Shown here one piece after another: positions 1 to 41,880 of a stretch of DNA of 41,880 bases (the stretch's first letter is position 1; each line of letters opens with the position of its first letter). A program made the translations under genes and the position numbers. The DNA comes from Deltaproteobacteria bacterium (GTDB lineage: Bacteria > Desulfobacterota > Syntrophobacteria > BM002): the NCBI GenBank assembly GCA_020353155.1, contig CP070689.1, positions 3,025,034 through 3,066,913 on the forward strand, written 5' to 3'. Below the pieces are notes generated by a model. The model was not told where the DNA came from and did not search any database. It saw only the letters and a list, made by a program, of their open reading frames with translations.

Positions 1-1109
1 AAGACGGTTCCCACGGGCTTTTCCTCGCTGCCACCAGTGGGGCCTGCAATGCCGGTTAGGGACAAAGCAATATCTGCCTTGCTTTTTCTTTGCACCCCTC
101 GCACCATGGCCTCAGCAACCTCCAGGCTGACCACTCCATACCGGGAGATCAGATCAGGAGGTACAGAGAGATGGCTCGCTTTGGCGGCTTCACTGTAAGC
201 AACAACACTGCGGTCAAAATAGGCTGAACTTCCAGGTACGTTGGTGAGCAGGTGTCCAATTAGGCCGCCGGTACATGACTCAGCAAGAGCCAGAGAGTAC
301 CCCTTTTCAGCGAGCAGATGTCCCACCACCATTTCCAGGGTATCGTCTCCCTCGCCGTATACGTATAGACCAAGTAGATTGCGCACCCCTTGTACGGCTG
401 CCGCCAGAGTGGAATCGGCAGCGGTCGGAGTGGAACTTTGGACAGTGAGATTCAAGAGATTTTCCGGAAAGCGAGGAAAGAAGCCAAAACCAACAGTGGG
501 ATGTTCCTTTTCCAGGAGTTCCAACCGCTGAGCTATTTCAGATTCCCTCAGTCCAATAATCCGCAAAGAGTGCGAACGAATAACTGTTTCCTGAGGAAAT
601 CGGTTCTTGAGGGTAGGCAGAACAAAATCTGCAAGCATATCGGCCATCTCATCTGGCACGCCAGGGAGGAAAAAAAGAGGTTTTTCAGTATCTCCAATGT
701 AGTAGCCAGCTCTGGGTCTCACTAGGTCGATACGCTCTGCCCCTTCGGGAAGATCTGCCATTTTGGCAATGGCAGGGGTCATGGTCAGATTATACCGTTC
801 GAGATGACTGGAAATAACCTGCCATGACTTAGGATCCCGGCGCAAGGGGCGATTTAGCGCTCTGGCGACTGCATCGTTGGTGCGATCGTCTGTGGTGGGG
901 CCTAAGCCTCCAGTGACCAGGACAAAACCGGCCCTCTCTACTGCCCGCACTAGGGCTGCAACAATGTCATCTTCCCGGTCCCCCACCACTGTAACCCAGC
1001 GGAGCTCGAAATCTGCCAACCTCAGATGGTGACCAATATGAGCGGCGTTGTTGTTAACAGTTTGTCCTGAGAGCAACTCGTCGCCAACGGTAATCAATTC
1101 ACCATACAT
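1..1109 (-). CDS. cinA: CinA-like protein (nicotinamide-nucleotide amidase / MoCF domain), 3' end cut off
   Basis: Reading the minus strand from the ATG at 1109 gives an uninterrupted frame to the window edge, about 369 codons. The N-terminus has the family's opening (GDELLSGQ near residues 9-16) and the MoCF-biosynthesis-type core with VTGGLGPTTDD. The later part has the start of the CinA C-terminal amidase domain (ALAESCTGGLIG, then SLTGIAGPTGG). CinA proteins are pyridine-nucleotide salvage enzymes (NMN deamidase and ADP-ribose hydrolysis). The C-terminal end lies beyond the left edge. It sits downstream of pgpA on the same strand, a common neighbourhood in bacteria. The start is fixed because the alternative ATG at 1105 runs into a stop at once. 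Confidence 0.93.
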   Translation of the reverse strand, partial: MYGELITVGDELLSGQTVNNNAAHIGHHLRLADFELRWVTVVGDREDDIVAALVRAVERAGFVLVTGGLGPTTDDRTNDAVARALNRPLRRDPKSWQVISSHLERYNLTMTPAIAKMADLPEGAERIDLVRPRAGYYIGDTEKPLFFLPGVPDEMADMLADFVLPTLKNRFPQETVIRSHSLRIIGLRESEIAQRLELLEKEHPTVGFGFFPRFPENLLNLTVQSSTPTAADSTLAAAVQGVRNLLGLYVYGEGDDTLEMVVGHLLAEKGYSLALAESCTGGLIGHLLTNVPGSSAYFDRSVVAYSEAAKASHLSVPPDLISRYGVVSLEVAEAMVRGVQRKSKADIALSLTGIAGPTGGSEEKPVGTV

Positions 1110-1126
1110 AACAGTCTTTCGATTGT

Positions 1127-1284
1127 GTCAGTGGTCAGTAGCTAAAATCGTTCAAGTCGTTCTTCATCCGGCTCCGCCGGATTTGTCCAATTTATAAAAG
1201 CTCAAGGAACCAGCAGTCAGTAGCCAGAAGGGAATGACGGTATTTGTGTTTTTGCCTCTTGGATTCTGACTTCTGACTTCAAAC
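1127..1284. repeat. Period-7 intergenic array with inverted arms
   Basis: This fills the gap between pgpA and cinA. Seven-base units are visible: GTCAGTG and GTCAGTA (1127-1140), AGCAGTC, AGTAGCC and AGAAGGG (1212-1232), and on the opposite sense TTCTGAC, TTCTGAC and TTCAAAC (1264-1284). Between them lies a perfect small hairpin at 1166-1182 (ATCCGGC, loop TCC, GCCGGAT). No coding potential was seen. Confidence 0.7.
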
Positions 1285-1287
1285 TCC

Positions 1288-1761
1288 TTAAAGAAGCCCC
1301 GCAACGATCAGTAATAACCTCAAGACAGCATTGGTAAAGACTCCGGCAAGGACATCGTCAATCACCACCCCCCAGCCACCCCGCATCCATTTTTCCACAC
1401 TTGAGATAGGCGGAGGTTTAACGATATCAAAGAGGCGGAAAAGAGCAAAACCCAGACAAAGAGTTAGCGGGTTGAGCGGCAGCCATAAAAGGCTTATGAG
1501 GAAACCAGCCATTTCATCTATGACAATGGGTCTTGGATCGTGATCCTCGAGAAGGATTTCGGCCCTCCCGGCAACCCAAGCGGCAAAGGCCACAAAGAAG
1601 AGGGCTATAATCCCTTGTGCAATCAAGTTTACCCGATGGACGAGTATCACAATGGGTATGGCGGCAAAGGTCCCCCAGGTACCGGGCATTAAAGGAAGAA
1701 AGCCGGTGAAGCAACCAGTGGCAAAGAAGACAACTAGATCGTTTTTTCGCGTAGTGTTCAT
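1288..1761 (-). CDS. pgpA: Phosphatidylglycerophosphatase A
   Basis: A 157-residue membrane protein that dephosphorylates phosphatidylglycerol phosphate, the last step of phosphatidylglycerol synthesis at the inner membrane. Family marks are the N-terminal PLMPGTWGT segment (about residues 23-31), the acidic motif HDPRPIVIDEMAG (about 74-86), RLFDIVKPPP, and GVVIDDVLAGV near the end. Several hydrophobic helices fit the usual length of about 150-170 residues. It lies between larC and cinA on the same strand. No strong ribosome binding site was seen, so the exact start is slightly uncertain. Confidence 0.95.
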   Translation of the reverse strand: MNTTRKNDLVVFFATGCFTGFLPLMPGTWGTFAAIPIVILVHRVNLIAQGIIALFFVAFAAWVAGRAEILLEDHDPRPIVIDEMAGFLISLLWLPLNPLTLCLGFALFRLFDIVKPPPISSVEKWMRGGWGVVIDDVLAGVFTNAVLRLLLIVAGLL

Positions 1762-1792
1762 AGAAGATCAGTCCGAATATGGAAATCTACCA

Positions 1793-1904
1793 AATTTAGG
1801 AATTCAGGGATTCAGGAATTTAGGGATTAAATAAGTGGCGAAGAAGAAATTCCCTTAATATTCCAAAATTCCCCAATTCCTTAATTCCTCAATACCTCAA
1901 TTTC
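1793..1904. repeat. Period-8 intergenic array with two inverted arms
   Basis: The left arm has five 8-base units at 1793-1832 (AATTTAGG, AATTCAGG, GATTCAGG, AATTTAGG, GATTAAAT). The right arm has six units at 1857-1904 (AATATTCC, AAAATTCC, CCAATTCC, TTAATTCC, TCAATACC, TCAATTTC). The arms are roughly reverse complements. The right arm runs to the very last base of the larC stop codon, so a long imperfect hairpin would form just after larC in the transcript. Confidence 0.75.
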
Positions 1905-3139
1905 TATTTGGTGCTTCGGATTTGGGATTTTTTTCTGCTCCGCCTCGGTTTTGTTTTCTTTTCCTTTGACAGTCCTTCCTTCGCTCTGAAAATGGCCTCC
2001 TCATACACTTGCCTCAGGGGCACCTGGTGTTTCCTTGCTGCTCGTTGGCAAGCGTCGTATTCTGGGGCAAATACATAATTGCCTTGGGGGTTTGTAGCGA
2101 CTTTGACAGGGAGATTTCCAAAAGGAGTTTGGACACGAATAGTTTGTCTCGGAAGGCTATAGCGCTCTACCTCTTGAATGCGGACTCCGAGAGTAGTTGT
2201 TTCACTGAAAAGGATCTGGAGCACAGTTTCCCGCAGTCCCTCTGGAACCAAAACTCGCAGCAATTGGCCGGGACGATTTTTTTTCATCTGGGCAGGCAAG
2301 ACATTTACATCGAGAGCGCCCGCATTGAGGAGTTGTTCCATCAAGTGTCCATAAAGCTCAGGATTCATGTCATCGATGCTGGTTTCAACCATCAAAAATT
2401 TTTCCTTCACTACCTCTTCAGTGGTCTGGCCTAGGACAATACGGAGAAGGTTAGGAGGATGATCTTCGGGGTGCCGCCCTACCCCGTACCCGACTTTTGC
2501 AATATTCATTGTGGGAAAGCCGCCATATTCGGAGCAAATCGTGGTGAGAATTGCGGCCCCGGTGGGAGTGACCATCTCCCGCTGTTGACCTGAATCATAG
2601 ACAGCTGTGTTCTCGAGAAGGGCAAGGGTTGCTGGGGCTGGAAGGGGAAGCATCCCATGTTGGCACTGGACAAATCCTCGGCCCAGAGGCAGGGGAGAGG
2701 CTACAACCTTTTTTATATTCAGAAGGTGAAGTCCGATGCAGGCACCAACCATATCAACAATGGAGTCCACAGCTCCTATCTCGTGGAAATGCACATGCTC
2801 AGGAGACTGCTGGTGAAGATTGCCTTCGACTCGGGCTAGCCGTTCCAATATAGCCAGACTCGTTTCCTTTACCTGACCAGGTAGTTTGCTCTCTCCAATG
2901 ATTTCCCGTATCTGGGCCATGGAGCGGTGGGGCTGTTTGTCTTCTTCAACCTGGATATGCAGCCTTGTTCCGGTGATTGATCCCCGTTTTTCTTTTGACA
3001 CTGATAACTTGTAGCCCCCGAGGTGCATTTTGGACAAAAGGGCAGTGAGTTTATCCAGGTCAAGCCCCAAATCGATGAAAGCTCCCAGGATCATATCGCC
3101 ACTAATCCCGGAAAAACAGTCAAAGTAAGCTATTTTCAT
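1904..3139 (-). CDS. larC: LarC-type nickel pincer cofactor biosynthesis protein
   Basis: A 411-residue protein of the DUF111/LarC family. LarC inserts nickel into the pyridinium dithiocarboxylate mononucleotide precursor that becomes the nickel-pincer cofactor of lactate racemase-type enzymes. The N-terminus has the diagnostic CFSGISGDMILGA. A histidine-rich stretch (EHVHFHEIGAVDSIVD, about residues 118-133) and PTGAAIL follow. The C-terminal third carries the LarC2-like domain and ends in a basic tail. In Lactiplantibacillus the two halves are joined by frameshifting; here they are one continuous frame. No larA, larB or larE is visible, so the client enzyme is unknown. Confidence 0.93.
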   Translation of the reverse strand: MKIAYFDCFSGISGDMILGAFIDLGLDLDKLTALLSKMHLGGYKLSVSKEKRGSITGTRLHIQVEEDKQPHRSMAQIREIIGESKLPGQVKETSLAILERLARVEGNLHQQSPEHVHFHEIGAVDSIVDMVGACIGLHLLNIKKVVASPLPLGRGFVQCQHGMLPLPAPATLALLENTAVYDSGQQREMVTPTGAAILTTICSEYGGFPTMNIAKVGYGVGRHPEDHPPNLLRIVLGQTTEEVVKEKFLMVETSIDDMNPELYGHLMEQLLNAGALDVNVLPAQMKKNRPGQLLRVLVPEGLRETVLQILFSETTTLGVRIQEVERYSLPRQTIRVQTPFGNLPVKVATNPQGNYVFAPEYDACQRAARKHQVPLRQVYEEAIFRAKEGLSKEKKTKPRRSRKKSQIRSTK

Positions 3140-3175
3140 AACGCCTCTGGATTCCAGTTAAAATAAGGAGAATAA

Positions 3176-3249
3176 CCACAGAGAGCACAGAGAACACAGA
3201 GGGTTTTTAAGTTTAAATAATTTCTCCGTGGTCTCTGTGTTCTCCGTGG
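3176..3249. repeat. Period-9 intergenic array with inverted arms
   Basis: Three 9-base units CCACAGAGA, GCACAGAGA and ACACAGAGG (3176-3202) face three units TCTCCGTGG, TCTCTGTGT and TCTCCGTGG (3223-3249). The arms are approximate reverse complements around an AT-rich spacer, so RNA from either strand could fold. It lies between plsB (end 3293) and larC (start 3139). Confidence 0.8.
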
Positions 3250-3292
3250 TTCATATTTTACATCGTTGCTAGGTATAAGTGGGACACTTCCT

Positions 3293-5977
3293 TTACTGGA
3301 AAGTGAAGTGGGAAATATGGAGGTAGCGGTCTATCATGCGGCTGTAGTAGGAAATGGCCTCCTCGTTGTCTCCAGGCTCGTAGTTGACTTGCATTTTGCC
3401 GTTTTCGTGATTTTCAGCCTTCTTGATGGCACCCTTCTCACAGAAGAACTTAATACCGTTTTCAAAGGTGATACGAGAAATGCTCTCGAAGCGTTCAACA
3501 AGTTCCAGCTTATAGAGCTTGTTGCCCAAGGAATTGACTTTTTTTATGAAGTCCTTTTCAGTGAGAGTTTTCTTGGATAGATACTTGGTGGCCCTGAGCA
3601 CAATCCAGTAGGATTCAAAATAGCTTTTCAATAAGCCAGCGAAACACGAGAGTGCTTTAAGGCCCTGGTGGGTTATCCGATAGGTATTATCTTGGGCTTT
3701 AACCCTGTTTACCAAACCCTGGCTTGTAAAGTAGGCAAGCACCTTGTCAATGGTCTCCGCCAGATTCTCGTCTGCATCATAGACAAACTCGAACTTAAAA
3801 AAATTCCTGAAAAAGAGCAGATCGTCTTCTATCCCTTGCAGATTGAATTCAAAGGCTTCTTTGGCCAGAATGGCGGAGGCAATGTAGGCTGCTGGCAAGA
3901 GGAAATGAATAATATTGTTTTTATAGTATTCCAGGTGCAACCGATTGCTATCGTCCACTGTGTAAATACGCTCCTCCTCGTCAGTCTCATCCTCGTCCGC
4001 CAACAGTTCGAGCCACTTACTCTTCTCCATGAGAGTCAAGGCATGTTCGAGTGCCATTTCTAAGTCTTGGAGCCTGCTCGCCATGCGCACCCCCTGATGC
4101 TGCAGGTAATTGTAGTAATGGCGGATGATGAGTTTTATCTCGGCCAAGGAAATTCCCCGCTTGGATGTGGTGAGAATAACGGCAGCAACGAGGGCGAAGG
4201 GGGTTATCATAGAGGCTTTGTTGATACTGTGGATGATACGCCAGGCAAAGTCCCGATACATGGCGTGGCGTTCTTTGGGTTTCAGAGTCTGGAAGTCAAG
4301 CTCGAATCTCTGCATATAAGCTTTGAGCGACATGGGTTGGGAAAATTTTACGTAAACTTTACCGTAACGTTTTTTTAAAACGCTGCGGGCGCGCACTAAC
4401 TGGGCCAAGCTTTCCTGTTTCTTGCTGCTGCCCTTGACCTCTTTCAGGTAGGCCCCCTCTTCCAATACTCTGTCGTAGTTAATGGCACAGGGTACGAAGA
4501 TTAAATCATCGCAGTAACCTTCCTCCACTGCCTGCATGAGAATGGCGAGCAGCCCTAACTTGGGCAGCACCATCTTGCCTGTTCTGCTGCGCCCCCCTTC
4601 TATAAAAAATTCGAGGTTGTGCCCTTCGCTTACCAGCGTTTTGATATAGGCAGCAAAGACGTCGGTGTAGAATTTTTGTCCCCGGAAGCTCCTCCGAATA
4701 AAAAAAGCTCCCGATTTTCGGAAAAAGGGTCCAAGGGGCCAGAAGGACAAATTCTTACCAGCGGCAACCAGAGGCAGATTAAGGTTGTGCTTGTAGAGCA
4801 AATAAGACAAAACTAAATAATCGATGTGGCTCTTGTGGCAGGGAATATAGACAATCGGTGCTTTCTGGGCCGCATGCTTTACCATGTCCAAGGATTCAAC
4901 ATCTAGGTCAATACCGTCATAAATGGTGTTCCAAATCCAAGTAAGTAATCGCTCACCGATCTGAACATAAGTCAGATGCGGGTCGGTGGCTATTTCGTCG
5001 AGATAACTATCGGCCTCTTTGCGCACGATTTCAATGGTCCTACTATTAGTGCGAGCCCTCCTCTCCATGCGCTTCTGTAGATCGTTATTATGAAGAACCA
5101 TCTCTTTTATTTCCCACCGGCTCTTCATTACCGGACCTGTTACCACCCGGCGGTGACGGTCAATGCGATCGATCAGTTCCCTTCGGAGCTGGAAGGCGAG
5201 TCCAGTCTTGGAGGAGTTTAGGTTTGGCTGGTCCGCCATCCAATCTTTCAAATTAATGGGTTCGGCTATTTCCAAGATGTTGTTTTTATAATTTCTTAGG
5301 AAAGACCAGAGCTTGCGCAATCTTCCTGGCCTTTCCTTGTCACCGAAAAAGACGTCCACAATCCCTTTATGTTGTTTTTCAGGCGCCTTGCCATGAAAAA
5401 TCAAACTGGGCACCAAAATGATTGGCTTATCCATAACCCTCTGAATATCGAGAAGCAGGTGTAAGGGATCCTGTTCAATGAGTCCGACCCGCCGGTAGTA
5501 ACCTGTTTTGCCCACAAGGAACAGAACTGAGGGTTCCTTGGCCAAAGTCAGTTCTCGGTAGTCGCCAGTTTGGTAGGGATTGGGAAATAACCCCTCCTTG
5601 AGATAATAGCTCACGAATGAGGTTAGCAGTCTAATGACCTTGGAGGTAGGAAGCCAGAACAGCGGACGCGTATCGAAGGCAAAGACCGGGGGGCGGAGGC
5701 CGGCCTGAGAGAGGCGTGAGCTAAAAAACAAAAAATCCAGCTGACTCCGGTACTTGGACGCATATATTACATAGCCTTGCTCCTCCATTTCCTTTAGCAA
5801 CCGCTGCTGACTCTCAAGAAAGGTGGCTTTGCCAGCCAGTCTTTGGAACAACCTGCCCAAAGGAGAGGAGAATTTTGGCTCGACCGTGAGGCACTGGTCT
5901 ACTTTTGTAACACTGTCAGGGTGAGTAGGGTCCGGTTCAACCGCTTGTTTTTTTTTAAAAAATCTAAAGAAGGCCAT
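3293..5977 (-). CDS. plsB: Glycerol-3-phosphate 1-O-acyltransferase PlsB
   Basis: An 894-residue acyltransferase that puts the first acyl chain on glycerol-3-phosphate at the inner membrane to make lysophosphatidate. Family motifs are in order in the middle of the protein: PCHKSHIDYL (the HxxxxD catalytic motif), GAFFIRRSF, EFFIEGGRSRTGK and FVPCAINYDRV. A C-terminal region of about 250 residues resembles the PlsB C-terminal half. It is longer than the E. coli enzyme (about 807 residues). It stands alone on the minus strand between larC and a roughly 500-bp stretch without a convincing gene. Confidence 0.95.
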   Translation of the reverse strand: MAFFRFFKKKQAVEPDPTHPDSVTKVDQCLTVEPKFSSPLGRLFQRLAGKATFLESQQRLLKEMEEQGYVIYASKYRSQLDFLFFSSRLSQAGLRPPVFAFDTRPLFWLPTSKVIRLLTSFVSYYLKEGLFPNPYQTGDYRELTLAKEPSVLFLVGKTGYYRRVGLIEQDPLHLLLDIQRVMDKPIILVPSLIFHGKAPEKQHKGIVDVFFGDKERPGRLRKLWSFLRNYKNNILEIAEPINLKDWMADQPNLNSSKTGLAFQLRRELIDRIDRHRRVVTGPVMKSRWEIKEMVLHNNDLQKRMERRARTNSRTIEIVRKEADSYLDEIATDPHLTYVQIGERLLTWIWNTIYDGIDLDVESLDMVKHAAQKAPIVYIPCHKSHIDYLVLSYLLYKHNLNLPLVAAGKNLSFWPLGPFFRKSGAFFIRRSFRGQKFYTDVFAAYIKTLVSEGHNLEFFIEGGRSRTGKMVLPKLGLLAILMQAVEEGYCDDLIFVPCAINYDRVLEEGAYLKEVKGSSKKQESLAQLVRARSVLKKRYGKVYVKFSQPMSLKAYMQRFELDFQTLKPKERHAMYRDFAWRIIHSINKASMITPFALVAAVILTTSKRGISLAEIKLIIRHYYNYLQHQGVRMASRLQDLEMALEHALTLMEKSKWLELLADEDETDEEERIYTVDDSNRLHLEYYKNNIIHFLLPAAYIASAILAKEAFEFNLQGIEDDLLFFRNFFKFEFVYDADENLAETIDKVLAYFTSQGLVNRVKAQDNTYRITHQGLKALSCFAGLLKSYFESYWIVLRATKYLSKKTLTEKDFIKKVNSLGNKLYKLELVERFESISRITFENGIKFFCEKGAIKKAENHENGKMQVNYEPGDNEEAISYYSRMIDRYLHISHFTFQ

Positions 5978-6477
5978 GCTTCATTTTTTTCCACAAGGGG
6001 TAAACAAACAGTACATTTTAGTCGGCTCAACTTAGCAGATTTGTAGTCCAAAACCAACCGATTTTTTGGAGAACTATAGCTACCTAGGCTAGGCTAAAGA
6101 ACTAGCGACAGCAAGAAAAAAGGTTTCTTGGGGATTTGCCTGGATGCTATAGCGACGCGAAAGAACTGGATGGGACCGGGGGAGCTCTTCGGCAAAGATG
6201 CATATTCGCGTCTATTGAATTCCCCTTTGTGGTCTTGGAGAATAGCTGTCGCCCATGCAGACGAAAGACATTCCAAGTTGCCAAAATAAGACACCGGTGG
6301 CTCAGATGCACTTTGCCTCCGAGCTACCCCGGCCCTAGGGAGGGAGCCAGGAAAAACGGCGATATCTGGAGATAGAAACAAACAGGTCAAATTACAGGAA
6401 GCGATACGGTGATTGAATCTTCCGGCTTGCGCGACAATTTGGAGTCACTCTCAGGTTGCGGTGGGCCTTATAGAGGC
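5978..6477. other. 500-bp gap with one doubtful short ORF
   Basis: The only notable frame is on the minus strand at 6094-6390 (98 codons, hydrophobic ends, no domain or good ribosome site). Its residue use (Arg/Ser/Pro-rich stretches such as GEFNRREYASLPKSS) resembles orphan ORFs I associate with other sulfate-reducer genomes, but I cannot verify this. It may be an untranslated repeat or RNA read as protein. No tRNA, terminator or clear promoter was found here. Confidence 0.3.
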
Positions 6478-6675
6478 TTAATCAGTCAGTATGATAATAG
6501 CCTTGTTTGGACATTTTTTTGCCGCTTCCAGGCATTGTTGTTCTAAGTTTTTGGGAATCTCTTTCCTGGTCACGTATGCTTTCTTGCTCCCTTCATGAAA
6601 GCGGAAGACTTCGGGGCATATCTTGACACAGATGCCTGCAATGTCGCATCTATTTGGATCTACTGTTGCTCTCAT
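6478..6675 (-). CDS. Small single-cluster ferredoxin, Ala in place of second cluster Cys
   Basis: A 65-residue ferredoxin. The start at 6675 is chosen because GAGGAG precedes this ATG at normal spacing; an upstream in-frame Met lacks such a site. The cluster motif reads CDIAGICVKICP, then a distant CP (KKCPNKAI). Compared with Desulfovibrio ferredoxins (CxxCxxCxxxCP), the second Cys position is Ala. The fold is clearly the monocluster ferredoxin type (PEVF after the motif), and the substitution suggests a [3Fe-4S] cluster or a labile fourth iron. It lies 209 bp downstream of the formate dehydrogenase gene and may serve that enzyme or Rnf. Confidence 0.88.
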   Translation of the reverse strand: MRATVDPNRCDIAGICVKICPEVFRFHEGSKKAYVTRKEIPKNLEQQCLEAAKKCPNKAIIILTD

Positions 6676-6716
6676 CAGGTCTCCTCGACACTTGACAATC
6701 GTAGGTTGGGATTTAA

Positions 6717-6869
6717 CCACTAAGTTCACGAAGGACACAAAGGGATGGAATTTCAGATTGTTGATTGGGCATTATAGAGCGCGAAATCTCCCAGTTCCTG
6801 CCCGGGTGAATCTGCACTCGGAAATCTAAAATCTCAAATATACTTCGTGCTCTTCGTGTTCTTCGTGGT
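6717..6869. repeat. Period-9 intergenic array with inverted arms
   Basis: Units CCACTAAGT, TCACGAAGG and ACACAAAGG (6717-6743) face CTTCGTGCT, CTTCGTGTT and CTTCGTGGT (6843-6869). The arms are nearly reverse complementary and about 100 bp apart. The array fills the space between fdhA and the small ferredoxin. Confidence 0.78.
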
Positions 6870-6884
6870 TAAATCTTTAAGTTC

Positions 6885-8921
6885 TCAGGCCGCCTTTTCC
6901 ACCTTCACGGCACACACTTTGTACTCAGGTATCTTCGCCGTGGGGTCGTGGGCCGGATTGGTGAGCACATTGGCACAGGTTTCAGCAAAGTGGAAAGGCA
7001 TGAACACCACACCCGGGTCCACTCTGTCGGTAAGAGTCACCTTTGCCACAATCTCACCCCGCCTTGAGGCGACCTTCACCTTCTCGCCCTGCCTAACCCC
7101 AAGGCGGCTGCCATCCTCAGGGTGCATCTCCAAACTGCCCTCCGGCATCTCTGCATGGAGTGAAGGAGAAACCCTGGACATGGTACCCGTATGATAATGG
7201 ACATGTACCCTGCCGGTACTTAGCCAGAAAGGATACTCATCGTCAACTACCTCGGCAGGGGGCTGATACTCAATAGCGTGGAAAAGTCCCAAACCCCGAG
7301 CAAATTTATCTTTGTGCAAAAACTTGGTCCCCGGATGATCCTTGTCTGGACAGGGCCAGGCAAGTCCATCACCATCTAACCTCTCATAGGTAATACCACC
7401 ATAAGATGGGGTAAGAGTTGAAATCTCCTTCATAATATCTTCGGCACTTTCATAGTTCATCTCATAGCCGAAACGATTGGACAATTCCTGGATAATCTCC
7501 CAGTCAGCTTTCGCCTCCCCTACGGGCTCAATGGCCTTTCTAAGCAACTGCACCCTTCTTTCTGTGTTAGTAAAGGTGCCGTCTTTCTCAGCAAAGGAAG
7601 TTCCAGGTAGCACCACATGGGCAAGTTCTGCCGTGGGAGTAAGAAAGATATCCTGGACCACCAGAAGCTCAGCCTTCTTCAAGGCCTTTTCCACATGACC
7701 CACATCAGGATCACTCACCATGGGATTCTCACCCACTGCATAGAGGGCTTTCACTTTGCCCTCAGAAAGACCAGAGAGCATAAAAGGAATGGTAAGCCCG
7801 ATCTGATCTGAGAGCTTGGCCCCCCAGGCTTTCTCAAACTTGGTCTGGTTATCGATTACATTTACTGCCTGGTAACCAGAATAGACATTGGGAAGTCCTC
7901 CCATGTCACAGGCACCCTGGACATTGTTCTGGCCCCTCAAGGGGTTCACCCCAGTGGACTCTTTGCCCATATTACCTGTAAGCATGGCCAGATTAGCCAA
8001 AGACTTTACGTTGTCCACCCCGGTGGTGTGCTGGGTAATGCCCATGCAATAGACAATTGAGGCTGCCTTAGCCTTGGCATAATACTCAGCAATCTTGACA
8101 ATATCATCTGCAGCAACCCCGGTAATCTCAGATACCTTCTCAGGTGGATAGTTATCAATTACTTTACTGAACTCCTCAAAACCCTCGCAACGCTCTTCCA
8201 CAAAAGCTTTATCATGCCAGTTGTTCTTTATAATCGCGTGCATGATCCCGTTTAAAAGGGCCACATCAGTTCCCAGGCGCTGGCGCACATAAATATCAGC
8301 CTTCAGTGCCAGCTGAATCTTTCTGGGATCTGCCACAATGACTTTGGCCCCCTTGGCCATGGCCCGAAAGATCCGGGTGGCTACCAGAGGATGGGATGAG
8401 GTGGTGTTAGAGCCGGTGACAAATATGCAGTCGGCATCCTCTATCTCAGCAATGGAGTTGGTCATGGCTCCACTGCCAAAGGCGGCGGCAAGACCTACCA
8501 CCGTAGAGGAGTGTCAGAGCCGAGCGCAGTGGTCCACATTGTTGGTTCCCACTGCGGCACGGGCAAATTTCATAATCAGGTAATTTTCCTCGTTGGTGAC
8601 CTTGGCCGAGGCCAGAAAACCAATGCTATCGCTGCCGTGAGCCTCTTTGATCTCTTTCAGTTTGGAGGCAGTGTAGTCCAGAGCTTCATCCCAGCTGGCC
8701 TCAGTAAGCGTGCCGTTTTTGCGGATCAGCGGCTTGGTAATCCTCTCCGGGTGCTGGACAAACTCGTGAATGTTCCAGCCCTTGACACACAGCTTGCCCT
8801 CATTTATGGGGTTGGTCTTGGAAGGTAGGGTGCCTATGAGACGGCCGTCCAATACCTCTAAGTAAAGACCGCAGCCACAGCCACAATAGGCGCAGGTAGT
8901 AAGTACGGTTTTGTAGTCCAT
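6885..8921 (-). CDS. fdhA: Formate dehydrogenase catalytic subunit, selenocysteine-containing
   Basis: A 678-residue molybdenum/tungsten bis-MGD formate dehydrogenase of the E. coli FdhF type, oxidising formate to CO2 or the reverse. The N-terminus binds one [4Fe-4S] cluster (CAYCGCGCG, then KLCVKG). The frame contains TGA at 8514-8516, residue 136, in the context DHCARL-Sec-HSSTVVG, which is the active-site selenocysteine of this family. It is therefore one gene, not two. A SECIS hairpin follows at the expected distance. The molybdopterin-binding regions (TGSNTTSSHP, GENPMVSDPD, LSTGRVHVHYHTGTM) are intact. AAGGAG lies just before the ATG. There is no extra N-terminal NADH-type Fe-S domain, so electrons must leave through separate partners, likely the FdhB-like protein or the small ferredoxin. 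Confidence 0.97.
8484..8502 (-). promoter_or_regulatory. Bacterial SECIS hairpin of the formate dehydrogenase mRNA
   Basis: In the mRNA, 11 nt after the UGA, seven pairs (GGUGGUA with UGCCGCC, two of them G-U) enclose the loop GGUCU. The spacing and the GGUCU loop match the E. coli fdhF SECIS that binds SelB. This shows that the host has selenocysteine insertion machinery. Confidence 0.9.
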
Positions 8922-8931
8922 ACCAGACTCC

Positions 8932-9975
8932 TTAAACTCTCTTCCATCCTGAGGATGGCATTTTCTTTCCCTGACTGTTGATGACGAGCCCCTCTATGGA
9001 AGGGAGCTGTCCAATAAACTGGTTTCCTCTAGCAGGTCCCATTACATAGACACAGGTTGCAATGGCGTCGGCTTCCATACAGCTGGCCGCCCGAATGGTA
9101 ACGCTGGCGGTCTCAGGAGCTGGGCTACCAGAACTGGGTCTGATGAGGTGATGGAACAATTTCTCTCGGTCAAAAAAGACCTCGTAGTTACCAGAGGTGG
9201 CAATGGCCCCATTAATGAGAGTGACCACATCTACATGACCCTTAAGCTTCCAAGGGTCCTGAATGCCGATCTTCCAGGGTTTTTCCTCCCCTTTACCGCC
9301 ATAGACCAAAATATCGCCACCGGCATTGATCAAGGCGTGTTGGATGTTTTGCTGCCGCAGGAGATCCATGGCCCGATCTACTATATACCCCTTGGCAATG
9401 CCGTCGAGGGTAACTTCCATGCCACTTCGGTCAAAAGAGGCGGAGCTCTTGCTGATTTTGAGATGCCGACTTCCGACTTTTTCCATAGCCTCCTTTAAAG
9501 CTTGGGAAGAGGGAGGTCCATTGTTGACCCTGAAGCTTTCCTGATAAAGATCGACAACAGGCTTAATCGTAATATCGAAGGTTCCTCCGCTTAGCCTATA
9601 GTAGTGGAGTGATGACCTCAAAACCTCCATCACCTCCGTCGGAGGATTGTCAAGAAAACCACTACCATTGAGATGGCCGATGTAAGAACTACTCTCAAAG
9701 CGAGTCATGAAAGCAGTCAGCCTGTTGATCTCTTCAAATGCCCGCCCCATGGCCTCTTCCGCCTCTCCCTGAGAGGGGTGGAATGCTATCATATTAATAA
9801 AAGTCCCCATACCGAGATGGCTCTTGGAAACTTTGTATAGGTTATGGTCAAATTTAACCGCCTCAGTTGGTAGGGGAACACCAAGGGTGGCCACGCCGAG
9901 ACTCAATGTGCCGGTGAGAGACAAAAAAGCTCTCCGGCTGATCGATTTCGTCATTTCGGGTAGTGGTTGTTTCAT
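8932..9975 (-). CDS. apbE: ApbE-type FAD:protein FMN transferase, Tat-exported
   Basis: A 347-residue ApbE protein, which covalently attaches FMN to Thr/Ser in (S/T)GAT motifs of Rnf/Nqr subunits in the periplasm. The ATG at 9975 is preferred over a TTG two codons upstream because AGGAG lies 9 nt before it. A twin-arginine signal (SRRAFLSLTG) begins near residue 13. Family motifs follow: GGTFDITIKPVVDLY, DGIAKGYIVDRA, ALINAGGDI and MEADAIATCVYVMG. It lies 10 bp upstream of fdhA and in the same transcription unit as rnfG, whose SGAT motif is its probable target. Confidence 0.95.
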   Translation of the reverse strand: MKQPLPEMTKSISRRAFLSLTGTLSLGVATLGVPLPTEAVKFDHNLYKVSKSHLGMGTFINMIAFHPSQGEAEEAMGRAFEEINRLTAFMTRFESSSYIGHLNGSGFLDNPPTEVMEVLRSSLHYYRLSGGTFDITIKPVVDLYQESFRVNNGPPSSQALKEAMEKVGSRHLKISKSSASFDRSGMEVTLDGIAKGYIVDRAMDLLRQQNIQHALINAGGDILVYGGKGEEKPWKIGIQDPWKLKGHVDVVTLINGAIATSGNYEVFFDREKLFHHLIRPSSGSPAPETASVTIRAASCMEADAIATCVYVMGPARGNQFIGQLPSIEGLVINSQGKKMPSSGWKRV

Positions 9976-10017
9976 GACCAAGATCTCCTAACGGTCCTCA
10001 ATGCAAGTTTTCAATTT

Positions 10018-10087
10018 AGTGCCTAGTGCCTAGTGTTCACTGCCCGCTGCTTATTGCCTGCTGCTTGCTGCCAACTGCCTGCTGTTG
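10018..10087. repeat. Period-7 array that forms the 3' end of the FdhB-like gene
   Basis: Ten consecutive 7-base units run from 10018 to 10087 (AGTGCCT, AGTGCCT, AGTGTTC, ACTGCCC, GCTGCTT, ATTGCCT, GCTGCTT, GCTGCCA, ACTGCCT, GCTGTTG). No clear inverted partner arm is seen. The array spans the stop codon of the gene ending at 10037, so the Gln/Ala/Ser-rich protein tail is repeat-derived. Confidence 0.8.
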
Positions 10088-10849
10088 TGCGGCCAGACCT
10101 TCCGGGGTCGTCCCTTCCTGTCCCACAACTCTTGCCACCAGTTTGTATAAACTTTTCAAGGGGATATCTGCGGGACATACTTCCTCGCAGAGTCCACAAT
10201 ATACACAAAGGGAACGGCCCACCATGTGCATTGCCCGGGTCATGAGGAAGTTGGGGTTGGCTGGAGGGAGTTCTCCCCGTGGGATTAATGCAGCTTCCTC
10301 AAGAGTGCATTCATGGCAATAACAAACCGGACAAATGTTACGGCAGCCAAAGCACTTGACACAGCGATCGAAGGTGTCGAACCACTGCTGGAGTTTGCCC
10401 AGCAGATCCATTTGCGAACCAACCGGATCCTCGCCACCCACAACACCCTGGGCCGGCTCACCTGCAACCAATGCATCTGGAAAGGGCTTCCAGCACTGAT
10501 GCTTTTCGGCCAGTTCGGCTGGGCAAGCGAAACCAACCGGGATAACATGATCCGGATCCAGCATGCTGACAGTAAAAAGTAGCTGAAGAGCGCGCTCGTC
10601 GCAGCCTCGCACCAGAACGCCGAGAGTCTCATTTGGATGCTCGCTGGCGAGATGGGTCAGAATCTTGTCTAAGGGATAACGAGCCTCTGCAGGGTTCTCC
10701 CTGTCTCCCAGGGATAGTTCCCCAAGTTGGTCGGCCCCGGTAAATAGATGGGGGCCGATGTCGGTTCCCTTCTGTTTCAAACCCAAAAAGCCCTTGATTT
10801 TTCCTTCCGCAAAGAGATTTCTCACATAGTTTTGAATTTCTTCTTTCAT
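10037..10849 (-). CDS. FdhB/FrhB-like 4Fe-4S dicluster protein
   Basis: A 270-residue soluble iron-sulfur protein. The N-terminal half has the RGCDERAL signature (residues 81-88) seen in FrhB/FdhB-type (F420-hydrogenase beta) proteins. Cluster 1 is C163-C166-C169-C173P, followed by a CxCxxC group (176-181). Cluster 2 is C215-C218-C221-C225P. Its likely role, inferred from context, is to pass electrons between formate dehydrogenase and the Rnf/NAD(P)H modules. Its ATG overlaps the rseC stop (ATGA), implying translational coupling. The last ~16 residues (after LAA) are encoded by a period-7 intergenic repeat and are probably non-functional. Whether it binds a flavin cannot be told by eye. Confidence 0.85.
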   Translation of the reverse strand: MKEEIQNYVRNLFAEGKIKGFLGLKQKGTDIGPHLFTGADQLGELSLGDRENPAEARYPLDKILTHLASEHPNETLGVLVRGCDERALQLLFTVSMLDPDHVIPVGFACPAELAEKHQCWKPFPDALVAGEPAQGVVGGEDPVGSQMDLLGKLQQWFDTFDRCVKCFGCRNICPVCYCHECTLEEAALIPRGELPPANPNFLMTRAMHMVGRSLCVYCGLCEEVCPADIPLKSLYKLVARVVGQEGTTPEGLAAQQQAVGSKQQAISSGQ

Positions 10850-11286
10850 CAGCCTTCCTTAATGATTCGAGAAACTTTGGGGATAACTGCCCCCGTTCGC
10901 TCCAACTTTTTGTCCTTTATTCTGACAAGGACGAAAGCAAGCCCGAAACAAAGGGAAGCAATCCCAAAAGAGGTCAATTCAGGATTTGTTCCGAGAATGG
11001 GGGCCACTTTTTGTCCAATTGCGGCTCCAGCAATAAGAGCCAAAATGGGAAACAAATAGACCAAAAAAGACAATTTTACCAAAGATTGATCCTCTAGGGT
11101 CAAGAGCACCTGATCCCCAGGTCGCGCCTGAACTTCGTTGAGGGCTTCAACCTCCATCTCTTTACCACCGCCCAGAACTTGGCAGGCACCATGGGAACTG
11201 CAGCTCTCGCACATGTCGGACCGCCTGGTAACCACCCAGGCTTTAGTGCCCATTGTTCTCTTGACCATGCCCTCTTCGGTCATCAT
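10849..11286 (-). CDS. rseC: RseC/RsxC-associated SoxR-reducing system protein
   Basis: A 145-residue RseC-family membrane protein. The N-terminus has a Cys cluster (CESCSSHGAC, about residues 26-35). A beta-rich segment follows (RPGDQVLLTLED), then two hydrophobic helices (LSFLVYLFPILALIAG and a second near FGIASLCFGLAFVLV). RseC proteins accompany Rnf/Rsx complexes and are linked to their function or to SoxR reduction in E. coli. The start at 11286 makes an ATGA overlap with the upstream gene's stop, and its own stop overlaps the next start, so three genes are translationally coupled. Confidence 0.9.
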   Translation of the reverse strand: MMTEEGMVKRTMGTKAWVVTRRSDMCESCSSHGACQVLGGGKEMEVEALNEVQARPGDQVLLTLEDQSLVKLSFLVYLFPILALIAGAAIGQKVAPILGTNPELTSFGIASLCFGLAFVLVRIKDKKLERTGAVIPKVSRIIKEG

Positions 11287-12161
11287 GGGCGAATCTCCCA
11301 AAAATAGTGAGATGGGTCAAATATCAGGGGCGACAGGGTCGAGTCGAGAACTTCCGCTCCTATGACCTCGCCAACGAACAAGGAGTGGTCCCCAACCGCT
11401 ACAGTTTTCACCAGTTCGCAATCAACATAAGCAAAAACATCTGACAAGAGAGGGTTGCCCGCGGGAGTTCGCTGAGGGACAACCCCTTCGAATTTGTCCA
11501 TTTCCCGTCCTGTGGTTAAGGCGAAGCGGGAGGCGACATCTACCTGACCGGATGCCAGAACGTTCAGGGCAAATTGACCACTGTTGGTGATCATTTCGTG
11601 GCACTTTCTCAGGGGTGAAATGGCAACCATCACCATCAAGGGGTCAAAAGATAGCTGGGTGACCCAGGGTGTGGTCACTCCATTGTTCTGGCCTTGGTCT
11701 TGAACAGTGACGATATAGACGCCATTGGTTAAGGAGCTGAAGAGGATATCTTGCGTACTTACTTCTGCCTTGTCAGGGTAGCGAAGTAGCTCTATGTGGG
11801 TTTCCTGAGCCAAAACCTCGGACACCTTGCTTTCAATTTCGCTTCGGTCAATAGGTTTCATGCAATAGGCATTCGCACCTAGCCGCATAGCTTCTTCAAC
11901 GGTTGCGTGGGTTGGGTAACCAGTAAGCATAATGACTTTGATGGAGGGTCGGATCTCCTTTAGTCTGCTCAAGACCTGAACGCCATCCATCTTTTTCAGT
12001 TTTATGTCCAGGATTGCGAGGTCAACCGGATGGTTATTAACGTGATCAATGGCCTCATCTTCATCGGTGTATCCAACGACCTCGTGCCCCCTTTTCTCCA
12101 ATACTCTACGGACGGCGTTTACGGCCTCCTGGACATCGTCCAGAACTAGAATTTGAGCCAT
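11283..12161 (-). CDS. Response-regulator receiver domain fused to flavin-reductase-like domain
   Basis: A 292-residue fusion. Residues 1-120 form a receiver domain: acidic pair D8-D9, phosphoacceptor D52 (LAILDIKL), conserved Thr in VIMLTGYP and Lys in CMKPID. Residues ~135-290 form a flavin-reductase-like FMN-binding split barrel (SSLTNGVYIVTV, VAISPLRKCHEMI, GQFALNVLASGQ, DCELVKTVAVGDHSLFVGEV). There is no DNA-binding domain. The start at 12161 is chosen because GGAG lies 6 nt upstream. Gene order (rnfB, this gene, rseC) suggests a redox output linked to Rnf, possibly switched by phosphorylation; that role is inference. Confidence 0.9.
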   Translation of the reverse strand: MAQILVLDDVQEAVNAVRRVLEKRGHEVVGYTDEDEAIDHVNNHPVDLAILDIKLKKMDGVQVLSRLKEIRPSIKVIMLTGYPTHATVEEAMRLGANAYCMKPIDRSEIESKVSEVLAQETHIELLRYPDKAEVSTQDILFSSLTNGVYIVTVQDQGQNNGVTTPWVTQLSFDPLMVMVAISPLRKCHEMITNSGQFALNVLASGQVDVASRFALTTGREMDKFEGVVPQRTPAGNPLLSDVFAYVDCELVKTVAVGDHSLFVGEVIGAEVLDSTLSPLIFDPSHYFWEIRP

Positions 12162-12199
12162 GCTGTTCTCCATTTTCTTTCAAATACAGAGCTATTTGC

Positions 12200-14254
12200 T
12201 TAATGATATCTTCCCCGCGTATAGCAGATCAATCCACAATTGAGACACCTGAGAGCCTCTTGCTTAGCCATTTCCTCGGTTAGTCCACGCTCGATTTCGA
12301 GGCTGGGATCGAAATGTTCCTCAGGAGGTCTTTTGGGCATCTTTTGTCTCGCCCCAACAGGCAACAGTTCCTGCACCTGACCTACATCCAGAACCTCTGT
12401 TTGGCTGGTAAGCATATGCAATGGCGGGGCGACTTCTTTTCCGGTTAGGAACATGTGAGTTGAGGCAGCCGCCCTCCGGCCGGCACCAATGGCTTCCACC
12501 ACTGCTCGGTAGTCGCTTATGGGGTCACTGGTGGCAAAGATTCCTTCGGGTCTCGCTGTTGAAGGTGGGTGATAGGGAGAAATTGTTTGCCACAACAGGG
12601 GAGTTTCCTCTCCCTCCAGGGCTGGGACTTTGACAAAAATCATTTCCGGTAAGCGGCCGGAGGCAGTGATAACCGTATCGGCTGGAATCGCAAGCTCAGC
12701 AAACCTTCTACGGGCAGCAGTGGAGGAAACGAGGTGGGAGAATACTAGTTGGGTCAGACTATCGTCTACCCCTTTGAATTGGCTCAGGGTAGCATCGAAA
12801 TAAACCTCTGTTCCCTCATGGCCAATTTTTGTCAAATCAGAATCGGAGAGTCCCAGCTCTCCCTTAGAACGGCTATACACTATGGTTACTTGTTCTGCCC
12901 CTGCCTGGCGGCATCTTCTGGCAGCGTCCAATGCCATTTGCCCACCGCCCACGATCACAACTCGTCGGCCCACAGGGACGTCGATTCCCTGTGCCCAGGC
13001 CAAGGAAACTGGCAGGAGCAGATAAAGCCCGGGAGCGGCCTGCTCCAGGTCAGGTTCTGGCCCGCGGAGTAGGGTAGCATCCCAGCCGCCTGTAGCCAAA
13101 ACCACAGCCTCATAGCCCTCTTTAAGCAGAGATGCCAGAGTAAAGTCCTTGCCGAGAGCTTTTTCAGTTTGAACCTCCACTCCCAACTCCAGGATACCCT
13201 CGATATCCCAATCCAGAACATCTTTGGGCAGGCGTGCTTCAGAAATAACCGTACGAAGCAAACCGCCCAGTTTGGGCATGGCCTCAAAGATGGTAGGAGA
13301 ATGACCCAGCCGGGCGAGGAAGCAGGCTGCAGTCAATCCTTCGGCACCGCCACCTACAATGGCGAGGCGACGGCCAGTCTCGGGAGCTTTGAAAAGTTGC
13401 AGTCGGTGACCGCTTTCTCTTTCATAATCGGCCACAAATCTTTTCAGATAGTTGATGGCCACCGGCTCGTCAGTGAGATTGCGGCGACATTCGAACTCAC
13501 ATGGATGTGGGCAGATCCGGCCGCAGACAAGGGGCAGGGGGTTTCTTTCTTTGATCACCCGCACAGCCTCTAGATAATTGCCCAAGGCCGTTTGTTGGAT
13601 CTGTTCGGGAATGTTGATCCCGGCCGGGCAAGTTCTCTGACAAGGGGCGGTGCATTCATCGGTGGTGTACTCGCCGAGAATGCGGTTTGTCACCGAAGTG
13701 AGAGCAATTATTCCCTTGGGACAAGTGCGTACGCAGGTACCGCAGCCGGTACAAACGTCCTCGTGAACCACCGGCAGGCCGTCATTTCCCATGGAGAGGG
13801 CGCCAAAAGGGCAAGCCTTGACACAGGAACCTAAACCAATGCAGCCTATGGGACATTGTTTGGATCCCCCGGCCAGTAGCATGGCAGCGCGGCAGTCGGT
13901 GACACCATCGTAGACATACTTGATATCGGCCTTTTCAACGCTGTAACGGCAACCTATCTGGGCTATTTCTGGCTCCTTGAGTTCCACTTTAACACCGAGG
14001 ATCTCAGCCACCTTCTGGTGAACTTCGACGCCTCCTCCGACACAGGAGTTTGGAGCCAGTTGGCCTACTACAATGGCTTGGGCCGCTGCAGTGCAACCGG
14101 GGAGTCCACAGCCGCCACAATTTGCTCCTGGAAGAGCCTCTTCAACCTCTATAATCTGTGGATCTACGTACACATAAAAAATCTTTGAGGCCACAGCTAG
14201 TCCCACACCGGCCAGCAGACCAAGACCCCCTATAGCCAAACCCGCAGCGAGCAT
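12200..14254 (-). CDS. rnfB: RnfB fused to a GltD/NfnB-like FAD/NAD(P)H oxidoreductase
   Basis: A 684-residue fusion. Residues ~1-190 are RnfB: one N-terminal membrane helix, the Fes-type cluster (ANCGGCGLPGC plus later Cys), then two ferredoxin clusters (CIGLGSCVKACP, CTGCGTCVRTCP). From ~residue 200 it becomes the small-subunit glutamate-synthase family: the CTAPCQRTCP and CGRICPHPCEFEC cluster motifs, an FAD Rossmann fold (IVGGGAEGL, about 298-306) and a second one for NAD(P)H (VIVGGGQMALDAA, about 433-445). It ends with AIGAGRRAA and a short Cys motif (CLNCGLIC). AGGAG is 8 nt before the ATG at 14254; a GTG two codons upstream is too close. It should move electrons between ferredoxin clusters, FAD and a pyridine nucleotide on the cytoplasmic face. 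Confidence 0.95.
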   Translation of the reverse strand: MLAAGLAIGGLGLLAGVGLAVASKIFYVYVDPQIIEVEEALPGANCGGCGLPGCTAAAQAIVVGQLAPNSCVGGGVEVHQKVAEILGVKVELKEPEIAQIGCRYSVEKADIKYVYDGVTDCRAAMLLAGGSKQCPIGCIGLGSCVKACPFGALSMGNDGLPVVHEDVCTGCGTCVRTCPKGIIALTSVTNRILGEYTTDECTAPCQRTCPAGINIPEQIQQTALGNYLEAVRVIKERNPLPLVCGRICPHPCEFECRRNLTDEPVAINYLKRFVADYERESGHRLQLFKAPETGRRLAIVGGGAEGLTAACFLARLGHSPTIFEAMPKLGGLLRTVISEARLPKDVLDWDIEGILELGVEVQTEKALGKDFTLASLLKEGYEAVVLATGGWDATLLRGPEPDLEQAAPGLYLLLPVSLAWAQGIDVPVGRRVVIVGGGQMALDAARRCRQAGAEQVTIVYSRSKGELGLSDSDLTKIGHEGTEVYFDATLSQFKGVDDSLTQLVFSHLVSSTAARRRFAELAIPADTVITASGRLPEMIFVKVPALEGEETPLLWQTISPYHPPSTARPEGIFATSDPISDYRAVVEAIGAGRRAAASTHMFLTGKEVAPPLHMLTSQTEVLDVGQVQELLPVGARQKMPKRPPEEHFDPSLEIERGLTEEMAKQEALRCLNCGLICYTRGRYH

Positions 14255-14323
14255 ACTCACATCTCCTTAATCAAATATAATAACATATTAATATTTCTAT
14301 GTCTTTGTTGCTCAAATCTCTTA

Positions 14324-14363
14324 TTGCCCAGTATTCCAGTCTTCCACTATTCTATTAATCCAC
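14324..14363. repeat. Single-arm period-8 array after rnfA
   Basis: Five 8-base units (TTGCCCAG, TATTCCAG, TCTTCCAC, TATTCTAT, TAATCCAC) lie in the 111-bp gap between rnfA and rnfB. They end 3 bp from the rnfA stop codon. No inverted partner is obvious. Confidence 0.5.
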
Positions 14364-14365
14364 TT

Positions 14366-14944
14366 TTAATCCACTAACCCTGAAAAGCCTAGGAAAGCCA
14401 AGGCAAGGAGTCCAACCGTTATCATGGCAATGGGCATCCCTGCGAAGGGACTGGGAATTCTGGCCGTGGGAAATCTTTCCCTCAAACTGGCGAGCAACAC
14501 CATGGCCAAGGTGAAACCCACCGCCGAAGCAAAGGAAAAGACTACCGTCTGCATGAAGTCAAACTCTTCCTGAATATTGATGATGGCTATACCCAACACT
14601 GCACAGTTGGTGGTGATCAGGGGAAGAAATATGCCCAAGGCTCGGTACAGTCCCGGGATGGATTTCTGCAAAAACATCTCCACCAGCTGAACCAGTGAAG
14701 CGATTACCAGGATAAAGGCAATTGTTCGCAGATACTCCAGGCCCAGGGGGTTTAGAATTGCATACTGCACCACCCAGGTGATCATTCCAGCAAGGGTCAC
14801 CACAAAAATAACCGCCATTCCCATGCCGACAGCAGTATCCATTTTTTGGGAAACCCCCAGAAAAGGACAATTTCCCAAATAGCGAGCCAGGATAATGTTG
14901 CTGACCAAAATGGCGCTAACAATTAGAAGAAGATAATCACCCAT
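14366..14944 (-). CDS. rnfA: Rnf complex membrane subunit RnfA
   Basis: A 192-residue integral membrane protein with six predicted helices. Signature segments are ILARYLGNCPFLGVS near the N-terminus (a conserved Cys-containing half-helix that helps hold the membrane [2Fe-2S] cluster), LQKSIPGLYRALGIFLPLITTNCAVLG, and the final FAGMPIAMITVGL. RnfA pairs with RnfE in the ion-translocating core. AAGGA lies 9 nt before the ATG. It is separated from rnfE by a 137-bp gap holding a repeat array. Confidence 0.97.
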   Translation of the reverse strand: MGDYLLLIVSAILVSNIILARYLGNCPFLGVSQKMDTAVGMGMAVIFVVTLAGMITWVVQYAILNPLGLEYLRTIAFILVIASLVQLVEMFLQKSIPGLYRALGIFLPLITTNCAVLGIAIINIQEEFDFMQTVVFSFASAVGFTLAMVLLASLRERFPTARIPSPFAGMPIAMITVGLLALAFLGFSGLVD

Positions 14945-14988
14945 TGCATCTGATCCTTTCTCTCATGGTTGGGCTTTTAATCTTAACT

Positions 14989-15075
14989 GATGTGAGATGT
15001 GTGATGCGAGATTGAGCATCTCTGTCTTAGGTATCTCACATCCCATATCCCACATCTCATATCCCATGTCGCACA
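14989..15075. repeat. Period-7 array with inverted arms between rnfE and rnfA
   Basis: The left arm is GATGTGA, GATGTGT, GATGCGA, GATTGAG (14989-15016). The right arm is TCTCACA, TCCCATA, TCCCACA, TCTCATA, TCCCATG, TCGCACA (15034-15075). The arms are roughly reverse complementary around an 17-bp spacer. It splits the rnf operon and could act as an RNA-processing or stability hairpin. Confidence 0.78.
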
Positions 15076-15081
15076 TCTTCC

Positions 15082-15681
15082 CTAGTGCGCTGGTCTCTTG
15101 CGGCTGATGATGTTCATCAAACCAAGAAGGAGTCCTAAACACACGAAGGCGCCCGGTGCCTTGACTATAAAGCTCAGAGGTTCATAGGTCTCCCACATGA
15201 CGCTGGCGCCAAAGATAGTGCCGTTACCCAAAATTTCCCTTATACCTCCCAAAACAGTAAGAGAGATGGTGAAGCCCAGCCCGATCCCCAAACCATCCGC
15301 CAGCGAGTGGATGATAGGGTTTTTGGAGGCGAAGGCCTCGGCTCGGCCCAGAATGATACAATTGACCACAATCAAGGGGATGAAAATACCGAGGATTTTG
15401 TACAAAGGGTAAAAATAGGCCTGCATTAAAAGTTCTACGATGACCACAAAGGAGGCTATCACCACAATGTATGAAGCGATTCTCACCTTGCCAGGGATGA
15501 TCTTTCTCAGTATTGAGACGATGAGATTGGAGAAAACCAAAACAAAGGTGGTGGCCAATCCCATCCCCATGCCGTTCTCGGCAGCGGTGGTAACTGCCAG
15601 GGTTGGACACAGGCCCAAAACCAATCTAAAGGGAGGAAGTTGCTCCCAAAATCCCTTGGTAAACTCTTTGACCACACTCAT
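15082..15681 (-). CDS. rnfE: Rnf complex membrane subunit RnfE
   Basis: A 199-residue membrane protein. Marks are ENPPFRLVLGLCPTLAVTT-like (here PPFRLVLGLCPTLAVTTAA), YKILGIFIPLIVVNCIILGRAEAFASKN and the GLGIGLGFT helix. The half-helix Cys residues (LGLCPTLA and VVNCIILGR) are present, as expected for the partner of RnfA. It begins 2 bp after the rnfG stop, so the two are tightly coupled, with GAGGAGG upstream inside the end of rnfG. Confidence 0.97.
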   Translation of the reverse strand: MSVVKEFTKGFWEQLPPFRLVLGLCPTLAVTTAAENGMGMGLATTFVLVFSNLIVSILRKIIPGKVRIASYIVVIASFVVIVELLMQAYFYPLYKILGIFIPLIVVNCIILGRAEAFASKNPIIHSLADGLGIGLGFTISLTVLGGIREILGNGTIFGASVMWETYEPLSFIVKAPGAFVCLGLLLGLMNIISRKRPAH

Positions 15682-15683
15682 GG

Positions 15684-16262
15684 CTAAAATGCCTCCTCTT
15701 TAATCTTAGGAAACTGCTCCAGCGCTTCGTTAACGGCCGTAATAACGCCAACGGTGGAGAAAGTCGCACCGCTGAGAGCGTCCACCTTGCCGCCTTCCGC
15801 AGAAAGTTTGGCTGTGTCAAGATCCAGACCTGCAAACTGGTCGGTGAATCCCGCTTCCACAATTCTGGCACCCAGCCCGGGAGTCTCGGTGTGACTCATG
15901 ATGCTTATGCCAGTGAGCTTACCGTCCGGTCCCACTCCCACCATGACCTCGATAATGTCATGGTATCCTTTGGCAACAGCACTGAAGGCTACTGCCTCGG
16001 TTTTTCCGCCTTTCTTGGCAGGAAAAACCACTTTTTCTATGGGATTGCCTTCCTTGTCTTCCCCCACAAACACGTTGATCCGTTCCTTGATGGGATCGTT
16101 TTCGAAATCTCTCAGAACCGCCTTCATGGAGGGCTCTTGCACGAACTTGATATACTGATACTCTCGGGGTGCCTTGGTGGCCTCGTTAACGTAGGACAAG
16201 ACCACTCCCGAGGTGGCACAAATAACAAATAAAACCACGACCATTTTGATTAGATCACGCAC
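15684..16262 (-). CDS. rnfG: Rnf complex FMN-binding subunit RnfG
   Basis: A 192-residue periplasm-facing subunit with one N-terminal membrane helix (about residues 7-23). The covalent FMN motif DALSGATFS is intact, with Thr about residue 167 as the expected attachment site. The SHTETPGLGARI segment typical of RnfG precedes it. ApbE encoded in the same unit is the probable flavin transferase. Its start overlaps the end of rnfD by 8 bp. Confidence 0.97.
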   Translation of the reverse strand: MRDLIKMVVVLFVICATSGVVLSYVNEATKAPREYQYIKFVQEPSMKAVLRDFENDPIKERINVFVGEDKEGNPIEKVVFPAKKGGKTEAVAFSAVAKGYHDIIEVMVGVGPDGKLTGISIMSHTETPGLGARIVEAGFTDQFAGLDLDTAKLSAEGGKVDALSGATFSTVGVITAVNEALEQFPKIKEEAF

Positions 16263-17250
16263 CTTCTTTTACCCTCCCATAGACTCGGGGCCGCACCCGA
16301 TCCAAAAGCGGGGTAGCGGCATTCATTAGCAAGACGGCAAAAGCCACTCCGTCTATGAATCCTCCCCAGTAACGGATAATCATGGTAATCAGTCCGCAAC
16401 CTATGCCGAAAATGATCATGCCAGGCCCGGTTACCGGCACGGTTCCTTTATCGGTGGCCAGGAAGAAGGCGCCGATAAAAACCCAACCACTCAGAAGGTA
16501 TAGGGTGGGGTTAGCATAGGTCTCGGGGTCGATGAGCCAGAAGATGAGGCCGAAGAGCCAAGCAGAGGCGAGAAAGCTTACAGGGATATGCCAGGTGATT
16601 CTGCGTCTTAGCAAAAGATAGATGCCTCCAATTAGTATGGCCACAACCGAGACCGTGCCGATGGTTCCTGGTACGTTACCGATAAATAGGTCCATCCAGG
16701 GTAGGTCCATAAGAGCATCGACTCCATCCGACCTGATTACCTCTAGGGGTGGGTATTCTATGTACCCTCCAGGGTCCAAGCCGAAAAGGGGCTCAGGCAT
16801 TATCCAAGTCAGCATCTTGTCGGGGAATGAGACTCTAACCACTGCCCATCCAACCAGCACTGCGTTGAAGGGATTGTTCCCCAGGCCACCATAAATCTCT
16901 CTGCCCAAGATCACGGCTATGGCGGGTCCCACCACAGCGGTCCACCAGGGTAATTCGGAAGTGCAGATTAGAGCGAAGAGGAGCCCTAGCAGCAGGCTGC
17001 TTCCATTTTTTACCGCCAGCTTGCGCCCCATCAAACCCTGCATTCCGGCCTCACAGGCTACCGCGGTGGCCATGCATATGAGGGCCAACTTCAAGGCAGG
17101 AAAGCCGAAGAAATAGACGCCAGCCAGAAGTGCAGGTAAAAGCGCTATCAGAGTGTCGTACATGATAGAGGAGGTAGTGGTCTTCTGTTGGATGTGCGGT
17201 GCTACTGAAACACGAAGCATGGGCTCTTTTACTGAAATTGCTTTATCCAT
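16255..17250 (-). CDS. rnfD: Rnf complex membrane subunit RnfD
   Basis: A 331-residue membrane protein of the NqrB/RnfD family with about nine helices. Recognisable parts are GREIYGGLGNNPFNAVLVGWA (about 116-136), MDLFIGNVPGTIGTVS (about 186-200) and LLMNAATPLLDRVRPRVYG at the end. Odd point: the segment before DLFIGN normally holds the (S/T)GAT or TSATP flavinylation motif; here it reads SDGVDALMDLPW, with no such motif. So RnfD may lack covalent FMN. It starts 12 bp after rnfC ends. Confidence 0.95.
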   Translation of the reverse strand: MDKAISVKEPMLRVSVAPHIQQKTTTSSIMYDTLIALLPALLAGVYFFGFPALKLALICMATAVACEAGMQGLMGRKLAVKNGSSLLLGLLFALICTSELPWWTAVVGPAIAVILGREIYGGLGNNPFNAVLVGWAVVRVSFPDKMLTWIMPEPLFGLDPGGYIEYPPLEVIRSDGVDALMDLPWMDLFIGNVPGTIGTVSVVAILIGGIYLLLRRRITWHIPVSFLASAWLFGLIFWLIDPETYANPTLYLLSGWVFIGAFFLATDKGTVPVTGPGMIIFGIGCGLITMIIRYWGGFIDGVAFAVLLMNAATPLLDRVRPRVYGRVKEGA

Positions 17251-17262
17251 GTAGCTGACCTC

Positions 17263-18591
17263 TTATGCTAGGCTAAGCTCACGTTTTCCAAAGCGCATTA
17301 GATGCAACATGGGTCTTTTTTCGGGACAAACATAAGCACAGATGCCGCATTCAATGCAGTGCAGGAGGTACTTATCTTTAGCTTCCTCAAACATGGAAAA
17401 CTCACAGTATTTCGACAGTTCGTTGGGAAGAAGGCGGGAAGGACAGTGGCGGACGCAAAGCCCGCAGTTGATGCAGGCGTCTGGAGAAAATCTTTTTGCC
17501 TCCATCGCCGTTTGGAAAATCAGGGCTTCCGTCTCCTTGGTAATAGGGATATTGGTACTCATGAGGGCGGCCCCAGTCATGGCGCCACCGGCGATTACCT
17601 TCACCGGCTCACCCTTGAGCCCTGCAAGGTGCTCTATTAGATCTTGCACAACCGTACCCAGCCTCACCCTGAAGTTTTTTACAGCAGTCATGCCTGCCCC
17701 AGACAGGCTCACAACTTTGTCCACTTGGGGCTTCAGATCCCTGACAGCCTCCACTAAATGCAATAGAGAGACTGCATCAACCACCGCCACACCAATGTCT
17801 TGTTCGCTGCCATCGGGCAGTGGAATCTCCCGGCCGGTGACGCACTTGATCAAGATGGGATTGAGGCCCAAGGGATATTTGTCTTTACCCTGGAAAACCT
17901 TAACTCCGAGGCCTGCTAGTTCGCTGGTCAGGGGTGCGTTGAGAGAACCATTTGAACCTGCAGCAAAGACAAATTGTGCCGAGTCCAAGAGCTTTTGCAC
18001 AATCTTTATACCGGCAAGAATATCCGAGCTGTTCTTTTGGAGAACGGCACCTTTTGCTGCCATCCCTGGTTCAGCGTCAATGCCGTTGATTATAACGGTA
18101 TCCACCGGTTTAGCCCGGGGAATTCCCACCAAGAAAAGAAACGGTTTTGGACGCTCGGGTTCGGCAAACTTGGCGTGGAGAGGCATGGCGGGAGGACCAA
18201 TTGCAACGACGCCGGCAGCCTTCAGGTCTCTAAGAATCTGACCTCTTTCTTTTTCCAAGAAACTCTCATCCGAATGGAGCTCTTCTTGCCAGGCATCGTT
18301 ACCGTCGGATTCGATGATTACTGAGAGCGGTTCGCTGCCCCTCGGGTCAAACCAGGGTCGAATGTCCGTTACTCTCCCGGAAATCGAAGCGTGCACTGGT
18401 GCCACGAGAAAATCATCGCTTCGACCGACAAGTTGTCCTGTCTTGACTTGCTCCCCTACCTCAACAACGGGCTTGCAAGCTTGATCCAGGGGAAGAACGA
18501 CCCGCTTGGGAAGAGGAGTGTCCTCGATAGCCGGATTACTGACTTTTTGCGGAGGAAGGGAAACACCGCTGAAGGATTTTTTGAGGCCCAT
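17263..18591 (-). CDS. rnfC: RnfC-like subunit with degenerate NADH/FMN loop
   Basis: A 442-residue RnfC homologue and first gene of the rnf unit. The N-terminal barrel-sandwich part (QVKTGQLVG, SGRVTDI) is normal. Two complete [4Fe-4S] motifs lie at C373-C376-C379-C383P and C412-C415-C418-C422P. In canonical RnfC an IVGxGGAxFPTHVK loop and NGAECEPYLTADHRLM form the FMN/NADH site. Here the corresponding segments are VVAIGPPAMPLHAKF (128-142) and INGIDAEPGMAAKG, so the glycine-rich loop and its partner are lost. It probably still relays electrons through its clusters but may not oxidise NADH itself. AAGG precedes the ATG. Confidence 0.93.
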   Translation of the reverse strand: MGLKKSFSGVSLPPQKVSNPAIEDTPLPKRVVLPLDQACKPVVEVGEQVKTGQLVGRSDDFLVAPVHASISGRVTDIRPWFDPRGSEPLSVIIESDGNDAWQEELHSDESFLEKERGQILRDLKAAGVVAIGPPAMPLHAKFAEPERPKPFLFLVGIPRAKPVDTVIINGIDAEPGMAAKGAVLQKNSSDILAGIKIVQKLLDSAQFVFAAGSNGSLNAPLTSELAGLGVKVFQGKDKYPLGLNPILIKCVTGREIPLPDGSEQDIGVAVVDAVSLLHLVEAVRDLKPQVDKVVSLSGAGMTAVKNFRVRLGTVVQDLIEHLAGLKGEPVKVIAGGAMTGAALMSTNIPITKETEALIFQTAMEAKRFSPDACINCGLCVRHCPSRLLPNELSKYCEFSMFEEAKDKYLLHCIECGICAYVCPEKRPMLHLMRFGKRELSLA

Positions 18592-18954
18592 AACTTACCT
18601 TCTACTGTAAATGGTTGGAATTGCGGAGAAAAACAAGGCTCAACTCACCACGGAGTTTAGAGTAGCCGTCTTGTTTTGTGGAAAAAAGCAGTGGCCGCAG
18701 TCGCCATGGCTTTTCAGGCAAGACGTTTAACTTTTGATGGCGATAAAGTACTATAATTGTTGATATTATGGCTCAAGACCAGGTGAGCGCTAAAGGCTCT
18801 GGTTTGAGTATCATATATTAACCATACGAGCATGATAGGAGTCAAGAACATTTTTTCACGAACTCAAAAGGAAGGTTTAAAAAGGTTTAAAAACAATATG
18901 CAGCACCATGTGCACAAAAGTAATGTAAGTAGTCCGTTGTCCGTGGTATTCTGC

Positions 18955-19048
18955 CGGTGAACGGTAAACCGTAAAGGGTAAACGGATAAGAGTGTGCCAC
19001 AAAAAGTTTTACCGTTCACCATTTACGGTTTACTGCTTGCTGCCTGTT
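18955..19048. repeat. Period-7 array with inverted arms
   Basis: The left arm is CGGTGAA, CGGTAAA, CCGTAAA, GGGTAAA, CGGATAA (18955-18989). The right arm is TTTTACC, GTTCACC, ATTTACG, GTTTACT, GCTTGCT, GCCTGTT (19007-19048). Most units of the arms are reverse complements across a 17-bp spacer. Confidence 0.8.
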
Positions 19049-19095
19049 CCTTCTCGTCTCGCCCGACCTCACGTCTCGCTCGTCTCGCAATTTCC

Positions 19096-19144
19096 TTGTG
19101 CCTTGTGCCCCTGACCCCATGCTCCATGCTCCGAGCCCCATGCC
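19096..19144. repeat. Single-arm period-7 array
   Basis: Seven 7-base units: TTGTGCC, TTGTGCC, CCTGACC, CCATGCT, CCATGCT, CCGAGCC, CCATGCC. It adjoins the previous array but has a different unit sequence. No inverted partner is close by. Confidence 0.7.
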
Positions 19145-19255
19145 ATATTAGGCACACCTGTTGCATGTAAATAGTCGGGATGTAATGGACTTTGCATTGC
19201 AATATCTTCTCTATATTTTGTAGAATTTCTTAAACATATACGCACACTCAAAATA

Positions 19256-19384
19256 CCCTCCCCCTCGACGGGGGAGGGTTAGGGTGGGGGTGATCCCCCC
19301 TCCCCTTTTTCCCCTCCGACTCGGCTGAGCGACTCGACCTGAGCTCGTCGACAGGTCTCGTCGCAGGCCGCCAGGGGAGGGGAA
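19256..19384. repeat. GC-rich palindromic REP-like element with a nested 51-bp insertion
   Basis: The ends match the elements at 26119 and 32646: a CCCTCCCCC / GGGGGAGGG hairpin, a GGGTGGGGGTG stretch, then CCCCTCC...CGCCAGGGGAGGGG. Between CCCCTCC and CGCCAGGGG, positions 19318-19368 hold a GACTCG/GAGCTC-rich sequence absent from the other copies. Read as protein it gives an STSSGR-type string familiar from other REP families. Confidence 0.75.
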
Positions 19385-19427
19385 ATGTGGTTGTCGTGTT
19401 GGGCATTTTACGGAAAGACATATCCCA

Positions 19428-21116
19428 ATGAACCGCTTCCAGATGAGTTTGAGAACCAAGGTGGTCTTGAGCCTCACCTTTCTGATGGCTTCAGCCATGC
19501 TACTAATCGGCACGGTCATGCTTAAAGTGAGTCAGCGAGATCTGGTCCGGGCCAAGGTAGAACAGGGATTGGTGCTGAAGACGGCGGTGGAGCGGTTACT
19601 TGTTATTGCGAGTGACGGCAAGTTGGACCTGGTCAAGAGCAGTTCTCGACTGGTGGGTCTGCAACCGGGCAACCTGGAGAATATGGCCCCGTGGAAGATC
19701 ACCGTTGCCGACCAGGATGGCGTAGTGGTCTATGGCGCAGATAGAAAAGAACAGACTGGAAAACAGCCCTCGGCAGGGCTGAAGAGGGTCATACAGCTTG
19801 AAATGGAATCCGTTTCGTTCTTGCCAACCGCTAAATCTTTTTGGCTCCAGATGCCTGAAAAAGTGGTACTCTCCGCCCCCCTCTTCCATGAGCAGAAAAT
19901 CATAGGAGCACTTCAACTGGAGGCAGAATTGGCCGATGTGCGCCAGAGTCTGGCAGGTTCACAAAAACTCCTGTTGTTTTACATAGTGCTGGATATTCTG
20001 GTACTTGTAACTTTCGGTGTCTATATCTTTTCCAAACTGGTGGTAAAGCCGGTGGAAGCTTTGGTGCAGACCGCTGAGAGCTTCCAGGAGGGAGACATTA
20101 TTCCTGACGTGAGTGCAGGAGAGCAAAACGAGTTGGGCAAGCTTTCGCAGGCGCTCAACGCCATGCTGCAGAGGCTGGCGGAAAACAAAGAAGAGCTTCG
20201 CCAGCATATTACCTCTCTGGAGCAGGCAAACCTGGAACTGCAAAGGGCTCAGCAGGAAGTAATATTCAGTGAGAAACTTGCCTCTGTTGGGCGGTTGGCC
20301 GCAGGTATTGCCCACGAGATCGGAAACCCCATCGGTATTGTGCTAGGCTACTTGGAATTGTTGCAGAGGAAAGACACTGAGGAAGGTGAGCGCGCGGAAC
20401 TTCTTGGCCGCATGGGTACCGAGATTCAGCGTGTTAACCAGACCATCAGACAGCTGCTGGATTTTTCCCGGCCGAGCTCCAGCGAGAGAGAGGCAATCTC
20501 TGTCCATCCCCTAATTCGGGAGACTCTGGACGTTCTGGACCATCAGCTCAGGCAAAAAGACATAGAGGTTGTCCTTGAACTCGAGGCCCAAGCAGATATA
20601 GTATTCGCCAATGCTGACCAACTCAAGCAAGTATTTCTCAATCTTATGGTGAACGCCGCGGATGCCATGGAGGGTACTAATGACAGAACACAGGGTGGTG
20701 AACTCCATGTGAGAACCCGAGCTTTTTCCGATGGGAGTCTGCTTGGCGGAAAATCTCTTGCTCGGCCCCTCCGGCGAAGCACGGATCCTGCCACGGCCGA
20801 TTACAGCCACCTTCGCAGAGGTCCTGGCACCGAAGGGGAAAGCTGGCTCCAAATCCAGTTCGCCGATACTGGGGTCGGCATTCCCAAAGAAAACCAAAAA
20901 AGAGTCTTTGATCCTTTTTATACAACCAAGGAGGTTGGCAAGGGCACCGGCTTGGGTCTTTCCGTAAGCATCCAAATAATTGAGACTTTAGGGGGACGAA
21001 TGGATCTGTCCAGCAAGCCCGGGGAAGAGACCAGGGTCACTATCCAGTTGCCCATTTATGATGAGCAGGCAGCGGACAGCGAGCAGGAAAAGACTGACAC
21101 GGAGAGACGGAGATAA
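19428..21116 (+). CDS. Membrane histidine kinase, PilS/NtrB-like, with HAMP domain
   Basis: A 562-residue sensor kinase. Helix 1 is about residues 10-31, a periplasmic sensor region of ~150 residues follows, helix 2 is about 181-203, then HAMP (to ~255) and a short coiled coil. The dimerisation/phosphoacceptor box is AAGIAHEIGNPIG with His296. The ATPase has NLMVNAADAME (N box), DTGVGIP (G1), DPFYTTK and GTGLGLSV (G2). It is paired with the sigma-54 regulator just downstream. The nearby sigma-54 pilin promoters make pilus control plausible, though this is inference. Its last residues (TDTERRR) are encoded by one arm of a period-8 repeat. Confidence 0.93.
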   Translation: MNRFQMSLRTKVVLSLTFLMASAMLLIGTVMLKVSQRDLVRAKVEQGLVLKTAVERLLVIASDGKLDLVKSSSRLVGLQPGNLENMAPWKITVADQDGVVVYGADRKEQTGKQPSAGLKRVIQLEMESVSFLPTAKSFWLQMPEKVVLSAPLFHEQKIIGALQLEAELADVRQSLAGSQKLLLFYIVLDILVLVTFGVYIFSKLVVKPVEALVQTAESFQEGDIIPDVSAGEQNELGKLSQALNAMLQRLAENKEELRQHITSLEQANLELQRAQQEVIFSEKLASVGRLAAGIAHEIGNPIGIVLGYLELLQRKDTEEGERAELLGRMGTEIQRVNQTIRQLLDFSRPSSSEREAISVHPLIRETLDVLDHQLRQKDIEVVLELEAQADIVFANADQLKQVFLNLMVNAADAMEGTNDRTQGGELHVRTRAFSDGSLLGGKSLARPLRRSTDPATADYSHLRRGPGTEGESWLQIQFADTGVGIPKENQKRVFDPFYTTKEVGKGTGLGLSVSIQIIETLGGRMDLSSKPGEETRVTIQLPIYDEQAADSEQEKTDTERRR

Positions 21117-21166
21117 GGACATGATCAAAATTCGCCGTTTCTCCGAGTCCCCGCGTCACCGTGTCG
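21097..21166. repeat. Period-8 array with inverted arms overlapping the kinase stop
   Basis: Units ACACGGAG, AGACGGAG and ATAAGGAC (21097-21120) face CCGTTTCT, CCGAGTCC, CCGCGTCA and CCGTGTCG (21135-21166). The TAA of the kinase gene (21114-21116) lies inside the left arm, so the repeat has supplied the gene's end. Confidence 0.75.
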
Positions 21167-21233
21167 ATCCACTCCGGTTTACGGGCGGATCCGACTAAGT
21201 AGGGTGGTTGAAGAAGTACTAAGGTGTACTGAA

Positions 21234-22598
21234 ATGGAAGAGAAACGAATTCTCGTCATAGACGATGAAAAAAACATGCGCCACATGCTGGCCGTGCTTT
21301 TGGAGAAAGAGGGCTATCAGGTGGACAGTGCTGCCAACGGCAAGGAGGGCCTCGATCTATCCCTGGAAAGTTTTTATGACATAATCCTCTGCGATCTGAA
21401 AATGCCGGTCATGGATGGCATGGCATACCTGCAAAGCTTCCAAGATAGCGGGCAGGAATCTACCGTAATTGTTATGTCCGCCTATGGAACTCTGGATACG
21501 GCAATCGAGGCCATGAAACTGGGGGCTTATGATTATGTGTCCAAACCCTTCAAAGCGGACGAAATTCTTCTCACCTTGAGAAAGGCTGAGGAACGAGAGC
21601 GACTACGGAAAGAAAACCGGCTGCTACAGCAGTCAATGCGTGAGCGCTACAGCTTCGCCCAAATGATTGGCCCCAGCCCAGCCATGCAGGAAATCTTTGC
21701 TACCATTGAAAAGGTGGCAGATTATAAGACCTCGGTTCTAATCACCGGAGAGAGTGGCACCGGCAAAGAGCTCATTGCCCGGGCTATCCATTACAACAGC
21801 TCGCGGGCAGACAAGCCTCTGGTTACGGTTAACTGCGGTGCAATTCCCGAGACTCTGCTGGAAAGTGAGCTTTTCGGCCACAAGAAGGGCGCCTTCACTG
21901 ATGCAATCAGAGACAAGAAGGGTCTGTTTCAAGAAGCTCATGGGGGTTCTATTTTGCTGGATGAAATCGGAGAGTTGCCCCGCCAACTACAAGTGAAGCT
22001 TCTCAGGGCATTGCAGGAAGAGGAAATCAAGCGTGTGGGGGATAACCTATCCATTAAGATAGATATCCGGGTTATGGCGGCCACCACCAAAGACCTGGCA
22101 GAGGAGGTCAAGACTGGCCGCTTTCGAGATGATCTCTATTATCGTATTAATGTACTCCACATAGGGGTACCACCGCTCCGTGAACGCCAAGAGGACATCC
22201 TTCTGCTTATTCAGCATTTCATTGATAAAACGAGCAAACGGCTGAACTCGGAGGTGACCGGAGTTAGTCCTGCTGCCGGGAGAGCCCTCCAAGCCTATTC
22301 GTGGCCAGGGAACGTGAGGGAGTTGGAAAACATCATCGAACGGGCCATGGTTATGGCTAACGGTTCTACCATTGGGCGAGAAGATCTGCCCTCTTACTTG
22401 CAGCCCCAGGAAGAGACGGTGGAGTACTTCACTGATGATGAAAACCTCTCCATAAAAGAGGCCAGTCGGAAGCTGGAAAAAATACTCATTCGGAGGGCCT
22501 TGGAAAAGACTGAAGGGAACCGAACTCAAGCCGCAAAAATACTGGAAATCAGCCACCCGGCCCTACTATATAAGATGAAGGATTATGGGTTAGACTGA
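21234..22598 (+). CDS. Sigma-54-dependent response regulator, PilR/NtrC family
   Basis: A 454-residue activator. The receiver domain has D10-D11, phosphoacceptor D54 (IILCDLKMP) and K in VSKPFK. The AAA+ domain has Walker A GESGTGKE, the sigma-54 contact loop GAFTDA, and Walker B SILLDEIGEL. A Fis-type helix-turn-helix ends the protein (NRTQAAKILEISHPALLYKMK). The ATG at 21234 is chosen for the AAGGTG before it; a GTG ten codons upstream lacks a well-spaced site. With the kinase it forms a two-component system. Candidate targets within the window are the two identical sigma-54 promoters at 32393 and 40580. Confidence 0.95.
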   Translation: MEEKRILVIDDEKNMRHMLAVLLEKEGYQVDSAANGKEGLDLSLESFYDIILCDLKMPVMDGMAYLQSFQDSGQESTVIVMSAYGTLDTAIEAMKLGAYDYVSKPFKADEILLTLRKAEERERLRKENRLLQQSMRERYSFAQMIGPSPAMQEIFATIEKVADYKTSVLITGESGTGKELIARAIHYNSSRADKPLVTVNCGAIPETLLESELFGHKKGAFTDAIRDKKGLFQEAHGGSILLDEIGELPRQLQVKLLRALQEEEIKRVGDNLSIKIDIRVMAATTKDLAEEVKTGRFRDDLYYRINVLHIGVPPLRERQEDILLLIQHFIDKTSKRLNSEVTGVSPAAGRALQAYSWPGNVRELENIIERAMVMANGSTIGREDLPSYLQPQEETVEYFTDDENLSIKEASRKLEKILIRRALEKTEGNRTQAAKILEISHPALLYKMKDYGLD

Positions 22599-22670
22599 TT
22601 CAATTACAGAAAACCTGGTCCCTCTGGGCTAGGTCAAGTCGCAATGGCCTTGCCAGCCCGAGACATTTAG

Positions 22671-22752
22671 GGCACAAGGCGCACGGCATAAGGGGAGGGT
22701 GAGTTTTCTTTTATTGTTTTTACTATGTGCCCTGTGCCTTGAGCCTTCCCCT
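22671..22752. repeat. Period-7 array with inverted arms after the response regulator
   Basis: The left arm is GGCACAA, GGCGCAC, GGCATAA, GGGGAGG (22671-22698). The right arm is ATGTGCC, CTGTGCC, TTGAGCC, TTCCCCT (22725-22752), approximately its reverse complement. It lies between the regulator stop and the lipoprotein gene and could end or stabilise the upstream transcript. Confidence 0.78.
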
Positions 22753-22786
22753 TGGGGATTGATTTGGGGCACTAAAGAGGTAAATA

Positions 22787-23713
22787 ATGTTCCGTAAAGT
22801 AATGACATTCTTGTTGGTAATGGGTGTTTTCGCTTGCAGTCAACAGGAAGAATATAGGGGCGAGGGGCCTACCTACCGGACTGTGGGCGACGGAGCCACC
22901 AGAATTAGATCTGTCTGGATTGAACCTGCAAGTCCAACCAGCACTACCAATCTTACGGCCGAGGTGCTCGTCCGAGGCGAACCCACATCTCGGCTGAACT
23001 ACCAGTGGTTGAGAAACAACGTCCCCATACCAGGAGCCATTCGTCCAATGCTTCCCAGTGACCAGTTTGGCAAGGGAGATTTTGTCGCGGTGCAAGTCAG
23101 GGTTGCTCAGGCAGGAGCTGACAGAGACCCAGTGACCTCCGATCCGGTTCTCATCGGCAACACGCCCCCTGTAGTAGACTGGGTATCCATCGGCCCTGCA
23201 CCGCCCAGTTCCACCAGCAGTCTCGAGGCGGTGGCCAAAGGCAGTGACATTGATAATGACGAGCTGAGTTTTTCTTATCGATGGACAGTCAGTGGCGAGC
23301 CTGTGGTGGGACAGGAAGGACCAACCCTGGCCAGCAACTACTTTAAACGGGGAGATCAGGTAGAAGTAGCAGCCGTGCCTTTTGACGGCACTGACTGGGG
23401 CCAACCCGGCAGCTCGATCAAGGTGACTATTTCCAACAGTCCCCCAATTATTAAATCCACTCCTCCGGGAGAGTTAAAAGAAGGGACCACTTACCGCTAC
23501 CAGGTTCAGGCAGAAGATGCTGACGGAGACACCCTGACTTTCTCCCTCCAGGGTGAGCCACCAAAAGGAATGGTGATCGATTCACAGACCGGAGTAGTGG
23601 AGTGGAAGGTGGTAATCCCTGAAAATCCTGTCACCTATGTGTACGAAGTGGTGGTGGAGGACCCCGAGGGAGCGAAGAGTATCCAGACGGTTACTTTGAA
23701 GAATGCTTCATGA
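22787..23713 (+). CDS. Lipoprotein with Ig/cadherin-like repeats (paralogue 1)
   Basis: A 308-residue predicted lipoprotein: a short signal with a lipobox ending VFAC (Cys about residue 17), then beta-rich domains. The last ~90 residues are a putative Ig/dystroglycan-type cadherin-like domain (DADGDTLTFSLQG, PPKGMVIDSQTGVVEWK). The middle repeats the pattern seen in the 25065 gene (QWLRNNVPIPGAI versus QWIRNGSPVPGAI, then KGDFVAVQV versus KGDFISVQV), so the two are paralogues. Function is unknown; an envelope or surface-binding role is likely. GAGG precedes the ATG. It stands directly upstream of the candidate selenoprotein gene. Confidence 0.85.
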   Translation: MFRKVMTFLLVMGVFACSQQEEYRGEGPTYRTVGDGATRIRSVWIEPASPTSTTNLTAEVLVRGEPTSRLNYQWLRNNVPIPGAIRPMLPSDQFGKGDFVAVQVRVAQAGADRDPVTSDPVLIGNTPPVVDWVSIGPAPPSSTSSLEAVAKGSDIDNDELSFSYRWTVSGEPVVGQEGPTLASNYFKRGDQVEVAAVPFDGTDWGQPGSSIKVTISNSPPIIKSTPPGELKEGTTYRYQVQAEDADGDTLTFSLQGEPPKGMVIDSQTGVVEWKVVIPENPVTYVYEVVVEDPEGAKSIQTVTLKNAS

Positions 23714-23787
23714 TATAGATCGCATAGGGCAAAGTGCATAGCGTCAAGGAGAAGACTTTTCTAATTTCACAGAGAGAGAAGGAGATA

Positions 23788-24831
23788 ATGAATTTATTTG
23801 ATAGGCTGAAATTGCCGATAATGGTGCTTTTTGGTCTTATCTTGGCAATATATCCAAGCGTTTCTCAGGCAGTTGCCCCCGAAGCTAAGCCGGTTGTGGA
23901 AATACCATCCCCCCGTCACGACGCGGGCACCCACTGGGAAGGAGAGATAGTAACCCATGGTTTCGAGGTGAAGAACACTGGCAGCAGTGAGCTCAGAATT
24001 CTTAATGTGAAACCCGGGTGAGGCTGCTCGGTGGTCCGCTACGATCGGGCCATCCCACCAGGTGGTGTGGGGCAGGTCACTTTACAGGTTAATACCAGTG
24101 GTTTTCAGGGCAGGATCACTAAAACGGCACAATTGACCACAAACGATCCTGTACAGCGAAGCCCGAAGATCTACCTATCCATTAACGTCCGCAGCCACAT
24201 AATTGTCGAACCGGGCCCGAAAATAATGCTGAGAGGCATTGTTGGGGAGGACATTCGACGTGTGGTCCATATTCGTCCTGCTGATGAGCAACCTCTGGAG
24301 ATCACCAAAGTCCAGACCAATCTGGAATCAATTATCGATTACAAACTAAATCGCAAGGATGACAGCAACCAGTACAAACTGGAGGTGGTCAGCAAGGTTT
24401 CAGACCAGAAGACAGCCAGTGGATTTCTGACCTTGCACACCAATCATCCCAAGAAAAAAATCTTGAAATTATCTGTCCACCTCCGGGTAAAGCCGGAAAT
24501 TCAGGTCTGGCCCAATAATATAGGCTTCTATGAGAACCCCAAGTCTGGGGCCAAAGGGAGGACAAACAGGCGAAACCTCATCGTAATGAACAATCGGGGC
24601 AAGAGCTTTAAGATAAAAGAACTTAGCTATAACAGGGACTATTTTCAGGTGCGTCCTTTGGCAAAGAATGACGACCCAGCCAGCAAATATCACTTTGAAG
24701 TAACAGCATTGCTAGATAAGCTGCCTGCCGGTAATATGGAGTTCCGGGACACCCTGATCATTAAAACAGACAATACTCGCCATGGGGAGCTGCAGGTACC
24801 CATGTGGATCAAATTGAGGGCGGCTAAATGA
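23788..24831 (+). CDS. Exported DUF1573 protein with in-frame TGA: candidate selenoprotein
   Basis: A 347-residue protein if TGA at 24019-24021 is read as selenocysteine (residue 78). GAAGGAGATA is directly before the ATG at 23788. A signal peptide (to about SQA) is followed by a DUF1573 domain: VKNTGSSELRILNVKPG, Sec, GCSVVRYD, then IPPGGVGQVTLQVNT. In DUF1573 this position is the first Cys of a conserved CGC(T/S) motif, so the only in-frame stop falls precisely on a conserved Cys and leaves Sec-Gly-Cys. The frame continues without other lesions for 270 codons, with a second beta-rich part. A SECIS-like hairpin follows the TGA. The alternative is a nonsense-mutated pseudogene, which the exact position argues against. 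Function is unknown; a periplasmic redox role is possible. Confidence 0.8.
24030..24055 (+). promoter_or_regulatory. Candidate SECIS hairpin of the DUF1573 gene
   Basis: Eight nt after the TGA, GGUGGUCCG (24030-24038) pairs with CGGGCCAUCC (24046-24055) to give nine pairs with one bulged U and a 7-nt loop CUACGAU. The apical loop starts 17 nt after the TGA, in the accepted bacterial range. A G near the loop start is present only if the closing G-C pair opens, so the match to the consensus is looser than in fdhA. Confidence 0.55.
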
Positions 24832-24874
24832 TTTGATAGATAGAATTATTGCGCCTACTTTTTCGATTCTTGAC

Positions 24875-24949
24875 GTAGGGGCGGGATTTACTCCCGCCCG
24901 GAAAAGTGTTGAAATCGGCTTAGCGGGTGGGCATGAAGCCCACCCCTAC
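24875..24949. repeat. Palindromic three-stem element
   Basis: Outer arms GTAGGGG (24875-24881) and CCCCTAC (24943-24949) enclose two perfect 8-bp hairpins: GGGCGGGA, loop TTTAC, TCCCGCCC (24879-24899), and GGGTGGGC, loop ATGAA, GCCCACCC (24925-24945). It looks like a REP-type mobile palindrome placed after the DUF1573 gene. No T-run follows, so it is not a standard terminator. Confidence 0.75.
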
Positions 24950-25010
24950 CTATAATCATGTTTTGGACGAGTAGACGCATTTATTTTTGACGCCCCGGAT
25001 AGTATGTATT

Positions 25011-25043
25011 TTCCCCTCCCCTGGAGGGAGGGGGTTAGGGGGA
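25011..25043. repeat. Short GC-rich palindromic REP-like element
   Basis: CCCCTCCCCTGG folds back on GAGGGAGGGGG and is followed by TTAGGGGGAG. It is a short relative of the 26119 and 32646 elements. An in-frame upstream ATG of the next gene would translate it as an FPSPGGRG-type string; that extension is not used here. Confidence 0.6.
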
Positions 25044-25064
25044 GAGAAATTAGGGTCAACTACC

Positions 25065-26030
25065 ATGAAATCGTCAAATAGATTCTACCGATTTGCTATC
25101 GTGTTGATGGGGTTGGCAATCCTCGGTTGCAGCAACCAGCCGGACCAGTCCAAGGGGCAAGCCACAAGTGAGTCAGAAGGTTTTGCCACGGGCAAGATCC
25201 ACTCTGTAAGCATACTCCCGGAGAATCCCACGCCGGAAACGGCTTTAGAAGTAGACTTGTTCATGGGCGGAGACAAACCCGAACGCTTGAGTTTTCAGTG
25301 GATCAGGAACGGTAGCCCCGTCCCCGGTGCCATAGACCGGTTGTTTCCTCGCAAGAGTTTCAAGAAAGGTGATTTTATTTCAGTTCAGGTCCAGGCAAAG
25401 TGGTCGGGAGGGAAAACCCAAACGGCGGAATCGGAAACGGTAGTCATAGGCAACTCAGCTCCCTACGTGCAATCTGTCTCCTTTGAACCTGCGGCTGCTG
25501 GAACCAACGACGATCTCAAGGCAGTTGTAAGAGGCAGCGACCAGGATGCGGATAGGGTGGATTTCTTCTATGCCTGGTCGGTAAATGGCAGTCCCGTGGG
25601 TGACCAGGACGGCCCGGTACTGCCGAGCACCTATTACCAGAGAGATGACGAGGTCGAGGTGGTGGTAACCCCCACGGACGGTACGGACGTTGGCAAGACA
25701 GTACGTGGGAACATTAAGATAGCGAACACTGCACCGGAGATCGTATCCACGCCCCCGGAAACAATTATGACCCAAGGTATCTATACCTATGCGGTTCAGG
25801 CCCAAGATGCTGACGGTGATTCCATTCGCTTTTCTCTCGAGGGTAATACCCCCGAGGGTATGACTATTGATCCCAAGACAGGCCTGGTAAAGTGGCAGGT
25901 GAAGCTGCCGGATGAAGAGATCTCCTACGAGTTTGAAGTGTTGGCAGAGGACTCGGAGGGCGAAACCTACAGTCAGACGGTCACACTGAGATTGGTTCCG
26001 CAACAGGTAGAGGTGAGTCCGACTCAATAA
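25065..26030 (+). CDS. Lipoprotein with Ig/cadherin-like repeats (paralogue 2)
   Basis: A 321-residue predicted lipoprotein. The start at 25065 is chosen because it opens the signal peptide (MKSSNRFYRF...), whose lipobox ends AILGC about residue 22; an earlier ATG would add a tail coded by a REP element. Three or so beta-rich segments follow: a QWIRNGSPVPGAI module, a second with SWSVNG-like text (AWSVNGSPVGDQDGPVL), and a C-terminal cadherin-like domain (DADGDSIRFSLEGNTPEGM). It matches the 22787 product throughout, so the pair arose by duplication and flanks the DUF1573 gene. Function unknown. Confidence 0.87.
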   Translation: MKSSNRFYRFAIVLMGLAILGCSNQPDQSKGQATSESEGFATGKIHSVSILPENPTPETALEVDLFMGGDKPERLSFQWIRNGSPVPGAIDRLFPRKSFKKGDFISVQVQAKWSGGKTQTAESETVVIGNSAPYVQSVSFEPAAAGTNDDLKAVVRGSDQDADRVDFFYAWSVNGSPVGDQDGPVLPSTYYQRDDEVEVVVTPTDGTDVGKTVRGNIKIANTAPEIVSTPPETIMTQGIYTYAVQAQDADGDSIRFSLEGNTPEGMTIDPKTGLVKWQVKLPDEEISYEFEVLAEDSEGETYSQTVTLRLVPQQVEVSPTQ

Positions 26031-26050
26031 GTTTAGATTTAGAGTAAAGT

Positions 26051-26091
26051 AACTGTCCCCTCCCCCCGTAAAGGAGGAGGGGACAGTTATT
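26051..26091 (+). terminator. Probable intrinsic terminator after lipoprotein 2
   Basis: AACTGTCCCCTCC (26051-26063) and GGAGGGGACAGTT (26076-26088) form a perfect 13-bp stem with a 12-nt loop, 21 bp after the stop codon. The following TTATTTA is only a weak U-tract. Confidence 0.6.
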
Positions 26092-26118
26092 TAGAGTGCC
26101 TAAGTAAACACCAAAAAA

Positions 26119-26200
26119 CCCTCCCCCTTGACGGGGGAGGGTTAGGGTGGGGGTGAATCATCCCCCTCCCCGTAATCCCCTCCCGCCAGGGGAGGGGAAA
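26119..26200. repeat. GC-rich palindromic REP-like element
   Basis: Hairpin CCCTCCCCC, loop TTGA, CGGGGGAGGG, then GGGTGGGGGTG, a TCCCCCTCCCC block, and a second hairpin CCCCTCCC, GCCA, GGGGAGGGG. It is nearly the same as 32646-32727 and is the uninterrupted form of 19256-19384. Confidence 0.8.
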
Positions 26201-26248
26201 GCTATTTGAGGAGGGGAATTAATTAGAGCCTGGTATTGGCTAGATAAC

Positions 26249-26683
26249 CTAGGGCTGGGTCTCCCATTTCGGCACTTCAGAGAAGAAGGAGTAGTAGCGT
26301 CTCTCGCCTTGCTTGATATGGCGAGGCAATTTGTATATCTCCCGGGCAAAGATCTGCCCGTTTTTAAGCTCGAACCCGCGCACGAAGACCCAATTGTTTT
26401 TTCTGAAATCCCGGAAAGACAGGCTATTTCCCTTGTAATCACGGAGCATTGTTTTGTATCTTTGACCTCCCTGACGAAAATCAACTAACTTGATTACTTT
26501 CTCACATACCACCAGATAGTCAGGGTGCACCTCCATGACACCGCATTGCAACTCGAAGTAATCTCCCTCTCTCTCCAGTGCCCCAATTTCATCAAACTGG
26601 GCCAGGGCAAACCCTGGAAGGACGAGGGTGCAAACTACCAGTGCTAGAAGAAACCGTTTAACATATAGTATGCAGGGTCGCAT
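26249..26683 (-). CDS. Small secreted protein, partner of PilY1 cassette A
   Basis: A 144-residue exported protein of unknown family. The ATG at 26683 follows AAGGGAGG at good spacing; an upstream Met has none. A signal peptide (FLLALVVCTLVLPGFALA) is followed by a beta-rich domain with the pattern GVMEVHPDYLVVCEKVIKLVDF. Similar patterns occur in the 37512 (GTIERITKDYIIMDDTQYKL) and 41102 (GVIGDYAQEDRIYEVGGKIY) products, each next to a pilY1 gene. It begins 13 bp after pilY1 A ends. It may be a PilY1 accessory or pilus-tip factor; this is inference. Confidence 0.75.
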   Translation of the reverse strand: MRPCILYVKRFLLALVVCTLVLPGFALAQFDEIGALEREGDYFELQCGVMEVHPDYLVVCEKVIKLVDFRQGGQRYKTMLRDYKGNSLSFRDFRKNNWVFVRGFELKNGQIFAREIYKLPRHIKQGERRYYSFFSEVPKWETQP

Positions 26684-26696
26684 AGGAACCTCCCTT

Positions 26697-29600
26697 TTAA
26701 AATACCTGTCGCCAGTAATACATCTTAACATCTTTTTCTAACGTGGGAGTCAGGCTTTTGACACCACCCTGAACACCTACGAAGATCTTTACTCCATCCT
26801 CCATCACGGTAATAACCGGTGCCGATGGGATAGAGGTCCCCACGATCAATGAGCGGTCCGCAGTGGTCAGATTACCGTCCTCGGTAAAGTCAATCGCCGC
26901 TCCTCCGGTCTTGTAATCCAGGGCATATACCCTTGCCGTACCCCTTTCTGTGGGTACTGCACAGGGATCTCCCGACACCGTGCCAGAGGGTGGTTCATAA
27001 GTGGTGAAATAAACAACACCAGCAAAGACTCTCGGTGAAGAGACCACCTTCTCACCATCGTTTTCCATCAAGATAAACCAACCCTTGTTGTTCTCATCGT
27101 TCAGTGCGGTGAAGGCCGCTTCCTGCTCCTCAGCCGTGCCCACCTGGACGAGGTTGGCGGTGGCATCGTAGAGGTCGTCAATAGTCAGAGTGGTGAAGGG
27201 GGTGTCCAAAGGCGTCCACAGGTTCTTTATGGCATAGAGAGCGTCGGTGAAATCGGTACTTGCCGGGTGGGCCCGGTCTCCCGTACCAATGAAGAGGAAA
27301 TCCCCAAAGGTGAAACCGCCGCTGACGGACGTATCTGTGAAGTATTCTGTCACCACATCCGCCGCGTACATGAACTTCAGCCCCAGGGTGACCGATTGGC
27401 CCCCTAGGGTAACAGGAGAGGTGGGAAGCTCAAAGAGCTTTCTCTTTTCCCAGACGCCGTCGTAGGCGTAGGGTCTGTTAAAATTCAGGGGATTTTCCCC
27501 GGGTTCTATGTCCCGGAAGGCAAAGAGGTGCCCGCCGAGGTCGCCGGCATAGACCGTGTCCAGGTAACCATTTGCATCCCGATCAAATCCTGAGATATCA
27601 ATGATCGAGTGGGTCATGTCACTGTAGTTGGCACCATTGTAATTCAGGTATTTAACGTCTGCGTTGCTGTTGCCGTCGGTATCTTCCACCTGAATGGAAA
27701 AAACCGCCCGTCCCACCGAATCTGTTGCCGCCGGGGGCTCGAAATCCTGGTTTTCGTCATAACCCCCACCCATGAGCAAGACGTCAACTATGTCGTCGTC
27801 ACTGTCGGTAGTGGGGTCGTTTTCCACAAAAATTGTGTGTTTTTCAGGTTTGACCCAGGACTGCCCCAGATCGGCATCAGTATGGAGAGGGTCATCCACC
27901 CCGTCCTTATCAGCAGCAGCCCTCAGGTGGTAAGGTGTAACAATGTACATGTATGATGGTATGGTAGGATTGGAGACGTCCAGGGCATAGTAATAATCTC
28001 CTCCGCGGCGCTCACCAAAAAAGAGAATATTCTTCACTTCATTGGGATCAATCTTGCCGTCACTATCATTGTCATCCCAGCGCTCGTAGGCCACGGGAGG
28101 CCCGTCCACGTAGTAGTCATGATCGGTATCGCTATCCATAAGCAATTTCAAGGTCGGCAACAGGTCCGGCGGGATAAAGGCCCACTGCTCGAAGCCGTCG
28201 CTGTCTCTGAAGTTGTGCAGCATGCCGTCGTTGGCCCCAACGAAAACGTAGCTTTCAATTTCGTTGTCGTCCGGAAAACCGTCATTGTCACCGCCATTAG
28301 CTACTTTGTCGCTATCAGTGGTCCAATAGTGAATCACCGTGGGCTCTGAGTGGATAATGTCACCCAGCATCCATCCCCTGTCCACCCCGCGCGTCCGGTT
28401 GATCACCGCATCCTTCTCAGCCTGAGTGCTCACGTCCAGCAAGGTGGGGGTGATCTGAGGATTGGTAGTAGTGAAGCCATTATCGGGATGATTGAGCGCT
28501 TTCGCTTTTATTCCCGCTATGGTGTAGATTGTTCGAGGGCTGGAAACCGGCCGGATAAGGAGCTGTTCACCGGCACCGCCCTTTTCCACGTCCGGGCCGT
28601 CAACCGTTGTTGACCAGAAAGAATGGCTGGTGGTGAGGATTCTGCCCCAACTGTCCGTGGCGGCATTCAGATTCTGATCCAGCATTTCGCCTGTGCTAGT
28701 GAGTTTGTATTTTTTCAGGTTGCCGCTCCAAAGGCCTCCTGACTTGGGCCTGAAGAAGCCGAGGAACAGCCGGTCGCCGGCAAAGGTCCGGTTCATCCGG
28801 TTTACCGGCACCACCGGGGCAACGAAAACAGCGCTGTCCTCGAATATCCAGGAGATGATGGACTCGAAGGCCTCTTTGAGGTCCGCCGCTTTTTCAGCGG
28901 TGAAGTATTGGCCCCCACCGTTTGTGGCCGTGTCCACCAGGAGGTTGAAATCCGTTTTGAAGCCGATGGTAAAGATGGTGAGGTTCTGTTTTTCGAAGTC
29001 AGTGCCCACCGTACCCAAGCTCGAGTTTATATCGTTGTCGTAGAGGTACTTGGCCACATCGTCGAGGAAGTCGGTGCCGTCATCGCCATCTTCGGCGGGG
29101 CTTTTACATTTGCCATCAGGGTGCCATTCATCGCAATCGGTGGTGTCAGTGTCATAGTCACCGCCGATCCAGTCGTCGTTTATGTACTTGTACTTGTCGT
29201 CTCCTTTCCAAAGGGGCTCAGATTTGTCTTTGGTGGAATAACCGTCGGTCATGAGGATGACGTAGTTCTTCTGGCAGGAGTACTCCATGGGGCTGGTGTA
29301 CTGGATGCCATTTTCGGTAAAATTTTTTGCATTACCATCGACGTCATTAAACCAGCTTTTCTTGCCGGCAAAGTAGAGGCCGGCCTCGGCCAGGGTCTCG
29401 GCCAGGGGGGTCCAGCCGCTGGCAGGAAGCGCACTTACCGCAGCTTTCATCTCTGTCTTGCCGGTTCCTATGGGCTTTTCGATCCGCCCCCCGTGTTCGT
29501 AATTGAAGCGCATCAAGCCTAAGTTCACATTATCGACGGAATCGATGAGCTCTAAGATCACCTCTTTGGCCACCTCTGTCCGGCTGCGCAGGGCGCCCAT

Positions 29601-30017
29601 GGGGGATTTCAGATAATTGAGGTAGTTGCCCATACGATACCTTTCCCTGGAAGTGTCGTACCTGCAATTGAGGTTACTCTTTAGTCTCCAGGTGGTGTAG
29701 CCTTTGGCCTTTAGCTCTTGCCTGGCACTGTCACAAAGGACGTTATCCACGCTACCCGTGAGCCAGTACCAGGAGGCGGCGTACACTGCGTCTTTGGTGT
29801 AAGTCCCGTAAGAGCTATAATCAAATGCGGGGTCGTAGGGCTCGCCGTAAACATCCTCCGTGCCCATGCTGCCGGAGGTGTCAAAGATGATGAGCACGTT
29901 GGGCTTTACTGAAATCTCTATGCCCCCGTAGATGTCGATGTCGTCGGCCAGAAGTCCTGCCGGGCTGGCCAGGACGAAAGCCAAGAGAATTATTAATATT
30001 CCTATTGTGCGCTTCAT
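26697..30017 (-). CDS. pilY1: PilY1-type pilus tip adhesin, cassette A
   Basis: A 1106-residue exported protein: signal peptide to about residue 24, then a von Willebrand A domain with an intact MIDAS (DTSGSMG, D46-S48-S50) and NYVILMTDGYS later. The C-terminal half is the PilY1 beta-propeller (YVFVGANDGMLHNF, ILFFGERRGGDYYYALDV, RVYALDYKTG). Asp-rich calcium loops are present (DNDGFPDD, DNDSDGKIDPNE). PilY1 sits at type IV pilus tips and works with minor pilins in extension, adhesion and surface sensing. It follows fimT-like, pilV, pilW and pilX genes and precedes a small secreted protein, so it belongs to a full minor-pilin cassette. Confidence 0.93.
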   Translation of the reverse strand: MKRTIGILIILLAFVLASPAGLLADDIDIYGGIEISVKPNVLIIFDTSGSMGTEDVYGEPYDPAFDYSSYGTYTKDAVYAASWYWLTGSVDNVLCDSARQELKAKGYTTWRLKSNLNCRYDTSRERYRMGNYLNYLKSPMGALRSRTEVAKEVILELIDSVDNVNLGLMRFNYEHGGRIEKPIGTGKTEMKAAVSALPASGWTPLAETLAEAGLYFAGKKSWFNDVDGNAKNFTENGIQYTSPMEYSCQKNYVILMTDGYSTKDKSEPLWKGDDKYKYINDDWIGGDYDTDTTDCDEWHPDGKCKSPAEDGDDGTDFLDDVAKYLYDNDINSSLGTVGTDFEKQNLTIFTIGFKTDFNLLVDTATNGGGQYFTAEKAADLKEAFESIISWIFEDSAVFVAPVVPVNRMNRTFAGDRLFLGFFRPKSGGLWSGNLKKYKLTSTGEMLDQNLNAATDSWGRILTTSHSFWSTTVDGPDVEKGGAGEQLLIRPVSSPRTIYTIAGIKAKALNHPDNGFTTTNPQITPTLLDVSTQAEKDAVINRTRGVDRGWMLGDIIHSEPTVIHYWTTDSDKVANGGDNDGFPDDNEIESYVFVGANDGMLHNFRDSDGFEQWAFIPPDLLPTLKLLMDSDTDHDYYVDGPPVAYERWDDNDSDGKIDPNEVKNILFFGERRGGDYYYALDVSNPTIPSYMYIVTPYHLRAAADKDGVDDPLHTDADLGQSWVKPEKHTIFVENDPTTDSDDDIVDVLLMGGGYDENQDFEPPAATDSVGRAVFSIQVEDTDGNSNADVKYLNYNGANYSDMTHSIIDISGFDRDANGYLDTVYAGDLGGHLFAFRDIEPGENPLNFNRPYAYDGVWEKRKLFELPTSPVTLGGQSVTLGLKFMYAADVVTEYFTDTSVSGGFTFGDFLFIGTGDRAHPASTDFTDALYAIKNLWTPLDTPFTTLTIDDLYDATANLVQVGTAEEQEAAFTALNDENNKGWFILMENDGEKVVSSPRVFAGVVYFTTYEPPSGTVSGDPCAVPTERGTARVYALDYKTGGAAIDFTEDGNLTTADRSLIVGTSIPSAPVITVMEDGVKIFVGVQGGVKSLTPTLEKDVKMYYWRQVF

Positions 30018-30069
30018 GACATATTCTCCTCTGTTGCTTCATCACCGCAAACCACAGCGCAACTGGTTC

Positions 30070-30654
30070 TTAGAACTTGTTGAATACCATGTAGACCCCG
30101 GTTTGCACCCGGGTATTACCGTCTTGCGATGTGGTGGTAACGCCATATCTGCGAATTTCAAAATGCTTCAAGCTGTATCCCGAGCCCACAGGCGGCGGTC
30201 CTATGTGCCGCTGCAAGGGTAGATCATTGGCGGCGGCGGTCAGACCGGAAACAGCAGTACCCGTATCTTCCACGCATCTGATCTCAATCTTAAGGTCGGG
30301 ATTGCAATCTTTGTCAAAGTCACCCATGATCCAGGTATCAGAGTTAAGAGGATCGGGATCACAATTGCCAACGTCGGTGGCATTGTCTGAGATGAAGTTG
30401 GCATTAGTTTCTCCAGCGGTGAGGAACTCGTCGGTCATCCAAGCTGATCTCCACTCCATGGCCTCGATCTGGCCGGCCTCGGCATCGTAGAACTCCATGG
30501 TGAGGAATTTTTCATTGGTGGAAATCTGCAGCTCCGTATCCGAGGTGGTGAGGGCAGCAATGCCGATGATGGTCACCACGGTGAGTATGAGCACCGCAAC
30601 CACCAACACCATACCCCCTTCATTTTTCACTGGATCCAATATCCTTTTGATCAT
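30070..30654 (-). CDS. pilX: PilX-type minor pilus protein, cassette A
   Basis: A 194-residue protein with the PilX N-terminus: basic residues, then EGGMVLVVAVLILTVVTIIGIAAL and TSDTELQISTNE, typical of PilX/GspK-like minor components. The ATG at 30654 is preferred since it starts the short basic leader; longer starts add an unrelated segment. It has a Cys pair in the middle (VGNCDPD, EIRCVED). It lies 13 bp downstream of pilW and 52 bp upstream of pilY1. Confidence 0.88.
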   Translation of the reverse strand: MIKRILDPVKNEGGMVLVVAVLILTVVTIIGIAALTTSDTELQISTNEKFLTMEFYDAEAGQIEAMEWRSAWMTDEFLTAGETNANFISDNATDVGNCDPDPLNSDTWIMGDFDKDCNPDLKIEIRCVEDTGTAVSGLTAAANDLPLQRHIGPPPVGSGYSLKHFEIRRYGVTTTSQDGNTRVQTGVYMVFNKF

Positions 30655-30667
30655 GATCCGTCTCCCT

Positions 30668-31324
30668 TTATAGATTCCGGCAGCGCACCTGGGTGCGTAG
30701 AGTGCGGTCAAAGGTCTGGTTCTCGGCGTTTGTCCCCCTTGTCTGCATGGTGATCACCACGGTTCTGACATTGGCAAGGTCCGCTTCGTTGGTACCTGGT
30801 TCACCCAGATCGTTGCCGGCAGCGTCCAGATATTCAAAGGTAAGGTTGTTCACATTGTCGATAAGAGAATCCCACGTTTGCGGCACCCTGTCTGGTGGTG
30901 GTGTGCCGGGATTGTCCTGGTATCCCGTATCCAGGTTGCAGCGCTGGAGCACAGTGCCGCTGAATTGATAGGCTACGCGCTCTCGGTTGTCTTCGTCGAT
31001 GACGCCATTCATGTTGAGGTCCGCGGTGAACTGAATCAGAGTTGCTGTGGCCTCCTCTATGGAGAAAAGATCTGTTTCCTCAGGATCCAAACCCGCCAAG
31101 CGGATATCCCTCACCATGAAATCGACACCCACCCGCAGCCCCTGCTGGGTGTCAACCACCCTGTCCTGGGTGTGGTAGGATCGATTAGATGAGGTGAAGA
31201 CCGCGTATATGGCAGCAAGGACCAGACCCGCAATGGCCATGGTGACCAGGAGCTCGACGATGGTAAAGCCTCTGCTCCTGATAGCGGAGACACAAGGAGC
31301 TATTTGTTGATCGGTGCGCATCAT
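30668..31324 (-). CDS. pilW: PilW-type minor pilin, cassette A
   Basis: A 218-residue prepilin. The type III signal is RSRG-FTIVELLVTMAIAGLVL, with a ~18-residue leader, and the post-helix segment FMVRDIRLAGLDPEE is the PilW signature. One calcium-type loop (DLNMNGVIDEDN) lies in the head domain. Its ATG overlaps the pilV stop (ATGA), so the two are translationally coupled. It would be cleaved by PilD and placed near the pilus tip. Confidence 0.92.
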   Translation of the reverse strand: MMRTDQQIAPCVSAIRSRGFTIVELLVTMAIAGLVLAAIYAVFTSSNRSYHTQDRVVDTQQGLRVGVDFMVRDIRLAGLDPEETDLFSIEEATATLIQFTADLNMNGVIDEDNRERVAYQFSGTVLQRCNLDTGYQDNPGTPPPDRVPQTWDSLIDNVNNLTFEYLDAAGNDLGEPGTNEADLANVRTVVITMQTRGTNAENQTFDRTLRTQVRCRNL

Positions 31325-31716
31325 TCTCCGTTTCCCCTCGTGATTGTTCTAAGAATGACCTGGTGATTTCCCATTCCTGATCTCCAGTTTACCGCGACGG
31401 ATACCTGTCTGGAGTCAGCTGAGGGTCCGGCGGCAACCGTCCATGAGCGGTTGTAGATTGCTCCGCCCACCCCGGAATTCTCGTTTTCGTCAATGGGGCT
31501 GGCTTCCCCACCGGTTGCCAGGGTGCTCACATCCGCAACACTTTTCATCCGTTCCAGCTGGGCCTGGGCCAGAAAGGTGGCCGTTGTCATCTCATTGCCA
31601 AAGGCGTTTCCTTGTATGGAAGTAAGCTGCATGGAAGCCACTGCCAGTATGCCGATGGCGAATATGGTTACGGCTATTAAAACTTCGAGTAAGGTAAAGC
31701 CTTCTCTGCCCTTCAT
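31321..31716 (-). CDS. pilV: PilV-type minor pilin, cassette A
   Basis: A 131-residue prepilin with leader MKGREG and helix FTLLEVLIAVTIFAIGILAVASMQ, followed by TSIQGN, the typical PilV continuation (MQL/ATS). It is short for the family, with a compact head and one Asp/Glu-rich turn (DENENSG). It begins 13 bp after the FimT-like gene ends and overlaps pilW by ATGA. Confidence 0.92.
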   Translation of the reverse strand: MKGREGFTLLEVLIAVTIFAIGILAVASMQLTSIQGNAFGNEMTTATFLAQAQLERMKSVADVSTLATGGEASPIDENENSGVGGAIYNRSWTVAAGPSADSRQVSVAVNWRSGMGNHQVILRTITRGNGE

Positions 31717-31729
31717 CTGTATTTGCTCC

Positions 31730-32368
31730 CTAATCGTCTACCCAGGTTGTTCCATTAGAGCTTCTTTGAATTCTTGAGAGTCCCACAATCGTCAGCCTGA
31801 TTCTCCTGTAGTTATTCTTAACGTTTTTCAGGGTTACAGTTCCCGGGCTCCCCAGATCTAATACCTGGGCAGGAGGCCCGGAGTCGTATCTGTAAGGAAT
31901 GCCTCGACTGTTGAATCCAAATGCTGCATCGCCGTCGAAAGAAGCACCGGTCATTGCTACGTTCTTGGGAATATCAACGGTTTTTAGGACAGTTTCTCCC
32001 GCATCCTGAACCAAATTAATGGTGACACTTTCTCTAAAGATCGTGTAAGAGTCAGGGTCTGTTGATGTGTCGAACACCAGGGCACAACTGGTGTTCTCCC
32101 TAATAGCCGTTGACTTGGCCAGTTCAATGTCTGACTTAATATTTCTGATGGCGCTTCTCAGTTTCATGTCGGGCATCCAACTCACATAGGCAGGTATACC
32201 GACACCCATCAAAATAATCACTACTATCATGATGGTTATGAGCTCGATGATGGTGAAACCACGGGCACAGTTGTTATTATCGTTAGTTGTAAATAAAAGA
32301 GCCTTGCGGAATAATTTTCTCACTTTGTAGCGCTGTAAAATTGCCGAGATAACTGTTGCTAATACCAT
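31730..32368 (-). CDS. FimT/GspH-type minor pilin, first gene of cassette A
   Basis: A 212-residue prepilin. The ATG at 32368 has GGAGG 7 nt upstream; an earlier in-frame Met would lie beyond the sigma-54 promoter and is not used. The leader is unusually long, about 38 residues, before ARG-FTIIELITIMIVVIILMGVGIPAY. The FimT/GspH region follows (MKLRSAIRNIKSDIELAKSTAIRENTSCAL), ending with a strand-rich head (GFNSRGIPYR). It is first in an operon driven by the sigma-54 element at 32393-32408. Confidence 0.9.
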   Translation of the reverse strand: MVLATVISAILQRYKVRKLFRKALLFTTNDNNNCARGFTIIELITIMIVVIILMGVGIPAYVSWMPDMKLRSAIRNIKSDIELAKSTAIRENTSCALVFDTSTDPDSYTIFRESVTINLVQDAGETVLKTVDIPKNVAMTGASFDGDAAFGFNSRGIPYRYDSGPPAQVLDLGSPGTVTLKNVKNNYRRIRLTIVGLSRIQRSSNGTTWVDD

Positions 32369-32392
32369 TCTGTATCCTCCAGTGGAAAATTG

Positions 32393-32408
32393 AGCAAATT
32401 CTATGCCA
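32393..32408 (-). promoter_or_regulatory. Sigma-54 promoter of cassette A
   Basis: On the minus strand it reads TGGCATAGAATTTGCT: GG and GC 10 bp apart, matching TGGCAC-N5-TTGCW with one change. The predicted start is near 32382, leaving a short leader that still contains GGAGG. An identical copy precedes cassette B. Confidence 0.82.
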
Positions 32409-32474
32409 CTGAAAAAAAAATAATAATTGCCAATAAAACAGAAAGGATTCAAACAACTGAAGCTAAAAATACCA

Positions 32475-32494
32475 TGTAATAACAAGATATTACA
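32475..32494. promoter_or_regulatory. Dyad TGTAATA-N6-TATTACA, candidate enhancer site (A)
   Basis: A perfect 7-bp inverted repeat with spacer ACAAGA, 67 bp upstream of the sigma-54 element, in the normal range for an activator site. In copy B the arms are identical and only a spacer base differs. The nearby PilR/NtrC-type regulator is a candidate binder. Confidence 0.6.
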
Positions 32495-32551
32495 AGGCCA
32501 TATTCGAGAAGGTCAAATTTTCCTTTCACCCCGGCCCCTTGGGTAAAGTAC

Positions 32552-32619
32552 GGTGATTTTTACAATAATTTAATAGTGGTTTAACTTTTTTAATAGTAAA
32601 ATTTATAAGAATGCCCCTA
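32552..32619. promoter_or_regulatory. 68-bp near-invariant block with 20-bp-spaced direct repeats (A)
   Basis: It differs from 40737-40804 at only three positions. It holds two TTTAATAGT copies (32569-32577 and 32589-32597) exactly 20 bp, two helical turns, apart. AT-rich; it could bind an activator or a bending protein such as IHF. No function is known. Confidence 0.5.
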
Positions 32620-32645
32620 AAGAGGCTATCCCAGAACCTCTAAAT

Positions 32646-32727
32646 TCCTCCCCCTTGACGGGGGAGGATAAAGGTGGGGGTGCTGGTCCCCCTCCCGTTA
32701 ATCCCCTCCCGCCAGGGGAGGGGAAAG
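32646..32727. repeat. GC-rich palindromic REP-like element
   Basis: Same structure as 26119-26200: CCTCCCCC, TTGAC, GGGGGAGG, then GGTGGGGGTG, and a second hairpin CCCCTCCC, GCCA, GGGGAGGGG. Confidence 0.8.
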
Positions 32728-32893
32728 TGGTTGGCGGGCAGGCTAAATCCCACTCCGCTCTCTATCCTTTTCGAACTCGCGAATCTGTCCCTGGGCAAAG
32801 TGCAACCTATGATAATCTCTCTTGAACCGTCCCTTGAGCTCAAAGTGCAATCCGGTTCCATCCCAAAGACGCACCATCTTTACATATCCACAA

Positions 32894-32930
32894 AAAATCC
32901 CCCTCCCTTTGAGACGGTGAGGGGGATTTT
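32894..32930 (-). terminator. Bidirectional intrinsic terminator after pilY1 B
   Basis: AAAATCCCCCTC (32894-32905) pairs perfectly with GAGGGGGATTTT (32919-32930) around a 13-nt loop. U-runs flank it for both strands. It lies ~42 bp past the pilY1 B stop, the end of cassette B. Confidence 0.85.
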
Positions 32931-32971
32931 CCAGAGGTTATTGGTTTACTCCTAAGGAGAAGGCTTGGTGT

Positions 32972-35900
32972 TTACTCTTCCATCCAGTATGCCTTTTCAG
33001 TTTTTGTTGCACCGGGGTTTTCCTGGACCACAACCTCGATCGACCCTGTGCTCGTCTGAATGAATGCCTTGGACCCCTTTTCCTTTCCAGTGTGGATATT
33101 GGGAGTAACGGTGAGGCCTTTGCCCAAAGCTATCTGCCTGTATACTTCCGGGTTCCCCTGACCGTCCGTGTTGCCACTGTTGAGCCCGATTATGGATCGA
33201 GTAAAGGCAGTTCCGGTTTTATAGTAGAGAGCATAGAGATTACTGAAACCCTCAAATTCACAGGCATCACTGTCAGGCATATAGGTGGTGAAGGTTAATA
33301 TATCACCCAATAGGGTGGGCTGCCCCAGGTTTCTTTCGTTGGCCAGAGCAAAATCGAGATACCAGCCCTTTTTAGAGTCCACGGCGCTCTGGAGTTCATC
33401 GAAATCGTCTTTGCCATCGCTGTTGGAATCACTTATGTTTGCACAATCTATCATGTTTCCGGCGCCGTCGTCGCACATTACCAATCCACCCTCGAACACC
33501 ACAACGTCGCTCACATCCAACATCTTGTTCTGATCAACCTTTGTCCAGGTCGGATTGCCCCCGGCGTCCAGGGGCTCTTTGAGCCCAAAGTAGGACTGCT
33601 GGTCGGAATAAGTTATGTCTGCTCTATTGAAAAACCGCCCTGTGCCGAAGAAAACCCAGATATTTCCGTCTTTGTCCCGCCCGACCGCAGGAGCCGCTGT
33701 TATCGGCTTTTGCGCATCGAAGAGGGTCGAGTCAGGATTCCAGTTGTTTGGATTCAGATCGTCTTCTATCACTATCCGCCGCATTTTGCCCTTGTAAACG
33801 GCAAAATCTTTAATGGTGCCGAAATAGACCACATCGGTCTTGTAATCCAGGTCTAGATCCACCGAGACTATGTCCGAGACAAAGGAGGTCTTGTCATAGG
33901 TTTCATAAACTGCAGGTGGGGAAGTCCCGCTTTGGTCCTTAAGTGCAGGTTTCTGGGCCATTTCTTTGAGATCAATCACATAGATCCTACTATCTTGACT
34001 GCTGGTTGCAGTGGTCATGTCCGTGGGGCCTGATCCCAGAACCAGGTACCAGTCATTGGCTGATAATGTATCCTTGGGGTCCATGACCACGACTGCCGGG
34101 TAGCTGGTGGTGTAGCCGAGATCATCGAAGGTAATCTCCGCCAGCACCCTGGGCTTCGTCTCCGGGTTGGTAATATCCAATACGATATAGGCGGACTGCA
34201 TTTGCTTATCCAGACCAGATGAATCAGGGGTTCCATCGTGATCCATGTCCGTCTTGAGCTTGCCGCCGCCGAAACGCATACCAACAACCAAAACAGTGCC
34301 CCAGCCGTAGGGGTGGTCCGCGTCGGGCGTAAATATCTTGGCATCAAACACTTTCGGTTTCAGATCGATATAGGGGATATGGGTGTAGTTGGGATCGGTT
34401 AGCCAGTAAAGGTGCGGGAGGAGATTATGAGGGATGTAGGCCCACAGTTCTGTCCCCAGGGGATATTGGGCCTCGCCGCCTCCCGGGTTTTGCAAGTCAA
34501 AGCCCTTGGTGGCGATGTTGAAGAATCCAGCATTGTAGGCGTGGAGCATGCCGTCATTGCCACCCACATAGACAACATTTCGCCTCTTTTTGTATTTGAC
34601 GAAAAAGGCCTGATAGGTTGAATCCTTATAGATCAGGTCGTAGTCTTCAGAAGGCCTTCCCACAAGGGTCGGGGTGGAGTGAACCACATCTCCCATGCGC
34701 CAGGTCTCGAGAGTTCCGTCGCAGTCGTAATCAACCTGCCGGCTCCTCATTGCCGGGATGATAGAATTGGGGAGGCTGGAATCCTGATTTTGATCCTCGC
34801 CTCTTATGTAGTTGATTTGCCTATCAATCTGGGTGCTAACGTAGCTATTCCAATCGCTTGAATCTATACCTGGGGGGGGATCGCTTGCCGAATAGGCAAA
34901 AGGGATGTAAGGGTGCAGGTAAGGCGAGATCTTTGTTTTGTTTGCCGTAGTAAAATCTACCTGCTCGCTGCCATCAGCCTTTGGCACCATATCCCCATCC
35001 TCGTCGATAAAGGTAAAAATGTACCTTCTCTTCTGGGTGTCGTTATTATATGGCGATCTCTGTAGATTGGTGACCAGAGTCGTATCATTCAACCAGTCGT
35101 TTGATGTCCAGATATATTTGATATCACTCATGCCGAACTTGGTGCCTGTAAGCTCAGCAGCATCGAGTCGGCCATTATTATTCGTGTCGGTAAATTCACC
35201 TGGATCCAGTTTGCCGTTACCATTGGTATCGGTGAATTTGTAGATGTCGGTTCCGTCATAGACGATGATTTGGTCGGTGGCCAAATCGAGAGTGCTATTG
35301 CTGTTGCTGTCTTCCCTCATATTGCCGTAAGAGTCCACGAACAGGGCGTGAACCTGACCCACCCAGGAGACCGCCTTTGTCTGAGCGTTGAGGCAGTTGG
35401 CGTCGTTGTAATAGGGATAGAAGATGGACTGATACACCCCTCCTTCTCCCGAGCGCGTATTGGAGATAACCGACGCCGCGGTGCCGGAGCTTGCCCTTTT
35501 GAGGATGTCGGTGAAGGCCCTGTTTAGGGAAGCTACCAGTTTTTCGGGATCGGAAGCCAGAACGTAATTATCCGGCAAGCCGTCAGCATCCGCGTCCCAT
35601 TCTGCTGTGAGGTTGGGCTCGTAGGGGTTGCCGTCACCGTTGGTGTCCAGAAAATCCTTTTCCACAAAGCCGCCGTATTTTCCGGTGAGCCAGAGCATGT
35701 TCATCTCACCCTTGTAAGGGGTTGAGGAATACTCCTGGGTGTCCATCATGTAGGTGGTGATGGACTGCTTTCCGGGAAAGCCGTCGGCAGCAGTGTCAGG
35801 CCTTATGTCCTGGGTATTGGCGTAATAAGCCAAGCCGGCGACATACCAGGAGTTGTGCTTTGTACCGCCATAGGGGCCGGCGACCAGGCCAAGTCCTGGG

Positions 35901-37468
35901 ATGGTTTTCAGGTCGTTAACCCAGTCGCATTTGGTGGGAGTACAACCGACGTACCACTGGGTTCCATTTATCCCCTGCAGTTCACCCACGGTATTGGTGA
36001 GGGTGGTGACGCTGTAGTCGGGGTCGGCATTTGCCGGCTCACCGTAGTCACCCCAGGTTAGATCATCGGTGCCATCATTGTCGTAGTCCGCATCAGTGAA
36101 GGAAGTCCCGGGCAGTCGCTTGTCCACGTGGGGGAAGGCATCGTTAATCCCGATAATGTAATTCTTCTGGCAACTGTACTGGATGGGATCATCCCAGCTG
36201 GTGATTACCGGAAAGCCGTCTTTAAAGGCAGCAGGTATGGGGTCGATCACTCCGTCAATATGATAATCATTGTTTCCGTCCAGGAAATTGGCCGTGGGCC
36301 CCCGATTCTTGTAATAGTTCAGACACTCGTAGTAGAGTTCACTCACGGGATCTTTGGATTTGTAACCATTCCTGCCAAATCTGTTGAGATAATTAATAAC
36401 CCCGCTGTATTGCACGTCCGGGTCAGCGGGCTTCATATTGTCCGGGTCGACGATGAAAACACCGTCCTCGTCGTACTCTTGCTTAGTGTTATTCGATCCG
36501 TCGGGATTTTTCGGGCCGATATACTTCATGTTGGCCCTGAGCACGCCCCCCTCTCTTTCCCTGACACTGTCCAGGAGGTACCCCATGGCGGCAAAACGCA
36601 TCCTATCGGCATTTTTCTGCATCAGACCCTCGGGCTTGTAGTAGCCGCCGTATTCGATACAATTCTCCTCCAGCCCCTGGGTGGGGTCGCACACCTTGAC
36701 CCTGGTGTAGTAGGTGCCTTTGGTGTTGTTTAGGTTCCGGTAGTCAGTGTTGTCACAGCACCAGTCAAAGAGGGTAAACCTATAGTCATGGTTGTAGATG
36801 TAAATTGTACTCTCACTGAAAGGGGTCACCGTGCTGGGGGCGACGTTATATGAAGCGTCCAACACCTTGACCGGCCATACGCCAGTCTTGAATGCCATGA
36901 ACCTTTCGTAGTCAACATTGGATCTCTCCAGGACAGTCTCCGGGGTGGTAGAATCCTTCAAACTCTCATCCACATGGCGGTATCCACCGGTGAGCGCCCA
37001 GCGGAGTTCGTCTATGGCGCTCATGGTGGCCCAGTTGAGAAAGTTGCCGCTCCACCTGCCTAGCTTGCCGGTGCAGGAGTAGTCACTGTTGGTAGAATCC
37101 ACAGGCTCAAAGCGTCCGCTGTTTTCTTTGTAACACTTGTTGGGATCGAAATAGCCGATGTATTTTCTGGTCGTTTTATAACATTTACCTATTGACTTCC
37201 CGCTAATAGTAACCCTGCCGTCACAGTCATAGACGTCCAAATAATCTCCATCACCATTGGCATCCACCTGTTCATCATTGTAAGCAGCTCCCGCTGTGGG
37301 CCACTCAACGGAGAGATCCAAAAGCACGTTGGCGTCCGCCCCCCGCAAGACAAACGGGGGTATCTGGACATATTTCGACATGTCCGCAACACCGGCAAAG
37401 GCTGACGCGGCCATAGACATTATGATCAATCCTGCGAGTAATAATATTTTCAAGCTACGACGTTTCAT
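32972..37468 (-). CDS. pilY1: PilY1-type protein, cassette B, with degenerate VWA MIDAS
   Basis: A 1498-residue exported PilY1 homologue. After a signal peptide (to SAFA, about residue 25) comes the region of the VWA first strand, ANVLLDLSVEW; the DxSxS triad here reads D51-L-S53-V-E55, so the last Ser is lost. The middle keeps SCQKNYIIGINDAF. EF-hand-like loops (DTNGNGKLDPGE, DTNNNGRLDAAE) lie centrally. The C-terminal propeller has VVYVGGNDGMLHAYNAG and SNLYALYYKTG. It ends cassette B and is followed by a strong terminator. Longer than cassette A PilY1 by ~390 residues. Confidence 0.92.
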   Translation of the reverse strand: MKRRSLKILLLAGLIIMSMAASAFAGVADMSKYVQIPPFVLRGADANVLLDLSVEWPTAGAAYNDEQVDANGDGDYLDVYDCDGRVTISGKSIGKCYKTTRKYIGYFDPNKCYKENSGRFEPVDSTNSDYSCTGKLGRWSGNFLNWATMSAIDELRWALTGGYRHVDESLKDSTTPETVLERSNVDYERFMAFKTGVWPVKVLDASYNVAPSTVTPFSESTIYIYNHDYRFTLFDWCCDNTDYRNLNNTKGTYYTRVKVCDPTQGLEENCIEYGGYYKPEGLMQKNADRMRFAAMGYLLDSVREREGGVLRANMKYIGPKNPDGSNNTKQEYDEDGVFIVDPDNMKPADPDVQYSGVINYLNRFGRNGYKSKDPVSELYYECLNYYKNRGPTANFLDGNNDYHIDGVIDPIPAAFKDGFPVITSWDDPIQYSCQKNYIIGINDAFPHVDKRLPGTSFTDADYDNDGTDDLTWGDYGEPANADPDYSVTTLTNTVGELQGINGTQWYVGCTPTKCDWVNDLKTIPGLGLVAGPYGGTKHNSWYVAGLAYYANTQDIRPDTAADGFPGKQSITTYMMDTQEYSSTPYKGEMNMLWLTGKYGGFVEKDFLDTNGDGNPYEPNLTAEWDADADGLPDNYVLASDPEKLVASLNRAFTDILKRASSGTAASVISNTRSGEGGVYQSIFYPYYNDANCLNAQTKAVSWVGQVHALFVDSYGNMREDSNSNSTLDLATDQIIVYDGTDIYKFTDTNGNGKLDPGEFTDTNNNGRLDAAELTGTKFGMSDIKYIWTSNDWLNDTTLVTNLQRSPYNNDTQKRRYIFTFIDEDGDMVPKADGSEQVDFTTANKTKISPYLHPYIPFAYSASDPPPGIDSSDWNSYVSTQIDRQINYIRGEDQNQDSSLPNSIIPAMRSRQVDYDCDGTLETWRMGDVVHSTPTLVGRPSEDYDLIYKDSTYQAFFVKYKKRRNVVYVGGNDGMLHAYNAGFFNIATKGFDLQNPGGGEAQYPLGTELWAYIPHNLLPHLYWLTDPNYTHIPYIDLKPKVFDAKIFTPDADHPYGWGTVLVVGMRFGGGKLKTDMDHDGTPDSSGLDKQMQSAYIVLDITNPETKPRVLAEITFDDLGYTTSYPAVVVMDPKDTLSANDWYLVLGSGPTDMTTATSSQDSRIYVIDLKEMAQKPALKDQSGTSPPAVYETYDKTSFVSDIVSVDLDLDYKTDVVYFGTIKDFAVYKGKMRRIVIEDDLNPNNWNPDSTLFDAQKPITAAPAVGRDKDGNIWVFFGTGRFFNRADITYSDQQSYFGLKEPLDAGGNPTWTKVDQNKMLDVSDVVVFEGGLVMCDDGAGNMIDCANISDSNSDGKDDFDELQSAVDSKKGWYLDFALANERNLGQPTLLGDILTFTTYMPDSDACEFEGFSNLYALYYKTGTAFTRSIIGLNSGNTDGQGNPEVYRQIALGKGLTVTPNIHTGKEKGSKAFIQTSTGSIEVVVQENPGATKTEKAYWMEE

Positions 37469-37511
37469 GGCAATCCACCTTCTTCAACAGGAAAGTTTAT
37501 GGTCCTTGCTG

Positions 37512-37862
37512 CTACATTTCTTCGTCCAGAACCTCGATCTTGCGCACGACACCACCTTTCAAGGTCACTCTCGCTTTGGCCACCCAGCCCACATCTCCAA
37601 GGGTCTTGAAGTTCACCTTGAAAGCCCCGAGGAGACGGCCTGTTCGATCATAGTCCATGAGCCAGTATTCAGTTTCGAAACCGTATTTGCTTTTTAAATC
37701 TTTGTCGCTGCTATTGATGAGCTTGTACTGGGTATCATCCATTATGATGTAGTCTTTGGTTATCCGTTCAATGGTGCCTACCTTTATGGTGGTTTTTCCT
37801 GCCACGAAAGCGGGGCCACTGAGCACCATGACGACCAGGAAAATGATGGTAGTTTTTTTCAT
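37512..37862 (-). CDS. Small secreted protein, partner of PilY1 cassette B
   Basis: A 116-residue exported protein. The ATG at 37862 follows AAGGAGA; an upstream Met does not. A signal peptide (IIFLVVMVLSGPAFVAG) precedes a beta-rich domain with GTIERITKDYIIMDDTQYKL. It resembles the small proteins beside the other two pilY1 genes in size, export and strand pattern, but here it lies upstream of pilY1 (43 bp) rather than downstream. Function unknown. Confidence 0.75.
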   Translation of the reverse strand: MKKTTIIFLVVMVLSGPAFVAGKTTIKVGTIERITKDYIIMDDTQYKLINSSDKDLKSKYGFETEYWLMDYDRTGRLLGAFKVNFKTLGDVGWVAKARVTLKGGVVRKIEVLDEEM

Positions 37863-37943
37863 AACCGGTCTCCTTGACAAGAGCTCAAACGATTTTCGGT
37901 CGTCGATCTATAATCTTCCACAGACACCTGGTTTGTCCCCTTT

Positions 37944-38549
37944 TTACATCACGTGTCTCCAGCCAAGGAGGACCATTACTGCAGTGTCGCGGACATCGCG
38001 ATGCTGGGCTCGGACGTCAAAGATTATCCAGGCGCCTCCTCCTCCTGCTCCCTTCCCCTTTCCCTCATATCCAGACGCCAACTGGACCGCGCTTCCGGTT
38101 GACAGCTGCGAGTTGCCGACAATCTTGAGATTGGTGTGGGGAACACTGGTGTCGAGGATAAAAGGATTGGCAGTGGGATCGACAATTGCACTTAGCGGGA
38201 TGACCGCATCTTGATTAGTATCTGAAGGAATGGGGTCTATGCCAGCATCGGTATCACGGTTCAGGTAAAGATCTCCTTTGATGATGCCTATGTTTCCTCT
38301 CGTTGAATAATCGGTCCAATTTCGGTCTTCAATATTTTGCTCTATCAACTCACTGCCCACTGCGGTTCCACCATCAGCCGCAAAGAAGGAGCTTTTGTAA
38401 AGTTTGTCATTCCCCGAAATCTGCAGCTCTACGGTAGAGGTTGTTGTTGATGATATGCCAAGCAGCGTGAGCACCACCAGCATTAGAAGGGCAACGATCA
38501 ATGCGCTTCCCCGCTGGTTGTTGAGAAAGGAAAAAGGATGCATGTTCAT
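37944..38549 (-). CDS. pilX: PilX-type minor pilus protein, cassette B
   Basis: A 201-residue protein with the PilX opening: NNQRGSALIVALLMLVVL, then STVELQISGNDKLYKSSFFAADGG, the standard PilX/GspK-like region after the helix. A Gly-rich segment (GKGKGAGGGG) lies near the end. It follows pilV by about 23 bp and precedes the small secreted protein. It is the counterpart of the 30070 gene. Confidence 0.9.
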   Translation of the reverse strand: MNMHPFSFLNNQRGSALIVALLMLVVLTLLGISSTTTSTVELQISGNDKLYKSSFFAADGGTAVGSELIEQNIEDRNWTDYSTRGNIGIIKGDLYLNRDTDAGIDPIPSDTNQDAVIPLSAIVDPTANPFILDTSVPHTNLKIVGNSQLSTGSAVQLASGYEGKGKGAGGGGAWIIFDVRAQHRDVRDTAVMVLLGWRHVM

Positions 38550-38572
38550 CTCCTGCCATGTATTTGCGGATC

Positions 38573-39055
38573 CTAAATGATGTCCGCTTTCATAAAGTCG
38601 ACTGTAGCTCTTTTAGATGCATGCCTGTCAGTCCATTGAACAGTTACTCGAATGGTTTTGATGTTGTTAATTGGTTCATCCACAGCCACATTCCAATAAA
38701 TGGTATATCTGCCACTGGTTGCCCAATTATCTGCGATTACGTTACCACCTCCATCGACCGTATCGTCCAGGCCAAAGTTGCCCCCATCGTCATCAACGCC
38801 GTCGTCATCAACATCCTGGTTGGTTCCGTTGTTATCTGTATCACTAAGGTCTGTGTGGTTGTAATCAAGGCCGATCAATTCTTCTATTACATCTTGGGCC
38901 AGGTTAATTCCCTCAGTAATGCCAATGGCTTGTGAATTGCCCTTGATTGACGTGGCCTGCATGGTAGCGACTGCCAGAAGCCCGAAAGACAGAATAGCGA
39001 TGGCAATAAGAATTTCCAGGAGGGTAAAGCCTGCTTCTTTCTTTGGAGAGTTCAT
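38573..39055 (-). CDS. pilV: PilV-type minor pilin with Asp-rich insert, cassette B
   Basis: A 160-residue prepilin: leader MNSPKKEAG, helix FTLLEILIAIAILSFGLLAVATMQ, then ATSIKGN. The head holds an Asp/Asn/Gly-rich insert (DTDNNGTNQDVDDDGVDDDG, about residues 72-91) of calcium-loop type that the cassette A homologue lacks. It follows pilW by 36 bp. Confidence 0.92.
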   Translation of the reverse strand: MNSPKKEAGFTLLEILIAIAILSFGLLAVATMQATSIKGNSQAIGITEGINLAQDVIEELIGLDYNHTDLSDTDNNGTNQDVDDDGVDDDGGNFGLDDTVDGGGNVIADNWATSGRYTIYWNVAVDEPINNIKTIRVTVQWTDRHASKRATVDFMKADII

Positions 39056-39091
39056 TTTAAAGACCCTTCTTTTAAAACTTCTTGTCGTAAG

Positions 39092-39940
39092 TTACAGGGT
39101 CATGTTCCTGCATGAAATAGCCGTAGTAAAAAGACGGCGCCTGAAATTGTCGTTATATTGGAGCTGTTGATTACTGACAACATATACGCTTGAATTAGTA
39201 AAACCCCGATCCACTTTTCCGGTTCTCGCAAGTAACCATATCTTCACAGCCCTTATTCTGCTGATATCTACTTGAGAGGCCAAGGCTACTCCAGCGGTGC
39301 TATCATTAGTATCAATAACTCCATCATCATTTGTATCAAGATTTATGTCCAAAATGCCGTCGCCATCTGAGTCAATTGCCCAAATTATATGGCCACCGGC
39401 TGAAACGTCCACTTGGTCGTCGCCATCATTATCGAAGGCATAGGCAAATCCAACCTCGTCGATATAGTCCGCCACCGGCTGGACGCCGCCGCCGGCATCT
39501 CTAACTAGTCTTGGATTATTAGCATCGCTAGTATCTAGAGAATAAGTAATATTCTCGTTGGCATCGGTTACATCGCCATCACTAATGATGGGCTCATCAA
39601 TCTCATCTACGGTACCGTCAGCATCGTTATCGATGCCATCGTTGATATCGAATGTAAAATTTATACTGTTCGAGCCTGCACTTACGATGCCCGCATCAGC
39701 AAGTTCCGATGGATCATAGCCGGCAATTCTTATATCTCTCGCCATCATATAGAGGGCTGCACGGAGGTTCTGCTGCATTTCCGCCACCACTTCCTGAGAG
39801 ACATAGGAATCCTGTTGTGATTTGAAAGTCGAGTAGAGGGCAGCCATGACAATTACAGCCATTGCCATGGCAACCAGGAGTTCCACCAGTGTGAACCCCT
39901 GTTGAAGATTCCCTGATTGTTTTTTGTGCGGTTTGCCCAT
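39092..39940 (-). CDS. pilW: PilW-type minor pilin with calcium-type loops, cassette B
   Basis: A 282-residue prepilin: leader ending LQQG, helix FTLVELLVAMAMAVIVMAAL, then MMARDIRIAGYDPSE, the PilW signature. The head is enlarged by several Asp-rich loops (DNDADGTVDEID, DNDGDDQVD, DSDGDGILD, DTNDDGVIDTND) resembling EF-hand or thrombospondin type 3 calcium motifs. It lies 45 bp after the FimT-like gene. In cassette A the order of pilV and pilW is the opposite. Confidence 0.93.
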   Translation of the reverse strand: MGKPHKKQSGNLQQGFTLVELLVAMAMAVIVMAALYSTFKSQQDSYVSQEVVAEMQQNLRAALYMMARDIRIAGYDPSELADAGIVSAGSNSINFTFDINDGIDNDADGTVDEIDEPIISDGDVTDANENITYSLDTSDANNPRLVRDAGGGVQPVADYIDEVGFAYAFDNDGDDQVDVSAGGHIIWAIDSDGDGILDINLDTNDDGVIDTNDSTAGVALASQVDISRIRAVKIWLLARTGKVDRGFTNSSVYVVSNQQLQYNDNFRRRLFTTAISCRNMTL

Positions 39941-39985
39941 AGAGCGTTTTCCCTCAAGCCGGGTTAAATGGGAACCACCATCTAT

Positions 39986-40510
39986 CTATATAGGTCCATT
40001 CAAGCTAATCGCACCAGCCGGTGACAGAACGACATTGTATGTCCTGTTTCCATTGGTCAAAAACACAGTACCACCGGGTCCAATCGGAAACCCCCTGTTA
40101 CTGATTTGAAAGGTAGTTATGGGAGTAGTAGGAGGAGTTAGAGTCACGTTGGCAGGCATGGTCATCTTTCTTATGGTCTGGCCGCTGATGATGACCTCAC
40201 ACTTACCAACGCCCTTACCTCCCTCGGTGAGTTGGACCGATACCGTTGCGTTTCGCTTGGCCGCCTCCACCCGGGCAAACTGAAAGTTGGACACCACTTC
40301 TCTTGCCGCAGTTTTGAGATAGACATTGGCTTTCCAGTCGTAGAGATTTAGAGTGGTAACAATAGCCAGAATGCCTATGATGGCAACGATGACTATCAGC
40401 TCAAGGACAGTAAAACCCTGGGCAGAATATCTATGAATTGCAGGTTCTCTTTTCGACAAGATGCGACTCTGTGCCAATGAAAATGCCACCAGTAACGGTC
40501 TCTCCATCAT
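39986..40510 (-). CDS. FimT/GspH-type minor pilin, first gene of cassette B
   Basis: A 174-residue prepilin. AGAGGA lies 7 nt before the ATG at 40510. A ~31-residue leader precedes AQG-FTVLELIVIVAIIGILAIV, followed by FQFARVEAAKRNATVSV, the usual FimT/GspH region. A Gly/Pro-rich head ends the protein (SNRGFPIGPGGTVFL). It heads cassette B, which is driven by a sigma-54 promoter about 70 bp upstream. Confidence 0.9.
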   Translation of the reverse strand: MMERPLLVAFSLAQSRILSKREPAIHRYSAQGFTVLELIVIVAIIGILAIVTTLNLYDWKANVYLKTAAREVVSNFQFARVEAAKRNATVSVQLTEGGKGVGKCEVIISGQTIRKMTMPANVTLTPPTTPITTFQISNRGFPIGPGGTVFLTNGNRTYNVVLSPAGAISLNGPI

Positions 40511-40579
40511 CTGCTGGTCCTCTAAATCGCCTCAACAGCTGAACCTAACACCATTTTTACCTTTCGCTCCCCCAATCAC

Positions 40580-40595
40580 AGCAAATTCTATGCCA
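40580..40595 (-). promoter_or_regulatory. Sigma-54 promoter of cassette B
   Basis: The minus strand reads TGGCATAGAATTTGCT, the same as at 32393-32408, with GG-N10-GC. The predicted start is near 40569, about 59 nt before the first ATG. Confidence 0.82.
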
Positions 40596-40659
40596 CTAAA
40601 AAGAGATAATAATTGCCAATAAGAGAGAAAGGAGTCAAAGGACTGGAGCAAAAAAATCA

Positions 40660-40679
40660 TGTAATAACAAGCTATTACA
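40660..40679. promoter_or_regulatory. Dyad TGTAATA-N6-TATTACA, candidate enhancer site (B)
   Basis: Perfect 7-bp arms with spacer ACAAGC, 65 bp upstream of the sigma-54 element. The arms match copy A exactly. Confidence 0.6.
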
Positions 40680-40736
40680 AGTTTATGTCCGAGAGGATGA
40701 AATTTTCCTTTGCCCTCCGGTTCTATGGAAGAATAA

Positions 40737-40804
40737 GGTGATTTTTACAATAATTTAATAGTTATTTAACTTTTTTAATAGTAAAACTTATAAGAATGCC
40801 CCTA
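40737..40804. promoter_or_regulatory. 68-bp near-invariant block with 20-bp-spaced direct repeats (B)
   Basis: It differs from copy A at three of 68 positions. TTTAATAGT occurs at 40754-40762 and 40774-40782, 20 bp apart as in copy A. Confidence 0.5.
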
Positions 40805-40860
40805 GATCCCCCTTTCGAAAAGGGGGACTTTGGTGTTTGGATAACCTTACCGTACGCTCC

Positions 40861-40977
40861 CGTCATTCCGGAATCCGCCAGGGGCTGATATCCGGAATCT
40901 AGCTAGATTTCAATACAGTCTTATTTTTGCTGGATCCCGGCTCGCGTCCGCCGCGGGCGAACTTGGCCGGGATGACG
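40861..40977. repeat. ~117-bp palindromic intergenic element
   Basis: The ends CGTCATTCCGG (40861-40871) and CCGGGATGACG (40967-40977) are inverted repeats with one wobble. Inside are ATCCGGAATC-type and GGATCCCGG words and a CCGCCGCGGGCG hairpin. It resembles widespread intergenic palindromes rather than a gene. Confidence 0.65.
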
Positions 40978-41101
40978 AAGTGTGACATGGTCTTTGGCAG
41001 GGGGGTATTCAATGGTCTTAATCAGACAATCTCTTTCGCAAGCGAAGATTGCTCCTAGAGGAATCATTAGTAGTGTAGGAACAGCCTCCCGGCTGCGAAC
41101 C

Positions 41102-41416
41102 TTACTTCAATACTATGATTGTGGTGTATTTGATTTTTTCCTTGGCTTTTCCCTTTGGGTCGGCGGTCTTTTCACCTATGATCTTGATTTCAATTCCACC
41201 CTTTAGATCAGCAAAGGTGAGAAGTGTGCCATCCTGAGCCTGAATGACGATATCTTCGTCAAATTTGTATATTTTCCCACCGACCTCGTATATGCGATCT
41301 TCCTGGGCGTAATCACCGATGACTCCCTGAATTTCGATAGTTTTATTGGGTTCTCCCGTGGCGAAGCTAGGGATGAGCAAGAGGGTCAGGAACAAGATGA
41401 ATATATTCTTTTTCAT
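41102..41416 (-). CDS. Small secreted protein, partner of PilY1 cassette C
   Basis: A 104-residue exported protein. AGGAG precedes the ATG. A signal peptide (FILFLTLLLIPSFATG) is followed by a beta-rich domain (GVIGDYAQEDRIYEVGGKIYKFDEDIVI) with alternating hydrophobics and a basic C-terminus. Its arrangement just downstream of a pilY1 gene matches cassette A. The family is not recognised; an OB-like or pilus-accessory fold is a guess. Confidence 0.75.
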   Translation of the reverse strand: MKKNIFILFLTLLLIPSFATGEPNKTIEIQGVIGDYAQEDRIYEVGGKIYKFDEDIVIQAQDGTLLTFADLKGGIEIKIIGEKTADPKGKAKEKIKYTTIIVLK

Positions 41417-41460
41417 TGATAGGTACTCCTAACAGACGTTAGTTTGCTGCGCTCCCTATA

Positions 41461-41575
41461 GGAATGTTGGAATACTGGAATGGTGGAATAATGGGTGCAG
41501 AGTAACTGAGCGGCCTAATAATAGCTTTTTGGCTTTTCCTCCCAATATTCCATTGTTCCAACATTCCATCATTCC
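41461..41575. repeat. Period-8 array with inverted arms after pilY1 C
   Basis: The left arm is GGAATGTT, GGAATACT, GGAATGGT, GGAATAAT (41461-41492). The right arm is AATATTCC, ATTGTTCC, AACATTCC, ATCATTCC (41544-41575), unit-by-unit reverse complements in large part. It separates pilY1 C from its small secreted partner gene. Confidence 0.82.
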
Positions 41576-41585
41576 GGTAGCGCCA

Positions 41586-41880
41586 CTAATCCACTGTCCT
41601 CCAAGAACCGATGCCCCAGAGCTTACCGGTCAGAGTCACGGTCTCAACATAAACGGTAGTATCACTCGTCTGCACCATGATGCTGGAAAGCCCGGTGCTC
41701 AGATCCCTGTAGAATACCGGTTTCGAAGGAAGACCAACGCCCAGTTCCTTGTATCTTTCTGTGATGTTGCCACCACCGTCAGCCGAGAGAGTGGTAACGT
41801 CACCTGAGGCAGCAATAAAGCCTGTCTTGTAGTCCACTGCATACAATCTGGCATCCCCTCCATAGCCACAAATGTCCTCA
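41586..41880 (-). CDS. pilY1: PilY1-type protein, C-terminal end only (cassette C)
   Basis: An open frame enters from the right edge and stops at 41586, covering ~97 residues. The part CGYGGDARLYAVDYKTG matches the last propeller blade of the other two PilY1 proteins (RVYALDYKTG and NLYALYYKTG), and the end (GSWRTVD) parallels YYWRQVF of cassette A. This is a third pilY1 gene; its N-terminus and pilins lie outside the window. Confidence 0.85.
   Translation of the reverse strand, partial: EDICGYGGDARLYAVDYKTGFIAASGDVTTLSADGGGNITERYKELGVGLPSKPVFYRDLSTGLSSIMVQTSDTTVYVETVTLTGKLWGIGSWRTVD

Follow-up and report, generated by a model that had tools for sequence, protein, structure and literature searches.

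A probable selenoprotein of the DUF1573 family with three predicted immunoglobulin-like domains

The window, which is the whole stretch of 41,880 nucleotides analysed, contains a gene that is with high probability a real selenoprotein gene of the DUF1573 'UGC' family (OS_HP2, 2007), in a long form with three domains. Its internal UGA, codon 78, is almost certainly read as selenocysteine (Sec), a reading that rests on comparative sequence data. The coordinates of the gene, its parts and its neighbours are collected in Table 1.

Table 1. Features of the DUF1573 gene and its surroundings, in positions of the window
Feature	Position	Strand	Remarks
Sensor histidine kinase	19428..21116	+	neighbour conserved within the genus
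Sigma-54 response regulator	21204..22598	+	neighbour conserved within the genus
Ig (He_PIG) putative lipoprotein	22787..23713	+	upstream, 74 bp before the DUF1573 gene; VFAC lipobox by eye
Ribosome-binding site AGGAG of the DUF1573 gene	23780..23784	+	from the sequence
Gene for the putative Sec-containing, exported DUF1573 protein	23788..24831	+	347 aa, Sec at residue 78, terminal stop TGA
Putative N-terminal signal peptide	23788..23871	+	about residues 1-28, ...PSVSQA, without lipobox Cys; by eye; disordered in the model
Ig-like domain 1 (DUF1573)	23890..24192	+	Sec78 lies in the loop that joins strands 69-76 and 80-85; PF07610 and model
Sec78 UGA codon	24019..24021	+	Sec-Gly-Cys motif runs on to 24027; TGA in relatives, Cys in other homologues
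Candidate bacterial SECIS hairpin	24030..24054	+	apical loop at 24038-24046 with G as its first base, 16 nt from the UGA
Ig-like domain 2	24193..24495	+	boundaries approximate, from the strand list
Ig-like domain 3	24496..24822	+	boundaries approximate, from the strand list
Paralogous Ig putative lipoprotein	25065..26030	+	downstream, likely start ATG 25065; LAILGC lipobox by eye

The Internal UGA and the Decoding Capacity of the Host

The gene forms a single frame of 348 codons from the ATG at 23788. Re-reading of this frame bore out the preliminary description, according to which the TGA at 24019-24021 is the sole in-frame stop before codon 348. The TGA stands at the first Cys position of the CGC motif of DUF1573, in the context ...NVKPG-U-GCSVVRYDRAIPPGG..., and since homologues elsewhere have Cys there, the statement that it replaces this residue holds as well. 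When the gene is read through the TGA, the Pfam domain DUF1573 (PF07610) is matched at residues 40-121 with 63.2 bits versus a cut-off of 26.1; together with purifying selection over 269 codons past the TGA, this agrees with the earlier claim that the remaining domain and the downstream codons are intact. As the gene's own terminal stop is also TGA, this codon is not simply reassigned in it. Rfam and tRNA scans of the whole window gave no matches. On the 3' side of the gene, at 24870-24955, lie two strong inverted repeats (GGGGCGGGATTTACTCCCGCCC, GGGTGGGCATGAAGCCCACCC), which may be a dispersed repeat or a terminator.

The host genome, a single contig of 3.21 Mb from what is probably a member of the Thermodesulfobacteriota, carries selA (617 bits), selB (390 bits), selD (375 bits) and tRNA-Sec (75 bits) along with the DUF1573 gene, each scoring over its cut-off. 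The selD gene (G000:C1:192680-193603) itself has one in-frame TGA. On the minus strand of the window the gene of a formate dehydrogenase has an in-frame TGA at 8514-8516, followed by a hairpin of its own which fits the SECIS rules with -12.3 kcal/mol. Both the Sec formate dehydrogenase noted before and the proposed ability of the host to decode UGA as Sec, for which a search for the sel genes had been recommended, are in line with these findings. Whether the presence of tRNA-Sec predicts the TGA form was also considered; this criterion was set aside as having little power, because 344 of 395 genomes have this tRNA.

Conservation and Possible Replacement of the Sec Codon

A DUF1573 homologue is present in 49 of 60 relatives, with exactly one TGA in most matches. 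Homologous loci from the same genus, family and class, all of them in separate assemblies, were read base by base. In the alignment of homologues that had been proposed as a check, 27 of these 29 loci (28 of 30 with the window's own) have TGA at the codon that corresponds to codon 78, which excludes chance or a sequencing error, and distant homologues (Krumholzibacteriia, Acidobacteriota, Planctomycetota, Desulfarculus and others) have Cys at the site, the pattern used for this distant scan being made of Cys codons so that only Cys homologues and no Sec forms could be returned. The TGA loci share the context P-G-U-G-C and close variants of it, and the two exceptions among the 30 have Cys (L037, CGC) and Thr (L040). 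The Thr form (TGTGC, genome G033) is nested among Sec forms. Across the phylum, 161 of 395 sampled genomes contain a match to the family model NF041425, and 42 of the 52 matches over its curated cut-off, counted among the matches listed, have one TGA. The Sec form of DUF1573 is widespread, and a large part of the phylum sample has retained Sec at a single codon.

On a tree of 71 sequences calculated with the site masked, which is unrooted and has many open forks, the state of the site changes at least six times. The nesting of Cys and Thr tips in Sec groups suggests that Sec was replaced by Cys or Thr in some lineages. Tandem DUF1573 paralogues occur in loci L067 and L062, the pair in L067 consisting of one Sec and one Cys form side by side. 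The homologue in L023 (genome G003) has a second TGA near its 3' end and an altered C-terminus, probably due to a frameshift or an assembly fault.

In comparisons with genus relatives pN after the TGA is about 0.08-0.23 versus a pS of 0.27-0.59, a sign that this region is translated under constraint. Over the 12 codons following the TGA, synonymous change affects only 0-3 of 10 sites versus 27-59% elsewhere, and this depletion holds even where synonymous change elsewhere exceeds 0.5. Selection acting on the RNA itself would be expected to leave such a depletion.

The Candidate SECIS Hairpin

Downstream of the TGA a hairpin of 9 bp can be formed, in which, in a numbering that starts at the U of the UGA, positions 12-20 pair with 28-36; re-derivation of its geometry gave the same result as reported before (8 nt separating the stem, and 17 nt the loop, from the TGA). 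Published rules for bacterial SECIS elements ask for a loop of 3-9 nt, a stem of 4-16 bp, a G as the first or second base of the loop, a distance of 16-37 nt from UGA to loop and a minimum free energy of at most -7.5 kcal/mol (PMC13188914, Fig. 2A). With the top pair 20-28 opened, the bacterial SECIS check that had been proposed found agreement with all four rules: 8 bp carry a 9-nt loop (GCUACGAUC) that starts with G, at 16 nt from the UGA and with -11.8 kcal/mol; 1.6% of the control positions attain this value. When all 9 bp are paired, the loop (CUACGAU) has no G at either of its first two places. The folding energy of the single hairpin is by itself not exceptional (z -0.91) and, not being significant, was dropped as evidence.

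Covariation was scored in 27 sequences. Cells of the stem in which both sides had changed numbered 14 versus 4.4 in shuffles (a value reached in 0 of 500 shuffles), and the covariation score was 0.234 versus 0.127, with a maximum of 0.164 when the partner was slid; as the shuffles ignore relatedness, these numbers are not probabilities. Pair 15-33, which joins two third codon positions, is found as GC, CG, UA and AU. Among the Sec loci 46% comply with the strict rules, compared with 4% among the Cys homologues and 9% for positions drawn at random from the same genes, so that over half of the relatives need a looser SECIS definition, a need likewise noted for some other selenoprotein genes (PMC13188914). 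The conserved site, the covariation of the hairpin and the synonymous suppression together illustrate how strong a case for Sec can be made from comparative data alone.

Alternative Readings of the Internal UGA

According to the preferred reading, the UGA of codon 78 would be decoded as Sec by SelB and tRNA-Sec at the hairpin directly downstream, and the UGA of codon 348 would terminate translation of the same gene. An in-frame stop, and the broken 3' end seen in the relative G003, might also be taken to indicate a pseudogene or a sequencing error, the TGA being a nonsense mutation or a miscalled TGC or TGT. This is very improbable, as separate assemblies have the same TGA in 27 of 29 loci, and as purifying selection acts on the 269 codons past it with the remaining domain intact. 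Programmed termination at the TGA with a restart at the GTG at 24031, giving two proteins without any Sec, is only slightly less remote. An open reading frame of 266 amino acids does start at this GTG; however, a break at this point would divide the DUF1573 Ig domain in the middle of a sheet, the GTG lies within the SECIS stem, homologues read uninterrupted through CGC, and synonymous suppression and covariation are found downstream of the TGA. The least probable explanation, to which hardly any weight can be given, is that this lineage has reassigned TGA to one of the ordinary amino acids. A TGA does stand in frame, as this would require, but TGA is also the terminal stop of the DUF1573 gene here and in several relatives, homologues have Cys at the replaced residue, and the full Sec machinery is present. 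Ordinary gene callers cut such genes in two, and the Sec form is therefore easily missed.

Protein Architecture

The product looks exported, as its N-terminus resembles a signal peptide when judged by eye; the preliminary description had come to the same view. An AlphaFold2 model based on an alignment of 20 sequences (mean pLDDT 87.5, pTM 0.71) has a strand pattern of three successive beta-sandwich domains. With this model Foldseek retrieved central-pair/HYDIN-type proteins at the top, followed by titin, cadherins, the Porphyromonas gingivalis protein 2qsv and other Ig-fold chains, and no enzyme fold was among the matches listed. The whole-length TM-scores of 0.2-0.3 mean that these matches support the type of domain and not the domain arrangement. 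A sequence search of the PDB gave only 2qsv, with an E value of 0.067. In the predicted structure the protein is an exported chain with three Ig-like domains (HYDIN/ASH type) in tandem, and DUF1573, with the Sec-Gly-Cys motif in a loop between strands, is the first of them. Sec would sit here in an Ig-like and not in a thioredoxin-like fold.

Gene Neighbourhood and Possible Function

The upstream Ig lipoprotein gene and the DUF1573 gene are probably on the same transcript. The two putative Ig-domain lipoproteins flanking the gene (22787-23713 and 25065-26030) are paralogous. Within the genus the neighbours are a histidine kinase, a sigma-54 regulator and He_PIG putative lipoproteins, with type IV pilus-like genes adjoining; no redox gene adjoins the DUF1573 gene of the window. 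A different arrangement is found at 11 loci from two other families of the class, which are sister families. There a divergent polysaccharide deacetylase gene precedes the Sec-DUF1573 gene on the same strand, the gap to the DUF1573 open frame ranging from an overlap to about 500 bp, and farther upstream, where in reach, follow a CtpA-type S41 protease, an M23 peptidase and FtsX/FtsE. In genome G411 a short Sec form comes after genes for ArsR, a Cu/Zn-efflux-like protein, thioredoxin, a CcdA-like protein and ArsM, and is followed by a LysR gene of the selenium-metabolism type, a match which scored under its cut-off. Such conserved neighbours suggest functions which are open to testing.

The only other DUF1573 gene of the host genome is a Cys form (match at G000:C1 1012706-1013002, 81.8 bits, 242 aa). 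Like the window protein this paralogue has a DUF1573 domain and looks secreted, and it has CGC (TSCGC) at the site; it differs in having Cys for Sec, in being shorter and in lying beside TsoB/TsoC and a rhodanese. The Tso operon (about 1010300-1013900 of G000:C1; L179 8300-11863) consists of TsoB, TsoC and then the Cys-form paralogue and the rhodanese. TsoB has two in-frame TGA codons (FYUDGLTU), and TsoC reads NEPNGKPU. A general link between the Sec form and the Tso operon was considered and rejected, as by eye no other genome among the matches listed for the phylum sample has both close together.

For the mechanism it is conceivable that Sec78 and Cys80 form a reversible selenenylsulfide/selenol-thiol pair in the periplasm, which would be re-reduced by a relay of the DsbD type. 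Such a thiol redox role of the Sec-Gly-Cys motif has about an even chance of being correct. Consistent with it are the position of the host's Cys paralogue beside TsoB/TsoC and rhodanese and the thioredoxin and CcdA-like genes of G411; against it count the fold, which is not thioredoxin-like, the lack of an adjoining redox gene and the Tso linkage, which is not general. The runner-up, considerably less probable and concerning the mechanism only, leaves the protein a selenoprotein and has Sec-Gly-Cys bind a soft metal or metalloid such as Cu(I), As(III) or Hg instead of taking part in thiol redox chemistry. CXC pairs bind soft metals, and the short Sec form of G411 in its arsenic- and metal-related surroundings would fit; this context is, however, absent in the window's own relatives, where the neighbours are Ig lipoproteins and two-component or envelope genes.

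Beyond the redox role, the long form may be a selenium-dependent redox part of envelope remodelling, a doubtful proposal based on the 11 loci at which Sec-DUF1573 comes after an FtsE-FtsX-M23-CtpA-polysaccharide deacetylase cluster. If true, peptidoglycan processing would be linked to the periplasmic redox state through a Sec-Gly-Cys motif carried by an Ig scaffold.

Comparison with Known Selenoproteins

The suggestion of a new selenoprotein family in the preliminary description does not stand, because DUF1573-UGC is already contained in PMC9312934, PMC13188914, PMC2398784 (as OS_HP2) and NCBIfam NF041425. In their consulted sections two reviews table a DUF1573 domain-containing protein (pfam07610, motif UGC) as a prokaryotic selenoprotein (PMC9312934, PMC13188914), one of them crediting the 2007 study of the Olavius algarvensis symbiont by Zhang and Gladyshev (PMC9312934), and the corresponding part of a survey from 2008 gives 2 Sec and 354 Cys sequences for OS_HP2, pfam07610 (PMC2398784). 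In the sections of the DUF1573/OS_HP2 literature consulted no function for these selenoproteins was found.

With its DUF1573 domain, a TGA at the first Cys of CGC for which there are Cys homologues, and a host equipped with the Sec machinery, the window protein very probably belongs to this DUF1573-UGC family. To the narrower model NF041425 (OS_HP2 family (seleno)protein) its residues 40-134 match at positions 2-97 of 98 with an E value of 2e-28. The score of 98.6 bits with C written for U is 1.4 below the curated cut-off of 100 (86.1 bits in a six-frame search), and a genus relative, G007, is likewise under it; owing to this borderline score the protein is filed under the broader family only.

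What is added here is the putatively exported form with three HYDIN-like Ig domains, the frequency of TGA in the phylum sample, the envelope-gene cluster upstream in related families and the Cys paralogue beside the Tso selenoprotein operon. OS_HP2 of the Olavius algarvensis symbiont and GOS (PMC9312934, PMC13188914, PMC2398784) shares with the window protein the DUF1573 domain, a Sec in place of the first Cys of CGC and the existence of Cys homologues; these papers, in the sections consulted, tabulate the family without architecture or function, whereas the window protein is predicted to be its form with three Ig domains and 347 amino acids.
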